In this document: positions 1 through 64,000 of the stretch, one piece after another | Numbering within the stretch: position 1 is the first letter of the stretch | Layout: every line of letters starts with the position of its first letter | DNA from: Bacteroidota bacterium | GTDB lineage: Bacteria; Bacteroidota; Bacteroidia; AKYH767-A; 2013-40CM-41-45 | DNA length: 64,000 bases | Reading direction: 5' to 3' | Assembly (NCBI GenBank): GCA_026391945.1 | Contig: JAPLDA010000061.1 | Coordinates: 1-64,000, forward strand | Made by a program: the position numbers and the translations under genes | Notes under the pieces: generated by a model | Databases searched by the model: none | What the model was told of the DNA's origin: nothing | What the model saw: the letters and a program-made list of their open reading frames with translations, nothing else

Positions 1-954
1 GCCAATGAAAAGAGGAGTACGCTGGTGCAAGGAGAATGGCTGGAGATCGAGAATCCTCCTGAAACCATCCGACGCCTTCCCGCCGGCCTGTTCGATGATA
101 AAAGAGAGCGGGTTGCATTCATACAACAACCGCAATTTTCCTTTCGGTGATTTCAACGTGGATGGATAAATAAAAACTCCGCCCTTCAGTAAATTCCGGT
201 GAAAGTCGGCCACGAGTGAACCAATGTAACGCGATGAATACGGACGGCTTGTTTTTCCGTCTTCCACCTGGCAGTATTTGATAAATTGTTTTACGCCATC
301 CGGAAAGTGAACATAGTTTCCTTCGTTGATCGAATAAATGGTTCCTGACTTCGGACATTTCATGTCGGGATTGGAAAGACAAAATTCACCGATGCTCGGA
401 TCGAGCGTGAACCCGTTCACTCCTTTTCCCGTAGTATACACCAACATGGTTGAAGAACCATAGATGACATAACCGGCGGCAATTTGTTCGGTGCCGCGCT
501 GCAGGTAATCTTTTTCTTCTACAAGACCGCCGAAAGAAGCCCGCCTGTAAATCGAAAAAATAGTTCCGATGGAAACATTCACATCGATGTTGGAAGAACC
601 ATCCAGCGGATCAACACATACTACATACTTTGCATTCTTGGAAACTTCGCTGTTGATATGAACCAGTCCGTCATTCTCTTCCGAAGCTACTGCACACGTT
701 TCTCCTCCTGAACTCAACGCGGAAATAAATTGTTCGTTGGCATACACGTCCAATTTTTTTTGTCCTTCGCCCTGGATGTTCATCGTTCCCTGGTCACCGA
801 GGATATCGACTAAGCCGGCTTTGTTGACTTCCCGGTTCACAATTTTGGCGGCAATGCCTATGTCCCTGAGCAGGCGCGACAACTCTCCTTTTGCATAAGG
901 AAAATCTGATTGGCGTTCGATGATGAACTGTCCGAGTGTGATTACTTTGTTCAT
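1..954 (-). CDS. fbp: Class 1 fructose-1,6-bisphosphatase (3' end cut by window)
   Basis: Hydrolyses fructose 1,6-bisphosphate to fructose 6-phosphate, the committed cytosolic step of gluconeogenesis. The minus-strand frame is open from an ATG at 952-954 to the window edge, giving 318 codons; the family is about 330-340 residues, so only the last 15-25 are missing. The metal and substrate motif DPLDGSSN is at residues 115-122, and the conserved QGE...KLDVYANE stretch lies at about 61-74. It is transcribed divergently from serA. A TAAGTTTG -7 box at 978-985 lies just upstream of the start. Identification is secure; regulation is not visible beyond the promoter. Confidence 0.95.
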
Positions 955-977
955 GGAAACATGGTTATTAATCCTGA

Positions 978-985
978 CAAACTTA
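978..985 (-). promoter_or_regulatory. Putative -7 box of the fbp promoter
   Basis: On the minus strand the octamer TAAGTTTG matches the Bacteroidota -7 consensus TAnnTTTG and lies 23 bases upstream of the fbp ATG. No clear -33 TTTG is seen. A short palindrome, TTCCTTT-GAA-AAAGGAA (991-1007), sits where the spacer or -33 region would be and could be an operator; that role is inference. Confidence 0.5.
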
Positions 986-1042
986 CATGATTCCTTTGAA
1001 AAAGGAAAACAATGGCTGACTAATCACAGACTCAATTTACCG

Positions 1043-1094
1043 AATCAACTCAATCAACTTAATTTACTTGTTTATTAAGTTGATTGAGTTGATT
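1043..1094. repeat. Perfect 21-bp inverted repeat made of 9-bp units
   Basis: Arms 1043-1063 and 1074-1094 are perfectly complementary over 21 bp with a 10-base loop. Each arm is built from 9-bp units related to AGTTGATTG; the right side continues with a third unit to about 1105. It lies between the divergent fbp and serA promoters, so a terminator role would be odd for either gene. Confidence 0.85.
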
Positions 1095-1143
1095 AAGTTA
1101 ATTGGGTGTCTAACTCCTGTTTTTCATTTAAAAGTGAACGATC

Positions 1144-1175
1144 GTTGTAAATTCTACAGAATACGTGTAGGTTTG
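1144..1175 (+). promoter_or_regulatory. Putative serA promoter
   Basis: A GTTG -33-like element (1144-1147) is followed, 20 bases later, by TAGGTTTG (1168-1175), a full match to the Bacteroidota -7 consensus TAnnTTTG. Transcription would start near 1182, about 12 bases before the ATG at 1194, which supports that start over the upstream in-frame ATG at 1068. Confidence 0.6.
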
Positions 1176-1193
1176 CGCCACAATTTTTATTTC

Positions 1194-2426
1194 ATGAAAC
1201 AAAAAACTTCCTATCCGAAAGATCAAATAAAAGTATTGCTGCTTGAAGGTGTCCATAAAAGAGCGCTGGAGATGTTCCAGGATGCCGGTTATACTGATAT
1301 TGAACATTCGGGCAGTACTTTAAACGAAGATGAACTGGCGGAGAAAATCAAAGGCGCACACATTCTTGGCATCCGGTCCAAGACAAAAGTCTCTGCAAAG
1401 GTTCTTGCCAATGCAGATAAGCTGATGGCGATCGGTGCTTTTTGCATCGGCACGAACCAGATCGACATGAAGATCGCTACTGAAAAAGGCATGGCCGTTT
1501 TCAATTCTCCTTTTTCCAATACGCGTTCGGTAGCCGAACTGGTGATTGCAGAAGCTATTTTACTGATGAGAAAAGTGGTGGATAAAAACAAAGCGATGCA
1601 TGACGGCAACTGGACGAAGAGCAGCAGCGGAAGCCTCGAAGCACGCGGAAAAACAATCGGCATCATCGGCTACGGACACATCGGCGCTCAGGTAAGCGTG
1701 ATGGCGGAGAGTTTGGGAATGAATGTGATTTTTTATGACGTCGAACCAAAACTTGCTTTGGGAAATGCACGACAGTCAAAAAATCTGGATGAGTTGTTAA
1801 AGCAAGCCGATGTTGTTACTCTTCACGCTCCCGGCCATGCATCCACCAAACACATGATCAATGCAGAACGGCTGAAGCAGATGAAAAAAGGAGCCATCCT
1901 GATCAACTGCGGACGCGGCGACCTGATCGAAGAAGAGGCTGTTAAAAATTCATTGCAGGAAAAACATTTGGGAGGACTCGGACTGGATGTGTATGCCACA
2001 GAACCAAAAACAAACAAGGAACCCTTCGCCACGGTCTTTCAAAATCTTGAAAATGTTTTTTTAACACCGCACATCGGTGGCTCCACTGTTGAAGCACAGG
2101 AGAACATTGGAATAGACGGCGCCTCGAAGCTGATCAGTTATCTCGAAACAGGATCCACCGTTGGCTCACTTACCATTCCAGCGCTGAATCTCCCGGTGCA
2201 GGACGACACACACCGGATGCTGCACATTCACGAAAATGTCCCCGGTGTGCTGGGTGAAATCAATACGCTGATGTCGAAGATGAACGTGAACATCCTCGCA
2301 CAATACCTGAAAACGAACAGCCAGGTAGGCTACGTGGTTCTTGATATTGATAAAAACACATCGCCTGCGGTTCTCGATGAACTGAGAAAAGTGAAACATA
2401 CGATCAGGGTGAGGAATCTTTATTAA
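1194..2426 (+). CDS. serA: D-3-phosphoglycerate dehydrogenase
   Basis: Oxidises 3-phosphoglycerate with NAD+ in the first step of serine synthesis. The protein is 410 residues, the same length as the E. coli enzyme. It has a Rossmann motif GYGHIG (159-164), catalytic candidates Arg241 (CGRGD), Glu270 (ATEP) and His293 (TPHIGG), and a C-terminal ACT domain (about 340-410) that in this family binds serine for feedback inhibition. The frame is open upstream to an ATG at 1068, but that extension runs through the inverted repeat and the promoter, so 1194 is chosen. The stop codon abuts an array of 7-bp repeats. Confidence 0.95.
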   Translation: MKQKTSYPKDQIKVLLLEGVHKRALEMFQDAGYTDIEHSGSTLNEDELAEKIKGAHILGIRSKTKVSAKVLANADKLMAIGAFCIGTNQIDMKIATEKGMAVFNSPFSNTRSVAELVIAEAILLMRKVVDKNKAMHDGNWTKSSSGSLEARGKTIGIIGYGHIGAQVSVMAESLGMNVIFYDVEPKLALGNARQSKNLDELLKQADVVTLHAPGHASTKHMINAERLKQMKKGAILINCGRGDLIEEEAVKNSLQEKHLGGLGLDVYATEPKTNKEPFATVFQNLENVFLTPHIGGSTVEAQENIGIDGASKLISYLETGSTVGSLTIPALNLPVQDDTHRMLHIHENVPGVLGEINTLMSKMNVNILAQYLKTNSQVGYVVLDIDKNTSPAVLDELRKVKHTIRVRNLY

Positions 2427-2460
2427 GTCAAAAGTTAAAAGTCAAAAATCAAAAGTAATA
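2426..2460 (+). repeat. Heptad repeat array, 5 units
   Basis: Five consecutive 7-bp units, such as AGTCAAA and AGTTAAA, run without a gap from the last base of the serA stop codon. This is one of several such arrays in the window, all with a strict 7-bp period but degenerate sequence. Confidence 0.8.
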
Positions 2461-2509
2461 AGGAGTATGTACTCTGGTTCATTATTACTTATCCATTAAT
2501 ATTTATAAA

Positions 2510-2983
2510 ATGAATTTCCTCATCCGGAAAGGAATAAAATCCGATTTGCCTTCTGTACTTTCACTTATACGGGAACTTGCTTTGTTTGAAAAAGCTCCGG
2601 GTGAAGTCACGAATACGGTGAAGGAAATGGAACGGGATGGATTCGGAGAAAATCAGGTTTTCGGTTTTTATGTTGCAGAAACAGGTGGAAAAATAATCGG
2701 GCTGGCCGTTTACTATGTGAAGTATTCAACCTGGAAAGGAAAAGGATTGTATCTTGATGACCTCATCGTTTCAGAGGCGTATCGTGGAAAAGGTGCTGGT
2801 CAAAAATTATTTGATGCATTTATGTCTGAAGCAAAATCCATCGGGGCAAAACAGGTACACTGGCAGGTTCTCGACTGGAATACTCCCGCCATTGAGTTCT
2901 ACAAAAAACTCGGATCAACTGTGGATGCTGAATGGCTGGATTGCAAAATGACGGAAGAACAGATTGTGCGTTACGGAGGATAG
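2510..2983 (+). CDS. GNAT N-acetyltransferase, SSAT-like
   Basis: Transfers an acetyl group from acetyl-CoA to an amine. The 157-residue protein is a complete GNAT fold. The acetyl-CoA pyrophosphate loop is RGKGAG (92-97), and the C-terminal motif around NTPAIEFYKKLG (124-135) is typical. Resemblance to eukaryotic spermidine/spermine acetyltransferase extends along the whole chain (LIRELALFEK, GFGEN, YLDDLIV), so a polyamine or other small-amine substrate is plausible but not shown. It sits between serA and the aspartate kinase, separated from both by repeat-filled spacers, so co-transcription is uncertain. Confidence 0.85.
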   Translation: MNFLIRKGIKSDLPSVLSLIRELALFEKAPGEVTNTVKEMERDGFGENQVFGFYVAETGGKIIGLAVYYVKYSTWKGKGLYLDDLIVSEAYRGKGAGQKLFDAFMSEAKSIGAKQVHWQVLDWNTPAIEFYKKLGSTVDAEWLDCKMTEEQIVRYGG

Positions 2984-3087
2984 AAGCAAGAGTCAAGAGG
3001 TGAGAATCAAGATATGAGATTTAAGACAACTGAATCATATTAATGGATCCCCTATCTTGATTCCTGGCTCTATTATCTAACATCTAA
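2982..3087. repeat. Two convergent heptad arrays filling the spacer before the aspartate kinase
   Basis: Eight uninterrupted 7-bp units on the plus strand (2982-3037, for example AGAGTCA and AGAATCA) begin inside the stop codon of the acetyltransferase gene. Five more units read on the minus strand (3053-3087, for example TTAGATG and CAAGATA). The two arms share GAATCAAGATA, so they can pair into an imperfect hairpin across about 15 bases of unrelated sequence. Confidence 0.8.
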
Positions 3088-3096
3088 TTTTAAAAA

Positions 3097-4365
3097 ATGA
3101 AAGTCTTCAAATTCGGCGGAGCGTCGGTTAAAGATGCAACATCGGTAAAAAACGTAGCGAATGTTCTTTCACTGTTCAAAGACGAAGAATTGGTGATCGT
3201 TGTTTCCGCTATGGGAAAAACCACCAATGCGCTGGAACAGGTGGTGAATGCTTATTTTCATAAAGATGATAAACTCGGCGAGTACATTGAAGAAGTAAAA
3301 AATTACCACCTCGAAATTATTGAAGGCCTTGGTTTCAAAAAGGATCACAGGGTGTACGAAGAACTCAGCAACATGCTGGTTGAAATCGACTGGATACTGG
3401 AAGAAGAGCCTGCCCGTGGATATGCTTTTGCTTACGACCAGATCGTATCGCAGGGAGAATTGATTTCAACAAAAATCGTGAGCGCTTATCTTAACGAAAA
3501 TAAATTTGGCAACGAATGGCTCGACATCCGTGATTGCCTGATTACGGATGATACGTACCGCGAAGGAAAAGTAAACTGGGACCTCACCGAGAAACTCGTG
3601 ATGATGAAAATTCCGGCGCTGCTGAAAAAAGAGAAACTGGTAATCACACAGGGATTCATCGGGGCAACACCGGAAAATTTCACGACCACGCTGGGACGGG
3701 AAGGCTCCGATTATACAGCCGCCATTCTTTCCTATTGTCTTGCTGCGGAAGAAATGATTGTGTGGAAAGATGTGCCCGGGGTGCTGAGCGCCGATCCGAA
3801 ATATTATGAAGATGCCGTCAAACTCCAGGAGATCAGCTACCTCGATGCCATCGAACTCACGTATTACGGAGCCACCGTGATTCATCCGAAAACCATCAAA
3901 CCTCTTGAAAATAAAAATATTCCGTTACGGGTATGTTCTTTCATATCGCCAAAAGAAAAAGGCACGAGCATCTGGCATCATCATGAAACCAAACCACTCG
4001 TCCCCTCCTTCATTTTTAAAACCAACCAGATTCTCATTTCCATTTCAGCCAAAGATTTTTCTTTCATTGCGGAAGACTGCCTGAGCAGGATCTTCGGCGT
4101 GTTTGCAAAACATAAAGTAAAAATAAACCTGATGCAGAATTCGGCTGTCAGTTTTTCCGCCTGTGTCGACAACGACACGTTTAAAATCCCCGGGCTCATT
4201 TCCGAATTACACCTTGACTTCAAAGTGCTTTACAATGAAGGATTGAAACTCATCACCGTGAGACATTATTATCCTTCTACCATCGAAATGCTCATCAAGG
4301 ACAAAACGATCCTGCTCGAACAGCGAAGCCGCCATACTGCGCAAATTGTGTTGAAAGAAGAATAG
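3097..4365 (+). CDS. Aspartate kinase (monofunctional)
   Basis: Phosphorylates aspartate at the start of lysine, threonine and methionine synthesis. The protein is 422 residues. The kinase domain carries KFGGAS (5-10) at the N terminus and the nucleotide-site motif GREGSDYTA (200-208). Two ACT domains occupy about 310-420, the usual site of amino-acid feedback. There is no homoserine dehydrogenase domain, so it is not the bifunctional ThrA type. The C-terminal ACT region is divergent, and which amino acid inhibits it cannot be told from sequence. The start ATG follows the heptad array directly. Confidence 0.93.
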   Translation: MKVFKFGGASVKDATSVKNVANVLSLFKDEELVIVVSAMGKTTNALEQVVNAYFHKDDKLGEYIEEVKNYHLEIIEGLGFKKDHRVYEELSNMLVEIDWILEEEPARGYAFAYDQIVSQGELISTKIVSAYLNENKFGNEWLDIRDCLITDDTYREGKVNWDLTEKLVMMKIPALLKKEKLVITQGFIGATPENFTTTLGREGSDYTAAILSYCLAAEEMIVWKDVPGVLSADPKYYEDAVKLQEISYLDAIELTYYGATVIHPKTIKPLENKNIPLRVCSFISPKEKGTSIWHHHETKPLVPSFIFKTNQILISISAKDFSFIAEDCLSRIFGVFAKHKVKINLMQNSAVSFSACVDNDTFKIPGLISELHLDFKVLYNEGLKLITVRHYYPSTIEMLIKDKTILLEQRSRHTAQIVLKEE

Positions 4366-4518
4366 CACCGGATAGCCTGCCAAAGCCCATATTCAGTGGC
4401 CGGTCGCCATTTACCCTGTATATCTTTACAAATTCATTTTTCAGCCGTCATTTTGCGGCTCAGAAATTTCAGGATCGTGAAAAAATGCCTTTTTGTATGA
4501 ATTATTTTCCACCCCGGA

Positions 4519-4549
4519 TTTCTCTATTCAAAATGAAAAACTATCTTTG
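4519..4549 (+). promoter_or_regulatory. Putative promoter of the HU gene
   Basis: TATCTTTG (4542-4549) matches the -7 consensus TAnnTTTG. A TTTC (4519-4522), close to the -33 TTTG, lies 19 bases upstream. The predicted transcript starts about 30 bases before the HU ATG. The preceding 150 bases hold no gene. Confidence 0.6.
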
Positions 4550-4587
4550 CGCCCCTTATTATTAATTAATTAACTAATCCAAGTAAA

Positions 4588-4893
4588 ATGACGAAAGCAG
4601 AATTAGTAGCAGAGATTTCCAACAAAACCGGAATTGAGAAGACCATCGTACTTCAAACCGTTGAAGCATCTATGAAGGTGATTAAAAACACGATGTCAGA
4701 TGGAGAAAATGTTTACCTCCGCGGTTTCGGAAGTTTCATCGTAAAGAGGAGAGCACAAAAACTGGGACGCATCATTTCAAAAAATACGACCATCATCATT
4801 CCTGAACATAACATCCCTGCATTCAAGCCTGCAAAAACATTTGCCAACAAGGTGAAGAATGCAAAGCCTAAGAAGAAAGAAGCGATTGCTTGA
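4588..4893 (+). CDS. HU/IHF-family DNA-binding protein
   Basis: A small nucleoid protein that binds and bends DNA as a dimer. The 101 residues cover the full HU fold, with the GFGSF turn at 46-50 and a beta-arm ending in the intercalating-proline region IPAFKPAK (76-83). The usual RNPxTGE of E. coli HU is replaced by the Bacteroidota-type ISKNTTIIIPEHN arm. A lysine-rich tail (KPKKKEAIA) follows. Its stop codon overlaps the start of the next gene (TGATG), implying translational coupling to the TPR protein. HU and IHF-beta cannot be told apart here. Confidence 0.93.
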   Translation: MTKAELVAEISNKTGIEKTIVLQTVEASMKVIKNTMSDGENVYLRGFGSFIVKRRAQKLGRIISKNTTIIIPEHNIPAFKPAKTFANKVKNAKPKKKEAIA

Positions 4894-5720
4894 TGTGGAG
4901 TGCTGCGAGAACACGATTTCTTGTCATTACGGGAGCTGTTGCTCTGACTGCCATTCTTTATTTTCTTCCACAAAAGCTGACTAATAAAGACTCCGTCACT
5001 GACCAGGAAAAATCAACATTCTCATTTGATGCATTGCTTGAGTCGGCAAAAGGAAGCCTGAAACGGGAAGAACTTGATCCGGTTAAGAAACTGGAAGCAA
5101 CGCTGGAAAAAGATAAAAGCAATTTGGTTTTGCTTGATTCTCTCGGAAAAGTATGGGACCGGTTACAGCAGCCCATTATTTCGGCGCATTACTTTGAAGT
5201 GATTGCCGGTTTGCAGCCCGGCGAAAAAACATGGCTGAATGCAGCATACAGGTATTTCGACGCTGCAAAAATTGCCGGGGATACATCGCTCCGGAACAGC
5301 ATGGTAAGCAAAGCGATTGCATCATACAACAACGTTCTTTCATATAATCCTGAAAACCTGGATGCCAAAACTGATCTCGGCGCCTGTTATGTCGACGGCA
5401 CCAATGAACCGATGAAAGGAATCCTGCTGCTGAGAGAAGTGGTTCAGAAAAATCCGAATCATGAAAATGCCCAGTATAACCTTGGCATCCTTTCCGTAAA
5501 ATCAGGGCAGTACCCAAAAGCGATTGAGCGGTTTCAAAAAGTTCTTGAAATCAATCCATCAAGAAAAGAGATGTACTATCTGATCGGGAAAACATACAGG
5601 ATGATGGGCGAAAATCAAAAGGCCCTGGAGAACCTGGAGCGACTGAAAAAAGAAACATCCGATGTGCAACTCATAGAAGAAACAAACAGTTTAATAAATC
5701 AAATTAATACTAACCATTAA
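4893..5720 (+). CDS. Tetratricopeptide repeat protein with N-terminal membrane anchor
   Basis: The 275-residue protein starts at the ATG that shares one base with the HU stop codon. A short basic N terminus leads into one membrane segment (about 8-25), followed by a charged linker and then TPR units in the C-terminal 150 residues (consensus fragments NLGILSVKSGQYPKAIERFQ and YYLIGKTYRMMGENQKALE). It is probably a periplasm-facing scaffold for protein-protein contacts. The partner is unknown. The HU-TPR pairing suggests a shared transcript but does not reveal a function. Confidence 0.75.
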   Translation: MWSAARTRFLVITGAVALTAILYFLPQKLTNKDSVTDQEKSTFSFDALLESAKGSLKREELDPVKKLEATLEKDKSNLVLLDSLGKVWDRLQQPIISAHYFEVIAGLQPGEKTWLNAAYRYFDAAKIAGDTSLRNSMVSKAIASYNNVLSYNPENLDAKTDLGACYVDGTNEPMKGILLLREVVQKNPNHENAQYNLGILSVKSGQYPKAIERFQKVLEINPSRKEMYYLIGKTYRMMGENQKALENLERLKKETSDVQLIEETNSLINQINTNH

Positions 5721-5731
5721 AACATTTTGCT

Positions 5732-5821
5732 ATGCCAAGCGGTAAGAAAAGAAAAAGACATAAAATGGCTACGCATAAGCGTAAGAAACGTCTTAGAAAA
5801 AACAGACATAAGAAAAAATAA
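5732..5821 (+). CDS. 29-residue basic ribosomal-type protein (AURKAIP1/COX24 domain, bS22/mS38-like)
   Basis: A very short gene encoding 29 residues, of which about two thirds are Lys, Arg or His: it begins MPSGKKRKRHKMATHKRKKR. The sequence matches the conserved mini-protein annotated in Bacteroidota as AURKAIP1/COX24 domain-containing, related to mitochondrial mS38 and mycobacterial bS22 at the small-subunit decoding region. It lies 11 bases after the TPR gene, so it may belong to the HU-TPR transcript. Recognition is from the characteristic KKRKRHK-ATHKRKKR pattern. A role in the ribosome is inferred from the family. Confidence 0.8.
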   Translation: MPSGKKRKRHKMATHKRKKRLRKNRHKKK

Positions 5822-6107
5822 ACGTATCGGACAGGCCTGCCTGGAGAACGTACTGTTGTTGTCATGTACCGGAATCTGATCCGGAGAAAAAAACTGAACT
5901 GCCCGCTACCGGCGGACGGAAAAAAACAACAGGAATCCCAGGCAGACCTTTTCATTGTACCGGGGTGCACTTCAGCACGTTGAATTTTCTGTTATTTTGA
6001 TACCCGATGAGTCGTGTATCATCCTTCCGGTTACAATGGTTTATTCTGTGAATGACGCCTTGATTTGACCGCAGGCAAAAGTGAAGTGTTCATAAAAAAA
6101 CTTTTTA
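5822..6107. other. Intergenic spacer before RNase G/E, no gene seen
   Basis: The 286 bases contain no convincing reading frame, clear hairpin terminator or -7 box. Only short GC-rich words recur (CAGGCCTGCCTGG and CCCAGGCAG). It presumably carries the leader of the RNase G/E transcript, which in other bacteria is a site of autoregulation; nothing here proves that. Confidence 0.4.
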
Positions 6108-7670
6108 TTGAATAACGAACTTGTAATTAATTCAACCGCTTCCGAAGTAACCATCGCATTACTCGAAGACAAAAATGTTGTTGAATTAAACAGCGAAAAA
6201 AGAGACCAGCGATTCTCTGTCGGAGATATTTATCTCGGCCGGGTTAAGAAATTAATCCCCGGGCTGAATGCCGCATTTGTGGATGTCGGCCATGAGAAAG
6301 ATGCATTCCTTCATTACCTCGACCTCGGTCCGCAGGTGCAGTCGCTTGCGAAACTGATCCGCCTTACCACAACAGGAAAGAAGCCGGATTCGATGCTGAC
6401 TAATTTTCAGCCGGAACCTGACATCAACAAAGGCGGAAAAATTGCTTCCGTGCTTTCAGTGAATCAATGGGTACTGGTACAGGTTGCCAAAGAACCGATA
6501 TCATCCAAAGGCCCGCGAATCACCTCTGAAATTTCCCTTGCCGGAAGATACGTGGTGATGGTTCCTTTCTCCGACACGGTTTCCATTTCGCAGAAAATAA
6601 AAAGCGCCGAAGAACGTCAACGCCTGAAACGGCTGGCCATGAGCATTAAGCCCAAAGGCTTCGGGTTGATTGTGCGTACCGTCGCCGATGGTAAGAAAGT
6701 AGCCGAACTTGACCGCGACATCCAGGAACTCGTCTCCAAATGGAAAAGTTGTTTTGAACAACTGGAAACAGCCAAGCCGCCGCAGCGCATTTTAGGAGAA
6801 CTCAACCGGACATCTACCATTCTCCGGGATCTTCTGAATCCGAATTTCAACAACATCCACGTCAACGATGCGACACTTTACGAGGAAATAAAAAATTACA
6901 TCAGCGGCATCGCACCGGAACAAACTGAAATTGTAAAACTCTACAAAGGCAAGGTTCCTATTTTCGACAATTTCGGAATCGACAAACAGATCAAGTTGAG
7001 TTTCGGGAAAACGGTGACCATGCCCAGCGGTGCTTACCTGATTGTTGAACATACGGAAGCTCTTCACGTGATCGATGTCAACAGCGGCGGCCGTGTGAAA
7101 ACCGGTGATGCCACGCAGGAAGCGAATGCACTCCAGGTGAACCTCGATGCCGCCACAGAAATTGCACGCCAGCTCCGGCTTCGTGATATGGGCGGGATCA
7201 TCGTCATCGACTTCATCGATCTTCATTCCACACAGAACAGGAAATTGCTGTACGACAAGATGAAGTCTGAAATGAAGAAGGACCGTGCGAAGCATACCAT
7301 TCTTCCGCCAAGCAAATTCGGACTGGTACAGATTACCCGCCAGCGTGTTCGCCCGGTTACCAATATCACAACGGCAGAAAAATGTCCTGCCTGCGACGGC
7401 ACCGGGGAAATCAAAGCCAGCATTCTTTTGGTGGATGAAATAGAAAACAACCTGCGTTATTTCGTACAGGAACAGAATGAAAAAATCCTTTCGCTGATCG
7501 TACATCCTTACCTTGAAGCTTTTCTCAACAAAGGCGGGTTCTTTAAAAAATCCGTTGCTGATCTATGGAGAAAAAAATTCAAGGCAAAAATTTCAGTGAC
7601 TGCGAATAACAATTACCACATCATGGAATATCACTTCTTCAACAAGAGTGAAGAAGAAATAAAAATCTGA
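6108..7670 (+). CDS. rng: Ribonuclease G/E family endoribonuclease
   Basis: Cleaves single-stranded RNA in 5S/16S rRNA maturation and mRNA decay. The protein is 520 residues: an S1 RNA-binding domain (about 35-130, including GDIYLGRVKK), then the RNase H-like catalytic part with the paired metal-binding aspartates Asp323 (VIDVNSGG) and Asp368 (VIDFIDL), then the zinc-link CPAC (Cys426, Cys429). It lacks the long C-terminal scaffold of E. coli RNase E, so it is RNase G-like in size. The start is TTG at 6108; the first residues (NNELVINSTASE) align with relatives, and no closer ATG exists. Confidence 0.93.
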   Translation: MNNELVINSTASEVTIALLEDKNVVELNSEKRDQRFSVGDIYLGRVKKLIPGLNAAFVDVGHEKDAFLHYLDLGPQVQSLAKLIRLTTTGKKPDSMLTNFQPEPDINKGGKIASVLSVNQWVLVQVAKEPISSKGPRITSEISLAGRYVVMVPFSDTVSISQKIKSAEERQRLKRLAMSIKPKGFGLIVRTVADGKKVAELDRDIQELVSKWKSCFEQLETAKPPQRILGELNRTSTILRDLLNPNFNNIHVNDATLYEEIKNYISGIAPEQTEIVKLYKGKVPIFDNFGIDKQIKLSFGKTVTMPSGAYLIVEHTEALHVIDVNSGGRVKTGDATQEANALQVNLDAATEIARQLRLRDMGGIIVIDFIDLHSTQNRKLLYDKMKSEMKKDRAKHTILPPSKFGLVQITRQRVRPVTNITTAEKCPACDGTGEIKASILLVDEIENNLRYFVQEQNEKILSLIVHPYLEAFLNKGGFFKKSVADLWRKKFKAKISVTANNNYHIMEYHFFNKSEEEIKI

Positions 7671-7685
7671 GCAGGATTCTTTTTC

Positions 7686-7693
7686 TAATTTTG
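7686..7693 (+). promoter_or_regulatory. Putative -7 box of the recX promoter
   Basis: TAATTTTG is a full match to TAnnTTTG, 16 bases after the RNase G/E stop codon and about 20 bases before the recX ATG. No clear -33 TTTG is visible. Confidence 0.5.
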
Positions 7694-7712
7694 TCATTCG
7701 CATGGAAGCGAC

Positions 7713-8189
7713 ATGGAAGACAAAAAAATCACAAAACCCATCGATCCTCAGAAAGCTTTTTTGAAAGCGCAGAAATACTGTGCCTACCAGGAACGCAGCC
7801 AGCAGGAAGTCCGTGACAAACTGTATTCGTATGGCTTGCACAGGAAAGAAGTTGAAAACATTCTGACCGAGTTGATTCTCCAGGGATTTTTAAAGGAAGA
7901 ACGGTTCGCCCATGCTTTTGCCGGCGGCAAATTCAGGATGAAAGGATGGGGAAGAATAAAAATCAAGTTGGCGTTAAAGCAAAAGAACGTTTCCGAAATT
8001 CTCATCAGGCAGGCACTCAAAGCGATTGATGAACGGGATTACCGTAAGATGCTGCTTAAAATCCTGGATGAAAAATCAAAGAATACAACCGAAAAAAATC
8101 CGCTGAAGAGAAAATACAAACTTGCTCAATATGCCATCAGCCGTGGTTTTGAGCCGGAGCTGGTGTGGGAAATAATCAATCAGGAATGA
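7713..8189 (+). CDS. recX: Regulatory protein RecX
   Basis: RecX binds RecA filaments and limits recombinase activity. The 158-residue protein has the family's three-helix repeat architecture: an N-terminal unit with YCAYQERSQQEVRDKL (about 28-43), a middle unit with GFLKEERFAHAFAGGKFRMKGWG (about 65-90) and a C-terminal unit ending GFEPELVWEII. Length is normal. recA is not in the window, which is common in this phylum. It has its own -7 box and is followed after about 70 bases by prfB. Confidence 0.92.
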   Translation: MEDKKITKPIDPQKAFLKAQKYCAYQERSQQEVRDKLYSYGLHRKEVENILTELILQGFLKEERFAHAFAGGKFRMKGWGRIKIKLALKQKNVSEILIRQALKAIDERDYRKMLLKILDEKSKNTTEKNPLKRKYKLAQYAISRGFEPELVWEIINQE

Positions 8190-8262
8190 TCCTGGACTTA
8201 CTTTTCCAGATCCATATTTCATTGATGCATTATTCAATTTTTCAAATTATCTTCGCGCAACT

Positions 8263-9352
8263 ATGACCTACGAACAACTAAAAGAGATTAAGGAGCGTAT
8301 CGAAGCCCTGAGGAGGCATCTTTGACATCGATGGCAAACTGAAAACCATCAAGGAAGAAGAAGAGATTTCCCATGCACCGGATTTCTGGAACGATCCGAA
8401 GGCGGCTGAAAAAGTCCTCAAGTCCATCAAGCAGAAAAAAAACTGGACCGACGCCTTCGACCGCGTAACCAAATCGTATGACGACTTAAGCGTGCTGTTT
8501 GATTTTTTCAAATCAGGCGATGCCACGGAAGTGGAAGTGGATGCGCATTACAAAGAAACCAATCAATTGCTGGATGATCTTGAATTCAAGCGCATGCTTG
8601 GATCTGAAGAAGATCAGCTCGATGCTGTCTTGAACATCAACTCAGGCGCCGGCGGAACCGAAAGCCAGGACTGGGCTGAAATGCTCATGCGCATGTACAT
8701 CATGTGGGGAGAAAAAAACGGGTACAAGGTAATTGAAGTGGACAAACAATATGGCGATGGCGCGGGCATCAAATCCGCTACACTCGAATTCCAGGGCGAC
8801 TTTGCCTACGGTTACCTGAAAGCTGAAAACGGCGTACATCGTCTCGTGCGCATTTCACCGTTCGACTCCAATGCAAAACGTCATACTTCTTTTGCGTCGG
8901 TGTATGCGTATCCCGTGATTGATGATACGATCAACATTGAAATCAAAGATGCCGATATCGAATTACAGACGTCACGCTCTGGCGGCGCCGGCGGACAGAA
9001 TGTAAACAAAGTGGAAACAAAAGTTCAGCTTACGCATGTACCAACAGGGATTGTGGTCGTGTGCCAGGTGGAACGTTCGCAAAGTGCCAACCGGGAACGT
9101 GCGATGAAAATGCTGAAGTCGCAATTGTACGAACTGGAACTGAGAAAACGGAATGAAGCGAAAGCCGTGACAGAAGCCACCAAGAAGAGAATTGAATGGG
9201 GATCGCAAATCCGGAGTTATGTTTTCCATCCGTATAAAATGGTGAAAGACCTTCGTACCGGTGTCGAAACTTCCAACGTATCGGCCGTGATGGATGGCGA
9301 TCTCAATGAATTCATGAAAGGATATTTAATGGAGTTTGCAAAATCTAATTAG
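8263..9352 (+). CDS. prfB: Peptide chain release factor 2, with programmed +1 frameshift
   Basis: Recognises UGA and UAA and triggers peptide release. Twenty in-frame codons from the ATG at 8263 end at CTT-TGA (TGA at 8323-8325). Reading resumes +1 at GAC (8324), giving a 362-residue protein. The slippery site CTT-TGA-C is preceded by AGGAGG, a Shine-Dalgarno-like stimulator three bases upstream of CTT, exactly the layout of the autoregulatory RF2 frameshift. The downstream frame has the stop-codon tripeptide SPF (198-200) and the catalytic GGQ (243-245). Low RF2 favours the shift and so raises RF2. A variant -7 box, TATCTTCG, lies at 8248-8255. This is not a broken gene. Confidence 0.95.
8305..8326 (+). 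promoter_or_regulatory. RF2 programmed +1 frameshift site
   Basis: AGGAGG (8311-8316), CAT, CTT (8320-8322), then TGA (8323-8325) followed by C. The spacing and order match the well-studied prfB recoding site. A strong anti-SD interaction here stands out in a genome where SD sequences before genes are otherwise rare. Confidence 0.93.
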
Positions 9353-9360
9353 CGGACATC

Positions 9361-9705
9361 ATGCTCAAAGTTTATTTCAAACCGAATTGTTCCACCTGCC
9401 GTACGGCGCTTTCGCTGATGAAAGAACATACGGATGAAAAGATTGAGACCATCGAATACCTCGTGGAAACACCTTCTGCCAAAGAGATCAAAGAAATCCT
9501 GAAGATGCTTGGGATGAAAGCCGAACAACTGGTGAGAAAAAAAGAATCTCTTTACAAAGAAAAATATGACGGTAAAAAAATATCAGAATCAGAATGGATT
9601 AATATCCTGGTGAAGAACCCGATCCTGATTGAACGGCCGATTGTGGTGAAAGACGGAAAAGCAATCATCGGCAGGCCGCCGGAAAGAATTCTCGATATCC
9701 TCTAA
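9361..9705 (+). CDS. ArsC/Spx-family thioredoxin-fold protein
   Basis: The 114-residue protein has the ArsC-family fold with CxxC at Cys10 and Cys13 (NCSTCRTA), and the family's later conserved blocks PILIERPIVV and IGRPPERILD near the C terminus. Some relatives reduce arsenate with glutaredoxin and others, such as Spx and MgsR, bind RNA polymerase. Two cysteines instead of a single one, and no arsenic genes nearby, mean arsenate reductase activity should not be assumed. It follows prfB by 8 bases and may be co-transcribed. Confidence 0.8.
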   Translation: MLKVYFKPNCSTCRTALSLMKEHTDEKIETIEYLVETPSAKEIKEILKMLGMKAEQLVRKKESLYKEKYDGKKISESEWINILVKNPILIERPIVVKDGKAIIGRPPERILDIL

Positions 9706-9719
9706 CTACTATTCCAGGT

Positions 9720-10229
9720 ATGATAAAAAAAATATTCAAAAAAGTCCGCTGGATTTTACTGGCCGCCTTCATCATCATACAGTTTTTTCACCCAGAGAAA
9801 AACAGTTCCACTACTCCATCGCCCAATCATATTTCAAAAGTTTTCCCTGTTCCGGATGATGTTCAGAAAATTTTTGATGTTTCATGCAACGACTGCCACA
9901 GCAACAACAGCCATTATCCCTGGTATTTCAATATTCAGCCTGTTGCCTGGTGGATGAATGACCACATCGAAGAAGGAAAAGGAGAATTGAATTTTGATGA
10001 ATATGCTTCTTACCGTTTACGGAGGCAATATCACAAGTTCGAAAAAATTGCTGAAGAAGTGAAAGAGGATGAAATGCCACTCGGGTCTTATACCTTGATT
10101 CACCGCAATGCCATCCTCGATGAAAATCAAAAACAAGTCATCGAACACTGGTGTGAGGCCATGCGAGATTCGATGAAAGTAAAATACCCGGCTGACAGCC
10201 TGAAGAGAAAAGAACAGCCAGGGCAATAA
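9720..10229 (+). CDS. Haem-binding domain protein (small c-type cytochrome-like)
   Basis: A 169-residue exported protein. An N-terminal hydrophobic segment (about 10-23) acts as signal anchor, followed by one CxxCH haem c attachment motif, CNDCH (56-60), and the HYPWYFNIQP region typical of the haem-binding domain family found in Bacteroidota. It probably faces the periplasm and carries one covalent haem. A methionine that could be the second axial ligand is in EDEMPLGSY. The electron partner is unknown; the neighbour fumC is a citric-acid-cycle enzyme, but there is no direct functional link in the sequence. Confidence 0.82.
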   Translation: MIKKIFKKVRWILLAAFIIIQFFHPEKNSSTTPSPNHISKVFPVPDDVQKIFDVSCNDCHSNNSHYPWYFNIQPVAWWMNDHIEEGKGELNFDEYASYRLRRQYHKFEKIAEEVKEDEMPLGSYTLIHRNAILDENQKQVIEHWCEAMRDSMKVKYPADSLKRKEQPGQ

Positions 10230-10340
10230 TATTTTTTGGTATTTTCTTTCAATTTACTTTTCCTCATTGAAATATTTTCCCCTGCCAGTCAGTATCTTCG
10301 TTCCTTCATTTCAAAACATAAAACCAATATCCTTTCAATC

Positions 10341-11741
10341 ATGGATTTCAGAAAAGAAAAAGATACGATGGGCATCGTGGAAGTACCTGCCCACGTTTAT
10401 TGGGGAGCCCAAACACAACGCTCCATCGACAATTTTAAAATCGCACAGGACATCAACAAGATGCCTGCAGAAATAATCCGTGCTTTCGCTTACCTGAAAA
10501 AAGCCGCGGCACTTACCAACCTTGACGCAGGTGTTTTACCGAAAGACAAATGCGACCTCATCGGGAAAGTATGCGATGAAATCCTCGAAGGCAAGCTGCA
10601 TGACCAGTTTCCATTGGTTGTGTGGCAGACAGGCAGCGGTACACAGAGCAACATGAACGTGAACGAAGTGGTTGCTTACCGCGCTCATGTGATGAACGGC
10701 GGAAAACTGGCTGACGAAAAAAAAGTGATTCATCCGAATGACGATGTGAACAAATCACAATCGTCGAACGATACGTTCCCGACAGCGATGCACATTGCTG
10801 CCTATAAAATATTGGTGGAGCTTACGATTCCGGGAATTAAAAAACTGAAAGATACGCTCGCTGCGAAATCAAAAGAGTTCATGCACGTTGTGAAAATCGG
10901 CCGGACACATTTGATGGATGCCACACCTCTTACACTCGGCCAGGAAATTTCAGGATATGTTTCTCAACTCGATCATGGAATCCGCGCCATCAATAATTCC
11001 TTGCCACACCTTGCAGAACTCGCTCTTGGCGGAACGGCCGTTGGAACAGGAATCAACACGCCGCCGAAGTATGATGTGAACGTGGCAAAGAAAATTGCTG
11101 AGCTCACCGGTCTTCCGTTCGTGACTGCTGAAAATAAATTTGAAGCCCTTGCTTCGCACGATGCCATCGTGGAAGCGCACGGAGCATTGAAAACGGTTGC
11201 CTGTTCACTCATGAAAATTGCAAACGACATCCGGTTGCTGGCTTCCGGCCCGCGCTGCGGCATCGGCGAACTTTATATTCCCGACAACGAACCGGGATCG
11301 AGCATCATGCCGGGGAAAGTAAATCCTACACAATGCGAAGCGATGACGATGGTGGCCGCGCAGGTATTGGGAAACGATGTGGCCATCAACATCGGCGGAG
11401 CAACAGGACATTTCGAACTGAACGTTTTTAAACCTGTGATGATTTACAACTTCCTTCACAGCGCCCGTCTCATCGGTGATGTATGCGTTTCCTTCAATGA
11501 TAAATGTGCTGTTGGCATCAAACCGATTGAGGAGAACATCAACAAACACCTGCACAATTCGTTGATGCTCGTGACTTCCCTCAACACAAAAATCGGTTAT
11601 TACAAAGCCGCCGAAATTGCACAGACGGCTCATAAGCAAGGCAAGACGCTTAAGCAAACTGCTATTGATCTTGGCTACGTTACTTCCGAACAATTCGATG
11701 AATGGGTGAAGCCGGAGGAGATGGTGGGGAGCATTAAGTAA
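10341..11741 (+). CDS. fumC: Class II fumarate hydratase
   Basis: Interconverts fumarate and malate in the citric acid cycle. From the ATG at 10341 the protein has 466 residues, matching E. coli FumC. It has [10 protein letters not shown] (97-106), the THLMDA catalytic histidine at 190, and the superfamily signature [11 protein letters not shown] (319-329). The frame is open for 35 codons upstream, but those residues do not look like fumarase and hold a TATCTTCG -7-like box (10293-10300), so the internal ATG is chosen. This is the iron-free, oxygen-stable class, fitting an aerobic lifestyle. Confidence 0.95.
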
Positions 11742-12010
11742 GGATTGAATAACCATCTCCAATTTACTATTCCACGCTAATCTGATTTTGGTGCCAGCGG
11801 GTGTTGTGTGAAAGCACGTGCGCAAATAACCGATGCCATGTTAAAGGTAGTCTGGTGAGCAGGATGGTGCGATGGGTGACTACGCTGCGAACAATTAATT
11901 AAATCAAAAACAATTCTACGTTCTAAGACACCACGTGAATTCTTCCCGGGTGGAAAACTCCTGATACCACGAGAGTACACTCAATCACCCAATCCACTTC
12001 CATCAATCCC
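11742..12010. other. Spacer between fumC and the ABC permease
   Basis: This convergent spacer of 269 bases contains no supported gene and no standard terminator. It holds a hairpin-capable GTAGTC / GACTAC pair (11847-11852 with 11878-11883) and two copies of a CACCACG or ACCACGAG word near 11930 and 11964. A similar word occurs at 32403-32409. Its origin is unclear; it could be the remnant of a decayed element. Confidence 0.3.
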
Positions 12011-13282
12011 TCAGTTCGCGCGGATGGCTTCCACCGGGTTCATCTGTGATGCGCGCAATGCCGGAATGAAACCACTGATGATGCCGATGCTGGCGGAGAT
12101 GATGATGCCCATCGTGATGTTCCCGGCGCTGAGAGCGAAGTTGAAATCGATGAGGCTGCTTGCCAACAGGGAAAGAATATAAACGATCAGCAGGCCGATG
12201 CTGCCGCCGATGACGCAAAGCACTACGGCTTCCACCAGGAACTGGAGCAGGATGAAATAGTTTTTCGAACCCAATGATTTCTGGATGCCGATGATGTTGG
12301 TGCGTTCCCTCACCGATACGAACATGATGTTCGCAATTCCGAAGCCGCCGACCAAAATGGAAAAACCGCCGATGATCCAACCGGCAATACCGAGCGTGTG
12401 AAACATGTCATTCAGACCGGAGGAAAGCAGGCTCGTTTCATTCAGTGCAAAATCGTCTTCCTGTCTTGGTTTCAGTTTTCTCACCGATCTCATGGCTCCT
12501 TTAACATCTTCACGCATTTCCGGCATGGCGATGTTGCTTTTAGCTTTCACCATGAAGTACGGATCGATCCTGTCGGATCTCAGGTTCACCAGGTTCCGTG
12601 CATAGTTTACGGGAATCATCATTTCATTGTCGAGGGAAATATCCACCAGGCTGCTTCCTTCTTTTTTCACCACGCCGATGATGGTGAATTTACTTCCTCT
12701 TACCGAAAGCACTTGTCCGATGGCATTGCCGTTGGGAAACAACGCTTCTTCGATGCTGGCGCCGATCAGCGCAATCGGTTTACCGCTCTGCGATTCGCTC
12801 TCCGTGAAGTAGCGCCCGTCTTTCAGTTCAAATGTTTTGATCTTGTTGTAATCCTGCGACACACAGAGGATGTCGGAATTTTCCACTGTGTTGTTTTTAT
12901 ATTTGATGAGTTGTCCGCCCAGACTGGCCACATAAGCAACGGCATCCACAGAATTCACTTTCCGTTCGAGGTCCGACATCTCCTTGTAACCAGGCAACGG
13001 GCGGTTGAGGTATTTCCACCAGGGATAATCGCCGCCTTCATCGGCAACCCACGGCCATTTCTGAATGTAGATCACATCGTTTCCCAGCGACTGAACATCG
13101 GTGCGCACTTTGTTTTCCAGCGCATCCACCACGGTGAATACGGAGATGATGGCAAAAATCCCGATCGTGATTCCGAGTAAAGAAAGTGTTGTGCGCAGTT
13201 TGTTGACGCGAAGCGCTTCGAAAGCAAATAAAAAACTTTCGCGGAAGAGTTTCAGGAATAAACCGAATCGTGCCTGCATCAT
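12011..13282 (-). CDS. ABC transporter permease, MacB/FtsX family
   Basis: The 423-residue integral membrane protein has one N-terminal transmembrane helix (about 28-50), a large periplasmic MacB_PCD domain, and three C-terminal helices of the FtsX domain (about 285-405, with GIANIMFVSVRERT, the typical coupling region). Such permeases work in mechanotransmission or export of lipoproteins, peptides or macrolides rather than classical import. No ATPase or membrane-fusion gene is adjacent, so partner and substrate are unknown. The frame extends to a TTG at 13291; the tandem ATGs at 13282 and 13279 are better starts. Confidence 0.88.
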   Translation of the reverse strand: MMQARFGLFLKLFRESFLFAFEALRVNKLRTTLSLLGITIGIFAIISVFTVVDALENKVRTDVQSLGNDVIYIQKWPWVADEGGDYPWWKYLNRPLPGYKEMSDLERKVNSVDAVAYVASLGGQLIKYKNNTVENSDILCVSQDYNKIKTFELKDGRYFTESESQSGKPIALIGASIEEALFPNGNAIGQVLSVRGSKFTIIGVVKKEGSSLVDISLDNEMMIPVNYARNLVNLRSDRIDPYFMVKAKSNIAMPEMREDVKGAMRSVRKLKPRQEDDFALNETSLLSSGLNDMFHTLGIAGWIIGGFSILVGGFGIANIMFVSVRERTNIIGIQKSLGSKNYFILLQFLVEAVVLCVIGGSIGLLIVYILSLLASSLIDFNFALSAGNITMGIIISASIGIISGFIPALRASQMNPVEAIRAN

Positions 13283-13404
13283 GGATGACAAATGTATATT
13301 TTACTTTTTATAAATCACCATGGTTAACAGATTTTAACTTCAGTCGGCGTTAACCGTCAACGATTCATCTAAAAGTTGATTGATGTTAATGGGCTGGCAA
13401 AGTG

Positions 13405-13481
13405 GATTTCTCTCGTCTATATTCTATATTCTTTACTCTTGATTCTCCTTCTTTTGACTTTTATCTTTTATCTTTTAACTT
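13405..13481 (-). repeat. Heptad repeat array, 11 uninterrupted units
   Basis: Read on the minus strand, eleven 7-bp units follow one another without a gap, including AAGATAA twice in a row, AAGTCAA, AGAATCA and AGAATAT twice in a row. This is the longest array in the window. It lies between the divergent ABC permease and purH genes, about 95 bases before the purH ATG. Confidence 0.85.
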
Positions 13482-13576
13482 AGGATTGCCAACCTCCAAC
13501 TCCTTCCCCGGTTTATTTTATTCCCACCGTCAACTCACCCTCACTTTTTCCTAAACTTGCACTTCAATTTTCAGAG

Positions 13577-15103
13577 ATGAATTCATCAAAAAAAATCGGC
13601 AGCGCGCTGATTTCTGTTTACCATAAAGATCATTTGGAGCCGGTTGTCAGGAAGCTGCACCAGTTGGGAGTAATCCTCTATACTACCGGCGGAACGCAGG
13701 AGTTTATTCAGAAGCTGGGAATTCCTGTGGTGAGTGTCGACAGTGTCACGGAATATCCTGAAATTTTTGGCGGGAGGGTGAAAACGCTTCATCCGAAAAT
13801 CTTCGGCGGCATTTTAAACAGGAGATCGAATGAACAGGATGTTGCTGAAATGAAAAAGCATCACATTCCTGCCATCGACCTGGTGGTCGTGGATCTTTAC
13901 CCTTTTGAAGAAACGGTTGCTTCCGGTGCAGATGAACAAAGCATCATTGAGAAAATTGATATCGGCGGAATTTCTCTCATCCGTGCCGCCGCCAAGAATC
14001 ACCGTGATGTGTTGATCATTCCTTCCCGTGATCACTATTCGTTTCTGCAGAACATTCTCGAAAATCAACATGGTTCTTCTTCACTGGAAGACCGGAGGCT
14101 GATGGCTGCTCACGCATTTAATATCTCCTCTCATTACGATACGGCCATCTTTCAGTATTTTAATTCTTCGGGTGAGGTAAAAGTTTTCAAGCAAAGTATT
14201 CAGCAGGCACGAAGCCTTCGTTACGGCGAGAACCCGCACCAGCAGGGAACCTTTTATGGAAACCCGGAAGACTTCTTTGAGCAACTGCATGGGAAAGAAA
14301 TTTCCTACAACAACCTGCTCGATATGGATGCGGCCGTTTCGCTGTTGTCGGATTTCAATGAAACCACTTTCGCTATCCTGAAACACAACAACGCCTGCGG
14401 TATCGCTTCACGCACCGATCTCACCGATGCCTGGAAAGATGCGCTGGCAGCGGATCCTGTGTCAGCATTCGGCGGAGTGTTGATTGCCAACCGGCCCATC
14501 AATAAAAAAACAGCGGAAGAAATCGGCAACTTGTTTTTTGAAATCCTCGTCGCTCCTGCTTTTGATGATGATGCAATGGCGGTGCTGAAGCAAAAGAAAA
14601 ACCGGATTCTTCTCAGGCAAAAAAGCAACGTGGTTTCTGCAAAACAATTCAGGAGTATTTTAAACGGAGTGGTCGAACAAGACCGCGATGTGAAAGCAGA
14701 GACCTCTTCGGAAATGAAAACGGTTACCAACTGCATTCCGTCTGAAGTCCAGCTTGCCGACCTGGAGTTCGCCAATAAAATTGTGAAGCATACGAAATCA
14801 AATGCCATTGTGCTGGTGAAAAACAAACAGCTCCTTGCCAGCGGTACAGGTCAGACTTCCCGCGTGGACGCACTTCAGCAGGCCATTCACAAAGCATTGA
14901 ATTTTCATTTCGACCTCAACGGAGCCGTGATGGCCAGCGATGCTTTTTTCCCTTTCCCTGATTGCGTGGAAATCGCTCACAGGGCGGGCATCAGGGCCAT
15001 CATTCAACCCGGAGGCTCTGTGAAAGACCAGGACTCTGTTGATTATTGCAATCAGCATGACCTGGCGATGGTGATGACCGGTACGAGGCATTTCAAGCAC
15101 TGA
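13577..15103 (+). CDS. purH: Bifunctional AICAR formyltransferase / IMP cyclohydrolase
   Basis: Catalyses the last two steps of purine synthesis, formylation of AICAR and ring closure to IMP. The protein is 508 residues. The N-terminal methylglyoxal-synthase-like cyclohydrolase domain (about 1-190) starts KIGSALISVYHKDHLEP and includes TTGGT. The C-terminal transformylase domain (about 190-508) has RYGENPHQ, the NNACGIA substrate loop and the closing SDAFFPFPD...GSVKDQDS blocks. It stands directly before the mreB operon. This placement of purH before the rod-shape genes is common in Bacteroidota, though no metabolic link is known. Confidence 0.96.
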   Translation: MNSSKKIGSALISVYHKDHLEPVVRKLHQLGVILYTTGGTQEFIQKLGIPVVSVDSVTEYPEIFGGRVKTLHPKIFGGILNRRSNEQDVAEMKKHHIPAIDLVVVDLYPFEETVASGADEQSIIEKIDIGGISLIRAAAKNHRDVLIIPSRDHYSFLQNILENQHGSSSLEDRRLMAAHAFNISSHYDTAIFQYFNSSGEVKVFKQSIQQARSLRYGENPHQQGTFYGNPEDFFEQLHGKEISYNNLLDMDAAVSLLSDFNETTFAILKHNNACGIASRTDLTDAWKDALAADPVSAFGGVLIANRPINKKTAEEIGNLFFEILVAPAFDDDAMAVLKQKKNRILLRQKSNVVSAKQFRSILNGVVEQDRDVKAETSSEMKTVTNCIPSEVQLADLEFANKIVKHTKSNAIVLVKNKQLLASGTGQTSRVDALQQAIHKALNFHFDLNGAVMASDAFFPFPDCVEIAHRAGIRAIIQPGGSVKDQDSVDYCNQHDLAMVMTGTRHFKH

Positions 15104-15286
15104 ACAGCCGGATTCCGCATCGCGCATTGACCGGAAAAGACAAGAATGCATTGTTAGAAAACCTGTTGATTCTTAGTTGCAAAATGAATCCTGCTGCAGC
15201 GATAATCTTTGTATTCTTGAAGGAGAAATAAATTTTGAAGAACGATTTGTCAATTCACTCACAACTTAACGAACAACTGATCACGC

Positions 15287-16309
15287 ATGGGACTATTTGA
15301 TTTCTTAACGCAGGAAATTGCCATTGATCTGGGCACTGCCAACACACTCATCATTCACAATGATAAAGTGGTGGTAGATGAACCATCGATCGTGGCCATC
15401 GACCGGATGACGGGCAAAGTGATTGCCGTCGGAAAGCAGGCGATGATGATGCACGGCAAAACACATGAGAACATCAAAACCATTCGTCCGCTGAAAGACG
15501 GAGTGATCGCCGACTTCGATGCAGCAGAGCACATGATCCGCGGGATGATCAAAATGATCAACCCGGGCCGGAGCATTTTTACGCCGTCACTGAAAATGGT
15601 GATCTGCATCCCGTCAGGAATTACAGAAGTGGAAAAACGCGCCGTGCGTGATTCCGCAGAACATGCAGGAGCGAAAGAAGTTTATCTTATTCATGAGCCG
15701 ATGGCTGCTGCAATCGGAATTGGTATTGACGTGGAAGAACCAATGGGAAACATGATCATTGATATCGGCGGCGGTACCAGTGAAATTGCCGTGATCGCTC
15801 TCGGCGGCATCGTCTGCGACCAGTCCATACGTGTTGCAGGTGATGGATTCACCAACGACATCTGGGATTATATGCGCCGTCAACATAACATCCTCATCGG
15901 TGAACGTTCGGCTGAACGCATCAAGATCGAAGTGGGTTCTGCCTTGCCGGAACTGGAAAATGCTCCGCCTGATTTTGCCGTTCATGGACGCGACCTGATG
16001 ACGGGCATCCCGAAAGAGATCACCGTATCGTATTCTGAAATTGCTCATGCACTGGATAAGTCCATTTCAAAAGTGGAAGAAGCTATTCTGAAAGCGTTGG
16101 AAATGACACCACCGGAATTATCAGCGGATATTTACAGGACAGGAATTTATCTTACCGGTGGCGGAGCCTTGCTGCGCGGACTCGATCAGCGGATTGCGAT
16201 GAAAACAAAATTGCCGGTTCATGTGGCGGAAGATCCGTTGCGCGCCGTGGTTCGCGGCACGGGTATCGCCTTGAAAAATATCGGAAGGTTCAAGTTCCTC
16301 ATTCCGTAA
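15287..16309 (+). CDS. mreB: Rod shape-determining protein MreB
   Basis: A bacterial actin that polymerises under the inner membrane and directs lateral wall synthesis. The 340-residue protein shows the actin-fold phosphate loops: DLGTANT (about 14-20) in phosphate-1 and IDIGGGTSEIAVI (about 159-171) in phosphate-2, with the adenosine loop GIYLTGGGALLRGLD near 285-300. The short N terminus MGLFDFLTQEI is an amphipathic membrane-contact segment. It is the first gene of a mreB-mreC-mreD-mrdA-rodA run. A possible -7-like TAATCTTTG lies at 15203-15211. Confidence 0.97.
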   Translation: MGLFDFLTQEIAIDLGTANTLIIHNDKVVVDEPSIVAIDRMTGKVIAVGKQAMMMHGKTHENIKTIRPLKDGVIADFDAAEHMIRGMIKMINPGRSIFTPSLKMVICIPSGITEVEKRAVRDSAEHAGAKEVYLIHEPMAAAIGIGIDVEEPMGNMIIDIGGGTSEIAVIALGGIVCDQSIRVAGDGFTNDIWDYMRRQHNILIGERSAERIKIEVGSALPELENAPPDFAVHGRDLMTGIPKEITVSYSEIAHALDKSISKVEEAILKALEMTPPELSADIYRTGIYLTGGGALLRGLDQRIAMKTKLPVHVAEDPLRAVVRGTGIALKNIGRFKFLIP

Positions 16310-16367
16310 AATCGAATTCACAATTAGTTGTCCGTCGATCGTCCACTGAAGACCGTAGCCTGAACCC

Positions 16368-17198
16368 ATGCGTAACCTGTTCATCTTACTCTGGAAGTAT
16401 AATTTCTTTCTGCTGTTTCTTCTCCTCGAGGGCATCTGTTCATACCTCATTGTGCAGAACAATAATTTCCATCATGCCAGTTTTATCAATTCAACCAATA
16501 AAGTGGCTGCAGGAATACAGTCGATGGTGAGCGAGATCACTGAATACATCAGCCTGAGTACTACGAATGATGCACTGTCGAGGGAAAATGCCAACTTCCG
16601 TTCGTTCATGCCCGATGTGTTTTACATCGACAGTGTGCAGAAGAAAATCAGGAACGATTCTGTTTACAAACAGCAATACACCTTCATGACAGCCAAGGTG
16701 ATTAACAATTCCACCAACAGGAGAAACAATTACCTGACGTTGAACCGCGGAAGCCGGCAGGGTGTTGAACCGGAAATGGGTGTGATCTCCAGCCAGGGAG
16801 TCGTTGGCATTGTAAAAGATGTCTCCGAACATTTTTGTTCTGTCATTTCCGTGTTGCATAAGGATGCGCGCATCAGCACAAAAATAAAAAAGAACGGCTA
16901 CATCGGTTCGCTGGTCTGGGAGGGCAACAATGCAGAACATGCCAGGCTGAAAGACATTCCGAAACATGTGAAGCTGGTTATCGGCGATACGCTTGTGACA
17001 AGTTCATTCTCCGCCATCTTCCCGGAAGGAATCATGATCGGCGTGATCAGCACAGTTGATTCAAAGACGGGAGATTTTTACACCATTGATGTGAAGCTCT
17101 CCACGGATTTCAGCAACCTCAGTTATGTGTATCTCGTCACCAACGTTTTGAAAGAGGAACAACAAAAATTAGAGGAACCCATCGCTCATGATCGTTAA
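16368..17198 (+). CDS. mreC: Rod shape-determining protein MreC
   Basis: The 276-residue bitopic protein has one transmembrane helix near the N terminus (about 8-28), then a coiled-coil region (about 45-85) and a beta-rich periplasmic core with NRGSRQGVEPEMGVIS (about 124-139) and GDTLVTSSFSAIFPEGIMIG (about 205-224), the hallmarks of MreC. It activates PBP2 in the elongasome. It overlaps mreD by 11 bases, so the two are translationally coupled. Confidence 0.95.
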   Translation: MRNLFILLWKYNFFLLFLLLEGICSYLIVQNNNFHHASFINSTNKVAAGIQSMVSEITEYISLSTTNDALSRENANFRSFMPDVFYIDSVQKKIRNDSVYKQQYTFMTAKVINNSTNRRNNYLTLNRGSRQGVEPEMGVISSQGVVGIVKDVSEHFCSVISVLHKDARISTKIKKNGYIGSLVWEGNNAEHARLKDIPKHVKLVIGDTLVTSSFSAIFPEGIMIGVISTVDSKTGDFYTIDVKLSTDFSNLSYVYLVTNVLKEEQQKLEEPIAHDR

Positions 17199-17721
17199 AA
17201 TCATCCAGAATATTTTCCGATTTCTTTTCCTGGTCATCATCCAGGTGCTGGTGCTGAATCACATCCAGTGGAGCGGTTTTGTGAATCCATACATTTACGT
17301 GATGTTCATCCTGATGCTTCCTTACGAAACTCCGAAATGGCTGCTGCTGTTAACGGCTTTCGTCACCGGTCTTACCATGGATATGTTCGGGAACTCCGGA
17401 GCCATTCACGCTGCCGCCACCGTGCTGATGGCTTTCAGCCGCCCACGTGTATTACAGCTCATCGCCCCGCGCGACGGTTATGAAACAGAAACCAAACTCA
17501 CTCCGTTTGTCATGGGAATCAAATGGTACATCACCTACGTTTCACTCTCGGTATTCATCCACCACTTTGCCTATTTTTTCATTGAAGTTTTCCGTTTTGA
17601 AGAATTCTTTTTCACTCTCGCAAAAGTCATCCTCAATTCGGTCATTACCATCCTGCTGATCATTCTCGGCCAATATATTTTCAGCAAGCGAAGTAAAAAA
17701 GCAGAACGTGTCCTCGGGTAG
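17188..17721 (+). CDS. mreD: Rod shape-determining protein MreD
   Basis: A 177-residue integral membrane protein with five or six predicted helices and very few charged residues outside the loops. Overall sequence is poorly conserved in this family, as usual; identification rests on size, topology, the MLPYETPKW / GLTMDMFGN region and its position between mreC and mrdA. It links MreC to the inner-membrane elongasome. Its end overlaps the GTG start of mrdA by 14 bases. Confidence 0.9.
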   Translation: MIVKIIQNIFRFLFLVIIQVLVLNHIQWSGFVNPYIYVMFILMLPYETPKWLLLLTAFVTGLTMDMFGNSGAIHAAATVLMAFSRPRVLQLIAPRDGYETETKLTPFVMGIKWYITYVSLSVFIHHFAYFFIEVFRFEEFFFTLAKVILNSVITILLIILGQYIFSKRSKKAERVLG

Positions 17722-19588
17722 AAAGAACGTCATCCTCTTCATTTTTTTCTCAGTGGGAATTATTTTCCTGCTTCGCCTTTTTTACATACAGATCATCGAC
17801 GACAGTTACCTGCGATCAGCACATGGAAATGTGTTTCGCAACGTGACGGAGTACCCGGCGCGCGGTTTTATTTACGACCGTCATGGTGCCCTCCTGGTAT
17901 ACAATGCTCCCGTGTACGACCTGATGATCATTCCCAAACAGGCGAAGGGCATTGATACGGCTGAGTTTTCCAAACTGCTTGGAATCACTGTGGAAGGGTA
18001 CAGCGAACGTTTCAGGAAAGCACGCGCTTATTCTCCTGTAAAATCATCCATCTTCGAAAAACAGATTTCCGCTGAAACGTATGCCACCCTCCAGGAGAAG
18101 TTGTACCGTTTTCCAGGTTTCTTCGTGCAGCCGCGCACGCTCAGGAAATATCCGGAACCGATCGCCGCTCACCTGTTCGGTTACATCGGTGAAGTGGACA
18201 GCGCCACGACTGCAAAAGACCGGTATTACAAGGAAGGTGATTACATTGGTAAAAGTGGAATTGAACAATCCTATGAATCTACGCTGAGAGGCAAACGCGG
18301 AACACGCACCATGGTGGTGGATGCGTTTAACCGTGAGAAGGGAAGTTACCAGAACGGGAAATACGACACACTGGCCATTCCCGGGAAAAGCATCACACTC
18401 TCTCTTGATGCAAACCTTCAACGCTACGGAGAGGAGCTGATGAAAAACAAAGTAGGCGGAATGGTTGCCATCGATCCGCAGACCGGTGAAATACTGGCGC
18501 TGGTGAGTGCACCGTCGTACGATCCGAATTTACTGGTGGGAAGGGAACGCACGGGGAATTACGCCATGCTGTTGCAGGCGCTCACCAAGCCGCTCTTCAA
18601 CAGGGCGCTGATGGCTTATTATCCTCCCGGTTCAACCTTCAAACTCATCAACGACCTGATCGGTGAACAGGAAGGAGTTTTGTTTCCCAACACTTCATAC
18701 TACTGCGACGGCGGCTATCACATGGGAAGCCAGACGGTGAAGTGCGATGCACGGCATGGTTCCCTGAACCTGGAAGCAGCGATCGCTCACTCCTGTAATA
18801 CCTATCACTGCTATGTTTTCAGGAGCATCATTGATCAGAAGAAATACGGAAGTTCAGAAGAAGCGTACCAGTCGTGGAGAAATCATGTATTGACTTTTGG
18901 AATCGGTAAAAGACTGAACAGCGATCTTCCGCAGGAGTTGAAAGGAAATGTTCCTTCCGTGGAATACTATGACAAGTATTTTGGGAAAGGAAGATGGAAG
19001 TCATCCACCGTTGTATCCTTGTCGATCGGCCAGGGCGAGTTGGGAATTACTCCTTTGCAGATGGCGAATACGATGTGCATCATTGCGAACCGCGGATATT
19101 TTTATGTTCCTCACATCATCAGGCAAATCGGCGATTCGGCGGGGACTCAAAAGCGGTACAGCGAAAAAAATTATACGGATATTGATCCGAAATATTTTGA
19201 CATCGTTCAGAATGGTATGGAAAGCGTGGTGGAATCCGGTACGGCTGCCGCCTCCAAAATAAAAGGAATCACCGTGTGTGGAAAAACAGGAACGGCGCAA
19301 AACCCGCATGGAAAAGATCACTCGTTGTTCGTGGGTTTTGCTCCAAGGGAAAATCCGAAAATAGCCATCGGCATCATGATCGAAAACGGCGGATGGGGCG
19401 CTGAATGGGCTGCCCCGATTGCCACGCTGATGATGGAAAAATACCTGACCGATACCATCCTGCGACCAGAGATCGAAAAGAAAATGCTGGAAGGTGTCAT
19501 TCTTCCTAAAGTGTACCAGGAGAAAAAGGAATTGAAGAAAGATTCGGTGGTGGTGAAAGCAGTGGCGATGAAATTGAAAGGTGAGTAG
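17708..19588 (+). CDS. mrdA: Penicillin-binding protein 2 (elongasome transpeptidase)
   Basis: Cross-links peptidoglycan during cell elongation together with RodA. The 626-residue protein has an N-terminal transmembrane anchor (about 8-28), a PBP dimer/pedestal domain with PARGFIYDRHG (50-60), and the transpeptidase domain with all three active-site motifs: STFK (309-312, nucleophile Ser309), SCN (362-364) and KTGT (526-529). The start is GTG at 17708, inside mreD; coding continues from the first residues in the expected manner, so coupling with mreD is likely. The stop codon is followed at once by a heptad repeat array. Confidence 0.96.
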   Translation: MSSGRKNVILFIFFSVGIIFLLRLFYIQIIDDSYLRSAHGNVFRNVTEYPARGFIYDRHGALLVYNAPVYDLMIIPKQAKGIDTAEFSKLLGITVEGYSERFRKARAYSPVKSSIFEKQISAETYATLQEKLYRFPGFFVQPRTLRKYPEPIAAHLFGYIGEVDSATTAKDRYYKEGDYIGKSGIEQSYESTLRGKRGTRTMVVDAFNREKGSYQNGKYDTLAIPGKSITLSLDANLQRYGEELMKNKVGGMVAIDPQTGEILALVSAPSYDPNLLVGRERTGNYAMLLQALTKPLFNRALMAYYPPGSTFKLINDLIGEQEGVLFPNTSYYCDGGYHMGSQTVKCDARHGSLNLEAAIAHSCNTYHCYVFRSIIDQKKYGSSEEAYQSWRNHVLTFGIGKRLNSDLPQELKGNVPSVEYYDKYFGKGRWKSSTVVSLSIGQGELGITPLQMANTMCIIANRGYFYVPHIIRQIGDSAGTQKRYSEKNYTDIDPKYFDIVQNGMESVVESGTAAASKIKGITVCGKTGTAQNPHGKDHSLFVGFAPRENPKIAIGIMIENGGWGAEWAAPIATLMMEKYLTDTILRPEIEKKMLEGVILPKVYQEKKELKKDSVVVKAVAMKLKGE

Positions 19589-19664
19589 TAGGTATTGAGT
19601 ATTGAATAGTGAAGAATTGAATAATTGTATCATTCGTAAATTTGTAAAAGATTCGTAATTCGTA
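19589..19664 (+). repeat. Heptad repeat array between mrdA and rodA
   Basis: Six continuous 7-bp units (19589-19630, for example TGAGTAT and TTGAATA) begin at the base after the mrdA stop codon. Two perfect tandem copies of ATTCGTA follow at 19651-19664, with another at 19632-19638. ATTCGTA is the reverse complement of the unit TACGAAT found in tandem before pdhC. The array occupies almost the whole spacer inside an otherwise tight operon. Confidence 0.8.
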
Positions 19665-19671
19665 GTAGTAA

Positions 19672-20934
19672 TTGAGAGAACAAAAAAGCATATTGCAAAA
19701 CATCGACTGGCTCATCGTTTCCATTTTCCTGGTGATGGTGGCGATCGGCTGGTTTAATATCTATGCCGCTGTTTTCAACGAAGAACATAAAAACATTTTC
19801 GACATCACGCAGAACTACGGGAAGCAAACCTTCTGGATCAGCGGTGCCATCCTGATCGCACTGATCATCCTGGTGATCGATGGGAAATTTTATGCTGCAT
19901 TTTCCTATCCCATTTACATTTTTTTTCTTTTTACTCTCGTCGCTGTAATTTTATTCGGCACTGTCATCAAAGGATCTCATTCATGGTTTAAGATCGGTAC
20001 GTTTGCCATTCAGCCGGCAGAATTTGCCAAGTTCGCCACCAACATGGCGCTGGCGAAATACCTGAGCACGCTCGATATCCGGATGCAGAACATCAAAACC
20101 AAAATCATCGCGGGAATCATCACGCTCATCCCCGTGGGATTTATTCTTTTACAAAATGAAACCGGGACGGCACTGGTGTACACCAGTTTCGTTTTTGTTT
20201 TATACAGGGAGGGGCTTTCAGGAAATGTGCTGCTGCTGGGACTTGCTGCAGCCGTTCTTTTTGTGCTGACGTTGCTGGTTGCAAAATCCATTCTCGTAAT
20301 CATCATTGCCTGCATGGCGCTGATTTTCTTTTTTCTCGTCAGGAAGAAAAGAAGAAATGTCATCATCATCCTCTCCGGTATGGCTGTGGCTTTAGCCATC
20401 GTTTTCAGCGTCGACTATGTGTATCATCATGTGCTGCAGGAACACCAAAGGGTCAGGATAGATGTCCTGCTCGGTCATCAGACGGATCTGAAAGGAGCCG
20501 GCTATAATGTGAATCAAAGCAAGATCGCCATTGGGTCAGGTGGACTGATCGGAAAAGGGTATCTCCAGGGAACACAAACCAAGTATGAATTTGTGCCGGA
20601 GCAAAGCACCGATTTTATTTTTTGTACGGTAGGCGAAGAATGGGGATTCCTTGGCAGTTTCGTGGTGATCGGGCTGTTCATGGTCTTGCTCGCAAGGATC
20701 ATCTACGTGGCGGAACGGCAGCGCTCGCAGTACTCCAGAATTTACGGGTATGGTGTTGCATCCATTTTATTTTTCCATGTGATGGTGAACATCGGGATGA
20801 CCATCGGGCTCGCGCCCGTGATCGGAATCCCGTTGCCGTTTTTCAGCTACGGCGGTTCGTCGTTGTGGTCGTTCACCATCCTGCTTTTTATTTTTGTGAA
20901 GCTGGATGCGTACCGGTTGCAAATTCTGAGGTAA
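19672..20934 (+). CDS. rodA: Rod shape-determining protein RodA (SEDS glycosyltransferase)
   Basis: Polymerises lipid II into glycan strands for the lateral wall, with PBP2 as transpeptidase partner. The 420-residue protein has about ten transmembrane helices. SEDS hallmarks include GSHSWFKIG and FAIQPAEFAK near 103-121 and the C-terminal GMTIGLAPVIGIPLPFFSYGGSS block split over the last helices. The start is TTG at 19672 (first residues REQKSILQNIDW), which aligns with relatives; the next in-frame ATG would remove the first helix. It completes the elongasome operon and is followed by a hairpin. Confidence 0.95.
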   Translation: MREQKSILQNIDWLIVSIFLVMVAIGWFNIYAAVFNEEHKNIFDITQNYGKQTFWISGAILIALIILVIDGKFYAAFSYPIYIFFLFTLVAVILFGTVIKGSHSWFKIGTFAIQPAEFAKFATNMALAKYLSTLDIRMQNIKTKIIAGIITLIPVGFILLQNETGTALVYTSFVFVLYREGLSGNVLLLGLAAAVLFVLTLLVAKSILVIIIACMALIFFFLVRKKRRNVIIILSGMAVALAIVFSVDYVYHHVLQEHQRVRIDVLLGHQTDLKGAGYNVNQSKIAIGSGGLIGKGYLQGTQTKYEFVPEQSTDFIFCTVGEEWGFLGSFVVIGLFMVLLARIIYVAERQRSQYSRIYGYGVASILFFHVMVNIGMTIGLAPVIGIPLPFFSYGGSSLWSFTILLFIFVKLDAYRLQILR

Positions 20935-20940
20935 TAAAAA

Positions 20941-20966
20941 AAGCCCCCTGTTTTTCCAGGAGGCTT
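20941..20966 (-). terminator. Terminator of the prolyl isomerase transcript (convergent with rodA)
   Basis: AAGCCCCCTG (20941-20950) pairs with CAGGAGGCTT (20957-20966), one mismatch in 10 bp, with a 6-base loop. On the minus strand the hairpin is followed by a run of eight U residues, so it ends minus-strand transcripts. Reading from rodA there is no U tract, so it is less convincing for that gene. Confidence 0.8.
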
Positions 20967-20986
20967 CGCTTCTCAATCAAAATGTT

Positions 20987-23086
20987 TTAATAGAATTTTC
21001 CGCGGTTGTCTTCGATGTTTGCTTTTTCTTTCAGCGCATTGAACACCTCGTATTCGCTGCGGCTCTTCCGCTGGTCAACCAGTTGTTTCCTGTTGGCTTC
21101 ATAATCTTTTGCCGCAGGTGGCTCTGTAAAACTCTTCACCATTATCATGTACACACCGTTGTCGCCTTTGATGGGTTTGGAAAGTTCACCCTGCTTCAGT
21201 GCAAATGCAGTTCCCACCACTTTCGGCTCGCTGCCTGCAGCAGGTAAAAAGGTATTCACGAAACTTACGTTATCAGCATCCACAGCAGCGACGTTTAATT
21301 TTTGCGCAACAGCATCGATGGTAGTTGCTCCAGCAGCCTGCTTGCTGAATTTCTCCGCAAGGATTTCCGCTTTCTTTTCTTTCTTCACCATGGCCGTTAC
21401 CTGCGGCTTCACCTCTTCGAGCGGAAGAAATCCTTTTTCTTTGATATCCACCAGGTGAGCAATCACATATTTATCTCCGAAGGTAAATGCTTTGGATGTT
21501 TCGCCTTTCGATGCCTTGTAAGCCCAGCGGATCATTTCCCTCGGCTGTTCAAGTCCCGCAATTCCCTTATCATTTTCCTTAACGTTGTCGGCAATGCGTT
21601 TATTCAGTCCCTGCTTTACACAGGCGCTGTCGAATAATTCACCGGTGTTGTTGGCGGCTGCAAACTGGTTGGCTTTGTTGTACAACGCATCGTACGTCTT
21701 TTGTGAAGGTTCGATTTTGCGTTCCACCGTGGCAACCTGTATTTGTTTTGATTGAACACCTTTGTCTAAAATTTCGATCAGGTGGATTCCAAATTCCGAA
21801 CGCACAATCGGCATGTCGCCTTTCTTACCATCGAAACATGCATCGTTAAAAGGCTTTACCATCGCTCCGAATTTGAACCACCCGAGATCACCGCCTTTAA
21901 TGGCTGAACCCTGATCCACGGAAAACCTGCCGGCAAGGTCGGCGAACTTAGCTCCTTTTTTAATGGCGGATTTAAGACTATCGGCACGCGACATCGCCTT
22001 CGCCGTGTCGTTGTTCTCAATCTTAATGAGGATGTGACGCGCTTTCACGGAATCAGGAACCATCTTCGTGTTCACCAGTTTGGAGAACTTATACAGGTTT
22101 CCTTCTTCATACGGACCCACAATGGTTCCTTCCGGAACTTTGAATAACGTGGTGTCAAGAATCGGCCGCAATGTTCCTTTTGCATGATACGTACTGTCGA
22201 ACGGTGAATCGCTGTTCTGGTTTACAAAAAGCGCATCGTTGGTACTCTGCGCAAACTCTTCTCTCTTTTTTGACACCCAGCTCTGAACATCAGCCCTGTC
22301 GGCTGCTGATGGCATGATGTCGAAGGTGATGTATTCCACCTTGCGTACAGTTTCTGCCTGTTTGTAATCATTCTGGTGAGCATTGTAGTACGTTTTCAAT
22401 TCGCTCTCATCAGGTTTGATGCTGCTGTCAGGAACGGTGATGAAGTTAAGCTCTACGTATTTGAGGTTGGCGATGCGGCTGCTTTCGAGAAAATTATTTT
22501 TCGCTTCCAGCGCCGTTACATACAACCCGCCTTTGATGATGTCCTTGTATTTTTGCCCGATGCGTTCTTCACGGATTGCTTTTTCAAAATTGGTCCATTG
22601 CATCTGCGTTTTTTCATCCGTGTTCGGAAGATTTTTCAGGAACTTGAGTACCGTCTGCGGATCAAAAATACCGGTCTTGGGATCCGTGAAAGCCTGTTTG
22701 ATTTGCGGATGAGGATTTTTTCCGTTCACCATGTCATACAGTTCATCCGGGCCGCACGATACACCGATTTTTTCATATTCTTTACCGAGTGTGTTGTCGT
22801 TCACCGCCATGCTCCAGGCCTGTTCACGAAGCATTTCTGTGGTGTTCTGATCGATGCTCTCAGTCTTGCTGTTATCTTTGTAGTTGCTGATGAGTTGCTC
22901 CACTTTTTTCTCGAACTCCTGGTACCTGATTTTCTCACCGCTCACCACACCCACCACATCACTGGTTCTTCCCATAATTCCTTTGTTGGAAGTGACCAGG
23001 TCACCCAGGATGAATAACAACATACTGATTCCCACAAAGGCAATCAACAAACCGACACGTTTTCTGATTCGACCAATTACAGCCAT
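20987..23086 (-). CDS. Periplasmic peptidyl-prolyl isomerase, PpiD/SurA-like
   Basis: The 699-residue protein is anchored by one N-terminal helix (about 11-31). It has a SurA_N-type chaperone region (about 40-240, with VSGEKIRYQEFEKKV), a parvulin-type PPIC rotamase domain at about 347-441 (KARHILIKIE ... GGDLGWFKFGAMVKPF ... EFGIHLIEILD), and a further chaperone-like C-terminal region (about 450-699). Such proteins fold outer-membrane and secreted proteins at the inner-membrane exit. It is the last gene of the coaX-to-ppiD minus-strand run, fitting a role in envelope assembly. Confidence 0.92.
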   Translation of the reverse strand: MAVIGRIRKRVGLLIAFVGISMLLFILGDLVTSNKGIMGRTSDVVGVVSGEKIRYQEFEKKVEQLISNYKDNSKTESIDQNTTEMLREQAWSMAVNDNTLGKEYEKIGVSCGPDELYDMVNGKNPHPQIKQAFTDPKTGIFDPQTVLKFLKNLPNTDEKTQMQWTNFEKAIREERIGQKYKDIIKGGLYVTALEAKNNFLESSRIANLKYVELNFITVPDSSIKPDESELKTYYNAHQNDYKQAETVRKVEYITFDIMPSAADRADVQSWVSKKREEFAQSTNDALFVNQNSDSPFDSTYHAKGTLRPILDTTLFKVPEGTIVGPYEEGNLYKFSKLVNTKMVPDSVKARHILIKIENNDTAKAMSRADSLKSAIKKGAKFADLAGRFSVDQGSAIKGGDLGWFKFGAMVKPFNDACFDGKKGDMPIVRSEFGIHLIEILDKGVQSKQIQVATVERKIEPSQKTYDALYNKANQFAAANNTGELFDSACVKQGLNKRIADNVKENDKGIAGLEQPREMIRWAYKASKGETSKAFTFGDKYVIAHLVDIKEKGFLPLEEVKPQVTAMVKKEKKAEILAEKFSKQAAGATTIDAVAQKLNVAAVDADNVSFVNTFLPAAGSEPKVVGTAFALKQGELSKPIKGDNGVYMIMVKSFTEPPAAKDYEANRKQLVDQRKSRSEYEVFNALKEKANIEDNRGKFY

Positions 23087-23093
23087 ACTTTTG

Positions 23094-23142
23094 AAATTAT
23101 AAATTATAAACTACTTAACCAATTACCAACCGGTAACCAATT
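23094..23142 (-). repeat. Heptad repeat array upstream of the prolyl isomerase gene
   Basis: Seven consecutive 7-bp units fill the region immediately before the prolyl isomerase ATG. On the plus strand they include AAATTAT twice in a row, AAACTAC, TTAACCA and ATTACCA. This array is less purine-biased than the others but keeps the exact period. Confidence 0.7.
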
Positions 23143-23260
23143 TTTGAAGGGTGCGAATATAAGAAAATGATTACACAGATGAAAAAATGATTCGCCGTAT
23201 TTTACGCCCATGAGCCTTACGTCCGTTTCCCCCATTCCCCGTTTCCCTCTCCCTCAATCC

Positions 23261-24550
23261 CTACCTGCCATCCTCCTCTTCGCGTTCCACTTTCAGCCTT
23301 ACCTGTACAATGCGGTTGTCTTTTACCCGCAGCACGGTGATGTTAAACGGAGGAATGACAATCTCTTCATCGGTGGACGGAATGTTTTCGTGGTGATGAA
23401 AAATAAAACCGGCAAGTGTTTCATACGTTTCATGTTCCGGAATGTCGAGGTTGTATTTTTTATTCAGGTGATCAATTTCAAGGCGGCCTGAAAAAATGAA
23501 TTCATTTTCATTCAGTTTTTTTTCCACCTGGTCGGGGATGTCATGCTCATCCTGTATTTCGCCGAAGATCTCTTCCATCACATCTTCGAGTGTCACCATC
23601 CCGGAAGTTCCGCCGAATTCATCCACGACCAAAGCAATGCTTTTATGCTGGTTGGTGAAAAGTGCCAGCAGTTCATTGGCGGGCATCACTTCGGGAACAA
23701 TGGATATCGGCAACAGCACGGAAGTGATTTCCTTTGGCTGCTTGAACATTTCAGAAGAATGTACAAAGCCGATGATGTTGTCGATGGAGTCACGGTACAC
23801 CAGGATTTTGGAAACTTTTGTTTCGATGAACCGGTCGATCAGCTTATCCACCGGTTCTTCCACATCAATGGCAACAATTTCATTTCGGGGAACCATGCAT
23901 TCGCGCACTTTGACGTCGGTGAAATCGAGTGCATTCTGAAAAATCCGGATCTCTGAATTCATCTCTTCCACCTGACTGTTTTTGGAAGTGAGTTCACGGA
24001 TGTAAAAATCGAGATCCACACGTCCGAACAACGGCTTCTCTTCCATGAATTCGATCCTGAAAATTTTATTCATCACAAATTTCGAAATGCCGAGAACCAC
24101 GAACACCACCGGCGACAGCAGGTAATACACGATGAGAATCGGGATGGCAAGCGCATCGAGGATTCCGTTCGGGTTCAGCCGGAAAATGGCTTTGGGAATA
24201 AACTCGGCAGCCACGAGGATGATGAGTGTGGAGATGAAAGTCTGGATGATGAGCATCCACGCTTCCGAGGTGAGCTGGTGCGGCAAAACGGATTTCAGAA
24301 GATCGTGGGTAAGTATGCTTTCCGAAAAAACAATTCCATAAATCACCATGGCCACGTTGTTGGCAATGAGCATCGTGGCGATAAACCGGGAAGGGGACTT
24401 GACGAAATTCCAGATGATCCGTGCAGGGATTCTTCCCTGCTTCCGGTCGAGTTCGATCCGGAGTTTGTTGGAAGAAATAAAGGCGATTTCAGAACCTGCG
24501 GCAAAGGCAGAAAATATCAGCGTAATAAAAATCAGCGACCACTCATTCAT
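23261..24550 (-). CDS. CNNM/CBS/CorC-domain membrane protein (hemolysin family)
   Basis: The 429-residue protein has an N-terminal CNNM (DUF21) membrane domain with about four helices (1-165), a pair of CBS domains (about 205-330, starting VRECMVPRNEIVAIDVEE), and a C-terminal CorC_HlyC domain (about 350-425). CNNM proteins are Mg2+ or divalent-cation exporters and the CBS pair binds ATP-Mg. The historical hemolysin label is not functional evidence. It sits between the small membrane gene and the prolyl isomerase in the same transcription unit. Confidence 0.9.
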   Translation of the reverse strand: MNEWSLIFITLIFSAFAAGSEIAFISSNKLRIELDRKQGRIPARIIWNFVKSPSRFIATMLIANNVAMVIYGIVFSESILTHDLLKSVLPHQLTSEAWMLIIQTFISTLIILVAAEFIPKAIFRLNPNGILDALAIPILIVYYLLSPVVFVVLGISKFVMNKIFRIEFMEEKPLFGRVDLDFYIRELTSKNSQVEEMNSEIRIFQNALDFTDVKVRECMVPRNEIVAIDVEEPVDKLIDRFIETKVSKILVYRDSIDNIIGFVHSSEMFKQPKEITSVLLPISIVPEVMPANELLALFTNQHKSIALVVDEFGGTSGMVTLEDVMEEIFGEIQDEHDIPDQVEKKLNENEFIFSGRLEIDHLNKKYNLDIPEHETYETLAGFIFHHHENIPSTDEEIVIPPFNITVLRVKDNRIVQVRLKVEREEEDGR

Positions 24551-24562
24551 TCCTGTATAGAG

Positions 24563-24781
24563 TTAATGATAACGTGTCGCTTCATCCTGTTGTTGCTGGT
24601 GCATCTGTTCATCAAAACGAATGCGTTGTTTCCGCCTCACCATGAACATTCCAAAGGCAATGGCCGCCATGATGAACATCCAGATGGCCGACTGGATGCC
24701 TTCATCGTAAACCTGCCAGCCTGCCACAAGGCCCAGGATGAGTGTGATCACGAGCCAGGCGATCTCAAGAATTCTAATCAT
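24563..24781 (-). CDS. Small two-helix membrane protein, unknown function
   Basis: A 72-residue protein with two predicted transmembrane helices (about 5-23 and 29-47) and a basic, glutamine- and histidine-rich tail (RRKQRIRFDEQMHQQQQDEATRYH in fragments from about 49). Its ATG overlaps the end of lptC by 8 bases and the CNNM gene follows after 12 bases, so it is translated as part of that operon. I do not recognise a named family. The context suggests an envelope accessory protein. Confidence 0.7.
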   Translation of the reverse strand: MIRILEIAWLVITLILGLVAGWQVYDEGIQSAIWMFIMAAIAFGMFMVRRKQRIRFDEQMHQQQQDEATRYH

Positions 24782-25328
24782 TTTTTTCTTTGTTGACGGA
24801 AATGGTTCCTTTTATATTGAATATTTTGTACTTCGTAAAATCCTCGTTGGCTTCAAAGCCGGTACCGTAAATGATTTCATCCTTGCGCGTGATCTTGACA
24901 AATTCATCACTCAAAAGTTTTTCTTTTTTTTCGTCCCATATCAAATGCTCGGTGTTCAGTTGCTCGCCTTTTTCATTGACGACAACCACATTTTTCCTCG
25001 CTTCCATCCGTTGTTCCTTTTCGTAACGGATGCCGTAATCGGCTGTGAGCCTACTTTTCACGTTCAGCGATTCATCGTAAAAGTTGGCTTTCAATCCTTT
25101 CGGCATTTCCAGATAAGGATTTTCAACAACATAATGATTCATTACCGGCGCCGTCATTTCCACTTTCACTTTTGCAGAATCACTGTAAATGATTTTGATG
25201 TTCTTCGATGACTGAACAGGCGACTGATCGCGCGTTCCAAGCAATTTTACTTTTTCAATATCATTCTCGCAGGCCATGAGCGAAATCACCGGTAAAAATA
25301 ATAAAATAGCCCGCAGGAATGATTTCAT
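24774..25328 (-). CDS. lptC: LPS export periplasmic protein LptC
   Basis: The 184-residue protein carries a lipoprotein signal ending LISLMAC-like at Cys20 (PVISLMAC), then a beta-jellyroll region with repeated short strands typical of LptC (for example MTAPVMNHYVVENPYLEMPKG in fragments and TADYGIRYEKEQRMEARKNVVV). It connects the LptB2FG extractor to the LptA bridge for lipopolysaccharide transport to the outer membrane. Being a predicted lipoprotein rather than a bitopic protein is usual in Bacteroidota. The gene is followed with overlap by the small membrane protein. Confidence 0.88.
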   Translation of the reverse strand: MKSFLRAILLFLPVISLMACENDIEKVKLLGTRDQSPVQSSKNIKIIYSDSAKVKVEMTAPVMNHYVVENPYLEMPKGLKANFYDESLNVKSRLTADYGIRYEKEQRMEARKNVVVVNEKGEQLNTEHLIWDEKKEKLLSDEFVKITRKDEIIYGTGFEANEDFTKYKIFNIKGTISVNKEKND

Positions 25329-25391
25329 ATACGTAACACAAACCTACATCTTTTTTACGAGGTTTGGAAATGGGGAAGGAAGTTGGAAAAA

Positions 25392-25433
25392 AAAAGCAAG
25401 AGGCAAGAATCAAGACAATAGAGTCGAGAGGAA
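25392..25433 (+). repeat. Heptad repeat array, 6 units
   Basis: Six continuous 7-bp units on the plus strand (for example AGAGGCA, AGAATCA, AGAGTCG) lie between lptC and the outer-membrane protein gene, both on the minus strand. AGAATCA is shared exactly with the arrays at 2982 and 13405. Confidence 0.8.
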
Positions 25434-25450
25434 TGATCCTGCTAACTTAA

Positions 25451-26884
25451 TCAACCAAGTTTGATAAAGTTTTCTTCAATGAGGTTGTTTGAAACCGTGC
25501 CTCTTCTTCCTGCTTCCGCCGACAAATGCAACATGGCCGCCGAACGTTTCACCGGCAGTCCAAGCCCGATGGAAACAGCGTACTCATTCAACCGGTTGTC
25601 TCTTAACTGCAGGTAGGTTTGTTCATAATGAAAACCGATGCGGTACTGAACATTTTTCCAGTACGATTTGAAAGTTCGGTCGTTCGGTGTGAGCTGCGCT
25701 CCGGCTGAAACCCTCCAACTGTTTGCCAACGCATCATTCACCCCGAAACTTGAATAATCTTTCCAGTTCTGCAGGGAGAAATCGGAACCAATCAACCATC
25801 GGCTGCCTTGCTTCAGCATCACTCCGAAACCTGCACTGAACGGAAGCTTGATCTTGCCATTTACATTCGAAATATTTTCCACCGTATCGCGGACGATGAT
25901 TTCATCAAAAGCATTGAAGATAAAACTCTCGGCCAGGCTTGAATTCGTAGCCGATAAAGAGGTCGCCGGAGAACCGGTGAATCCAAGCGTCAGCGACCAG
26001 TCGCTTTTTTCTTTCCGGTGAACTACGAATTTTTTCAGTGAATCCGTTTGTTCATATTCCATGTCGAGTTTGTTGATAACGGCTTCCCAGTTGCCCTTCT
26101 GATCGGCAGAAGACTGATTCAGTGTATCAATCACCAATACCAGTGAATCGTGGATGCTCTTCAATTTTTTATTGAGAGAAAGAATCGAATCGCTTGGCGC
26201 CCAGCGGAGGCTGTCGATGGTGTATTGGATTCCGAAATTAAAATACAACGAACCCACCGACGTAGCCTGTGTAACCCGCGTGCTGAAATAATATGAATTG
26301 TACGGGTATTCGATCCTGCGTTGCTGGTTGATGACTCCAAACAGGTATGAGGCATTTGCGCCGATGCTGAAATTCTTAAACGGGCTGTAAGCATTGCCGA
26401 TGAAAAACTGGTTCAGTCCTCCCGATCCGTCGTATGTATGAAGTTCTGATGTTCCGTCGCTGGTGTATTGCTGGTCATGAATCGTATAGCCAACGTTGCT
26501 GTATGGCAGCAGCCCGAAACAGGTTCCCCATTTTTTAAATTTCACAGGGAATCCGAAGGCAAAATAAGAGAGGGATGAACTGTTGGAATTCTGTGTCTTG
26601 CTGTCGGTCTTCAACTGAGCCTGGTTCATGCTCACGGCGATTTCGAAAGTGGTTAAAGCGAGGGAAGAATACGAGGCCGGGTTCGACAGGTTGAGGTTGT
26701 AATTGGGATTGTAACCGAATGACGTTCCACCCATGCCGATGTTTTTGGTGAACCCGCCGAACTGCAGGTCACCAATTCCGTAACGCGAGTACGGCGAACT
26801 GGAAGAAGTCTGGGCAGTAGCGGCGAACGACAAAAAAATCTGTACGGACAAGAAGAGAAAAAAATTATTTTTTTTGATCAGCAT
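25451..26884 (-). CDS. Predicted outer-membrane beta-barrel protein
   Basis: The 477-residue protein has a cleavable signal peptide (about 1-24, FLSFAATAQT end) and then SSPYSRYGIGDLQFGG, a start shared by a conserved Bacteroidota family encoded between coaX and lptC. The chain alternates polar and hydrophobic residues with many aromatic-ended strands, as in FadL/OmpP1-like barrels, and a central stretch (about 220-280) predicted helical or coiled (LNKKLKSIHDSLVLVIDTLN in part). The ligand is unknown. Its start overlaps the coaX end by 20 bases, so the two are coupled. Confidence 0.78.
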   Translation of the reverse strand: MLIKKNNFFLFLSVQIFLSFAATAQTSSSSPYSRYGIGDLQFGGFTKNIGMGGTSFGYNPNYNLNLSNPASYSSLALTTFEIAVSMNQAQLKTDSKTQNSNSSSLSYFAFGFPVKFKKWGTCFGLLPYSNVGYTIHDQQYTSDGTSELHTYDGSGGLNQFFIGNAYSPFKNFSIGANASYLFGVINQQRRIEYPYNSYYFSTRVTQATSVGSLYFNFGIQYTIDSLRWAPSDSILSLNKKLKSIHDSLVLVIDTLNQSSADQKGNWEAVINKLDMEYEQTDSLKKFVVHRKEKSDWSLTLGFTGSPATSLSATNSSLAESFIFNAFDEIIVRDTVENISNVNGKIKLPFSAGFGVMLKQGSRWLIGSDFSLQNWKDYSSFGVNDALANSWRVSAGAQLTPNDRTFKSYWKNVQYRIGFHYEQTYLQLRDNRLNEYAVSIGLGLPVKRSAAMLHLSAEAGRRGTVSNNLIEENFIKLG

Positions 26885-27596
26885 TGAGTTTCAGGATTTC
26901 GTTCAGCCCGGTATGGATGATATTTGGCGCGGCAAAGATGCTACTTTTTATGTGTCCGGCAAATCGGCCTGCATCGCCGCCGCTGATCACCACTTTCAGC
27001 GGAGCGTATTTTTTTTTATACCATTGAATAAAACCATTCATCTCATGGATGATTCCGAACATCACGCCGGAAAGGATGGATTCTTTGGTGGAGGCACCGG
27101 TGAATTTTTTTACCGGCGACGGTTCAATGAACGGTAGCCGCCCGGTAAAATTGTGCAGGGACTGTAACCGCATCTCCATACCCGGGCTGATGCTGCCTCC
27201 CAAATATTTTTTTTCAGCCGTGATGAAATCATATTTCACGCAGGTTCCTGCATCAATGACGAGGATGTTCTTTGACGGGAACAAAGCAGCAGCGCCCACG
27301 ACAGAGGCAAGCCTGTCGCTACCCAGTGTTTCCGGTGTTTTGTAAAGATTCCGGATGGGCAGTTTGGTGTTTGAATTCAACTCAACGAAAAAAGAGCGGG
27401 ACTCCAGAAAGCCTTTGATTTTTTTATCCGGGATGACGACGGTTGATAGGATGGAAGATGAAACCGGGAATTTCAAAAAAATTTGTTTCAACTCCTTCAG
27501 TGAAAACTTTTTATACGTACGGTTCCATTTAATCTTATCTTTGTCGAAGATCATCACTTTCGTTGCAGTGTTTCCAATATCCATTGTAAGATTCAT
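26865..27596 (-). CDS. coaX: Type III pantothenate kinase
   Basis: Phosphorylates pantothenate, the first step of coenzyme A synthesis, and is insensitive to CoA feedback in this class. The protein has 243 residues from the ATG at 27596, with the ASKHA-fold phosphate motif DIGNT (6-10), GSDRLA (92-97) and DAGTC (115-119). An in-frame upstream ATG at 27647 would add 17 unrelated residues, so the later start is chosen. It heads the minus-strand envelope operon and is divergent from tRNA-Phe. Confidence 0.94.
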   Translation of the reverse strand: MNLTMDIGNTATKVMIFDKDKIKWNRTYKKFSLKELKQIFLKFPVSSSILSTVVIPDKKIKGFLESRSFFVELNSNTKLPIRNLYKTPETLGSDRLASVVGAAALFPSKNILVIDAGTCVKYDFITAEKKYLGGSISPGMEMRLQSLHNFTGRLPFIEPSPVKKFTGASTKESILSGVMFGIIHEMNGFIQWYKKKYAPLKVVISGGDAGRFAGHIKSSIFAAPNIIHTGLNEILKLNADQKK

Positions 27597-27673
27597 GAGC
27601 CGGAAGTTTGGTGCAATGTTAAGAAGTAAAAGAGAAAATAGCTGCAAGCACCCTTTAAAACAGGAAAAAGAAT

Positions 27674-27703
27674 TTTGGCGAAGAAAAAAAAATAATACTT
27701 TTG
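27674..27703 (+). promoter_or_regulatory. Promoter of tRNA-Phe
   Basis: TTTG (27674-27677) and TACTTTTG (27696-27703), separated by 18 bases, match the Bacteroidota -33/-7 consensus TTTG ... TAnnTTTG. The predicted start is about 8 bases before the mature 5' end of the tRNA. This is the best two-part promoter in the window. Confidence 0.75.
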
Positions 27704-27717
27704 CGCTCTGTTTTAAA

Positions 27718-27790
27718 GGTGATGTAGCTCAGTTGGTAGAGCAAAGGACTGAAAATCCTTGTGTCGGTGGTTCGATTCCACTCATCACCA
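27718..27790 (+). tRNA. tRNA-Phe (anticodon GAA)
   Basis: A complete 73-base cloverleaf. The acceptor stem GGTGATG pairs with CATCACC (27783-27789), with discriminator A. The D arm is GCTCAGTTGGTAGAGC, the anticodon stem AAGGA / TCCTT encloses the loop CTGAAAA with anticodon GAA, and the T arm is GGTGGTTCGATTCCACT. The 3' CCA is not encoded, so it must be added enzymatically. Confidence 0.97.
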
Positions 27791-27820
27791 CTGATTTAGG
27801 CGCACAGATGATATGATAAA

Positions 27821-28228
27821 ATGAAAAACGAGGAAAAACCATTCAAGTTTCAGCGTGTGCTGCTGATCGATGACAACGACATCGATAATTTTATCAATGA
27901 AAGGATGATTACCACAACCAGCTTTTCGATCTCGGTGGTGGTGAAGACGTCTGCAGAATCGGCACTCGAATACCTCCGGTTGCAGTCGGGCGAAGAACAT
28001 CTTCCCCAGGTTATTTTTCTTGACCTGAACATGCCGGTGATGGACGGTTTTGGTTTCCTTGCCGAGTATGAAAAGCTCGCTGACTCCATTAAAAAGTTTT
28101 GTAAAGTGATTGTGCTTTCTTCTTCCATCAGCCCGGAAGACATCAACCGCGCTTCGACGAACCCGTACGTGGTGAAGTACATCAACAAGCCGTTGAACGA
28201 GAAGTACCTCGATGCCGTGAATTTCTAG
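27821..28228 (+). CDS. Single-domain response regulator (REC only)
   Basis: A 135-residue receiver domain with no output domain. It has the acidic pair Asp17-Asp18, the phospho-acceptor Asp68 in LDLNMPVMDG, a Ser-rich beta-4 end (LSSS, about 99-102) and the conserved Lys123 (INKPL). Proteins of this kind act as phosphate relays or bind a partner directly. No histidine kinase is encoded nearby, so its partner is elsewhere. It lies 30 bases after tRNA-Phe, and its stop codon is followed after two bases by the first hairpin of a repeat cluster. Confidence 0.9.
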   Translation: MKNEEKPFKFQRVLLIDDNDIDNFINERMITTTSFSISVVVKTSAESALEYLRLQSGEEHLPQVIFLDLNMPVMDGFGFLAEYEKLADSIKKFCKVIVLSSSISPEDINRASTNPYVVKYINKPLNEKYLDAVNF

Positions 28229-28642
28229 AGCCCATGACTTCAGTCATGGGTTTAAATACGGGTTTAAATACGGATTTAAATACGGGTTTCAATCAATGAT
28301 TTGAAAAATAATCAAAAACCATTTCAATGGTTTTGATTTCCCATTAAAAAATGGCTGAAGCCATTGCGTGTTTGGTTTTCATTCATGATGGCGACGAATT
28401 CATTCGTTGCCTGTCTCCGATGCCTGGTTCTTATACCGATAGAGTAGCTGTTATAGTCCAATACGCCTATCGGCTTATGGACTATAACAGCTACTCTATC
28501 GGCATAATACCTCCGCCGAGGCGGATTGGATTATTTTATAATGCGTAAAGGTATTACTTCTCAAATCCATGGCTCCACCGGCGGCGGCAATCCGGAGTTT
28601 GAATTGCAGTTCAAAAATTTCTTATCACCTTTATAACATCTA
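28229..28642. repeat. Cluster of palindromes, REP-like, no gene
   Basis: 414 bases without a supported gene but with at least seven hairpins. Four share a 4-base loop TTCA or its complement TGAA: 28231-28250 (8-bp stem), 28311-28337 (11 bp with one bulge), 28350-28365 (6 bp) and 28392-28409 (7 bp). A 12-bp direct repeat related to GGGTTTAAATAC occurs about three times at 28248-28284. Then come the 25-bp perfect stem (28436-28502), TCCGCC-GA-GGCGGA (28512-28525) and an imperfect stem (28561-28602). The common loop suggests REP-type elements that can be mobilised by a tyrosine transposase elsewhere in the genome. Confidence 0.75.
28436..28502. repeat. Perfect 25-bp inverted repeat with alternative pairing
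   Basis: Arms 28436-28460 and 28478-28502 are perfectly complementary over 25 bp with a 17-base loop. The loop contains another copy of CTATCGG (28467-28473), so the outer CCGATAG (28436-28442) could pair either with the loop copy or with the distal copy (28496-28502). There is no U tract, so it is not a standard terminator. Confidence 0.85.
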
Positions 28643-30004
28643 ATGCGAATCCTGAAACTACTCAGTTTGTTGTCGCTTGCCGGAATCCTGCTGTTGTCAT
28701 TTTTTTCCTGGTATTCCTGCGACGACATCTGCAACCGGAATGAGTTGTTGCGTTACAGTGTTCCTCATTTTATGTGGCTGCAGTACATGAACTGGGACGG
28801 AAGGAGTTTGTCGATCGCCGCATTTCTTCAGCAGTTTTCTCTTCAGCATTTTCCCGTAGAGATCACCGTACTGCTTTGGGCACTTTCTTTTACCGGATGC
28901 GGCTTCATGATTTATAAAATAATCCGGAATGAAAATCCTGGTTTTGAAAATGGAAATAGTCCGTTGCTCGTGGTTGCGATCATTTGCGTAACCATGTGGC
29001 TCGGCATGTGGAAACTGATTCCCGATGTCATTTACTGGTCAACTGGCGGATCCTATAGTTTGCTTGCACTGCTCGGACTGGTCTGGATTTATTTTTTTCT
29101 GAAGAAACTGCATGCAGGAAAAACGGGTTGGAAGGATCGCCTGTTTATTTTTTTTCTTTCACTCATCTGCGGTGTGAACTCTCACAATTATGTGTCTGCG
29201 CTGATCATCCTTACCATGATTGAATGGTTTTATGATCGCGTCAGCGAAAAAAACAAAAGTACTTCGGCGTTTATCCCGGCCGCCCTTGCCGGGTTAGTGA
29301 TCAGCGCTTCCGTTGTTTTCTTTTCTCCGGGAAACCAGGTGCGGTTACATGCCGTTGCTTACCACGGCTACTCCGTTCATTTTTTATTTTATTATTTTCT
29401 TGTGTTGGCGAGGTATTGTTACTGGCTCCTTGCCTTATTCGTTTTGTGTTTTTTTGTGATGTGGATTTCAGGTGAGAATAAATTTTATACGGAGTTGAAA
29501 AAAATCAAGGCCGGGTGGAGAACTAAATTTTTCATTTTACAATTCCTGCATGAGCACAAATTTCTTGTCGCTGCTTTTGCAACGATATTGGTTTTTTCAG
29601 CCACTCCCGTTTTCGCTGTTCCGCGAACAGGAATTTTCTTCGCCGTATTTTTTGTCCTGTATGTTTTTGAACGCTCATGGAAAACAGGATTCAAAACAAA
29701 TTCAAAAAATTTCATTCCCGTTGCTGCAGTTTACTTTGGAATCTTTATCAGCATTCTTTCTTACCAACTCATAAATGCCGGTAATGTAAAAGAAGAGCTG
29801 GCAGGAAGAGAACGTTTGTATGAACAGAGCAAAGGAATGGATGTAGCTGTTGCAGCCATTCCCGGGAGGAATATTCCGTTTGCATTTACGTACACGGATA
29901 TTTCGGAAGACACTTCGTACTGGGTAAACCGATGCGTGGCCCAGTATTACCAATTGAAAACGGTGAAGTCAGGAATGAAAGAAGCATCCGGAGATGTACG
30001 ATAA
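28643..30004 (+). CDS. Polytopic membrane protein, DUF6056/GT-C-like
   Basis: A 453-residue integral membrane protein with ten or more predicted helices. Near the N terminus, after the first helix, it has an acidic pair (CDD, about 26-28) and then WDGRSL (about 51-56), the pattern of GT-C glycosyltransferase-like DUF6056 proteins in which the acidic residues sit at a periplasmic loop. The C-terminal part (about 385-453) is soluble, ending after a last helix. Transfer of a sugar from a lipid-linked donor is possible but unproven; no glycan cluster surrounds it. Confidence 0.6.
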   Translation: MRILKLLSLLSLAGILLLSFFSWYSCDDICNRNELLRYSVPHFMWLQYMNWDGRSLSIAAFLQQFSLQHFPVEITVLLWALSFTGCGFMIYKIIRNENPGFENGNSPLLVVAIICVTMWLGMWKLIPDVIYWSTGGSYSLLALLGLVWIYFFLKKLHAGKTGWKDRLFIFFLSLICGVNSHNYVSALIILTMIEWFYDRVSEKNKSTSAFIPAALAGLVISASVVFFSPGNQVRLHAVAYHGYSVHFLFYYFLVLARYCYWLLALFVLCFFVMWISGENKFYTELKKIKAGWRTKFFILQFLHEHKFLVAAFATILVFSATPVFAVPRTGIFFAVFFVLYVFERSWKTGFKTNSKNFIPVAAVYFGIFISILSYQLINAGNVKEELAGRERLYEQSKGMDVAVAAIPGRNIPFAFTYTDISEDTSYWVNRCVAQYYQLKTVKSGMKEASGDVR

Positions 30005-30074
30005 AATATTTTCTTCATCATTTCCGGAACCGTTAAGAAAAGGTTAATCCTCTTCTGCCTCTTGTCAAAAGTTT

Positions 30075-30082
30075 TACTTTTG
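30075..30082 (+). promoter_or_regulatory. Putative -7 box of the M13 peptidase promoter
   Basis: TACTTTTG matches TAnnTTTG and lies 38 bases before the M13 peptidase ATG. No strong -33 element is visible. Confidence 0.5.
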
Positions 30083-30120
30083 TCGCTTCATTCTCAAAAA
30101 AATAAATCAATCCTCGTCCA

Positions 30121-32166
30121 ATGCAAAAATTAATTTCTCCTGTTGCTGCATGCATCTTTGCCATCAGCTTCATGCAAACTGCCTGCACGAACAGTGAAGG
30201 TAAAAAAGGTGTCGGTGTGAACATCGCTGACCTTGATACGACGGTATCGTCCCGTAAAGATTTTTTCCATTACGCAAACGGCGGATGGATGAATGCCAAC
30301 CCGATTCCGGGCGACCAGATTCGCTGGGGATCATTCAGCATCCTCTCGGAAGGAAACAAAAAAAATCTTCTTCAGATTGCCAATGATGCTGCGCAGAAAA
30401 AAGAAGCGAAAAAAGGAAGCCCTGAACAGCTCGTAGGCGATTTCTTTTTCAGCGCCATGGATACGGTTGGTATCGAAAAACAAGGCGCGACACCGATCAA
30501 AGGCGACATGGAGAGCATCGATAAAATCACCGACATGAAAGGTTTGCTTGCCATGGTTGCAAAAATGCAGATGTGGAATGCAAGCCCGATGTTCAATTTC
30601 GGCGCCGGCCAGGACCCGAAAAACAGCGAGGTGGTGGTGCCGCAAATCTACCAGGGCGGATTATCGTTACCTGACCGCGACTATTACATCAAGACAGACG
30701 GACGTTCTGCGATGATCCGTGAAGAGTTTTTGAAACATGTCACCAACATGTTCAAACTATACGGACTGAGCGAAGCAGACGGAAAAAAATATGCTGGTGT
30801 GGTGATGCGCATCGAAACCGATCTTGCCAAAGCATCCATGACACGCGTTGAACAACGCGATCCGTTTAAAACTTACCATAAGGTAACCGTTGCCGAACTC
30901 GATGCGTTGACACCAAGTCTCAAATGGGCCGACATGCTCGATGGATTGCAGGTGAAGGGAAAATACGATTACCTCGTTCTCGGTCAGCCGGATTTTCTGA
31001 AGGAACTCGAACACCAGTTGAAATCCACTTCTTTGAACGACTGGAAAATTTATCTCAAGTGGAACATGCTGAACCTTGCAGGGAATATTCTGAGCAATGA
31101 TTTCGTGATGGAAGATTTTCATTTCAACAACCAGGTGATGAGCGGGCAGAAACAAATCCAGGATAGATGGAAAAGGATGATCCAGATGACAGACGGATTC
31201 CTCGGCCACGCTATGGGACAGTTGTACGTAGCGAAGTATTTCCCGCCGGAAGCAAAAAAGAAAGCCGATGAACTGGTGAGCAACCTCATGGCTGTTTACC
31301 AGGACAGGATCAGCCGCCTCGACTGGATGAGCGCTGAAACAAAAAAGAAAGCGACTGAAAAACTCAATACCATCATGCGTAAAATCGGTTATCCCGACAA
31401 GTGGAAAGATTATGCAGGGCTTGATGTTACCCGCGATTCGTTCTTTAAAAACATTCTCAATGCGACAGCGTGGAATTACGATTACATGATTAAGAAAGTA
31501 GGTCAGCCGGTAGACCGCACCGAATGGGGAATGACTCCGCCAACGGTGAATGCGTATTACAATCCTTCACTGAATGAAATTGTTTTCCCTGCCGGAATTC
31601 TTCAGCCGCCGTTCTTTGATCCGAAAGCAGATGATGCCGTCAACTACGGAGGTATTGGCGCCGTGATCGGCCATGAAATGACTCATGGTTTTGATGACGA
31701 AGGCCGCAACTATGATTCAAAAGGAAACCTCACCAACTGGTGGACTTCAGAAGATTCTTCGAAGTTTGACGCAAAGGCAAAAATGATCATCAACCAGTAC
31801 AGCAAATTTACCGTACTCGATACGCTTCATGTAAACGGTGAGCTGACGCTGGGAGAAAACATCGCCGACCTCGGCGGTATCACGATTGCCTATGAAGCAT
31901 TCAAGCGTACCGAAGAAGGAAAGAGTACTGAAAAAATTGACGGCTTCACACCTGATCAGCGATTCTTCCTCGGCTTTGCGCGCATCTGGGCAAGCAACAT
32001 CCGCCCTGAAGAAGCGGCCCGCAGGATCATCGTGGATCCGCATTCACCGGCACAATACCGTGTGAACGGATCACTCTCTAACATTGCAGAATTCTATTCT
32101 GCATTCGGAATTAAAGAAGGCGATGCGATGTACCGGCCTGAGAACGAAAGAGCGAAAATCTGGTAA
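30121..32166 (+). CDS. M13-family zinc metallopeptidase (neprilysin/PepO-like), lipoprotein
   Basis: Cleaves peptides outside the inner membrane. The 681-residue protein has a lipoprotein signal with lipobox MQTAC (Cys at about 22), the M13_N domain (about 45-430) and the catalytic M13 domain with HEMTH (518-522; His518, Glu519, His522) and the third zinc ligand Glu579 in ENIADLGG. NAYYNPSLNEIVFPAGIL, the substrate-binding block, precedes the zinc motif. The last residues ENERAKIW match the family's C-terminal CxxW end except that the cysteine is replaced. It is likely tethered to a membrane facing the periplasm or surface. Confidence 0.93.
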   Translation: MQKLISPVAACIFAISFMQTACTNSEGKKGVGVNIADLDTTVSSRKDFFHYANGGWMNANPIPGDQIRWGSFSILSEGNKKNLLQIANDAAQKKEAKKGSPEQLVGDFFFSAMDTVGIEKQGATPIKGDMESIDKITDMKGLLAMVAKMQMWNASPMFNFGAGQDPKNSEVVVPQIYQGGLSLPDRDYYIKTDGRSAMIREEFLKHVTNMFKLYGLSEADGKKYAGVVMRIETDLAKASMTRVEQRDPFKTYHKVTVAELDALTPSLKWADMLDGLQVKGKYDYLVLGQPDFLKELEHQLKSTSLNDWKIYLKWNMLNLAGNILSNDFVMEDFHFNNQVMSGQKQIQDRWKRMIQMTDGFLGHAMGQLYVAKYFPPEAKKKADELVSNLMAVYQDRISRLDWMSAETKKKATEKLNTIMRKIGYPDKWKDYAGLDVTRDSFFKNILNATAWNYDYMIKKVGQPVDRTEWGMTPPTVNAYYNPSLNEIVFPAGILQPPFFDPKADDAVNYGGIGAVIGHEMTHGFDDEGRNYDSKGNLTNWWTSEDSSKFDAKAKMIINQYSKFTVLDTLHVNGELTLGENIADLGGITIAYEAFKRTEEGKSTEKIDGFTPDQRFFLGFARIWASNIRPEEAARRIIVDPHSPAQYRVNGSLSNIAEFYSAFGIKEGDAMYRPENERAKIW

Positions 32167-32197
32167 CAGGAATTTTCGTTATCGCAAAATAACATGC

Positions 32198-32230
32198 AAG
32201 ACCCGCGGAATTTTCTGCGGGTCTTTTTTT
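32198..32230 (+). terminator. Rho-independent terminator of the M13 peptidase gene
   Basis: AGACCCGC (32199-32206) pairs perfectly with GCGGGTCT (32217-32224) and is followed by six more T residues. It lies 32 bases after the M13 stop codon. Confidence 0.9.
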
Positions 32231-32246
32231 ATCTCAATTCTCCGCT

Positions 32247-32301
32247 AAGCGTAGCATTCAAGTGATGCCTGTGCGTCAGATTGCTACGCTTCTTTTTTTT
32301 T
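32247..32301 (+). terminator. Second terminator-like hairpin with U tract
   Basis: AAGCGTAGCA (32247-32256) pairs perfectly with TGCTACGCTT (32282-32291) and is followed by C and nine T residues. An inner stem TGATGC / GCGTCA (with one G-T pair) further folds the 25-base loop. It lies only 17 bases after the first terminator, so either it is a fail-safe or it ends a separate short transcript. Confidence 0.7.
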
Positions 32302-32356
32302 CGTGCTGGAAAGTTTTGTGAGAGATTAATTGTGCAGTTTACCCGGTGTATAAATC

Positions 32357-32403
32357 GTGTCAGTTCAATCCAGCGCGTAATTCTGCGCGCAAAGACCTGA
32401 CAC
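32357..32403. repeat. Two-tier hairpin between the M13 and manC genes
   Basis: The outer stem GTGTCAG (32357-32363) pairs with CTGACAC (32397-32403), and the inner stem GCGCG (32373-32377) pairs with CGCGC (32386-32390). There is no U tract on either side. It is immediately next to the heptad array that ends at the manC stop codon. Confidence 0.6.
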
Positions 32404-32406
32404 CAC

Positions 32407-32448
32407 GAGATTCTCAATTCCGAATCCTGAATCCTGAATTCCAAATCC
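32407..32448 (-). repeat. Heptad repeat array, 6 units, after manC
   Basis: On the minus strand six continuous 7-bp units (for example GGATTTG, GGATTCA and GGATTCG) begin right after the manC stop codon. Confidence 0.8.
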
Positions 32449-32449
32449 C

Positions 32450-33535
32450 TCACACATACTTCTCCCCTTTTTTAATCTTCACATCATTCACGAGGTTGCG
32501 GACCTGTTGTTCATCGTCCTTCGGACAAATCAAAAGTACATTGTCTGATTCAACGACGATGTAATTATCAAGTCCGAGGATGACGGCCAGTTTCCCGCCG
32601 GGAATGTTGATGATGCAGTTGCTTGTTTTGTCGAGCATCACATGCTGACCGATGATGGCATTCTCATGCTGGTCGTGCGAAAGGTTTTCATAGAGCGACT
32701 TCCAGGTTCCCAAATCACTCCATCCGAATTCGGCGCTCATCACGTACACATTTTTTGCTTTTTCCATCACGCCGTAGTCAATGGAAATGTTCGTGCAATG
32801 TGTATACGCTTTCCTCACATGTTCCATTTCTTCAGGAGTGTTGTAATAGCCTTTCCCTTCTTTAAAAAGTGAAAACATTTCAGGAAGAAAATCTTCGAGT
32901 GATTTCATGATGGTCTTCAGGTTCCAGACAAAGATTCCGGAGTTCCACAAAAAATCACCACTCTTCAGAAAAAATTTTGCCATCTCCAGGTTCGGCTTCT
33001 CGGTAAACGTTTTCACCTTGCTGATCTTGAATTTTTCATCAACACCATCGCTCTTGAACTGGATGTAACCATAACCGGTATCCGGCCTGCTCGGGTTGAT
33101 TCCAAGGGTGAGCAGGGAATTGTTTTTTGCCGTGAAGTCAAGCGCTTTGGTAATCGCCTCATGAAATCCCTGCTCGTCTTTGATCACATGATCCGACGGA
33201 GCCACCACGATGTTGGCGTCCGGGTTCATCTCTGCGATTTTAAAGGAAGCATACGCCACGCAGGGTGCCGTATTCCTTCGCAACGGTTCGGCCAGCACCT
33301 GCGATTTGGAAAGTTCGGGGATGATCCTGTACACATGTTCGAGGTACGCTTCATTGGTGACAATGAAAATATTTTCGAGCGGACAGATTTTTTCAAACCG
33401 TTCAAACGTTTGCCTGATCAGGGTTTTTCCTGTTCCGAGAATGTCGATGAATTGTTTGGGGTAATTGTTCCGGCTCATGGGCCAGAATCGGCTTCCGATG
33501 CCTCCGGCCATGATGACACAGTAATTGTTCTTCAT
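32450..33535 (-). CDS. manC: Mannose-1-phosphate guanylyltransferase
   Basis: Makes GDP-mannose from mannose 1-phosphate and GTP, the donor for GDP-fucose and surface glycans. The 361-residue protein has the nucleotidyltransferase signature GGIGSRFWP (about 12-20) followed by the conserved PKQF (about 26-29), APSDHVI (about 112-118) and the FTEKPNLEMA and WNSGIFVW blocks. There is no fused phosphomannose isomerase cupin domain, so it is the short type. It is a single gene here, followed by the heptad array and preceded by the aminotransferase gene on the same strand. Confidence 0.94.
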   Translation of the reverse strand: MKNNYCVIMAGGIGSRFWPMSRNNYPKQFIDILGTGKTLIRQTFERFEKICPLENIFIVTNEAYLEHVYRIIPELSKSQVLAEPLRRNTAPCVAYASFKIAEMNPDANIVVAPSDHVIKDEQGFHEAITKALDFTAKNNSLLTLGINPSRPDTGYGYIQFKSDGVDEKFKISKVKTFTEKPNLEMAKFFLKSGDFLWNSGIFVWNLKTIMKSLEDFLPEMFSLFKEGKGYYNTPEEMEHVRKAYTHCTNISIDYGVMEKAKNVYVMSAEFGWSDLGTWKSLYENLSHDQHENAIIGQHVMLDKTSNCIINIPGGKLAVILGLDNYIVVESDNVLLICPKDDEQQVRNLVNDVKIKKGEKYV

Positions 33536-33650
33536 GAGAAATGTTGTTAAACGTTCGTAAAATTTGAAGTAATGGTTTCTCCGATACGCGAAATAATTTA
33601 AGTTGAACGTTTAATTTATTCAGTGGGTCAATAGTGGTCAGTTTAAATTT

Positions 33651-34940
33651 TCAGCTTAACCGGCTCAGCACTTTCCGCAGGGAAGCAAACACTTCATCAA
33701 TCTCCGCCGAATTGCACGTACCCACTGAAAGCCTGTACCATGTAGAGGTATCAGGGGAACCAAATGCTGAGAACGGAACGAGTGCCAGCTTTGCCTCATC
33801 CAAAATGTATTGAGTGACTTCTTTCTGATCTTTCAGAATTTTTCCGTCGCTGGTTTTCATCCCGGCCAGGCTTAACTGAACGGTGAGGTAGATGGCAGCC
33901 TGCGGAGCAATGGCATTCACCCTGAATCCTTCCTTCTTCAGTTGCATAAATCCTTCGTAAAATTTTTCAAGCCGCTGGTCTATTCTTCTTTTGAAATCAG
34001 TCATGAACTTTTCCATTTCCGGTTTCATCTGCAGGTAATTGGCAGTAGCCACCTGCTCGGCCTTTGGTGCCCAGGCGCCGATATGAGAAAGGATCGCTCT
34101 CATTTTATCCATGATCCTTCTCGGACCGAAAGCCCATCCCACACGAACACCTGTTGCAGCGAGCGATTTGGAGATTCCGTCAATGAAGATGGTGTAATTT
34201 TTCATTTCCGGGCGAAGCGAAACCGGGTCGTAATGCCGGTTTTCACCGAAGGTAAGCACCCAGTAAATCTGGTCGTACATCAGGTACAACGGCTTGGCTC
34301 CGCTTCCCCTTCGTTTATTTTCTTCAAGAATTAAATCACAGATACTTTCCAGCTGATCTTTCTGGAAAACCGTTCCGGTAGGGTTCAACGGTGAACACAA
34401 TGCCAGCATGGTTGCATCCTTCAGGTATGGCCTGATCTCATCAGCCGTAGGCATGAAATTATTTTCAGGGCTGGTTTCAACAAACACCGCTTTTGCCTTC
34501 ATGAGATGGCAGTAGTGATTGTTGTTCCAGGAAGGAACCGGGAACACCACGGTATCACCGGCATCGAGCAACGTTACAAAAGTTCCGTAAATCAACGGGC
34601 GCGCACCACCGGCAATCAGAATTTCATCAGCAGAATAATCCAGGCGAAGGCGTTCGTGAAGCAGGTTCGAAACAGCTTTCCTGAGATCGGGCATGCCGTT
34701 CGCTGCCGGGTAATTGGTATGATGATTTTGATAGGCCGAAATAATAGCATCCGTCAACTCCTGAGGAATCGGAAAAATCTTCGGGTCAAAATCGCCGATG
34801 GTGTAGTTGAAGATGCGCTCACCGTTTTTTATTTTCTCATTGACTTCAGCAGCCAGTTTGATGATTTCGGAACCAATGAGATGCTCTGCCATGACAGATA
34901 CTTTCAGTTCGGTTTTGTTGGATACACGTGCTTCAAGCAT
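33651..34940 (-). CDS. PLP-dependent aminotransferase, class I/II
   Basis: The 429-residue enzyme has the fold-type I aminotransferase features: SPLNPTGT (183-190), YDQIYW with the cofactor-stacking region at about 222-227, and the Schiff-base lysine Lys258 in DGISKSLAATGVRVGW. The closest functional group is aspartate/aromatic aminotransferase-like. An ATG 16 codons into the frame (at MAEHLIGS) could be the true start, because the first residues are not typical. The amino-acid substrate cannot be read from the sequence. It is separated from manC by 115 bases. Confidence 0.88.
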   Translation of the reverse strand: MLEARVSNKTELKVSVMAEHLIGSEIIKLAAEVNEKIKNGERIFNYTIGDFDPKIFPIPQELTDAIISAYQNHHTNYPAANGMPDLRKAVSNLLHERLRLDYSADEILIAGGARPLIYGTFVTLLDAGDTVVFPVPSWNNNHYCHLMKAKAVFVETSPENNFMPTADEIRPYLKDATMLALCSPLNPTGTVFQKDQLESICDLILEENKRRGSGAKPLYLMYDQIYWVLTFGENRHYDPVSLRPEMKNYTIFIDGISKSLAATGVRVGWAFGPRRIMDKMRAILSHIGAWAPKAEQVATANYLQMKPEMEKFMTDFKRRIDQRLEKFYEGFMQLKKEGFRVNAIAPQAAIYLTVQLSLAGMKTSDGKILKDQKEVTQYILDEAKLALVPFSAFGSPDTSTWYRLSVGTCNSAEIDEVFASLRKVLSRLS

Positions 34941-34979
34941 GAGTGAAACTATTTTTGATCGAACAAAAATAGAAATTAA

Positions 34980-35645
34980 TCACACACCCAAAACCTTTAA
35001 TTGCAGTCCCTCCTGCGGAATTTCATGTACTATGACTTCCGTCAGCGGATTGACAAAATATTCTCTTTTTGTGGTCATTTCCATGCAATGAAAACGGGTC
35101 CTGATTTTTTTTCCTTTTTTAAAAACCAGCTTCGACCTGGAAGAATGCAACCTGAACAGCGTACCCGAAGGAAGATCTTCAAGATGCTGCACCTCCATCA
35201 GTTCCTTTTTGTCATACTTCCTCAAAGCCCGAAGCAAATCGAGGTCGGAACAACTGGAAGCTGCCGGGTTCTGCATGTAGGCAGTGAGTGCCCTGAGAAG
35301 ATCGGTGGGAAAAATATCACGTTGTACAAAATCACCGAGCAACAGGCTGAATACACTTTTCCATTCCTTTCCGTGCGGAGATATCCGTCCGCGGTAACGC
35401 GTCTCTGCGTGCATGTGAGCGACTTCATGCACAAAGGTGATCAGGAATGCATACGGGTTCAGGTCGTGGTTGATGGTGATCTGGTGGCCATTGTTTTTCA
35501 TCGGACGGTAATCACCGTATTTACTCGAACGGCTCCGGGTGATGCGCACATGGATGTTGTGCTGCACAATCCACTGGCTGCAGGTTTCCACTGCGCTTTC
35601 CGGTATGTACTTCGCTAAAATATGCTGGATGGTTTCCTTCGACAA
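34980..35645 (-). CDS. SprT-like zinc-metalloprotease domain protein
   Basis: The 221-residue protein has an N-terminal SprT-like domain with HEVAH (73-77), where Glu74 would be catalytic, and the family block SPHGKEWKSVFSLLL about 15-30 residues later. SprT/Spartan proteins degrade DNA-protein crosslinks in eukaryotes; the bacterial role is unclear. The rest of the protein lacks a zinc ribbon CxxC pair. The start is TTG at 35645, since no nearby ATG or GTG gives the conserved N terminus. It is upstream of the aminotransferase gene on the same strand. Confidence 0.8.
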   Translation of the reverse strand: MSKETIQHILAKYIPESAVETCSQWIVQHNIHVRITRSRSSKYGDYRPMKNNGHQITINHDLNPYAFLITFVHEVAHMHAETRYRGRISPHGKEWKSVFSLLLGDFVQRDIFPTDLLRALTAYMQNPAASSCSDLDLLRALRKYDKKELMEVQHLEDLPSGTLFRLHSSRSKLVFKKGKKIRTRFHCMEMTTKREYFVNPLTEVIVHEIPQEGLQLKVLGV

Positions 35646-35855
35646 TTCAAAAACAATTTGTACACATCAAAGAAATAAAAAAAGAAAAAGGTTCCGGAAA
35701 GACAACGAAATATTTTTTAAACAATTGGAAAATGAAATCCCCGGTACTGGTAGTCTTTCGCGTTGCAATTGAACGTCGGCCGACTCCACTGCTAAACTAT
35801 CTTTTACTTCTCTCACCCGAGCAGGTACTGCGCGATCTGGTGCGTGGTAGACACA

Positions 35856-37157
35856 TTATCGTTTTATAAATTTTGTCAATCTGTTTTGAACCTTTACCAG
35901 GTAAATCCCACTTGATAAATCAGAAATACTGATGGTTTGATGTTCTTCCAAAACAGGTAGTAAAAAAACGACTTCTCCAAGGGAATTATAAATCTGAATG
36001 ATCCCGTTTGCACCTGAACCAGTAACCTGAATAAAATCTTTTGCCGGATTTGGATAAACTTCAAATGATGCCGGTAATGAATGCAGGTTAGCAACAGCTG
36101 TTGAAGTACCAAAAATGTTTTCATAATTTTCTGCATACTGATACGTGGTTGAACAGGTATTCACCGCATCCCAGTTGACAGACCAGGTCATCATCCCTCT
36201 TAATGCCGGGTAACCGCCTGCCTGTGTCAACGTGTATGAGCCGGGTTGTGCGCCGGTTCCTCTTAAATAATCTATGGCGGCTTTTACGATGGCTGTATCC
36301 GCAAATCCTCCGCCGGCAGCGCCGGAACAGGCAGGCAGCCCGACTGCAACTTTGCCTGCAGATAATCCTGAAAATAAACCGCCGGCTGTATTGAATCCAT
36401 GTACGACAGCTTCTGTCATGGCTACAATAAAATCAGCAGTGCCTTGCGTGTACGTATTTCCATCAATGCCAAACAGGCTTCCACTGTTGTAAAGTTGTAC
36501 ATGAAGTATTTCAAGCGAATCGCGCAGCGCATCAATCACCGGCAAATAAGCTCCCCAAATGCCGCCATAAGCTGACATACCACCCTGCACAAATGCCGCC
36601 TCCGGCGCCATGGTAAGAATTAAACGCTTATTGTGAGTCGAATAATAATCACTCATAATTTGTTTAAGAGCTTCAATAAGATGGATGATTTTGGAATCAA
36701 CAGGAGCAGCAATTGTTCCACCGGTAACTGAAATGGAACTTCCTTCAAAATCAATGTCCATCCCGTCAAAACCATACGTGTTCAGGATGGTGTTCATGGT
36801 AGAAATAAAGGTATCGCGCTCGGTGATGTTGTCCAATGAAATGGGAGAAGTTGCTCCGCCCAAACTGATGATTACTTTCTTACCAAGACTTTGTAACGTT
36901 TGAACCTGTGTGATGAATGTTGCAGGTGTAACCTGGTCAGGAAAAAATTCCATCCGGTAATCTGTTCCGGAATGAGGTACGGCAAAAGCAACATCAACCA
37001 CGTTGTAACGCGAATCAATTTGATCCAGTTGAATGTATGGAGCATTGGCATCATTCCAGTTATGCCAGTAACCGATTAACGCAGGATTCGGAACCTGAGA
37101 TTTTACAATTAGTGTGGTCAGAAAAAATAAAGCAAAAAGTCTGATTGCTTTTTTCAT
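35856..37157 (-). CDS. Secreted GH18 chitinase with type IX sorting domain
   Basis: Hydrolyses beta-1,4-N-acetylglucosamine linkages. The 433-residue protein has a signal peptide (about 1-21), a GH18 barrel with SLGG (98-101) and the catalytic DxxDxDxE motif DGMDIDFE (131-138, acid Glu138), and a C-terminal type A T9SS sorting domain (about 364-433, beginning YPNPAKDFIQV and ending with a Lys/Arg-rich tail). It is thus exported through the T9SS, whose porU and porV components are encoded 12-17 kb away, and is probably released or attached at the cell surface. It may be an endochitinase or endo-beta-N-acetylglucosaminidase (EndoH-like); the single short barrel leaves both possible. Confidence 0.9.
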   Translation of the reverse strand: MKKAIRLFALFFLTTLIVKSQVPNPALIGYWHNWNDANAPYIQLDQIDSRYNVVDVAFAVPHSGTDYRMEFFPDQVTPATFITQVQTLQSLGKKVIISLGGATSPISLDNITERDTFISTMNTILNTYGFDGMDIDFEGSSISVTGGTIAAPVDSKIIHLIEALKQIMSDYYSTHNKRLILTMAPEAAFVQGGMSAYGGIWGAYLPVIDALRDSLEILHVQLYNSGSLFGIDGNTYTQGTADFIVAMTEAVVHGFNTAGGLFSGLSAGKVAVGLPACSGAAGGGFADTAIVKAAIDYLRGTGAQPGSYTLTQAGGYPALRGMMTWSVNWDAVNTCSTTYQYAENYENIFGTSTAVANLHSLPASFEVYPNPAKDFIQVTGSGANGIIQIYNSLGEVVFLLPVLEEHQTISISDLSSGIYLVKVQNRLTKFIKR

Positions 37158-37221
37158 CTGGCAAAATTAGTCTTTTGTTGAAAGTAAATTACAAAGGGTC
37201 TTTATGCGGCGACGAGTTGGC

Positions 37222-37270
37222 CCCGATAGTCGAAGTTTCGAGGGTGGACGGTGCGAGGACAACTTCGGTC
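37222..37270. repeat. Hairpin-capable spacer between the chitinase and acyl-CoA dehydrogenase genes
   Basis: CGAAGTT (37231-37237) pairs perfectly with AACTTCG (37261-37267). The sequence between them (for example TCGAGGG and TGGACGG) also shows weak 7-bp periodicity, so this may be another, more decayed member of the heptad family. Confidence 0.4.
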
Positions 37271-37313
37271 TTTGTTCGTTACAAGTAATAATTTACTCCC
37301 CAAACAAAAAACC

Positions 37314-38453
37314 CTACTTCAATATCTCCCTCGCAATAACCAGTTTCTGAATTTCAGAAGTTCCTTCGCCGATGGTGCAGAGTTTGGAGTCGCGGTAAAA
37401 TTTTTCTACAGGAAAATCTTTCGTGTAGCCGTAGCCGCCGAAAATCTGAACGGCATCGGTGGAAACTTTTACGCACATTTCGGAAGCGTAGTATTTGGCA
37501 AAAGCGCTTTCCTTCGTCACCTTCATCCCGCGGTTTTTTAAATCAGCAGCATGGTAGATGAGCAACTCCGATGCTTCAATCTCCGTTTTCATATCCGATA
37601 ACTTAAACGAAATCCCCTGAAATTCCGAAATGGGTTTGCCGAACTGGTGGCGTTCCTTCGAATATTTTACCGAAGCTTCGTACGCGCCTTTGGCAATTCC
37701 CAAAGCGAGAGCGGCAATGGAAATGCGGCCACCATCGAGCACTTTCAGCGACTGCACAAAACCATCGCCCACTTCTCCCATCACCTGGCTTTTGTGAAGG
37801 CGGCAGTTGTCGAGGATCACTTCTGTGGTTTCGGAAGCACGCATGCCCAGCTTGTTTTCTTTTCTTCCGCCGGAAAAACCGGGCGTTCCCTTTTCAATGA
37901 TGAAAGCCGTCATGCCATGCGAATCTCCTGTTTCACCGGTGCGCGCAATCACCACGGCCACATCGCATGACTTGCCATGTGTGATCCAGCATTTCGTTCC
38001 GTTCAACACAAAATAATCGCCGTCTTTCTTCGCCACGGTCGACATGTTGCCGGCATCCGATCCCGTTCCGGGTTCGGTGAGTCCCCACGCCCCGATCCAT
38101 TCTGCCGTCGCAAGTTTCGGCAGGTATTTTTTCTTCTGCTCTTCGTTTCCGAATTGCAAAATATGTCCGGTGCACAATGAGTTGTGCGCCGCCACCGATA
38201 ACCCAATGGAGCCGCACACTTTGGCGATCTCGGAAACCACCGTCACGTATTCGAAATAACTGAGACCGGCTCCTCCGTATTCATGCGGAACCAGCACGCC
38301 CATCAAACCCAGTTCCCCGAGTTTCTTGAATAACGGAACAGGGAAAATCTGTTCTTCATCCCACTTCATCATATCCGGTCTGATGTGTACATCGGCGAAT
38401 TTTCGGATCGTCTCCGCAATCATCTGCTGGTTTTCGGTCAGGTTAAAATCCAT
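37314..38453 (-). CDS. Acyl-CoA dehydrogenase
   Basis: FAD-dependent alpha,beta-dehydrogenation of acyl-CoA, in fatty-acid or branched-chain amino-acid breakdown. The 379-residue protein covers the three family domains: helical N-terminal (about 1-115), beta-barrel (about 120-215, with AWGLTEPGTGSDAGNM near 121-136 binding FAD) and C-terminal helical (about 225-379). Glu367 region LCTIGEGTSEIQ carries the catalytic base expected for short-chain, butyryl-like enzymes. The partner electron-transfer flavoprotein genes are not here, so chain length remains inferred. Confidence 0.92.
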   Translation of the reverse strand: MDFNLTENQQMIAETIRKFADVHIRPDMMKWDEEQIFPVPLFKKLGELGLMGVLVPHEYGGAGLSYFEYVTVVSEIAKVCGSIGLSVAAHNSLCTGHILQFGNEEQKKKYLPKLATAEWIGAWGLTEPGTGSDAGNMSTVAKKDGDYFVLNGTKCWITHGKSCDVAVVIARTGETGDSHGMTAFIIEKGTPGFSGGRKENKLGMRASETTEVILDNCRLHKSQVMGEVGDGFVQSLKVLDGGRISIAALALGIAKGAYEASVKYSKERHQFGKPISEFQGISFKLSDMKTEIEASELLIYHAADLKNRGMKVTKESAFAKYYASEMCVKVSTDAVQIFGGYGYTKDFPVEKFYRDSKLCTIGEGTSEIQKLVIAREILK

Positions 38454-38484
38454 AAATAAAATAACAGTTATAAATTAATAGTGA

Positions 38485-39015
38485 TCAATAATCGATTAAT
38501 GAAATGATGTGATCGGAATGTTTTTTCAGCGGCTCTTTCCCGTTCAGGAATTCAAGATTCACCACGAAGGCAAATCCCGCCACATGCCCGTCGAGCATTT
38601 TCACGAGTTCAGCGGCGGCGGCGGCGGTTCCTCCCGTAGCCAAAAGATCATCATGGATGAGCACATGATCTCCGGGTTTGATGGCATCCACATGCGCTTC
38701 GATGATGGCTGAACCGTATTCAAGATTGTATTTGTAAGAAATGGTTTTGTAAGGCAACTTGCCGTGTTTCCGTATCGGCACAAAAGGAACGTTGAATTTT
38801 TTTGCGAGCATCACTCCAAACAAAAAGCCGCGGCTTTCGATGCCTGCAACACAATCGACCTTCCTGTGCGCAAACGGGCGATGCATGGCATTCACCAGGT
38901 CGTTGCACAAATGCATGTCCTTTAAAACAGGAGTAATGTCCTTAAAGAGAATCCCCGGTTTTGGAAAATCGGGAATGTCGCGAATGGCTGATTTCAGACG
39001 CTCCTGCAAGGACAT
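38485..39015 (-). CDS. apt: Adenine phosphoribosyltransferase
   Basis: Salvages adenine to AMP with PRPP. The 176-residue protein has the PRPP-binding motif VLIHDDLLATGGTAAAA (about 118-134, with the acidic pair DD), the family N-terminal block IPDFPKPGILFKDITPVL (about 14-31) and the flexible-loop region RKHGKLPYKT. Length is typical. It precedes the acyl-CoA dehydrogenase on the same strand with a 31-base gap. Together with adenine deaminase at 60-62 kb it gives two different fates for adenine. Confidence 0.95.
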   Translation of the reverse strand: MSLQERLKSAIRDIPDFPKPGILFKDITPVLKDMHLCNDLVNAMHRPFAHRKVDCVAGIESRGFLFGVMLAKKFNVPFVPIRKHGKLPYKTISYKYNLEYGSAIIEAHVDAIKPGDHVLIHDDLLATGGTAAAAAELVKMLDGHVAGFAFVVNLEFLNGKEPLKKHSDHIISLIDY

Positions 39016-39045
39016 GTGGTGGTGTGATTTTTTAAAAGGAAAAAA

Positions 39046-39984
39046 TTATTCTATCCTCAGATAAGGTGCAAGTTTACTATAAAGTTGGGCATTTACCAAA
39101 GGGATTTTTTTGATTTCATCGACTGTACTAAAACGTATGTGTTGTTTCCGGTAATTGCAGAGGAGACTGGCCAGCTGGGAGCCGATGTAAGGATGACTCC
39201 GGAGTTCGTCGTATTCAGCCGTGTTCAGGTTGATCTTTCTCAAAGCAAGGGAATCATTCAGAGTGATTTGAGGCCAAAATACCTGGTACAGCGAATCGGT
39301 GAGTCCCCAGACTTCCAGCAACTGTTCCTTTTTCATAAACCCACCCAGTTTGTTGCGGTAACCTGAAATCCGGTGTGCGAAGCCCGGACCAATTCCCCTG
39401 ATTTTTGTCAGCTCAACGGAATCAGCAGAACCGATGTCAACCACAACGCGTTCGGGAATTTTCTTTTTCGGAAATTGTTTTAAAGTATCCTTTTTTACTT
39501 CCGGAATCCGGATGTAAGGTTCGATTCGACTGTATTGCTTTTCCGGGATGCAATACATTTTTTTCACATCTTCTTTCGAATGAAACTTCCCTCCTTTCGC
39601 TTCAAAGTTTTTGATGACATGAATCTGTTTGTCACTGAAGCCAAGTTTTTCCCAGTCGTCATCAGGAAGTTGATTGGGATTGAAAACAAAAAGCGCTGAC
39701 TTAATTTCCGGGTTGGTTTTCTTAAACTGATGTTCACCGTTTTCATCGGTAACATCTTTTAAAGAATCATTCGCCAGGCTGTCGCGGGCAAGAAACTCAT
39801 CCACTTCTTTTTTGAAAGCGGAAAAATCAACAGCAGGTTTTTCGTCCGGAAAATATTTCACAGCTGCCAGTATACCAATCTGGATAAAAATTATCACCAG
39901 CAGAACAAAAATTCCATTTCGTTCTCTTTTTGAAAACGAGAGGTAATCTTTCCACGTGTCGCGGAAGATGGGACGTTTTTTCAT
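39046..39984 (-). CDS. Helix-hairpin-helix membrane-anchored protein, ComEA-like
   Basis: The 312-residue protein has one transmembrane segment (about 25-44) after a basic N terminus and several HhH motifs, including ELTKIRGIGPGFAHRISGYR (about 195-214) and NTAEYDELRSHPYIGSQLASLL (about 264-285). The architecture resembles Bacteroidota ComEA-type proteins, suggesting DNA binding on the periplasmic side, perhaps in natural transformation. No other competence genes lie nearby. It is upstream of apt with a 30-base gap. Confidence 0.8.
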   Translation of the reverse strand: MKKRPIFRDTWKDYLSFSKRERNGIFVLLVIIFIQIGILAAVKYFPDEKPAVDFSAFKKEVDEFLARDSLANDSLKDVTDENGEHQFKKTNPEIKSALFVFNPNQLPDDDWEKLGFSDKQIHVIKNFEAKGGKFHSKEDVKKMYCIPEKQYSRIEPYIRIPEVKKDTLKQFPKKKIPERVVVDIGSADSVELTKIRGIGPGFAHRISGYRNKLGGFMKKEQLLEVWGLTDSLYQVFWPQITLNDSLALRKINLNTAEYDELRSHPYIGSQLASLLCNYRKQHIRFSTVDEIKKIPLVNAQLYSKLAPYLRIE

Positions 39985-40027
39985 GTTCGAAAAATTTTAA
40001 AATAAAATCGGGCACTTAGAAAATTCT

Positions 40028-40957
40028 CTACTTCATTTTTTCAAGTTTATCTTTTACAACCGACAATCCTTCCATGAATGTATGCGGATGAAAGCCGAGG
40101 TCGCGTATGGCTTTGGTGATGATGAAACCTGTGACAGGCGGGCGTTTCGCCGGTTGTTTCAGTTCCTCAGAAGAAACCGGTTTGATGAACGACGGATCGA
40201 GGTGAAAAAAATCAGCGACGATTTTCACCATGTCAAGAATGCACATGGTTTCCCTTCCCGAAACATGATAAATTCCCTTTACTCCTTTCATGGCAGCACT
40301 TACACAGGCATCGGCAAGATCTTCGGCGAGCGTTGGCGAGCGGTATTGGTCGTTGATGACGGTAATGGTTTGTTTTTTCTCCAGCGCATTTTTCGCCCAG
40401 AGTACCACGTTCGAACGGCTGTTGTCGTCCACCACTCCGTAAATAATAATGGTGCGGATGATGGTCCAGTCGATGCCGCTTTTCTGCACAAGCAATTCGC
40501 CATCGTACTTCGACTGTGCATAAAAACTCAGCGGATTGGGTTCATCTGTTTCCACGTACGGACCATTCTCTCCATCAAAAACAAAATCGGTGGAGATGTG
40601 AATGAAATGAATTTTTTTCTGAGGGTTCTTTTTTTCTTCTTCGCGGATGATGTCGATGAAACTCTGAACGGCTTCTACATTGAGTTGGATGGCTTCTGAT
40701 TTCTTCGTTTCACAGGCATCCACATTGGTAAGAGCGGCCGTGTTGATGATCACATCGGGTTTGTACTCTGAAACTATTTTTTGAATATGTTCTTTATCGG
40801 TGATGTCGAGTGGTTCATACACATAACCGTCTTTGACAGTCATCCGGTTCGGTCCTATGGCCGTGGCGATGCAGCGCACACCAGCCTTATTGCGGAGAGC
40901 GTAAATGATTTTCTGTCCTAAGAGCCCGTTGCTGCCGGTCACTAAAATGGTTTTCAT
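40028..40957 (-). CDS. NAD(P)-dependent sugar reductase, RmlD-like extended SDR
   Basis: The 309-residue protein has the Rossmann signature GSNGLLGQKI (about 8-17) and the YxxxK catalytic pair in FYAQSKYDGE (about 149-158), the layout of the RmlD/dTDP-4-dehydrorhamnose reductase family. STDFVFDGENGPY (about 127-139) is the conserved segment with the catalytic Ser/Thr. The other rml genes are absent nearby, so the substrate may be another dTDP- or UDP-sugar. It could participate in surface polysaccharide synthesis. Confidence 0.82.
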   Translation of the reverse strand: MKTILVTGSNGLLGQKIIYALRNKAGVRCIATAIGPNRMTVKDGYVYEPLDITDKEHIQKIVSEYKPDVIINTAALTNVDACETKKSEAIQLNVEAVQSFIDIIREEEKKNPQKKIHFIHISTDFVFDGENGPYVETDEPNPLSFYAQSKYDGELLVQKSGIDWTIIRTIIIYGVVDDNSRSNVVLWAKNALEKKQTITVINDQYRSPTLAEDLADACVSAAMKGVKGIYHVSGRETMCILDMVKIVADFFHLDPSFIKPVSSEELKQPAKRPPVTGFIITKAIRDLGFHPHTFMEGLSVVKDKLEKMK

Positions 40958-40992
40958 GGAAGAATTAAATCATCATGACTGCATGAAAAAAA

Positions 40993-42018
40993 TCAACTCA
41001 CTAAAATATTTTTAAATTTATCCACCTGCTCCTGGGTTCCGAGCACAAAGAGTTTGGCTCCCGGTTCCATCATGGTATCCGGTGAAGGATTGATCATGTA
41101 ATCTCCTTTAATGGTTTTAATGCCGATGATGTTGGCGCCGGTTTTATTTCTCACTTCCAGTTCGCGGATGCTTTTGTTTTTCATGTGCTCCGGAAGATGG
41201 CTGAATAAAATTTCTTCCAGTTTGATGTTCACGCGTTCCGTGATGTAGTCGAGGAACTCCAGCACATCCGGCTTCACGACCAGGCTGGCCATGTGTGTTC
41301 CGCCGATCTTATCGGGCATGATCACATTGTCGGCGCCGGCGCGTTTCAACTTGGATTCGCTCGATTCATCCGAAGCGCGCGAGATGATTTTCAGTTTCGG
41401 GTTGATGCCTCTTGCGGTGAGTACAACGAACACATTGGCGGCATCGTCAGGAAGCGCGCTGATCAGCGCTTTCGCCATACCGATGCCGGCTTCGATCAGC
41501 ACTTCATCCTGCGTGGCATCACCTTCAACAAATAAAATATCACCTTCTTCCCGCATCTGTGAGATGATATCATGTTTCGATTCAACAGCGACAAAGATTT
41601 CATTCTCCGATCTCAGCTGTTCACATGCCTGTTTTCCGTTCCGGCCGTAACCGCAAACGATGACATGACCTGATAATTTTTGGACTTCCCTGTTCACGCG
41701 ATAGTGTTTAAAATAGGTTTGAAATTCTCCTTCGATCACGTAACGGGTGATCACCGAAATGGCATACGCAAAGGTGCCGATGCTCGTGATGATGAGCAAC
41801 GAAGTAAAAATTTTCCCGGCTGCATCCAGTTGCTGCACTTCCCTGTAACCGACCGTTGCCACGGTAATCACCGTCATGAAAACAGCATCGAGTAATGAAT
41901 AATGTTCGATCGTGACGTACCCGATGATTCCCAGCAGCAAAATCACGAATACAAAGCCAATGGCAAAATAGAGTTTCCGGAAATAACGGAAGTTGTGTTT
42001 GAAATCGGAAAAATTCAT
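40993..42018 (-). CDS. Potassium channel with RCK (TrkA-N/TrkA-C) domain
   Basis: The 341-residue protein has two transmembrane helices (about 18-38 and 65-90) around a pore loop, then a TrkA-N domain with the NAD(H)-binding CGYGRNGKQ (about 117-125), and a TrkA-C domain (about 255-341). It is a two-helix channel like MthK, forming a tetramer with a cytosolic gating ring. The selectivity filter reads TVGYRE (55-60), not the canonical TVGYGD, so Arg59 replaces the last glycine. Related Bacteroidota channels often have TVGFRE, so this is probably family-typical, but the ion selectivity should be tested. Confidence 0.9.
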   Translation of the reverse strand: MNFSDFKHNFRYFRKLYFAIGFVFVILLLGIIGYVTIEHYSLLDAVFMTVITVATVGYREVQQLDAAGKIFTSLLIITSIGTFAYAISVITRYVIEGEFQTYFKHYRVNREVQKLSGHVIVCGYGRNGKQACEQLRSENEIFVAVESKHDIISQMREEGDILFVEGDATQDEVLIEAGIGMAKALISALPDDAANVFVVLTARGINPKLKIISRASDESSESKLKRAGADNVIMPDKIGGTHMASLVVKPDVLEFLDYITERVNIKLEEILFSHLPEHMKNKSIRELEVRNKTGANIIGIKTIKGDYMINPSPDTMMEPGAKLFVLGTQEQVDKFKNILVS

Positions 42019-42092
42019 TGCGATAAAATTAAAATAAAATGCAACTGAAAACTATGCAGAAAAATTAATTTACCCCGAATTTTTTCAACCAG

Positions 42093-42320
42093 CTACAGGT
42101 CCCAGACTGAAGACCGCTTGCTGCGGACATAGCTTTTCATCTTCAGCCAGAAAGCAAGAATCAGGTAGATGATCAGCGGTGATCCGATCGTCAAAAAAGA
42201 AGCGTAGATAAAAAAGAGGCGGATCACAGAAGTCCGCATCTGTAATTTCTCCCCGATCCGCGTGCACACACCGAATGCCTGTTTTTCAAAATACTGTTTG
42301 ATGGTCTGAACGGGGTTCAT
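42093..42320 (-). CDS. PspC-domain small membrane protein
   Basis: A 75-residue protein consisting of a single PspC domain: a short N-terminal helix with GVCTRIGEKLQM (about 17-28), a transmembrane segment (about 32-57) and a basic end. PspC proteins sense membrane stress in enteric bacteria; in Bacteroidota many are orphans without the rest of the phage-shock system, as here. Its start codon overlaps the stop of the DUF2851 gene by four bases, so it is translated from the same transcript. Confidence 0.85.
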   Translation of the reverse strand: MNPVQTIKQYFEKQAFGVCTRIGEKLQMRTSVIRLFFIYASFLTIGSPLIIYLILAFWLKMKSYVRSKRSSVWDL

Positions 42321-43594
42321 GAAAGGTTGCCGATGATTTTATTTCCGACGCTGCAAGTTAAGCATTTTTTTTCAGTGCAGTACTCATTTCTTAACTGGAT
42401 CAAAGCCTGTGACTGGTAAGCCGTTCCTGCTTTGACACCCAACCGCTCCCATCCTGCAACAATGGAATTCTGTTCTGCCGGAATGCTTTCCAGGATCTGC
42501 AAAGCCCTCTCCCTGTACATTTCGTTGCCGCTCTTTTTTCCGTAAGCAAATAAAAACGGGACCATGGTATTGATGATGACTGAATGAACCATGTCCTTCC
42601 CGATTTTCTTTTCCCGTTTTTTCGAAATCCTGCCCGGGATGTAATGGGATTGCCAGTATCCTGAGACATCAGCCTGGAAAAAACTCTCCATCAACAGAAG
42701 GTCATCACATTCGAGGATCTTTGAGAACAAATGCGTGGACCGGTAAACCAGCTGCGCAAATTGGGCAATCCGTATGGTGGGAAAATTCACCGGGCGAAGC
42801 CGCAGGAACTTCCATTGTGAAACTTCGATCGGATTCAGTTTGTATTTGTTTTTCAAAAAAAGATATTCTTTCGAAAGCCCTTCCATGTATTCGTCCTGGC
42901 CTCCCGGCGCAAGCATTCCAGCCTGTCCGAACAGCAAAGCTTCCAACTGAACGATTTGCTTTTTATGCCTCGACATGATTTTCAAAGGAATCGACCTGGC
43001 CAGCAATTCAAACGGTTCGGCATTGATCTTCGACCCAAAACTCCTGCTGAGGTGATGATAAAATGTCTCTTCCCAGTTGTTGTTGTTCTGATGAAGCGAT
43101 CGGAAAACAGATTCCGTTTTTCTTTCCAGCCGTTCTGCCAGCAGGCGATCGAGCCAGTTATTGATGGTGAAATCATCCACTTCACGGATCCTCTGTTCGC
43201 AGGGAATCCATTTTTTACTTTTTAAAAGATCCAGGTAATTTTCCCACAGCCGTTCATCGATAATAGCTTCCAGCTCAAGAGTCGGGATCAGCGTACCGTT
43301 GTTCCTATGCACATCGGTATCGTGTTCGAAAACGACATGAAGGATGACATTGCTGTAGGCATCATCTTTTTCATGATGGTGAGAATTCCAGTCGGAAGAT
43401 TTCAGGTGAATCTCCACATTCCCCGCCCATACCGTATCACCGATTTTAATTTTCGCATTAAAAAAATCCGGGCCGGAATCGGTATTGTGAACACCTGTTT
43501 TAATGATTTCCAATGGTTCGCCGGAGGTGGTCAGCAAATGACAGCCGTGAAAGATTTTCATCATCCACAGATGATGGAGGAAAAATTCATTCAT
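42317..43594 (-). CDS. DUF2851 family protein
   Basis: A 425-residue cytosolic protein of a conserved, functionally uncharacterised Bacteroidota family. It has an N-terminal beta-rich region with NTDSGPDFFNAKIKIGDTVWAGNVE in fragments (about 37-61), the SSDWNSHHHEKDDAYSNVILHVV histidine-rich block (about 66-88) and a long helical C-terminal part. Two cysteines near the C terminus (CTEKKCLTC, about 408-416) resemble a metal-binding cluster. The conserved His and Asp residues hint at an enzyme, but no reaction is known. It is co-transcribed with the PspC gene. Confidence 0.85.
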   Translation of the reverse strand: MNEFFLHHLWMMKIFHGCHLLTTSGEPLEIIKTGVHNTDSGPDFFNAKIKIGDTVWAGNVEIHLKSSDWNSHHHEKDDAYSNVILHVVFEHDTDVHRNNGTLIPTLELEAIIDERLWENYLDLLKSKKWIPCEQRIREVDDFTINNWLDRLLAERLERKTESVFRSLHQNNNNWEETFYHHLSRSFGSKINAEPFELLARSIPLKIMSRHKKQIVQLEALLFGQAGMLAPGGQDEYMEGLSKEYLFLKNKYKLNPIEVSQWKFLRLRPVNFPTIRIAQFAQLVYRSTHLFSKILECDDLLLMESFFQADVSGYWQSHYIPGRISKKREKKIGKDMVHSVIINTMVPFLFAYGKKSGNEMYRERALQILESIPAEQNSIVAGWERLGVKAGTAYQSQALIQLRNEYCTEKKCLTCSVGNKIIGNLS

Positions 43595-43653
43595 GATAAA
43601 AAAAATTTAAAAAAGATCAGACAAAAAAAAATAAAAAACTATTCAAATAAAAT

Positions 43654-44484
43654 TTACTTCGCAAACTCCGAAAGATACCGGCTCATTTCTTCCTGTATCC
43701 TTTTTGCCTCCGCGTTTGCCTTCTCTGCAAAATCTTCTCCCGGCGAAGCATAAATAATTTGGCGGGAAGAGTTCACCAGCAAACCGCACTCTTTATTCAT
43801 TCCGTATTTTGACACATCATGCAAACTTCCGCCCTGGGCGCCGACTCCGGGAACCAACAGAAAATGTTCCGGAATCATTTTCCGGATGTCACTCAACATT
43901 TCTGCCTGTGTAGCACCAACCACGTACATCAGGTTATCGGTAGTTCCCCATGGCTGAGAGCGAATGATCACTTCTTCAAATAGTTTTCTGTTAACGCCGG
44001 TCTGCGGACTGTGTACCAATAGTTGAAAATCGTTTGCTCCTGCGTTGGAAGTCAGTGCCAGGAGAATGGTCCATTTATTTTTGTATTCGAGAAATGGTTT
44101 CACCGAATCACTTCCCATGTACGGCGCTACTGTGACGGCATCAAAGCCATAAAGTTCGAAGAATGTTTTTGCATACATCGAAGCGGTATTGCCGATATCA
44201 CCTCGCTTGGCATCAGCGATTGTAAAAATATCTTTCGGGATGTAATCAACAGTCTTTGCCAGGCTCTGAAGCCCTTTCCAGCCGAGGCTTTCATAAAAAG
44301 CAAGATTCGGTTTATAGGCGACGGTGAATTCTTTTGTCGCATCAATGATTTGCCTGTTGAATTCAAAAACGGGGTCATCCGATTTCAGAAGATGCGAAGG
44401 AATTTTTGAAATATCCGTATCCAGTCCGACACATAAGTAAGATTGTTTCTTTTGAATTTGTCCGAAAAGTTCTGAACGTGTCAT
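43654..44484 (-). CDS. pyrF: Orotidine 5'-phosphate decarboxylase
   Basis: Converts OMP to UMP in pyrimidine synthesis. The 276-residue protein belongs to the longer type II family: the catalytic Asp-Lys set is in [11 protein letters not shown] (about 89-99) and the phosphate-binding end is [11 protein letters not shown] (about 207-217). The N-terminal LCVGLDTD (about 17-24) is typical. It stands before DUF2851 on the same strand with a 60-base A-rich spacer. No other pyr genes are near. Confidence 0.94.
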
Positions 44485-44662
44485 GCTGTAAAACTAAACG
44501 TTAATCGCTTATTGTTGAAAGTTGGGGCGAAATATTTTTCAAACAATCAATAATAATTCGATATTCGTCAGATACAATTTCAAAGGTTCCTTTCCATTCG
44601 TTGAAAATCTGAAATTCGTTCTGCCATGAATCGTTCAAATCCATTTCAAACAAAGTATTCCT

Positions 44663-46033
44663 ATGCCTGAAACCACGAAGGATAAAAAACTTTCGCTGCT
44701 CGACAGCACCACGATCATCATGGGTTCGATGATCGGATCCGGAATCTTCATTGTGTCGGCAAGCATGGCACAAAAAGTAAATTCTCCAGGGCTCCTGATC
44801 ATGGCATGGGTGATTACCGGCATCATCACCATCCTGGCGGCTTTGAGTTACGGGGAACTCGCCGCCATGTTCCCGAAAGCCGGCGGGCAATATGTGTATC
44901 TCCGTGAAGCATACAATCCGTTGTTCGGCTTCCTGTACGGCTGGACCTTATTCACGGTGATCCAGACGGGAACCATTGCTGCGGTCGGGGTCGCCTTTGC
45001 AAAATTTACAGGAGTCTTCTGGAAGGATATTTCTGATGAACATTTTCTTTTATCCATCGGCGCCTTTCATATTACTACGCAGCAATTGCTGGCCATCGGT
45101 ATCATTATACTTCTGAGCGTTTACAATTACAGGGATGTCAAAACAGGTGCTCTGCTCCAGAATATTTTTACCATTACGAAAGTAGTCGCCCTGCTTGCTC
45201 TTGTGATTTCCGGAATTTATTTCGGGTTGAACGGGCAGGGAACGGCAGAAAATTTCAAACCACTTTTTCCTGGCACCATGACGTGGGTGACCATTGGAAT
45301 TTTCGGCGGAGCCTTGACCGGCTCCTTGTTTTCCGCTGATGCCTGGAACAACATTACCTACACGGCCGGAGAAGTCAAAAATCCTCAGCGTAACCTGCCG
45401 CTTTCTCTTTTGATCGGCACTTCCACGGTCATTATATTATACATCCTGGCCAACTTCGCATACCTATATGTATTAGGTGTCGACAAAATTAAAATTGCGG
45501 AGAACGGCCGTGTCGGAACTCTTTTAATGCAAACCATTTTGGGTGACAAAGGAAAGCTGATGATGGCTGCGCTGATTATGATTTCCACTTTTGGCTGCCT
45601 CAACGGAATCATCTTCACGGCGGCACGCGTGTATTATGCCATGGCAAAAGATGGTTTGTTTTTCAAACAGGCAGGAACACTCAACAGGAATAACGTGCCG
45701 GCAAAATCGCTGACGATGCAATGCATCTGGTCGTGCCTGTTGTGTTTCTCCGGTTCCTACGGTGACCTGCTTGATTACGTCATGTTTGCCGTGATGATTT
45801 TTTATGTACTCACCGTTACCGGATTATTCATCCTGAGAGTGAAAAAACCCGATGCCGAACGTCCGTATAAAACCCTTGGATACCCTGTGCTTCCTGCAAT
45901 TTATGTGTTGCTTGCATTGCTGGTTTCCCTTTTCATGATTTTAAACAACGGGCAAAACTGTTTGTACGGAGCAGTGATCATGATTGCCGGTGTTCCGGTT
46001 TACTATCTTATCAACAGAAAAAAAACAGGTTGA
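44663..46033 (+). CDS. APC-superfamily amino acid permease
   Basis: A 456-residue inner-membrane transporter with twelve predicted helices. The first helix contains the APC unwound-substrate motif GSMIGSGIF (about 16-24), and the LeuT-fold repeats are clear, with NNITYTAGEVKNPQRNLP (helix 6 region, about 226-243), typical of the LAT/APC exchanger group. It is probably an amino-acid exchanger or proton symporter. The substrate is unknown. It is divergent from pyrF and converges on gldJ, sharing a bidirectional terminator. Confidence 0.9.
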   Translation: MPETTKDKKLSLLDSTTIIMGSMIGSGIFIVSASMAQKVNSPGLLIMAWVITGIITILAALSYGELAAMFPKAGGQYVYLREAYNPLFGFLYGWTLFTVIQTGTIAAVGVAFAKFTGVFWKDISDEHFLLSIGAFHITTQQLLAIGIIILLSVYNYRDVKTGALLQNIFTITKVVALLALVISGIYFGLNGQGTAENFKPLFPGTMTWVTIGIFGGALTGSLFSADAWNNITYTAGEVKNPQRNLPLSLLIGTSTVIILYILANFAYLYVLGVDKIKIAENGRVGTLLMQTILGDKGKLMMAALIMISTFGCLNGIIFTAARVYYAMAKDGLFFKQAGTLNRNNVPAKSLTMQCIWSCLLCFSGSYGDLLDYVMFAVMIFYVLTVTGLFILRVKKPDAERPYKTLGYPVLPAIYVLLALLVSLFMILNNGQNCLYGAVIMIAGVPVYYLINRKKTG

Positions 46034-46066
46034 AATTTCAGGACGGGACAAACTACCGGAAAGAAA

Positions 46067-46100
46067 AAACCCTCTCGTTTTTGCGAAAGGGTTTTATTTT
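46067..46100. terminator. Bidirectional terminator between the permease gene and gldJ
   Basis: AAACCCTCTCG (46067-46077) pairs with CGAAAGGGTTT (46084-46094), one C-A mismatch in 11 positions. On the plus side a T-rich run (TATTTTTTT) follows; on the minus side a U-rich run follows as well. It can end both the permease and the gldJ transcripts. Confidence 0.85.
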
Positions 46101-46114
46101 TTTCAGGATGCCGG

Positions 46115-47566
46115 TTATTTTACAACCTTCGTTTTCTTTTTGGTGCCGAGGCCTTCAGGACTACCAACACGAATCATTGTACAACGGAAACCAATGTCGT
46201 TGGTACTCTGAGCTTCGTCAAGGAAACGGCGTGCTCCCGGCGACATCCAGTATGCGCGATCTTTCCATGAACCACCTTTATACACCCTTGCCTTGTCGTT
46301 CACCAAACTGGTGATTCCATACTGGTACTGGATATATTCAGGCTCATCGGCATCGAGGTTATTCATGTTATCAGCTTTCGTATAATTTCTCCTGTCCACA
46401 TTTTCTTCTTCCGTGACATTACGGAGAGGAACATGACCGAGGCTGTCCTTTTCAGAAATGGTTCCTTCTTCATCACGCTGCTGTGTTTTGAACACGTTCC
46501 CGCGGAAAGGATTGAAATCACTTTTGTCTTCAGCAGACAACGGACGGTACACATCCATCACCCACTCATTTACATTACCGGCCATGTTGTATAAACCGAA
46601 ATCATTCGGCCAGTACGAATGAACAGGAGTAGGAATGTCTCCCCTGTCGTTCAGGTAACCTGCTGTTCCCATGTTATCACCGCGGCCGCGTTTAAAGTTG
46701 GCCATCATTTCTCCCTTATATTTATCATCCTTGTTTCTGGTGATGTGACCGTTCCACGGGTATTGTTTGCGGTCGGTTACACGTTCATAAACGGTATTGC
46801 CAACCTGTGCAAGGGCCGCATATTCCCATTCTGCTTCGGTCGGGAGGCGGTAACGCGGAAGAAGGATTCCATCTTCCATCCTCACCTTACGGGTTCCGTT
46901 AGCGCCTGTACTTGGATTCAGATCCGGAATGTCGTTCCTCACTAAACCTTCGTACTGTCCTGCCAGGTATGCATCGGTATTAAAATTATCTTCATTGATC
47001 TGGTTTGGATTCTGACGGAGGATTCCTTCGCGAATCAGGATCTGTTCGTTGACACGATCCGTTCTCCACACACAAAAATCATTGGCCTGCAGCCAGTTCA
47101 CGCCCACCACAGGGTACTGCTGGTAAGAAGGATGGCGCAGGTACAATTCAACATAAGGTTCATGGTAAGCCAGTTTATCGCGCCATACCAACGAATCAGG
47201 CAATGCTTTTTTGTATACCTCAGGATAATCACCACCGTACACACGGCTCAGCCAATACAGGTATTCCAGGTAATGGATATTGGCAACTTCTGTTTCATCC
47301 ATATAGAATGAACTCACCGTTACACGACGGGGGATGTTGTTCCAATCCATGGTAATGTCCTGTTCGGTACGTCCCATGGTAAAAGTTCCGCCTTCAACCA
47401 GGACAAGGCCGGGGCCTGTTTCCTGCTCATCATAAGGCACCACTTCAAACCCACCATTTTTGGAATCGTTATAATTCCATCCTGTTACGGCTGATTTTTC
47501 TTTTCCGCATGATGCAATAAGCAGTACGCCTGTTAAAGCAATGCCATAGCTGATCAGTTTTTTCAT
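46115..47566 (-). CDS. gldJ: Gliding motility lipoprotein GldJ (formylglycine-generating-enzyme-like)
   Basis: GldJ is an outer-membrane lipoprotein needed for gliding and for type IX secretion, working with GldK. The 483-residue protein has a lipobox ending at Cys20 (LLIASC) and a large SUMF1/FGE-type domain (about 50-470) with VEGGTFTMGRTEQD (about 58-71), RLPTEAEWEYAAL (about 243-255), NMAGNVNEWVMDVY (about 332-345) and KGGSWKDRAYWMSPGARRFLDE. Lipoproteins of this fold in the T9SS are structural, not enzymatic. It resembles Flavobacterium GldJ more than GldK (the TGWxYND...GGF start). gldK is not in the window. It is followed on the same strand by nothing and is upstream of the porP/sprF gene's strand. 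Confidence 0.88.
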   Translation of the reverse strand: MKKLISYGIALTGVLLIASCGKEKSAVTGWNYNDSKNGGFEVVPYDEQETGPGLVLVEGGTFTMGRTEQDITMDWNNIPRRVTVSSFYMDETEVANIHYLEYLYWLSRVYGGDYPEVYKKALPDSLVWRDKLAYHEPYVELYLRHPSYQQYPVVGVNWLQANDFCVWRTDRVNEQILIREGILRQNPNQINEDNFNTDAYLAGQYEGLVRNDIPDLNPSTGANGTRKVRMEDGILLPRYRLPTEAEWEYAALAQVGNTVYERVTDRKQYPWNGHITRNKDDKYKGEMMANFKRGRGDNMGTAGYLNDRGDIPTPVHSYWPNDFGLYNMAGNVNEWVMDVYRPLSAEDKSDFNPFRGNVFKTQQRDEEGTISEKDSLGHVPLRNVTEEENVDRRNYTKADNMNNLDADEPEYIQYQYGITSLVNDKARVYKGGSWKDRAYWMSPGARRFLDEAQSTNDIGFRCTMIRVGSPEGLGTKKKTKVVK

Positions 47567-47634
47567 TTTTAGGATTGTGATTTTGATTAATTAACGAGCG
47601 TCAAATGTATTTATTTTATTTAAAATGAACGGTA

Positions 47635-48591
47635 TCAAAACGCAGGGCATTTAACCGCTCTGAATCTTTTTTTACGTGGATGACAAGGGAATACCGTACT
47701 GAATGATAACTCATGAGACCCGGCGGAAGCGTTGGCAAGTTTGGAAACCGTGAGGTCATAACTGTAACCGAATTTAAACATGCCTTGCTGCAACCCGATT
47801 AATGCGATGAAGGAATCTTTGTTACGATACCACAAACCACCGACCAGCGGCGGTTTCGCAACGTAAATACCGATGTTCAATTGCTGGAAATCGCGCTGCA
47901 ACTGGTAAAGGACATTCGGGGAAATGTATGTTTCTTCATTCCTTCTTCCGGATAATGGAATCAAGGCGCCGACATGGGCGGTGAGTTTCATGGGCAGCTT
48001 GCTTCCGGGAGCAGGATGGATGAAAGATTCTTCTGGCTGAGTCATGTGGTTGACAGCAAAGCCTCCGTAAATATTGGAACTGTAAGCAAGTACGCCGGCA
48101 GAAAAATCCCAGAAACTTTTCGTGGTCTCAGGCCTGATTTCGGAAGTAGGATAAATAAAACCATAGCGTGGATCGATCATGTCGCCGAAGGTGAGTTTAT
48201 CCCAGTCTACTTTTTTCTGCTTGTACGTTCCCTGCAATCCGGCGCGGATGGAAAACTCACGGTTCACGTTCATCTGGTATGAATAGATGAAACTGACATC
48301 CGTGGTGGTTAACGTTCCCTCACCTGCTTTGTCATTCAGCACCAGCAATCCAAGGCCTCCGCTGATCGCATCAAAATGCTGGTCATACGAAGCACTGTAT
48401 GTCACAAATGTTCCGGTAAGTGCCGGCCACTGGTTCCGGTAATTCAGGTTGAGCCTCGGGCAATGTGCTGATCCCGCAAATGCCGGGTTCAGGTACAACG
48501 GGTTTGCATAAAACTGTGTAAACTCCGGATCCTGCGCGAACGCAGAACCGGCAACAAAAAATAAGATGATGATTAAAAAACGCTTACACAT
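47635..48591 (-). CDS. PorP/SprF-family type IX secretion membrane protein
   Basis: The 318-residue protein has a signal peptide (about 1-19, ending SAFAQD) and the family-defining N-terminal block DPEFTQFYANPLYLNPAFAGS (in part, about 20-41), then a beta-barrel pattern to the C terminus. In Flavobacterium, SprF-type proteins pair with a partner secreted via the T9SS to help it attach to the surface, and PorP is a core ring-associated component. There are usually many paralogues, so a specific role is not assignable. It lies beside gldJ and is divergent from porU. Confidence 0.9.
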   Translation of the reverse strand: MCKRFLIIILFFVAGSAFAQDPEFTQFYANPLYLNPAFAGSAHCPRLNLNYRNQWPALTGTFVTYSASYDQHFDAISGGLGLLVLNDKAGEGTLTTTDVSFIYSYQMNVNREFSIRAGLQGTYKQKKVDWDKLTFGDMIDPRYGFIYPTSEIRPETTKSFWDFSAGVLAYSSNIYGGFAVNHMTQPEESFIHPAPGSKLPMKLTAHVGALIPLSGRRNEETYISPNVLYQLQRDFQQLNIGIYVAKPPLVGGLWYRNKDSFIALIGLQQGMFKFGYSYDLTVSKLANASAGSHELSFSTVFPCHPRKKRFRAVKCPAF

Positions 48592-48983
48592 GAAAACCCG
48601 GTTTCAGATTAAGACTTTACGATAATAAATATACTTAGTTTCATTCAACCGAAGAGAACACAACTTCGAAATTTTCCGAAGTGTAAGATATTCAATTTAA
48701 ATGAACAACTTTTTTAACAGAATTTCAGCCCAAGATAAGAATTTTCGTCGTGAGCCGGATGAATTTCAGCACAAAGATAATTCTTTAAAAGAATTCATCA
48801 TCAAAACTGAATTCATGAAACCCGGCATATTAACTTTGCCGGATTCCTGTTTTTCACGGAAGGAAATTCATGAATAAATAATAGCTTGCGAACTTCAACA
48901 CACCCTACAATATATTCCAGAGAGATTCGTTCACGTACCAGCAGCAAACCCATAAAACCAATTTTTCTGTAAACCCCGCCGGC
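48592..48983. other. Divergent spacer between porP/sprF gene and porU
   Basis: 392 bases without a gene. It holds a likely porU -7 box, TAACTTTG (48831-48838), inside the loop and right arm of a CCGGCA / TGCCGG hairpin (48822-48827 with 48837-48842), and three copies of a GAATTCAT-like word (48791-48798, 48809-48816 and a related AAATTCATGAAT near 48867). The predicted porU leader is about 140 bases long, unusually long here, which leaves room for post-transcriptional control. Confidence 0.5.
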
Positions 48984-51900
48984 ATGAAATTAAAACCATT
49001 TTTTGTCTTGTTCTTTTTTTCCACACTGGTATCGAGTCGTGTATTTTCAAGGGATGCGGATCCTTTACACCGGCAAATCAAATGGCAGGAGCCGATTGAA
49101 ACTGTTTTCAATGAGCAGCAAAAATTCAAATCGCTGATGTTTGAAAACGCAGCATTCAATGAACACAACGTTCCTTATTTCGCAGAAAACATTCCGCTCA
49201 GCGGCCATCCCCAAACCATCGCAGTTCAACTTGTGAATGCACGGTATGAACCGTTCAAAGAAATTTCACTTTTGCCGGCGGAACAGGCAATCGGAACGGA
49301 AGCCACCGTTCATTCGCAGATCAGTTACCGGAAAAAAATACCTTATGCGAACATCACCATTATTCCATTCAGGAAAAACGCAACCACCGGCCTAACTGAA
49401 CGACTCGTTTCATTTGATGTGACCATTGCACCGGGAAATAATTCTGTTCAGCAGAACAATGCGAGGTCTTATTCACACAGTTCTGTTTTATCAGGCGGTG
49501 AATGGTACAAAATAGGCGTTACGCAGGAAGGAATTTATAAACTGGGCTACCAGTTCCTCAAAAACATGGGCATCGATGTCGATCACATCGATCCGCGAAA
49601 TATAAAAGTGTATGGCAACGGCGGCGGAATGCTTCCTTATGCCAACGATGTTCCGCGCCAGGATGACCTCCAGCAAAATGCCATTTTTGTTTCCGGTGAA
49701 AATGACGGCCACTTCGATGACAATGATTACATTTTATTTTATGGACAAAGTGCTGTGAGATGGACGTACAACAACACCGACAAACAATTTCACCACCAGT
49801 TAAACCTGTATTCCGACAGCACCTTTTATTTTATCAATGCTGATCCTGGCCTGGCTGCCAGGAGGATTCAAGTGCAGGACTCGACAACCAGCACCCCGAC
49901 GCACATCGTCACCGATTTCGATGACTACACTTTTCATGAGGCTGAGTTGTCGTGCCTGATCAAATCAGGAAGAGAATGGTACGGAGAACAATTTGATGTG
50001 GTAAACAATACGAAGTTCTTTGACTTTTCATTTCCCAACCTTTCGACCGGCGAAGCCGTTCATATCAAAGCGGATGCAGTGGGGCGTTCCACCAATTCTT
50101 CCTGTGCATTTACCGTTTATGCGAACGGACAAAATATTTCCACAATGAATTTCGGAAGCATGGCGACGGTTCCCTACTGGAGCAATTACGCATACGAAAG
50201 CGCAGTCGCCGACAGTTTTACCAGCGCAACACCTGTGATCAGCACGTCCCTGCAGTTTTCCGCCAACGACAATTCTGCCGTTGGATGGTTGAATTACATC
50301 GAACTGAATGCGCGGAGGAGAATCAGTTTTGCCGGCGCAGGAAACCAGTTATCATTCCGGGATACAAAATCAGCCGGATCAGGAAATGTTGCACAATACA
50401 TCGTCAGCAGCCAGGGCTTAAACATCCAGGTGTGGGATGTTACCGATCCGCTGAATGTGATGAATCAAAGATTCAGCACCAACGGACTCAACACCACCTT
50501 CACTCTGCCATCCGACCAATTGCACCAGTTCATCGCTTTCAACGGGAACAGTTTTCTCACAGCGAGAGCGTTGGGAAAAGTAGAAAACCAAAATCTTCAT
50601 GGCCTGCCGCAGACTCAGATGATTATCCTTACACATCCCAATTTCCTGGCGGCAGCCAACCAGCTCGCTGATTTTCATCGCACGCATGACCATCTTTCTG
50701 TCATGGTGGTGACCAACGAACAGGTGTACAATGAATTTTCATCGGGCGCACCTGATGTTTCTGCCATCAGGGATTTTATGAAAATGTTTTACGACCGTTC
50801 CACTTCCACCCTTGATCTGCCAAAATATTTATTGCTGATGGGTGATGCTTCTTACGATAACAAAAGCCGGTCGTCAGCGAATACCAATTTCATTTTAAGC
50901 TATGAATCGAAAGAGTCGCTGGTGTGGATATCCTCTTACATCTCCGATGATTTTTTTACCTTGCTGGATGATAACGAAGGACAATGGGATCCGGGTGATA
51001 ACGACATGCCTGACATTGCTGTTGGCAGGCTTCCTGTAAAAACTCCGGCAGAAGCGGCGGCCGTGGTTAAAAAAATTATCACCTATGGTTCATCCGATCC
51101 CGCATCAGCAAATGTGAACCAGTGCCAAGATGAATCGGGTTCCGTTTTCGGTGACTGGAGAAATAATGTATCGTTTGTTGCAGACGACCAGGACGGAAAT
51201 ACTCATTTCAATAACACGGAATCGTTGGCAAATTATGTGAAACAACATTACCCGGTTTACAACATCGATAAGATTTACCTGGATGCTTATAAACAGGAAA
51301 CGACGCCGGGCGGGCAACGGTATCCTGATGCCAGGGCGGCTATCGTTAACCGTGTACAGCGCGGAACCCTGCTGATGACCTATGTTGGCCATGGAGGTGA
51401 AGTAGGTTGGGCACATGAGCGGGTTCTTGAAGTGGATGATATCAACAACTGGAGTAATAAAAACCTGGCGGCTGTTCTTACTGCAACATGCGAATTCAGC
51501 CGCGTGGATGATCCTGGCCGAACTTCGGCCGGCGAACTGGTGTTGCTCAATCCGCGCGGCGGCGGCATCGCTTTGTTTTCCACGTCACGGCTTGCTTTAG
51601 CAGGATCCAACCAGGTTCTTGCTTCCAAATTTTTTGAACATTGTTTCGAGCCGGTCAACGGAAAAATGCCTACGATGGGAGAAGTCTTTGAACAGACCAA
51701 AATTGATGGCAACAGCCTCAACACAAGAAACTTTCTTCTTCTCGGTGACCCGGCTTTACCGCTGGCCTATCCGAAGTGGAATGTAAAAACGAATTCCATC
51801 AATGCCGTTCCCGTAGATGCCTCTCCCGATACACTCACAGCGCTCAGCAAAATTTCTATCAGCGGTGAAGTCCAGGATCGAAACGGCCAGAAGCTGACCC

Positions 51901-52868
51901 ATTACAACGGCGTCATTTATCCTACGGTGTACGATAAAGCGGTGACCTACCATACTCTTGGAAACGATGCAGGAGAAATTGATTCCGACTACCCTGCACC
52001 GTTTGTCATGCAGAAAAATGTGTTGTACCGGGGAAAAGCAAGTGTGAAAAACGGGGAATTCAAATTTACATTTGTGGTACCGAAAGATATTTCTTTCCAA
52101 TATGGTTTCGGCCGGCTGAGTTATTATGCTGCCAATGGTTCGGAAGATGCGAACGGGTATTATGAAAACATCGTCATCGGCGGAGTAAACGCCTCGGTGG
52201 CCATGGACAACAAAGGGCCTGATGTAAGATTATTCATGAATGACGACAAATTTGTTTTCGGCGGCTTAACGGATCAGAATCCATATTTGTATGCAACCGT
52301 AAGGGATTCGAACGGCATCAACACCATCGGGAACGGAATCGGGCACGACATCACCGCCCAGCTCGACAATGAAAACAATAAGTTGTTTATCCTGAACGAT
52401 TATTACCAGGCCGACCTCGACAATTACCAGAAAGGTTCAGTGAAATACAAACTCTCCGACCTCGGTGAAGGAAATCATTCATTGAAATTTAAAGTATGGG
52501 ATGTTTTTAATAATTCCGGCGAAGCGTATACTGAATTTGTTGTGGCCGGCTCCGCCACTCTTGCACTCGACCATGTTCTCAATTACCCGAATCCCTTTTC
52601 AACACATACCAATTTCATGTTCGAATACAATTGTTCCTGCACGTCCATGGAAGTGATGATCCAGATATTTACCGTTTCAGGAAAACTTGTTAAAACCATT
52701 GATCAGCATATTTATACAAATGGGTATCGCTCCAATTCCATTGAATGGGACGGATTGGATGATTATGGTGATAAAATCGGCCGCGGTGTTTATGTGTATA
52801 AGCTAAAAGTGAAAGTTACTGATGAAAAGTACGCTGAAAAATTTGAAAAATTAGTCATTCTAAAATAA
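48984..52868 (+). CDS. porU: Type IX secretion system sortase PorU
   Basis: PorU removes the C-terminal sorting signal of T9SS cargo and attaches the protein to anionic lipopolysaccharide at the outer surface. The 1294-residue protein has a signal peptide (about 1-22), an N-terminal beta-rich propeptide-like region, and a gingipain-like peptidase C25 domain (about 530-930) with the catalytic His803 (YVGHGGEVG) and Cys836 (TATCEF). The C-terminal part is Ig-like and ends in a sorting-domain-like module (about 1200-1294, with NYPNPF and YVYKLKVK). The two catalytic residues confirm the active form. porV follows 56 bases downstream. Confidence 0.95.
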   Translation: MKLKPFFVLFFFSTLVSSRVFSRDADPLHRQIKWQEPIETVFNEQQKFKSLMFENAAFNEHNVPYFAENIPLSGHPQTIAVQLVNARYEPFKEISLLPAEQAIGTEATVHSQISYRKKIPYANITIIPFRKNATTGLTERLVSFDVTIAPGNNSVQQNNARSYSHSSVLSGGEWYKIGVTQEGIYKLGYQFLKNMGIDVDHIDPRNIKVYGNGGGMLPYANDVPRQDDLQQNAIFVSGENDGHFDDNDYILFYGQSAVRWTYNNTDKQFHHQLNLYSDSTFYFINADPGLAARRIQVQDSTTSTPTHIVTDFDDYTFHEAELSCLIKSGREWYGEQFDVVNNTKFFDFSFPNLSTGEAVHIKADAVGRSTNSSCAFTVYANGQNISTMNFGSMATVPYWSNYAYESAVADSFTSATPVISTSLQFSANDNSAVGWLNYIELNARRRISFAGAGNQLSFRDTKSAGSGNVAQYIVSSQGLNIQVWDVTDPLNVMNQRFSTNGLNTTFTLPSDQLHQFIAFNGNSFLTARALGKVENQNLHGLPQTQMIILTHPNFLAAANQLADFHRTHDHLSVMVVTNEQVYNEFSSGAPDVSAIRDFMKMFYDRSTSTLDLPKYLLLMGDASYDNKSRSSANTNFILSYESKESLVWISSYISDDFFTLLDDNEGQWDPGDNDMPDIAVGRLPVKTPAEAAAVVKKIITYGSSDPASANVNQCQDESGSVFGDWRNNVSFVADDQDGNTHFNNTESLANYVKQHYPVYNIDKIYLDAYKQETTPGGQRYPDARAAIVNRVQRGTLLMTYVGHGGEVGWAHERVLEVDDINNWSNKNLAAVLTATCEFSRVDDPGRTSAGELVLLNPRGGGIALFSTSRLALAGSNQVLASKFFEHCFEPVNGKMPTMGEVFEQTKIDGNSLNTRNFLLLGDPALPLAYPKWNVKTNSINAVPVDASPDTLTALSKISISGEVQDRNGQKLTHYNGVIYPTVYDKAVTYHTLGNDAGEIDSDYPAPFVMQKNVLYRGKASVKNGEFKFTFVVPKDISFQYGFGRLSYYAANGSEDANGYYENIVIGGVNASVAMDNKGPDVRLFMNDDKFVFGGLTDQNPYLYATVRDSNGINTIGNGIGHDITAQLDNENNKLFILNDYYQADLDNYQKGSVKYKLSDLGEGNHSLKFKVWDVFNNSGEAYTEFVVAGSATLALDHVLNYPNPFSTHTNFMFEYNCSCTSMEVMIQIFTVSGKLVKTIDQHIYTNGYRSNSIEWDGLDDYGDKIGRGVYVYKLKVKVTDEKYAEKFEKLVILK

Positions 52869-52893
52869 TCCAAACCATTTCCCGTTCCTAACG

Positions 52894-52901
52894 TATATTT
52901 G
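52894..52901 (+). promoter_or_regulatory. Putative -7 box of porV
   Basis: TATATTTG matches TAnnTTTG and lies in the short spacer between porU and porV, 23 bases before the porV ATG, so porV may have its own promoter in addition to read-through from porU. Confidence 0.5.
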
Positions 52902-52924
52902 CCGTCCTCATTATTAAACAGAAA

Positions 52925-54166
52925 ATGAATTTTAATAAAAAAATTACCAGCTTCTTGCTGTTATCCTGTTTCCCGTTTGCAAACAATGGATTTGCCCAGG
53001 TCAGCTCTTTCAAAGATTCCTTACTTGGACAAGTGAACACCATTACAACAGCAGTTCCATTCCTTCTTATTTCCCCGGATGCAAGAGCCGGCGGCATGGG
53101 AGATCATGGTGTTGCCACTTCGCCCGATGCCAATTCCATTCACTGGAATCCTGCCAAGCTTGCATTTGTTGAAAAAGACATTGGCTTCTCTGTATCCTAT
53201 ACTCCTTGGCTTCGTGAATTAGTCAACGATATCAACCTGGCTTATCTCTCAGGTTACAAAAAACTGAAAGGCGATCAGGCCATTGCCATGTCGTTGCTCT
53301 ATTTTTCTCTTGGCAATATTGATTTCACCAATGAGTTCGGAGATAAAACCGGTCAGTTTAACCCGAATGAATTTGCCATTGATGCCGCCTATTCAAGAAA
53401 GTTGGGTGAGGATTTATCCGGTGGTATCGCTCTCCGTTACATTTACTCCAACCTCACGGGTGGAGCACTGGTTCAGAATGCCGCTTCACATGCCGGAACT
53501 TCTGTGGCCGCCGATCTTTCCGCTTACTACAGGAAAGAAATGGATATCTCAAAAAAGAAAGCGTTGCTTACTGCCGGGCTCAACATTTCCAACATCGGTT
53601 CAAAAATTTCTTATACAGAAACAGGAGTAAAAGATTTCATCCCTGCGAATTTCAGGTTGGGAACGGATCTGAAAATTGATCTCGACCAATACAACTCAAT
53701 CGCCTTTGGAGTTGACATCAATAAATTACTGGTACCAACACCTCCTGTTTTCATGAAGAACGTACGTGGCGGTGACAGTCTTGATGCAACCAGTCACAAG
53801 ATCATCCAGGCTGGGAAAGATCCTGCGAACATCTCCGTTGCACAGGCCTTGTTCAGTTCATGGAGCGATGCACCGGCCGGTTTCCAGGAAGAGCTGAAAG
53901 AATTTATTTATTCCATCGGAACAGAATACTGGTATGATAAACAATTTGCGATTCGTGCGGGTTACTTCCATGAGGCTGCAACAAAAGGCAACCGCCAGTT
54001 CTTTACCATTGGCGCAGGTCTTAAGTACAATGTCTTCGGACTTGATTTCGCTTATCTCATACCAACCGCCCAGCGAAACCCATTGGCGAATACGCTTCGG
54101 TTCACGCTCACTTTTGATTTCGACGGACTGAAAAACGAAAACAAAGACGATACGAAAACTGAATAA
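52925..54166 (+). CDS. porV: Type IX secretion outer-membrane protein PorV
   Basis: PorV (LptO) is a FadL-like 14-strand barrel that carries cargo from the SprA translocon to PorU. The 413-residue protein has a signal peptide (about 1-25, ending GFAQ) and a start conserved in PorV: FLLISPDARAGGMGDHGVATSPDANSIHWNPAK, of which the short pieces PDARAGGMGD and SIHWNPAK are diagnostic (about 57-80). The chain then shows regular amphipathic strands with aromatic girdles. It follows porU in the same transcription unit, as in other members of the phylum. A perfect terminator follows. Confidence 0.94.
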   Translation: MNFNKKITSFLLLSCFPFANNGFAQVSSFKDSLLGQVNTITTAVPFLLISPDARAGGMGDHGVATSPDANSIHWNPAKLAFVEKDIGFSVSYTPWLRELVNDINLAYLSGYKKLKGDQAIAMSLLYFSLGNIDFTNEFGDKTGQFNPNEFAIDAAYSRKLGEDLSGGIALRYIYSNLTGGALVQNAASHAGTSVAADLSAYYRKEMDISKKKALLTAGLNISNIGSKISYTETGVKDFIPANFRLGTDLKIDLDQYNSIAFGVDINKLLVPTPPVFMKNVRGGDSLDATSHKIIQAGKDPANISVAQALFSSWSDAPAGFQEELKEFIYSIGTEYWYDKQFAIRAGYFHEAATKGNRQFFTIGAGLKYNVFGLDFAYLIPTAQRNPLANTLRFTLTFDFDGLKNENKDDTKTE

Positions 54167-54189
54167 CTCAGAAAATTTTATAAAACATG

Positions 54190-54222
54190 AAGCGGATGAT
54201 TTTTTCATCCGCTTTTGTTTTT
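54190..54222 (+). terminator. Rho-independent terminator after porV
   Basis: AAGCGGATGA (54190-54199) pairs perfectly with TCATCCGCTT (54205-54214), with a five-T loop, and is followed by a T-rich run. It closes the porU-porV unit just before ispF. Confidence 0.92.
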
Positions 54223-54247
54223 TCTTTGCATTTATAAAACAGGAATC

Positions 54248-54724
54248 ATGAGAGTAGGATTTGGATTCGACGTACACCAGTTGAAAGAAGGTTATGATCT
54301 TTGGATCGGCGGAATAAAAATCGATCACCCCCTCGGTGCTGTCGGACATTCTGATGCCGATGTGATGATCCACGCCATCTGCGACGCATTGTTAGGGGCG
54401 GCTAACCTCAACGACATCGGTTATCATTTTCCCGACACTTCTGAAACATACCGGAACATCGACAGTAAAATTCTTTTGAAAGAAGTGATGAAACTGGTAC
54501 GGGAGAAAAACTACACCATCGGCAACGTAGATGTAACGCTTTGTCTTCAGAAACCAAAGATCGCTCCTCACATTGCCAACATGAAAGAAGTACTTTCTTC
54601 AGTGATGAACATCCGTGCGGATGACATCTCCATCAAAGCCACCACAACGGAAAAGCTGGGTTATGTTGGTCGCGGAGAAGGCATCAGTTGTTATGCAGTG
54701 GCATTGATTGACCAAATAAAGTAA
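54248..54724 (+). CDS. ispF: 2-C-methyl-D-erythritol 2,4-cyclodiphosphate synthase
   Basis: Fifth step of the methylerythritol phosphate pathway to isoprenoids. The 158-residue protein has the metal-binding residues Asp8 and His10 (FDVHQ) and His42 (GHSDADVMIHA), and the terminal TTTEKLGYVGRGEGI block. These match the E. coli enzyme position by position. The frame is open for 11 codons upstream across the terminator, so the ATG at 54248 is chosen. This shows that isoprenoids are made by the MEP route rather than mevalonate. Confidence 0.97.
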   Translation: MRVGFGFDVHQLKEGYDLWIGGIKIDHPLGAVGHSDADVMIHAICDALLGAANLNDIGYHFPDTSETYRNIDSKILLKEVMKLVREKNYTIGNVDVTLCLQKPKIAPHIANMKEVLSSVMNIRADDISIKATTTEKLGYVGRGEGISCYAVALIDQIK

Positions 54725-54786
54725 GCATACATCTTTGAAATTGTTTTTTTCTGATTATCTTTAACACCCTTTTTTAAAATCCATGC

Positions 54787-55278
54787 ATGAAAAAAACCTA
54801 CGTCCAGTCTGAGTTTCTTGAATTCGATTCAGTTGATGAGTTAGCTGAAGAAGACAGGAAGCTGGTTTATGAAGCCAGGAAAACTGCTCATGATGCCTAT
54901 GCCCCCTACTCGAATTTTCATGTCGGCGCCATTGTCCTCCTCGTAAACGGAGTAACGGTGATCGGCAACAACCAGGAAAATGCATCGTATCCTCTCGGTT
55001 TGTGTGCTGAACGTGTTGCCATTTTTGCTGCAGGCGCCACCTATCCCGGGATAAAAATAAAATCGATTGCCATCACAGCTTCATCAGACCAGTTCAACAT
55101 CGACCAGCCTGTTGCACCTTGCGGAGCCTGCAGGCAGGCCATTGCAGAATACGAGCACCGGTACCAGCATCCGATACGATTGATTTTAACAGGCGAATCA
55201 GGGAAGGTACTCGTAGCAGATGGTATTAAAAACTTTTTGCCACACCTTTTTGACGGTGATAGCCTGAAGGCGAAATAA
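54787..55278 (+). CDS. cdd: Cytidine deaminase
   Basis: Deaminates cytidine and deoxycytidine to uridine forms in salvage. The 163-residue protein has the zinc-binding CAE (73-75, Cys73 and catalytic Glu75) and PCGAC (111-115, Cys112 and Cys115), so the zinc is held by three cysteines as in the homotetrameric class. The YAPYSNFHVGA block (about 38-48) is typical. Linkage of cdd with porV and the pdh genes is common in Bacteroidota. A MITE-like element follows it. Confidence 0.95.
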   Translation: MKKTYVQSEFLEFDSVDELAEEDRKLVYEARKTAHDAYAPYSNFHVGAIVLLVNGVTVIGNNQENASYPLGLCAERVAIFAAGATYPGIKIKSIAITASSDQFNIDQPVAPCGACRQAIAEYEHRYQHPIRLILTGESGKVLVADGIKNFLPHLFDGDSLKAK

Positions 55279-55338
55279 TGCCGTTCCATTTTCCGGAAAA
55301 AATTCAAAACCGTTTAGCTCCTTTTTCTTTTTTCAATA

Positions 55339-55526
55339 AGAAACTGTTTAAAATTTATCTACAAATTGTTTATGCGTCTTTTTGCCTGCCTGCCGGTAGG
55401 CAGGGCTGCGACTTCCTCAGAGTTTCTTGCCGTAGTTAGTTCCACTATGGCTTTCTGCCTTAGGCGGATTGTCTCGCTCAAAAATACGCGATAAACATTT
55501 TTACAATATAAATTTAAACAGTTTCT
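55339..55526. mobile_element. 188-bp MITE-like element with 4-bp target duplication
   Basis: Terminal inverted repeats start AGAAACTGTTTAAA on the left (from 55339) and end with its complement TTTAAACAGTTTCT on the right (to 55526); imperfect similarity extends inward about 40 bp. The element is flanked by the direct repeat AATA (55335-55338 and 55527-55530), a likely target-site duplication. The interior is non-coding and structured: CTGCCTGCC-GGTAGGCAG (55386-55403) and GCCGTAGT ... ACTATGGC with a 7-base loop (near 55430-55452). No transposase is encoded, so it would depend on one elsewhere. Confidence 0.75.
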
Positions 55527-55531
55527 AATAT

Positions 55532-55539
55532 TATCTTTG
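55532..55539 (+). promoter_or_regulatory. Putative -7 box of the pdhA promoter, next to the MITE
   Basis: TATCTTTG matches TAnnTTTG and lies 27 bases before the pdhA ATG, two bases downstream of the target duplication of the MITE-like element. The -33 region therefore falls inside the right terminal repeat of the element. Confidence 0.6.
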
Positions 55540-55566
55540 CCCGGTTGAAAATTTCTTCACCGAATC

Positions 55567-56583
55567 ATGCAACCTGAAGTACAAGTCATGCCGAAAACAA
55601 AATTTACAAAAGAACATTACCTGAGGTGGTACGAAGACATGCTGCTCATGCGCAAGTTTGAAGAACGCGCCGGGCAGTTGTATGGTATGCAGAAGATCAA
55701 AGGCTTTTGCCACCTATACATCGGCCAGGAAGCTGTGGTAGCGGGGGCCATGACCGTTTTGAAAAAAGAAGATGCGATGATCACAGCGTACCGTGATCAC
55801 GGGCATGCACTGGCAAAAGGCGTTTCCGCGAATGCAGTGATGGCTGAACTGTACGGAAAAATCACCGGCTGCTCGAAAGGAAAAGGCGGATCGATGCACA
55901 TGTTTTCGGATGAACACCGTTTCTTCGGCGGACATGGAATTGTAGGCGGACAAATTCCGCTGGGCGCCGGCATTGCCTTCGCCGAAAAATACAACGGAAC
56001 CAAAAATGTTTGTGTTTGTTACATGGGCGATGGAGCCGTGCGGCAGGGCGCTTTACACGAAGCGTTTAACATGTCGATGCTCTGGAAACTGCCTGTTGTT
56101 TTTGTGATCGAAAATAATAATTACGCCATGGGAACATCGGTGGAACGAACCAGCAATGTAACGGAACTATATAAAATCGGTCTTGCTTATGACATGCCTT
56201 CAGAACCCGTGGATGGAATGAGCGTGGAAGCCGTTCATGACGCCATGGAGAAAGCAGTACAGCGTGCAAGAGACGGTAAAGGACCTTCCCTTCTTGAGAT
56301 CAACACGTATCGTTACAAAGGACATTCGATGAGTGATCCTGCCAAATACAGAACCAAGGAAGAAGTAGAATCCTATAAGGCGAAAGACCCGGTTGAAATG
56401 GTTTTGAAAACGATCCGTGAAAAAAAATTAGCGACCGAAACCCAACTGGAAGAAATAGATTTACGAATTAAAAAAATCGTAGAAGACTCTGTTCAGTTTG
56501 CTGAAGAATCTCCCTATCCGGATGCATCGGAACTATATAAAGATGTGTATGTGCAGGAAGATTATCCTTATATTACCGAGTGA
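55567..56583 (+). CDS. pdhA: Pyruvate dehydrogenase E1 component, alpha subunit
   Basis: Decarboxylates pyruvate using thiamine diphosphate and passes the acetyl group to E2. The 338-residue subunit has the ThDP motif from GDGAVRQG (154-161) to IENNNYAMGT (181-190) and the phosphorylation-loop-like YRYKGHSMSDPAKYR (about 252-266). The beta subunit gene is not adjacent. In Bacteroidota pdhA and pdhC are often together with pdhB elsewhere. A second in-frame ATG at 55588 (MPKTKFT) is a possible start; the 55567 ATG suits the -7 box. Confidence 0.94.
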   Translation: MQPEVQVMPKTKFTKEHYLRWYEDMLLMRKFEERAGQLYGMQKIKGFCHLYIGQEAVVAGAMTVLKKEDAMITAYRDHGHALAKGVSANAVMAELYGKITGCSKGKGGSMHMFSDEHRFFGGHGIVGGQIPLGAGIAFAEKYNGTKNVCVCYMGDGAVRQGALHEAFNMSMLWKLPVVFVIENNNYAMGTSVERTSNVTELYKIGLAYDMPSEPVDGMSVEAVHDAMEKAVQRARDGKGPSLLEINTYRYKGHSMSDPAKYRTKEEVESYKAKDPVEMVLKTIREKKLATETQLEEIDLRIKKIVEDSVQFAEESPYPDASELYKDVYVQEDYPYITE

Positions 56584-56591
56584 TAGTATAC

Positions 56592-56626
56592 TACGAATTA
56601 CGAATTGAGATTTGAGAAATTAGATA
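56592..56626 (+). repeat. Heptad repeat array, 5 units, between pdhA and pdhC
   Basis: Five continuous 7-bp units: TACGAAT twice, then TGAGATT, TGAGAAA and TTAGATA. It starts nine bases after the pdhA stop and ends eight bases before the pdhC ATG, so it makes up almost the whole spacer. Confidence 0.8.
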
Positions 56627-56633
56627 AAAGAAA

Positions 56634-57929
56634 ATGGCCGAGATAGTCAGAATGCCTAAGATGAGTGATACCATGACGGAAGGTGTGGTATCGAAGTGGC
56701 ACAAAAAAATCGGGGACAAAATCAAGCCCGGCGATCTCGTCGCGGAAATTGAAACCGACAAAGCCACAATGGAATTTGAATCTTACCAGGAAGGTACTCT
56801 TCTGTACATCGGTGTGGAAGAAGGAAAAGGCGCGCCGGTAGATGGTATCCTTGCCATTCTTGGAAATGCAGGAGAGGATTATAAGTCATTGCTTGAAACC
56901 GAACTGAAAAAATCACCGGCGAAAAATGAAGAAGCAACGAAAGCAACTACTGCTCCTTCTTCCAAACCTTCTCCTGCCCTTACTCCTAAACCAGCTGTAA
57001 TGGCTGCTCCGGTTGCACGCCCGGTAATCATCACCTCTGATTCAAGAACAAAAGCTTCACCACTTGCCAAACGACTCGCTTCAGAAAAAGGAATCGACCT
57101 TGCACAAATCATGGGCAGCGGTGAACATGGCAGAATTGTAAAGCGCGACATCGACTGGTTCAAACCGGGAAATGTAATTGCGGGAACTCCGGCAGATGGA
57201 ATGCTTGCTGATTTTCTTCCTGCTCCTGTAACGGAAGAAGGCTTTGATGAAATTCCTGTTTCGCAGATGCGGAAGACCATCGCCAAACGTCTTGCAGAAA
57301 GTAAATTCACCGCCCCGCATTTTTACCTCACCATTGAAATCGACATGGATAACGCCGTTGCTGCCCGCGAAAGCATCAATGCGGTGACCGGTTTTAAAGT
57401 TTCTTACAACGACTTCGTGATTAAAGCCGCTGCTGTGGCTTTGCACCAGCACCCGAAAGTAAATTCTTCCTGGCTTGGCGATAAAATCAGGATGAATCAT
57501 CATGTGCATATTGGCGTGGCCGTTGCTGTGGAAGAAGGATTGCTGGTTCCGGTAGTTCGTTTTGCAGATTCGAAAACGCTGAGACAAATCAATGCCGAAG
57601 TAAAAACCTTTTCGCAAAAAGCAAAAGATAAAAAACTTCAGCCGGCCGACTGGGAAGGAAATACATTCACGATTTCAAACCTCGGCATGTTTGGCATTGA
57701 AGAATTCACAGCCATCATCAATCCTCCGGATGCGTGCATCCTTGCCGTCGGCGGTATCATGCAAAAACCCGTTGTAAAAAACGGAGCCATCGTTCCGGGC
57801 AACGTGATGAAGGTGACACTGAGCTGCGATCATCGCGTAGTGGATGGTGTAACCGGATCCGACTTTTTAAAAACGCTGAAAGGTTTGATTGAAAACCCGA
57901 TGCTATGGCTGAACCAATCATCCATTTGA
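56634..57929 (+). CDS. pdhC: Pyruvate dehydrogenase E2, dihydrolipoamide acetyltransferase
   Basis: Forms the core of the pyruvate dehydrogenase complex and transfers acetyl to CoA. The 431-residue protein has one lipoyl domain (1-77, lipoylated Lys43 in ETDKA), an Ala/Pro-rich linker (about 90-130), a peripheral-subunit binding domain (about 140-177, with SPLAKRLASEKG and GSGEHGRIVKRDI) and the catalytic domain (about 205-431) with DHRVVDG (399-405; His400 and Asp404). It follows pdhA by a 50-base spacer filled with heptad repeats. E3 is not in the window. Confidence 0.94.
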   Translation: MAEIVRMPKMSDTMTEGVVSKWHKKIGDKIKPGDLVAEIETDKATMEFESYQEGTLLYIGVEEGKGAPVDGILAILGNAGEDYKSLLETELKKSPAKNEEATKATTAPSSKPSPALTPKPAVMAAPVARPVIITSDSRTKASPLAKRLASEKGIDLAQIMGSGEHGRIVKRDIDWFKPGNVIAGTPADGMLADFLPAPVTEEGFDEIPVSQMRKTIAKRLAESKFTAPHFYLTIEIDMDNAVAARESINAVTGFKVSYNDFVIKAAAVALHQHPKVNSSWLGDKIRMNHHVHIGVAVAVEEGLLVPVVRFADSKTLRQINAEVKTFSQKAKDKKLQPADWEGNTFTISNLGMFGIEEFTAIINPPDACILAVGGIMQKPVVKNGAIVPGNVMKVTLSCDHRVVDGVTGSDFLKTLKGLIENPMLWLNQSSI

Positions 57930-57941
57930 TTTTTTAATGTT

Positions 57942-59975
57942 TCAGTGATTGTTTCGTAAGAAATTTGATTTTTCAAAAAACGGTTTCGCCTGCGCTGAAT
58001 CTCCCGTCAGTTGGTACGTATAGCCCAGTCCGTAAAAACTTTCAGCATCCGTACTGTCGAGGCGAATCGCTACTGTGAAATGCTGAATTGCTTTCGAATA
58101 GTCAGCCATGTTCGAATAAAGTATCCCAAGACTTTTGTGTGAAGCCGCATCCGAAGCATTCAACTCAATGGATTTCTGAAATTCAATAATGGCTTCTGCA
58201 TTTTTTCCCAATCCCGCCAGTGCATATCCTTTGCTCTGGTAAGGCTCCGCATCTTTCGGATCAGCTTTAATCGCTGAATCCAGAACAGCGACAGCCAGTT
58301 CAAATTGTTTTGTTTTCCTGTACGCCAAACCAAGGTTGGTAAATGCTTTCGATTTCGGAGATGGAAACAAACGGATAGCCGTTTGATAATTGCTGATGGC
58401 TTTGAGATAATCTTCTTTGATGGTGTAAATCAGACCGAGATAAAAATAAGCATCGGAATAATTACTGAAGATGGAAATGGTTTTGTTGAATTCAAGAATG
58501 GCTTTGTCAAGGTAAACGTTTTTCTTCTCCGTATTTTTTTCATGGTCATACAGCTCTTTCACCAACGCACTTCCCCAGTTGTAATGGGCGCGCGCACTTT
58601 CATCTGCAACCGTAACATCATGACCGAATAAAGAAACATTGTTTTTCCAGTCACGGCTGCGGGCAATGGTTTTGAATGAATACATGACCGTAATCACCAG
58701 TGCGATCATCATCACGGAAGAATGAACGGAGAGAAATTGTTTAATCGTCTGAAATTTTTTCGCTGCATTTTCAGTTTTAAAATATTTTAACAACAGGAAG
58801 GTAACCACCATGCAATATCCCAGGGAAGGCATGTATAAAAAACGCTCGGCCATCGTGGAACCAATCGTTACCATCAGGTTGGAGGCTGGGAAAAGAGTAA
58901 TAAGGAAAAACAAAATTGAAAATGACATCACACTTTTTTTCCTCACATGCATGAATGCATAGATGGTGAGAGCAAGGTAAACCATCGCTGCAAGAAAAGC
59001 CGACGGATCACTGAAACCGATGTTTTTGATTTGTGAAAATGAATAATCGTAGGAAAGCGTGTGAGGAACGATGAGCAGGACAATATATTTCAGCAGGATA
59101 AAAAAAGCCGTTGCCTTCTGACTCATCACATCCGCAGTTGCCAGCATGGAATTGTTAATCACAGAATAATACCGTTCACTGTTCAGTGATGCCAGCACCT
59201 GGTGACGGATCGCCAGGTAAATCAATGCCACTGAAAAAAAACCCATGGTAACCATGAGATTTTTCTTCACGGACGTAGCCGTAAAAACAAATAGCATCAG
59301 TGGAACGATGACGACGAATGCAATGGCCGGTTCCTTGGAAAGAAGTGCAATAAAAAAGCAAACGAGTGAAGTGATCAAATGAACGATGGAGTTTTCAGCA
59401 GTGTATTTCAGAACAAAAAACAAAGCAGCCAGCACAAACAGGAAACATAAAATCTCATCGCGGCTTTTAATGCTTGCCACCACTTCGGTATGCAAGGGAT
59501 GAGCGACGTACAACAGGCTGGATACAAAAGCAAAAATCAAATCCCTGTTTTCAAAAAGTGTACAGAGAACAAGAAACAACAACCAGCATGTCAATGCATA
59601 GAGCAGAACATTCATGAGATGATTCACATGAGGATTATCGGGGAACAACTGCCATTCGATGGCCAGGGAAACAAGAGATGCCGGGCGGTAATTGGGAACT
59701 CTCATCTGCTCTTTGAAACCGAACCAGTAATCCGTCTGGAGAATTTCGCCAATCCCATTCACTCCCTTTTTTACCAGTTCATTCGTATGAGTAACCGGGC
59801 CGTCATCCAGCGTATAATCAAAGGAAACAGTCTGCACATAAAGAACGAAAGCAAAAAGTGCAACAAGAATTCCAAGCCCGTTTTTGATTTTATTCAATGG
59901 CTTCGGATCCATTGGAATTTCTTTGACTTTCCCACTCTGAACTTTAGCCGGAATTATTTTTTTCTTCTGAGTCAT
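57942..59975 (-). CDS. TMTC-like membrane protein with C-terminal TPR domain
   Basis: The 677-residue protein has an N-terminal region (about 35-440) with about eleven predicted helices, including DDGPVTHTNELVKKG (about 56-70), a pattern of the GT-C O-mannosyltransferase-like TMTC family, with the acidic DD at the first extracytoplasmic loop. The C-terminal 220 residues (about 455-677) form TPR repeats (for example AFTNLGLAYRKTKQFELAVAVLDSAI). In eukaryotes TMTC proteins transfer mannose to cadherins; here a protein-glycosylation role is inference. It converges on pdhC with a 12-base gap. It has a long non-coding upstream region that contains a MITE-like element. Confidence 0.78.
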   Translation of the reverse strand: MTQKKKIIPAKVQSGKVKEIPMDPKPLNKIKNGLGILVALFAFVLYVQTVSFDYTLDDGPVTHTNELVKKGVNGIGEILQTDYWFGFKEQMRVPNYRPASLVSLAIEWQLFPDNPHVNHLMNVLLYALTCWLLFLVLCTLFENRDLIFAFVSSLLYVAHPLHTEVVASIKSRDEILCFLFVLAALFFVLKYTAENSIVHLITSLVCFFIALLSKEPAIAFVVIVPLMLFVFTATSVKKNLMVTMGFFSVALIYLAIRHQVLASLNSERYYSVINNSMLATADVMSQKATAFFILLKYIVLLIVPHTLSYDYSFSQIKNIGFSDPSAFLAAMVYLALTIYAFMHVRKKSVMSFSILFFLITLFPASNLMVTIGSTMAERFLYMPSLGYCMVVTFLLLKYFKTENAAKKFQTIKQFLSVHSSVMMIALVITVMYSFKTIARSRDWKNNVSLFGHDVTVADESARAHYNWGSALVKELYDHEKNTEKKNVYLDKAILEFNKTISIFSNYSDAYFYLGLIYTIKEDYLKAISNYQTAIRLFPSPKSKAFTNLGLAYRKTKQFELAVAVLDSAIKADPKDAEPYQSKGYALAGLGKNAEAIIEFQKSIELNASDAASHKSLGILYSNMADYSKAIQHFTVAIRLDSTDAESFYGLGYTYQLTGDSAQAKPFFEKSNFLRNNH

Positions 59976-60084
59976 GGGCCTATGAAAATTTAAATTTTCA
60001 GTTCATGGAAGTTCGCGCAACGTATGACTTCCTTGCTGCAAGATAATAATTTCAGAAACTTTAACCGGGAAATGAAAAAGAAAG

Positions 60085-60200
60085 GTAGCGTCTCATATTG
60101 AAAAATTTCCCGGAATAGTTCCAGCAAAGTCGCTAAGAACGCAAAGAAACATTAGCGAGCTTCGCGTCTCTGCGCGAAAAAAATCAAACTGAGACACTAC
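60085..60200. mobile_element. 116-bp MITE-like element
   Basis: Terminal inverted repeats GTAGCGTCTCA (60085-60095) and TGAGACACTAC (60190-60200) match at 10 of 11 positions, and weaker similarity extends to about 25 bp. The interior folds into two hairpins: TCGCTAA / TTAGCGA (60130-60136 with 60152-60158) and TTCGCG / CGCGAA (60161-60166 with 60173-60178). The flanks are A-rich, so no target duplication can be called. It lies upstream of the TMTC-like gene and just after the adenine deaminase stop. Confidence 0.55.
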
Positions 60201-60209
60201 GAAAAGAAA

Positions 60210-61847
60210 TCAGATAAACAACTCTGTAAAACCAAAGGCATCCACATTAAAAAGCCCTTTATCGCTGATCTTGAATTTAGGAATGACGAGCAATGCCATG
60301 AATGAAAGAGTCATGAACGGAGCTCTCAGTGTACTTCCCAATTGCTTCGCCATTTTATCCAGCTCTGAATAATCAGCCGAAACTTTTTTCCATGATTCAG
60401 TCGACATCAACCCGGCTACCGGAAGCGGGAGAATTTTTTTTTCGTTTTTTGAAACAGCGCTTAGTCCGCCACGGTGCCGGATGACCAGGTTCACAGCAGC
60501 GCAGAGATCGTCATCACTCACTCCGACCACGATGATGTTATGCGAATCATGGGCTACGGAAGAGGCAATGGCACCTTCTTTCAACCCGAAGTTTTTAATA
60601 AATCCGACCATCGGTGTTTCATTGGTATACCGGTTGACCACGGCTATTTTCAGAATATCATTTTCAATATCAGCAACTGCAAAACCATTTTCCACCATCG
60701 GGATCGAAATCAATTCTTCCGTGATCAGCTGGCCATCCAGTGCCACCATCACTCTTTTTTTCATGGATCCGGGTTTCACGAAAAAATCTTTCACTTCCTT
60801 TGGTGAAGACGAAAAATTGTTGATGGCTTCAAACGTTTTTTCATCCAGGAAAACTTTTCCATATTCAGCAACCGCTTCGCCATGGATAACCGTCTGAAGG
60901 ATGTTTAACACGTCGAGGTCATCCACCACAATAAAATCAGCATCATCACCAGGCTGCAGCAAACCCACTTCCAGGTCATAATGCAACACGGGATTTACAC
61001 AGGCGCAACGCAACACATTCATCTTATCCAATCCCAGTCTGAAGGCCCGTTTCACAAGGTCGTTGATGTGTCCCAATTCAAGATCATCCGGGTGTTTATC
61101 GTCGCTGCAAAACATGATCTCCCGTGGAAATTCATCCACGAGTGAAATCAGCGCGTTGAAATTTTTTGCAGCCGATCCTTCGCGGATCAAAATTTTCATT
61201 CCGTGCTGCAACTTATCAAGCGCTTCTTCTTTTGTAAAACATTCATGGTCGGTGCTGATGCCGGCGGCGATGTAATTTTTTGCATCCTCGCCTCTCAAAC
61301 CGGGAGCATGACCGTCAATCACTTTGTTTAACCGTTTGGCGATTTCAATTTTTTCCATGACGAGCGAACTTCTTTGCAGGACTCCCGGGTAGTTCATCAT
61401 CTCGGCGAGGTATTTCAGGTCATGTTCAATAAACAAGGCTTCGATATCTTCGGCGGTAATTTCTGCTCCGGCTGTTTCAAAGGATGTTGCAGGAACACAT
61501 GAAGGAACTCCGAAATAAAATTTCAACGGCGAATGTTCGGCATTGCGGATCATGTAACGGATGCCATCCACACCCATTACGTTGGCAATTTCATGAGGGT
61601 CGGAAACCGTAGCAACGGTGCCATGTACGAGTGCTATCCTCGAAAATTCGTAAGGCAGCAGCATGGAGCTTTCAATGTGAATGTGTGAATCGACAAAACC
61701 GGGAAGTATAAATTTCTCTCCCGCCCTTTCATTCGAAATTTTTTCAATGGATTTTATTTTTCCATCCGAGATGTGAATGGTTCCATAGAAAATGACACGG
61801 TTCAACACGTCCGCAATATTGCCTGTTATTGACTGAATGGGTTTCAT
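60210..61847 (-). CDS. ade: Adenine deaminase
   Basis: Deaminates adenine to hypoxanthine. The 545-residue protein belongs to the amidohydrolase superfamily: the metal motif HIHIESSM (about 55-62), the following PHEIANVMG (about 83-91) and the FCSDDKHPDD motif (about 250-259) are all diagnostic of bacterial adenine deaminase (AdeC), not adenosine deaminase. The C-terminal MALDGQL and MSTESW blocks also agree. The length fits the family. It is followed on the strand by the MITE-like element and preceded by the rhomboid gene with a 12-base gap, so the two are likely co-transcribed. Confidence 0.93.
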   Translation of the reverse strand: MKPIQSITGNIADVLNRVIFYGTIHISDGKIKSIEKISNERAGEKFILPGFVDSHIHIESSMLLPYEFSRIALVHGTVATVSDPHEIANVMGVDGIRYMIRNAEHSPLKFYFGVPSCVPATSFETAGAEITAEDIEALFIEHDLKYLAEMMNYPGVLQRSSLVMEKIEIAKRLNKVIDGHAPGLRGEDAKNYIAAGISTDHECFTKEEALDKLQHGMKILIREGSAAKNFNALISLVDEFPREIMFCSDDKHPDDLELGHINDLVKRAFRLGLDKMNVLRCACVNPVLHYDLEVGLLQPGDDADFIVVDDLDVLNILQTVIHGEAVAEYGKVFLDEKTFEAINNFSSSPKEVKDFFVKPGSMKKRVMVALDGQLITEELISIPMVENGFAVADIENDILKIAVVNRYTNETPMVGFIKNFGLKEGAIASSVAHDSHNIIVVGVSDDDLCAAVNLVIRHRGGLSAVSKNEKKILPLPVAGLMSTESWKKVSADYSELDKMAKQLGSTLRAPFMTLSFMALLVIPKFKISDKGLFNVDAFGFTELFI

Positions 61848-61859
61848 GAAATAAATATT

Positions 61860-62585
61860 CTAATTCGTTTGATCTTCCTTCTCATCAGCCGTGTCGTCAT
61901 TCTTTTTGTAACTATAGTTGATCTCCATGGAATCTGTGGATGGAGGAATTGGTGAAGGGTTTTGTTCTTTCCAGTATTCATTTCCGGTTTCGATGGCATC
62001 GTCTTCTTCCCACACATGCACGACAGCCTGCGGGCCTTCCTTCCGGAAATACACGGCACACAAGATACCCGCTAACGAACCAAACAAATGCGACTCCCAG
62101 GAAATCGTCTGGTCGACCGGAAGAATTCCCCACACCATGCCTCCGTAAAGAAAAGTCACAAGCAATGAAATGGAAAGCAATCTGCGATCCTTCCTGAAAA
62201 TACCACTGAAGAAAAGGAAAACAACAAAACCATAGATCAACCCGCTGGCGCCGATATGCGAATCAGGACGTGCTGCAATCCATACCCAGAAACCGGTGAA
62301 CAGCCAGATGAGTGAGATCATCCGGAAAGCGATCTCACGGTAAAAATAAATGAGGCCGGAACCCACTACCAGCAAGGGAAGCGTATTCGACAACAAATGA
62401 TCGTAATTGGCATGGATGAACGGCGCGGTGATGATACCGATCAATCCTTCCGCCTGCCGAGGGAGGATTCCAAATTTCACAAGATCCCATTTGTAGTGTA
62501 TTTCAAGAACCTTGACGATCCACAATACACCTACAAACAGAAAAGGGGACAAAATACTTTTGCGCAAAAGCGACTTTTCTTCCAC
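61860..62585 (-). CDS. Rhomboid-family intramembrane serine protease
   Basis: Cleaves transmembrane substrates within the membrane. The 241-residue protein has six predicted helices. The catalytic dyad is Ser114 in GASG (112-115) and His166 in SHLFG, and the conserved HxxxN is His63-Asn67 (DHLLSN). A basic/acidic C-terminal tail (about 185-241) is unlike typical GlpG. No substrate is suggested by the neighbours. It lies just upstream of adenine deaminase on the same strand and is divergent from recG. Confidence 0.92.
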   Translation of the reverse strand: MEEKSLLRKSILSPFLFVGVLWIVKVLEIHYKWDLVKFGILPRQAEGLIGIITAPFIHANYDHLLSNTLPLLVVGSGLIYFYREIAFRMISLIWLFTGFWVWIAARPDSHIGASGLIYGFVVFLFFSGIFRKDRRLLSISLLVTFLYGGMVWGILPVDQTISWESHLFGSLAGILCAVYFRKEGPQAVVHVWEEDDAIETGNEYWKEQNPSPIPPSTDSMEINYSYKKNDDTADEKEDQTN

Positions 62586-62666
62586 CGTTGAAATTTCTTT
62601 GCCGTCAAAGGTAAGATTCTTTATGGCGGAGGATAAAATAAATATTCGCCGGTCTTTTCATTTCAC

Positions 62667-62674
62667 TATTTTTG
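62667..62674 (+). promoter_or_regulatory. Putative -7 box of recG
   Basis: TATTTTTG matches TAnnTTTG and lies about 10 bases before the recG ATG at 62684, which would give a very short 5' leader. Confidence 0.45.
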
Positions 62675-62683
62675 TTTGCAATC

Positions 62684-64000
62684 ATGAGCACCGGATTTTT
62701 TGAAACACCCATCGAATTTCTTAAAGGAGTTGGACCGCAGCGTTCCGAACTTCTAAAAAAGGAACTGGGCATCCGTACGTTCGGTGACCTCCTGAATCAC
62801 TTTCCTTTCCGTTATGTTGACCGGACAAAATTTTACAAAGTGAATGAAGTGAATGCTGATCTTCCTTACATCCAGTTGAAGGGAATTTTGAAAAATGTGC
62901 TGGTGAAAGGCGAGAAATATAAAAAGATGATGGTGGGGAAACTGGTGGATGAAACCGGATCCGTTGACCTCGTCTGGTTCCAGGGAGTGAAATGGATTGC
63001 GCCGACATTGAAACTGAATGCTGAGTACATCGTGTTTGGCAAACCGGGAATTTTCAACCGTACCATCAACATCGTTCATCCTGAAATGGAATTGGCTTCG
63101 GAAGCCGCACTGTCCACCGCTTCAGCGATGCAGGCCGTTTACAGTTCAACAGAAAAACTGAAGTCACGTTTCCTCGACAGCCGCGGGCTTCTCCGGCTTG
63201 AAAAAAATCTTCAGCAGCAACTCACGTTCAGGATCAGGGAAACGCTGCCGCAGGAAATCATCAACGAATTGAAAATGATGAGCCGCCATGACGCACTCGT
63301 CAACATTCATTTTCCGGAATCGGTACAGAAACAAAAGCTGGCGGAGTTCAGGTTGAAGTTTGAAGAGTTGTTTTTTATCCAGCTGCGATTGCTGATTCAA
63401 AAAGTAATCCGTACCGAAAAATACAAAGGCATTCCATTCCTCACCATCGGTGAAAACTTTAACCGGTTTTACAAAGAGAATCTTCCCTACACGTTGACGG
63501 AAGCACAGAAACGCGTGCTGCGCGAAATACGCACCGACTGCGGGTCAGGAAAACAAATGAACCGTTTGCTGCAGGGAGATGTTGGCAGCGGGAAAACAAT
63601 TGTTGCCCTGCTGAGCATGCTCATGGCCATCGACAACGGTTACCAGGCCTGCATCATGGCACCCACGGAAATCCTGGCCAACCAGCATGCAGAAACGATT
63701 TCTTCTTTGCTGAATGGATTGGACATTCCGGTTACCATTCTTACCGGTTCAACCAAAACCAAACAACGAAAAATAATTTTTGAACAACTGGCGAACGGAA
63801 CGATTAAAATTCTCATCGGTACGCATGCGCTCATTGAAGAAACGGTTCAGTTTCAAAAACTCGGGCTGGTGGTGATTGATGAACAACACCGGTTCGGAGT
63901 GGAACAACGCGCACGGCTTCATACCAAAGGCGAAACATCGGCTCCGCATATTCTGGTAATGACGGCCACACCCATTCCGCGAACACTTGCGATGACGTTG
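62684..64000 (+). CDS. recG: ATP-dependent DNA helicase RecG (3' end cut by window)
   Basis: Remodels stalled forks and branches Holliday junctions. The 439 codons present include the OB-fold wedge domain (about 55-160), a helical linker and the first RecA-like helicase domain with Walker A GDVGSGKT (298-305), motif Ia APTEILANQHA and motif II DEQHRFG (about 399-405), followed by TATPIPRTLAM at the window end. The second helicase lobe is beyond the window. Full-length RecG is about 690-700 residues, so about 250 are missing. The ATG at 62684 is the only sensible start. Confidence 0.95.
   Translation, partial: MSTGFFETPIEFLKGVGPQRSELLKKELGIRTFGDLLNHFPFRYVDRTKFYKVNEVNADLPYIQLKGILKNVLVKGEKYKKMMVGKLVDETGSVDLVWFQGVKWIAPTLKLNAEYIVFGKPGIFNRTINIVHPEMELASEAALSTASAMQAVYSSTEKLKSRFLDSRGLLRLEKNLQQQLTFRIRETLPQEIINELKMMSRHDALVNIHFPESVQKQKLAEFRLKFEELFFIQLRLLIQKVIRTEKYKGIPFLTIGENFNRFYKENLPYTLTEAQKRVLREIRTDCGSGKQMNRLLQGDVGSGKTIVALLSMLMAIDNGYQACIMAPTEILANQHAETISSLLNGLDIPVTILTGSTKTKQRKIIFEQLANGTIKILIGTHALIEETVQFQKLGLVVIDEQHRFGVEQRARLHTKGETSAPHILVMTATPIPRTLAMTL

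Follow-up and report, generated by a model that had tools for sequence, protein, structure and literature searches.

What keeps the step of a repeat constant while its letters drift is the question raised by the spacer between an FtsX/MacB-type permease gene (12011–13291, minus strand) and the divergent purH gene (13577–15103, plus strand), which holds, at 13405–13481 on the minus strand, a single array of 7-bp units (AAGTTAA, AAGATAA, AAGTCAA, AGAATCA and AGAGTAA; lag-7 identity 0.67 vs 0.41 in shuffled sequence, p=0.001). The preliminary description of the window, by which we mean the whole stretch of 64,000 nucleotides analysed, listed 7-bp arrays in many spacers, and the analyses presented here confirm that they are real: all nine cited segments exceed their dinucleotide shuffles at lag 7 (identity 0.46–1.00 vs 0.26–0.41, p 0.001 to 0.02), 7 is the best lag in 9/9, and free choice of segment across the whole spacer still gives p 0.001–0.016 in 8/8 spacers holding them. 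Autocorrelation, proposed there as a check, likewise revealed a lag-7 excess over shuffles, both in the 44 spacers of the window (z=4.5 at lag 7 and z=3.8 at lag 14) and in 248 spacers from the window plus 20 stretches sampled from the same genome (z 11.0, 7.7 and 8.3 at lags 7, 14 and 21), while the coding DNA of the window peaks at multiples of 3 only and has no lag-7 peak. The period had been called strict, and this stands only in part. Period 7 is the dominant step in the same-genome spacers (27 arrays vs 1.0 in shuffles), but periods 8 (16 vs 0.8) and 9 (8 vs 0.8) are enriched as well, with array density outside the window over-estimated because the 20 extra stretches came from contigs selected by AAGTCAA matches; moreover, the segment 19610–19648 fits 8 as well as 7. 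A further spacer with a lag-7 excess (16310–16367; identity 0.47, z=3.9) was absent from the original list, and a long spacer carries at 28248–28293 a 12-bp tandem repeat, GGGTTTAAATAC, in 3.8 copies, which is different in kind from the heptad arrays. Rfam returned only a tRNA over the window, with no known structured RNA at the arrays.

Within the genome, some arrays are built of near-identical units that succeed one another in runs (AATTACG x6, AATTAAG x6 and AATTGAG x3 in one; GTCAAGA x5 followed by GTCAGAA x11 in another), and local duplication therefore contributes to them. Such succession is typical of ordinary replication slippage, in which 7 bp would simply be a favoured slip length of the polymerase (as Mrazek et al. 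2007 proposed, according to PMC4679880) and any association with a particular gene would be incidental; heptanucleotide repeats are, in addition, the commonest repeat class in many genomes (PMC4679880). The window arrays are mostly degenerate and so do not correspond to perfect or near-perfect heptanucleotide SSRs (LSSRs), of which a few near-perfect examples occur elsewhere in the genome.

A candidate owner of the arrays is found in the pdhA–pdhC spacer. In the window this spacer (56584–56633) is almost wholly one array, which fills it (56592–56634, plus strand; units TACGAAT, TGAGATT and TTAGATA). The pdhA–pdhC or pdhC spacers of about 30 relatives are mostly without arrays, and in two of these genomes (G022, locus L039, and G017, locus L052) the spacer is occupied by two inverted heptad arrays with the gene of a four-helix-bundle protein between them, in the order pdhA stop codon, TTAAGGA units, gene, TTAATCC units, pdhC start codon. 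This protein is an S23p (PF05635/TIGR02436), the type encoded by intervening sequences (IVS) of 23S rRNA, and its nearest solved structure by sequence is XCC0516 (2gsc) from Xanthomonas campestris, which the title of Lin et al. describes as five four-helix bundles. The arms of the L039 element are predicted to fold at the RNA level as a long terminal stem (z=-6.3), which would be compatible with, though no proof of, excision of the RNA by RNase III. In the comparison of orthologous spacers, a second check initially proposed, full S23p elements occupy the pdhA–pdhC spacer in two relatives, while no arrays were found in the purH upstream spacers at ten loci from other genomes, so that the array upstream of purH is not conserved among these ten relatives.

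Periodic flanks are common at S23p genes. We examined 162 of them (ORF-based gene calls) from Bacteroidota and from plasmids of Cyanobacteria, Bacillota, Spirochaetota and Chloroflexota; significant periodic flanking arrays are present at 141 (about 8 expected by chance), with a period of 7 in 101, 8 in 29, 6 in 6, 9 in 3 and other values in 2, and were not found at 21. In a first set of 70 elements of the phylum, lag-7 identity was 0.352 in the upstream flank (0.276 for control genes at the same loci) and 0.405 in the first 70 bp downstream (0.294 for control genes), an excess far above controls that speaks against slippage with an incidental S23p link. Array-flanked S23p genes occur on plasmids of five phyla, with arrays mostly at both ends in Nostoc, Anabaena, Aulosira, Dolichospermum, Planktothrix, Gloeocapsa, Euhalothece, Pseudanabaena, Treponema, Monoglobus, Chlorohelix and Bernardetia. 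The genome to which the window belongs has five S23p genes, whose spacer arrays step by 7 bp (L069 and L072, the latter between nuoD and nuoH) or 8 bp (L070, L071 and L073). One small subfamily (L257, L258, L261 and L262) has ends without a tandem array, and its flanks resemble ordinary short inverted repeats (e.g. gtcattggtgg / ccgccattaatgac).

Within an element, the arms are inverted copies of each other: the left arm matches the reverse complement of the right arm at 0.677 within one element compared with 0.467 between elements (p=2e-29), and a same-strand comparison of the two arms gives 0.479; matching inverted arms again count against slippage. Placement is equally regular, the left array starting a median of 1 bp past the upstream stop codon (80% within 10 bp), the right array ending a median of 7 bp before the next start codon, and the arms having a median length of 4.6 units. 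All S23p elements examined lie between protein genes and none in 23S rRNA, the classical IVS position; no transposase was found within them. The S23p gene points the same way as its two neighbours in 110 of 144 cases and runs antisense to the two in 16. Read in left-arm sense, period-7 units follow the profile A-A-[G/T]-T-[A/C]-G-N (2.29 bits vs 1.74±0.06 when columns are permuted; a random-strand null was set aside as mis-specified for base composition).

We show further that the step of the arrays, and hardly their sequence, follows the S23p lineage. Mapped onto a tree built from 100 S23p proteins (thinned at 60% identity), the observed periods require 12 changes vs 25.2 when shuffled (0/200 as low), and on an earlier version 4 vs 11.3; the number of switches is approximate because the tree rests on few columns and many of its forks are weak, and the clustering of period upon it is clear. 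The period is the same in 84% of protein pairs of 50–60% identity and in 55% of random pairs, with a unit similarity of 0.525 vs 0.470, and close proteins at different sites can have the same step with quite different units (L198/L199, 77% identical; L085/L240, 68%; L096/L264, 68%). The original suggestion that phase is constrained while sequence drifts is thus upheld, both by these pairs, whose units are near random, and by the arms of one element, which remain complementary although their units change. Its companion claim, that slippage is insufficient, holds for the inverted pairing, the association with S23p and the lineage-bound period, whereas runs of near-identical units are explicable by slippage. 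Steps of 6, 8 and 9 bp according to S23p lineage and the lack of period-7 arrays in nine S23p-null genomes (see below) also disagree with a favoured slip length, and we consider it very unlikely that slippage accounts for the arrays.

Orthologous spacers capture the elements in several states. Within one family, the fadB–fadA spacer has a full S23p element in G106, G141, G130, G122 and G149 (401–486 bp); G133 has a shortened copy there (207 bp), G067 an inverted heptad pair with no gene (65 bp) and G095, G079, G083 and G102 single arrays (33–36 bp), and the spacer is empty in G110, G118 and G087 (1–18 bp); the pcaF spacer has an S23p element in eight genomes, a gene-less inverted pair in G122 and none in G083 and G110. 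At these two spacers the arms vary among species and match within species, the best match falling on the diagonal in 10/12. The evidence for mobility consists of presence and absence at orthologous spacers, which are too diverged to define a target-site duplication, and the site states are readable either as a gene lost or as a gene yet to arrive. Separately, different genera carry S23p elements in the same spacers, among them nuoC–nuoD and those preceding the dihydrolipoamide dehydrogenase gene and pcaF (shared-spacer groups L112/L128, L116/L122, L105/L108/L123 and L107/L109/L111/L118), sometimes of clearly different S23p lineages, and some sites therefore seem to be reused.

It could be argued that the arrays come first, arising independently in spacers and serving as docking sites in or between which S23p genes land, with single arrays as unoccupied sites; single arrays do outnumber S23p genes in this genome, and a few arrays occur in some genomes lacking S23p. 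We think this order of events unlikely, since insertion into one array would give direct arms, whereas the arms are inverted, the period tracks the S23p lineage across sites and genomes, and nine S23p-null genomes outside the order contain no period-7 array in 360 kb. Ten S23p-rich genomes have six period-7 arrays in 400 kb outside S23p flanks, and within the order three S23p-null genomes have four arrays (two each in G020 and G014, which have no S23p) and seven S23p-positive genomes ten. This genome-level link between arrays and S23p count has the expected direction but is weak, and we therefore do not treat it as main evidence.

No S23p (PF05635/TIGR02436) gene is present in the 64-kb window, and its arrays are best explained as arms of S23p elements that lack the gene rather than as full elements, two being inverted pairs and most others single arms. 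The first pair (2982–3087, plus strand; GAATCAAGATA ... TATCTTGATTC) fills the spacer between a GNAT acetyltransferase gene and an aspartate-kinase-like gene at 3097. It had been counted as eight plus five units, and the counts are right (eight left, five right), but they form an inverted pair rather than one array (inverted-arm score 14 vs a shuffled mean of 8.5, p=0.007); its RNA fold of -23.4 kcal/mol (z -1.45) is only slightly better than shuffles. The second pair (1034–1104, plus strand) consists of period-9 arrays (AATCAACTC ... GTTGATTGA; inverted score 24 vs a shuffled maximum of 15, p=0.003), and its unit is that of a period-9 S23p element, L241, in a relative.

Single left-arm-like arrays on the plus strand comprise, besides the one between pdhA and pdhC, that at 2425–2476 (AAGTCAA/AAGTTAA; score 21, p=0.001), which begins within the stop codon of a serA-like gene ending at 2426, 2 bp before the end of the ORF, and that at 19585–19664, which starts at a stop codon, changes from period 7 to 8 and is followed before the next ORF by ATTCGTA units (the tandem reported at 19651–19664 is present, but in two copies only). 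The array at 32407–32449 (score 17, p=0.001) reads ATCCTGA/ATTCCGA on the plus strand, has left-arm sense on the minus strand and abuts the end of the minus-strand gene 32450–33535. A period-7 array at 23094–23142 (AAATTAT ..., no strand assigned; p=0.001) lies between two minus-strand genes and adjoins the start of the downstream one, the position of a right arm; another, at 25391–25433 (plus strand, AAGAATC/AAGAGGC; p=0.004), also has minus-strand genes on either side. For the array upstream of purH, an inverted partner was not found within 1.5 kb.

Arrays placed near stop and start codons, most of them purine-rich in the sense strand as in PMC4679880, might instead be taken for host regulatory sites, i.e. 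translation leaders, terminators or DNA-bending or protein-binding sites, and a role of this type was proposed by MacGregor for TAACTGA repeats (PMC4679880); an arm remaining ahead of a gene could influence how that gene is translated. Yet their presence at one spacer is erratic among sister species, some arrays lie within operons (pdhA–pdhC), and the 21-bp helical register suggested in the preliminary description is not supported, as related elements step by 6, 8 or 9 bp according to S23p lineage. A primary regulatory function appears to us extremely improbable. As terminators, single arrays are poor candidates because an inverted partner is rare, and the window's paired array at 2982–3087 folds only slightly better than shuffles; the terminator idea was rejected on these grounds.

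The single arrays of this genome are mostly placed as arms of S23p elements would be. Among 20 period-7 arrays in co-directional spacers, 15 have left-arm sense, 12 of which are nearer the upstream stop codon, and five have right-arm sense, four of these being nearer the downstream start codon; 16/20 are thus at the position expected for their arm. The gene-less arrays are closer to the genome's own S23p arms than to foreign ones (p=0.005 for period 8, p=0.058 for period 7), the array at L026 (12528–12561) is nearly identical to an arm of the S23p element L072, and the match to the S23p-arm unit profile is weak (p=0.07). Against the five S23p genes of the genome stand 50 gene-less arrays of period 7–9 in a 14% sample, mostly unpaired, with inverted pairs a minority. 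A gene-less period-8 pair at L020 (9690–9724 and 9756–9794; GTGTTTAT... / ...ACTTAAACACTC) appears to be inverted and is similar to the arms of L070, an S23p element.

We conclude that the heptad arrays are probably terminal arms, mostly gene-less now, of elements with the structure [array]–S23p gene–[inverted array] lying between a stop and a start codon, a reading that accommodates the observed S23p–array association, inverted pairing, stop-to-start placement, presence/absence states and lineage-bound period. Because the step is bound to the S23p lineage while the letters drift, S23p most likely contacts the array, or its RNA or DNA hairpin, once per repeat, and the geometry of the protein would then fix the step. 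Arms may be kept alike through pairing or templated correction (template switching or selection for pairing) and may grow or shrink by whole units, which would allow renewal without conservation of letters. Loss of the S23p gene and one arm would leave single arrays of the kind seen in the window, and placement between stop and start would fit an element tolerated only where no reading frame is broken. More tentatively, as a possibility to which we give somewhat less than even weight, S23p elements may be widespread selfish elements without a recognizable transposase, in which a ring-shaped protein sets the step (6, 7, 8 or 9 bp) of the arrays and either this protein or the hairpin formed by the arrays regenerates them at each new site; many heptamer repeats of bacteria, those of Nostoc, Beggiatoaceae and Xanthomonas among them, would then be their gene-bearing or gene-less ends.

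Among known systems, the 23S rRNA IVS share with these elements an S23p (PF05635) gene inside terminal inverted repeats, and in Coxiella burnetii tandem heptamers (GACAGAT), variable in number among strains, occur just before the S23p ORF of the IVS (PMC4990558). The present elements differ in lying between protein genes, in having short-step tandem arrays at both ends and in the gene-less copies of the window. S23p (23S_rRNA_IVP) genes have also been reported in cas loci (PMC3936711). An S23p element lies between cas2 and cas1, antisense to both, on plasmids of Nostoc TCL26-01 (L196) and Anabaena cylindrica (L202), and in Pseudanabaena (L203) one lies beside cas1, which suggests that the reported genes may have inserted into these loci and have no part in immunity; other plasmid elements (L191, L204, L205 and L206) are inside or adjoin restriction-modification, DISARM or helicase/methylase clusters. 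Avd, an accessory protein of diversity-generating retroelements, is homologous to the PF05635 fold (PMC10053308). Neither a reverse transcriptase nor a variable repeat was found in the S23p loci examined. Gene-less inverted repeats beside a few gene-bearing copies are characteristic of REP/RAYT systems and MITEs, and in this respect the S23p elements may be alike; S23p is, however, not a known transposase, and the ends conserve step length rather than sequence. TRAP, a ring protein acting on evenly spaced short RNA motifs, offers a working analogy for a step set by a protein, a ring of subunits reading evenly spaced motifs; it has no homology to S23p, and the putative binding by S23p is drawn by analogy only.

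Heptamer repeats, IVS elements, S23p genes in cas loci (PMC3936711) and the kinship of S23p and Avd (PMC10053308) are already published. In the literature searched (mainly open-access, without preprints) we came across no description of inverted short-step arrays on either side of S23p genes, nor of a step that follows S23p, and the view that heptad spacers have no assigned function agrees with this literature. Closest in kind are the repeats of TAACTGA in Beggiatoaceae, Cyanobacteria and Bacteroidetes (PMC4679880), of GGGAATC in Xanthomonas and of GGGGA(C/T)T in Nostoc (PMC4692102), which are, as here, intergenic 7-bp arrays adjoining start or stop codons; S23p terms are absent from both papers. 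The published repeats are near-perfect copies of one unit, whereas the units here are many and degenerate. In two Xanthomonas genomes 70–75 inverted heptamer pairs are known (PMC4692102), and the S23p structure 2gsc (XCC0516) likewise comes from Xanthomonas campestris. For decades, heptamer repeats have been described from Cyanobacteria, Xanthomonas, Beggiatoaceae and Bacteroidota with no owner assigned to them, and annotation lists S23p ('four helix bundle protein') genes commonly but gives them no function; linked, with the step following protein ancestry, both become one testable system. Since step length follows the S23p family line, this long-unexplained class of repeats gains a likely owner and a testable cause.

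What the first reader, a model, noticed from the sequence alone, without database searches (positions are those of the whole stretch)
55335..55530. MITE-like element inserted at the pdhA promoter
A 188-bp non-coding element with 14-bp perfect terminal repeats (about 40 bp imperfect) and a flanking 4-bp duplication AATA. The right end stops two bases before the pdhA -7 box, so the insertion replaced the native -33 region and the promoter now uses element-derived sequence. This could change expression of the pyruvate dehydrogenase genes or provide the current promoter. The interior holds two hairpins that may be transcribed.
Basis: partly seen in the sequence, partly recalled or inferred. Interest (0 to 1): 0.65.

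Follow-up and report, generated by a model that had tools for sequence, protein, structure and literature searches.

The report
Widespread hairpin-forming mobile DNA repeat
The small insert in front of the pyruvate dehydrogenase gene is a worn copy of a jumping DNA repeat about 162 letters long that folds on itself into one long hairpin; relatives of it turn up in many bacteria of the same class, where the hairpin shape has been kept while the letters changed, which suggests the shape itself matters.

Summary
The element is real: 55340-55525 (186 bp), 13-bp terminal repeats GAAACTGTTTAAA, target duplication TAA (not AATA). It is a MITE with IS5-type ends; a second full copy lies elsewhere in the genome, and a same-family genome carries an IS5-family transposase ending in the same 13 bp. 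The promoter claim is weak: the pdhA -7 box is conserved in 11 of 11 family genomes, a -33 TTG occurs in 1 of 11, and the insertion sits outside the -7 box. The larger finding is the family. A covariance model built from five copies hits 28 of 395 genomes of the class (25 with both loop motifs by a loose test), usually 158-164 nt, up to seven scored copies per genome, TNA duplications, mostly intergenic. The whole element is one imperfect hairpin. On a sequence-only alignment of 56 copies, 33 of 39 consensus pairs change on both sides while staying paired, and two internal-loop motifs stay nearly fixed. Wobble G-T mismatches outnumber A-C 130 to 59, pointing to a folded single strand, probably RNA. 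No Rfam match; motif strings found no relevant paper. I read it as an ERIC/RUP-like structured MITE family, apparently undescribed. The window copy is decayed.

The parts
55340..55525 (-). Hairpin MITE, 186 bp; the strand on which the family's structure is conserved is the minus strand
   Evidence: R1 133.8 bits on -, 39.9 on +
55340..55352 (+). Left terminal inverted repeat GAAACTGTTTAAA
55513..55525 (-). Right terminal inverted repeat, exact reverse complement of the left
55337..55339 (.). Target duplication TAA, left copy
55526..55528 (.). Target duplication TAA, right copy
55383..55402 (.). 20-nt palindrome present in the window copy, absent from the C43 copy
55532..55539 (+). pdhA -7 box TATCTTTG, native and conserved in the family, outside the element
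55567..56583 (+). pdhA (pyruvate dehydrogenase E1 alpha) ORF, the downstream neighbour; name by recalled similarity
54787..55278 (+). Upstream neighbour ORF, cytidine deaminase-like by eye (recalled, no family search run)

Best explanation
The element is a decayed copy of a widespread non-autonomous transposable element about 162 bp long. SHOWN: it has IS5-type 13-bp ends and TNA target duplications, it is multicopy and mostly intergenic in many genomes of the class, and its whole length is one imperfect hairpin whose pairs covary while two internal-loop motifs (CGAGGC-type in the 5' arm, AACGAAG-type in the 3' arm) stay nearly fixed. INFERRED: an IS5-family transposase acting in trans on the ends moves it; after insertion the element is transcribed, from neighbouring or internal promoters, and the folded RNA of one strand is what selection sees, most likely as a cis-acting structured RNA (RNase III-type processing, mRNA stabilisation, or binding of a protein at the conserved internal loop). 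In the window the element landed 3 bp outside the conserved pdhA -7 box and left it intact; it carries no intrinsic terminator or sigma-70-type promoter by consensus scan, so its effect on pdhA is probably small. This copy has a broken tip stem and an extra palindrome and is probably no longer active.
For: Ends and TNA duplication: 48 of 93 copies identical TNA, 56 of 93 TNA on both sides. Tips pair at 11 or more of 13 bases in 82 of 93 although tip sequence varies. Recent movement: identical elements at different places with their own duplications in G107, G264 and G081. Possible mobiliser: in same-family G005 an IS5-family transposase (NF033580, 172.7 bits, cut-off 110) ends 8 bp from the same 13-bp tip. 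Family: 28 of 395 genomes. Length 158-164 in 83 of 93 copies; both loop motifs by a loose pattern in 80 of 93 copies and 27 of 30 genomes. Structure: 33 of 39 pairs with both-side changes, 95.2% of cells paired against 36-54% when slid, 0 of 500 shuffles reach it; the five seeds, not chosen by a structure model, also covary (16 of 61 pairs, 0 of 500). Strand: wobble 130 against A-C 59 in a symmetric arm alignment, 23 genomes against 3; same direction in all three score classes and 100 against 43 when de-duplicated. Promoter. No terminator or sigma-70 match.
Against: No transcript has been seen. The five seed copies alone show no strand bias (5 wobble, 6 A-C, from the per-genome rows). A wobble excess could partly come from finding copies with a model that favours G-U, though it holds in the top score class (26 to 15). 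No IS5_3 transposase was found in G000, Pelobium or UBA4416, and only 6 of 28 searched genomes had any match at E 1e-10 (4 over the cut-off), so the mobiliser in most hosts is unknown. The IS found in G081 has different ends, and those in G346 match only loosely. Genes downstream on the folded strand are not significantly favoured (tandem contexts 30 to 17, p 0.08). Both window-genome copies lack the consensus loop letters, so the window copy itself may have no function.
Confidence: 0.7

Rival explanations
1. The palindrome matters only as DNA: a MITE whose arms are kept alike by template switching or conversion between inverted arms, or whose cruciform helps transposition; no RNA function.
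For: It has clear transposon features; contexts show no significant orientation preference; the DNA fold is also strong (z -6.6); seed copies show no wobble excess.
Against: Arm homogenisation should erase the mismatched internal loops, yet they stay at the same places with nearly fixed letters while flanking stems change. The wobble excess of 130 to 59 is not expected from a process that treats both strands alike.
Confidence: 0.3
2. The insertion rewired the pdhA promoter.
For: The element ends 6 bp from the -7 box, so all sequence in the -33 region is element-derived.
Against: No conserved -33 exists in the family (TTG in 1 of 11) and none arises in the window. The -7 box is intact. No sigma-70-type match or terminator in 55280-55600.
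Confidence: 0.12
3. The covariance model collects unrelated hairpin MITEs that merely share IS5-type ends.
For: Unrelated 123-bp and 165-bp MITEs with the same ends in G005 reach 22-30 bits, and L137 in G120 (33.5 bits) carries another repeat inside similar ends.
Against: Most members score 45-184 bits, have constant length, and share fixed loop motifs in 80 of 93.
Confidence: 0.05
4. A fixed regulatory element native to pdhA.
For: Position next to the promoter.
Against: Not found at pdhA in the 10 other family genomes; other copies sit at other places.
Confidence: 0.02

Closest known systems
ERIC (enterobacterial repetitive intergenic consensus)
   Same: Intergenic, multicopy; filed among prokaryotic MITEs (passages of PMC10969869). 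Recalled: a 127-bp imperfect palindrome with no known transposase gene.
   Different: Different phylum, sequence and length (ERIC side recalled). Here the ends are IS5-type with TNA duplications.
RUP and BOX elements of Streptococcus pneumoniae
   Same: Small repeats, tightly folded with their TIRs paired to one another; RUP has TIRs like those of IS630-Spn1 (passages of PMC3049150).
   Different: RUP TIRs resemble an IS630-type element, here IS5-type. Here the same fold spans many families of a class rather than close relatives.
Correia elements (NEMIS) of Neisseria
   Same: MITE whose transcripts are cleaved by RNase III at the TIRs (passage of PMC10969869); a model for what a folded MITE transcript can do.
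   Different: No processing shown here; sequences were not compared.
BrickBuilt and other IS5-end MITEs of Porphyromonas gingivalis
   Same: Bacteroidota host (recalled), TIRs matching IS5-family ISPg elements (passages of PMC4596501).
   Different: BrickBuilt is built of 23-nt tandem repeats with different tips (GAGACCTTTGCA-type) and is not described as a conserved hairpin in the passages I read.

Membership tests
MITE | Short, no transposase gene | tested here: met
   186 bp, no ORF of 60 aa or more inside
MITE | Terminal inverted repeats | tested here: met
   13 bp perfect here; 11 or more of 13 in 82 of 93 copies
MITE | Target site duplication | tested here: met
   TAA here; identical TNA in 48 of 93
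MITE | Several copies per genome at different places | tested here: met
   2 full copies plus remnants here; up to 7 scored copies elsewhere, identical copies with different flanks
IS5-derived MITE | Ends match an autonomous IS5-family element in the same genome | tested here: not met
   No IS5_3 transposase in G000; two PF01609 hits without a pair of matching ends in the stretch read; the match is in same-family genome G005
IS5-derived MITE | TNA target as in the IS1031/ISL2 groups of IS5 (group rule recalled, from no call) | tested here: met
ERIC | Imperfect palindrome over the whole element | tested here: met
ERIC | ERIC consensus sequence and enterobacterial host range | not tested
   No ERIC sequence was fetched or compared; hosts found here are of the window's class, plus Pelobium and UBA4416
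Rfam RNA families | Match above a family's gathering score | tested here: not met
   0 matches in 8 loci; only sub-threshold chance-like matches in 3 loci
Intrinsic terminator | GC-rich stem followed by a T run | tested here: not met
   0 found in 55280-55600
Functional structured RNA | Covarying pairs | tested here: met
   33 of 39 pairs, 0 of 500 shuffles
Functional structured RNA | Transcription | not testable with these tools
   No RNA-seq available

The most novel reading that the evidence does not exclude
The family is a mobile structured RNA: a hairpin RNA module with a conserved internal loop, probably a binding site for a host or transposase-linked factor, that spreads between genes and between bacterial families inside IS5-type ends and puts new genes under the control of that loop.
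Probability: 0.3. Interest if true: 0.8.

Novelty: new variant of a known kind. Interest (0 to 1): 0.6.

Why it matters
A repeat of constant length and fold, kept by compensating changes across at least a dozen host families, is rare evidence that a MITE is held by selection on its structure and not only copied. If the folded strand is an RNA, every copy is a ready-made regulatory hairpin dropped between genes, and the many copies per genome make its effect testable by ordinary RNA-seq. The covariance model and alignment here give a way to annotate it; no Rfam family matched it.

Tried and rejected
Fixed pdhA regulatory element: rejected, not found upstream of pdhA in the 10 other family genomes. 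AATA duplication: rejected in favour of TNA. Finding the mobiliser: two PF01609 hits in the own genome have no pair of matching ends in the stretch read; IS5_3 matches elsewhere mostly lack matching ends. Phage, plasmid and viral collections: no match with the queries tried. A core present without its ends: of the 16 weaker or partial matches fetched, I printed 15 (L227 not printed); the partial ones were truncated by contig ends or decay, not a separate cassette. Gene orientation as a clue to function: no significant bias. Rfam: none. Literature: five topic searches (listings) and two sequence-string searches (the second, of six strings, gave 2 unrelated papers) showed no description of this family; this covers only the open library, so absence from print is not proved.

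Rows left out: one search lists 109 matches at 106 places; 90 places went into the 93-copy set (with 3), 16 did not and were read separately. Alignment A4 holds 56 of the 93; the 37 left out are near-identical copies, copies with long inserts (the window copy and L093 among them) and several others (G387, G290, G120 among them). The wobble count used 87 distinct sequences of the 93. The gene-context count classed 87 as intergenic, 3 as overlapping an ORF and 3 as unusable; ORFs were called mechanically.

Full report
OBSERVATION. The window lies in G000 (114 contigs). The element is 55340-55525, 186 bp, with perfect 13-bp ends and TAA on each side. No ORF of 60 aa or more lies in it. The own genome has one more full copy (C43, 164 bp, 78% identical, TAA on both sides) and two one-ended remnants.

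WHERE THE ENDS COME FROM. A genome of the same family, G005, has other MITEs with the same 13-bp end but a different interior (123 bp and 165 bp; every complete copy seen has an identical TNA duplication) and an IS5-family transposase whose reading frame stops 8 bp from the same tip (NCBIfam NF033580 at 172.7 bits, cut-off 110; Pfam PF01609). G000 itself has no such transposase.

THE FAMILY. A pattern scan of one genome per species found full-length homologues in Pelobium manganitolerans (two copies; Bacteroidota) and the MAG UBA4416. The subterminal parts of these five copies (two own, three from the scan) are nearly identical, the tips differ in a paired way, and the middles differ yet still pair. 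The UBA4416 copy is flanked by a 5-bp repeat TTACA rather than a TNA, and one Pelobium copy has TAA on one side and TTA on the other. A covariance model from the five matched 28 of 395 genomes of the window's class at E 0.001 or better, 14 of 197 genera. At most seven candidates per genome were scored, so copy numbers are lower bounds. Of 93 copies read in full, 83 are 158-164 nt. By a loose pattern 80 of 93 copies, in 27 of 30 genomes and 14 host groups, have both loop motifs; G120, G290 and G387 do not and are doubtful members. Unrelated hairpin MITEs with the same tips score 22-30 bits, so matches under about 40 bits prove little.

MOBILITY. Identical TNA triplets flank 48 of 93 copies against 2-3 at control offsets. 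Identical elements occur at different places in G107, G264 and G081, each with its own duplication. One pair, in G044 and G158, is identical including the flanks and so was probably inherited in place. 87 of 90 usable copies are intergenic. Twenty-three gene ends have their stop codon at or overlapping the element edge, as expected when a stop such as TAA is the target.

THE HAIRPIN. The copies folded one by one pair over their whole length. On a MAFFT alignment of 56 copies made without structure, 33 of 39 consensus pairs have both-side changes, 95.2% of cells pair against 36-54% for slid partners, and no shuffle of 500 reaches any of the five measures. The consensus was derived from the same alignment, which favours it somewhat over slid versions. 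The five seeds, found by sequence, covary too (16 of 61 pairs). The most fixed interior letters include AGGC in the 5' arm and AACGAA in the 3' arm, which lie at the internal loop, while stems around them change. In an arm alignment that gives wobble no credit, wobble mismatches number 130 and A-C 59; 23 genomes against 3 lean that way. The lean holds in each score class (26:15, 16:8, 88:36) and after de-duplication (100:43, p 2e-6). The five seeds alone do not show it (5:6). I take this as moderate evidence for a folded single strand, probably RNA, on the window's minus strand. A TAnnTTTG promoter-like box occurs at element positions 39-41 on that strand (24 matches over 93 copies) and seldom on the other strand (5 matches in all); this is a lead only.

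pdhA PROMOTER. The -7 box is TATCTTTG in 10 of 11 and TATATTTG in 1 of 11 genomes of the family; a TTG 16-23 bp upstream exists in 1 of 11 and not in the window. The TAnnTTTG/TTTG consensus, and the failure to find the -33 part in Flavobacterium johnsoniae, are stated in passages of PMC7366714. So the insertion left the only conserved part untouched. Scans found no sigma-70-type promoter or terminator.

WHAT IT WORKS LIKE. It resembles ERIC, RUP/BOX and Correia repeats: small MITEs that fold with their ends paired and can alter transcripts (passages of PMC10969869 and PMC3049150). It is filed as a MITE. An autonomous partner in the same genome was not found, so 'IS5-derived' rests on ends, target rule and the G005 relative.

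LIMITS. Host names of G genomes are hidden. That the window is from Bacteroidota is inferred from its promoters, from Pelobium and from recalled gene similarities. Function of the RNA is not shown.

Noticed in passing
window 55383-55402; L223, L228, L231, L232, L093: Small palindromes (CCTGCC...GGCAGG type and others) are inserted inside several copies of the hairpin. The window's 20-nt palindrome class (pattern with up to 1 mismatch) occurs in 10 of 42 genomes of the order.
   Followed up: partly
G006:C3:806674-806948: The same palindrome class occurs four times at 85-nt spacing, which looks like a tandem array.
   Followed up: no
G005, L027, L030-L034, L061: A second and third MITE type (123 bp and 165 bp) use the same 13-bp ends with other interiors.
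   Followed up: partly
L137 (G120) 1501-1684: IS5-type ends enclosing a different repeat interior (GTCATTGCGAGG-type), a separate MITE.
   Followed up: no
23 gene ends in 22 loci, e.g. L159, L180, L186: The element often sits with a gene's stop codon at or overlapping its edge, so that the duplicated TNA can restore the stop.
   Followed up: partly
G081:C69:192085-192840: A decayed IS5-family transposase frame with in-frame stops and ends unlike the MITE's.
   Followed up: no
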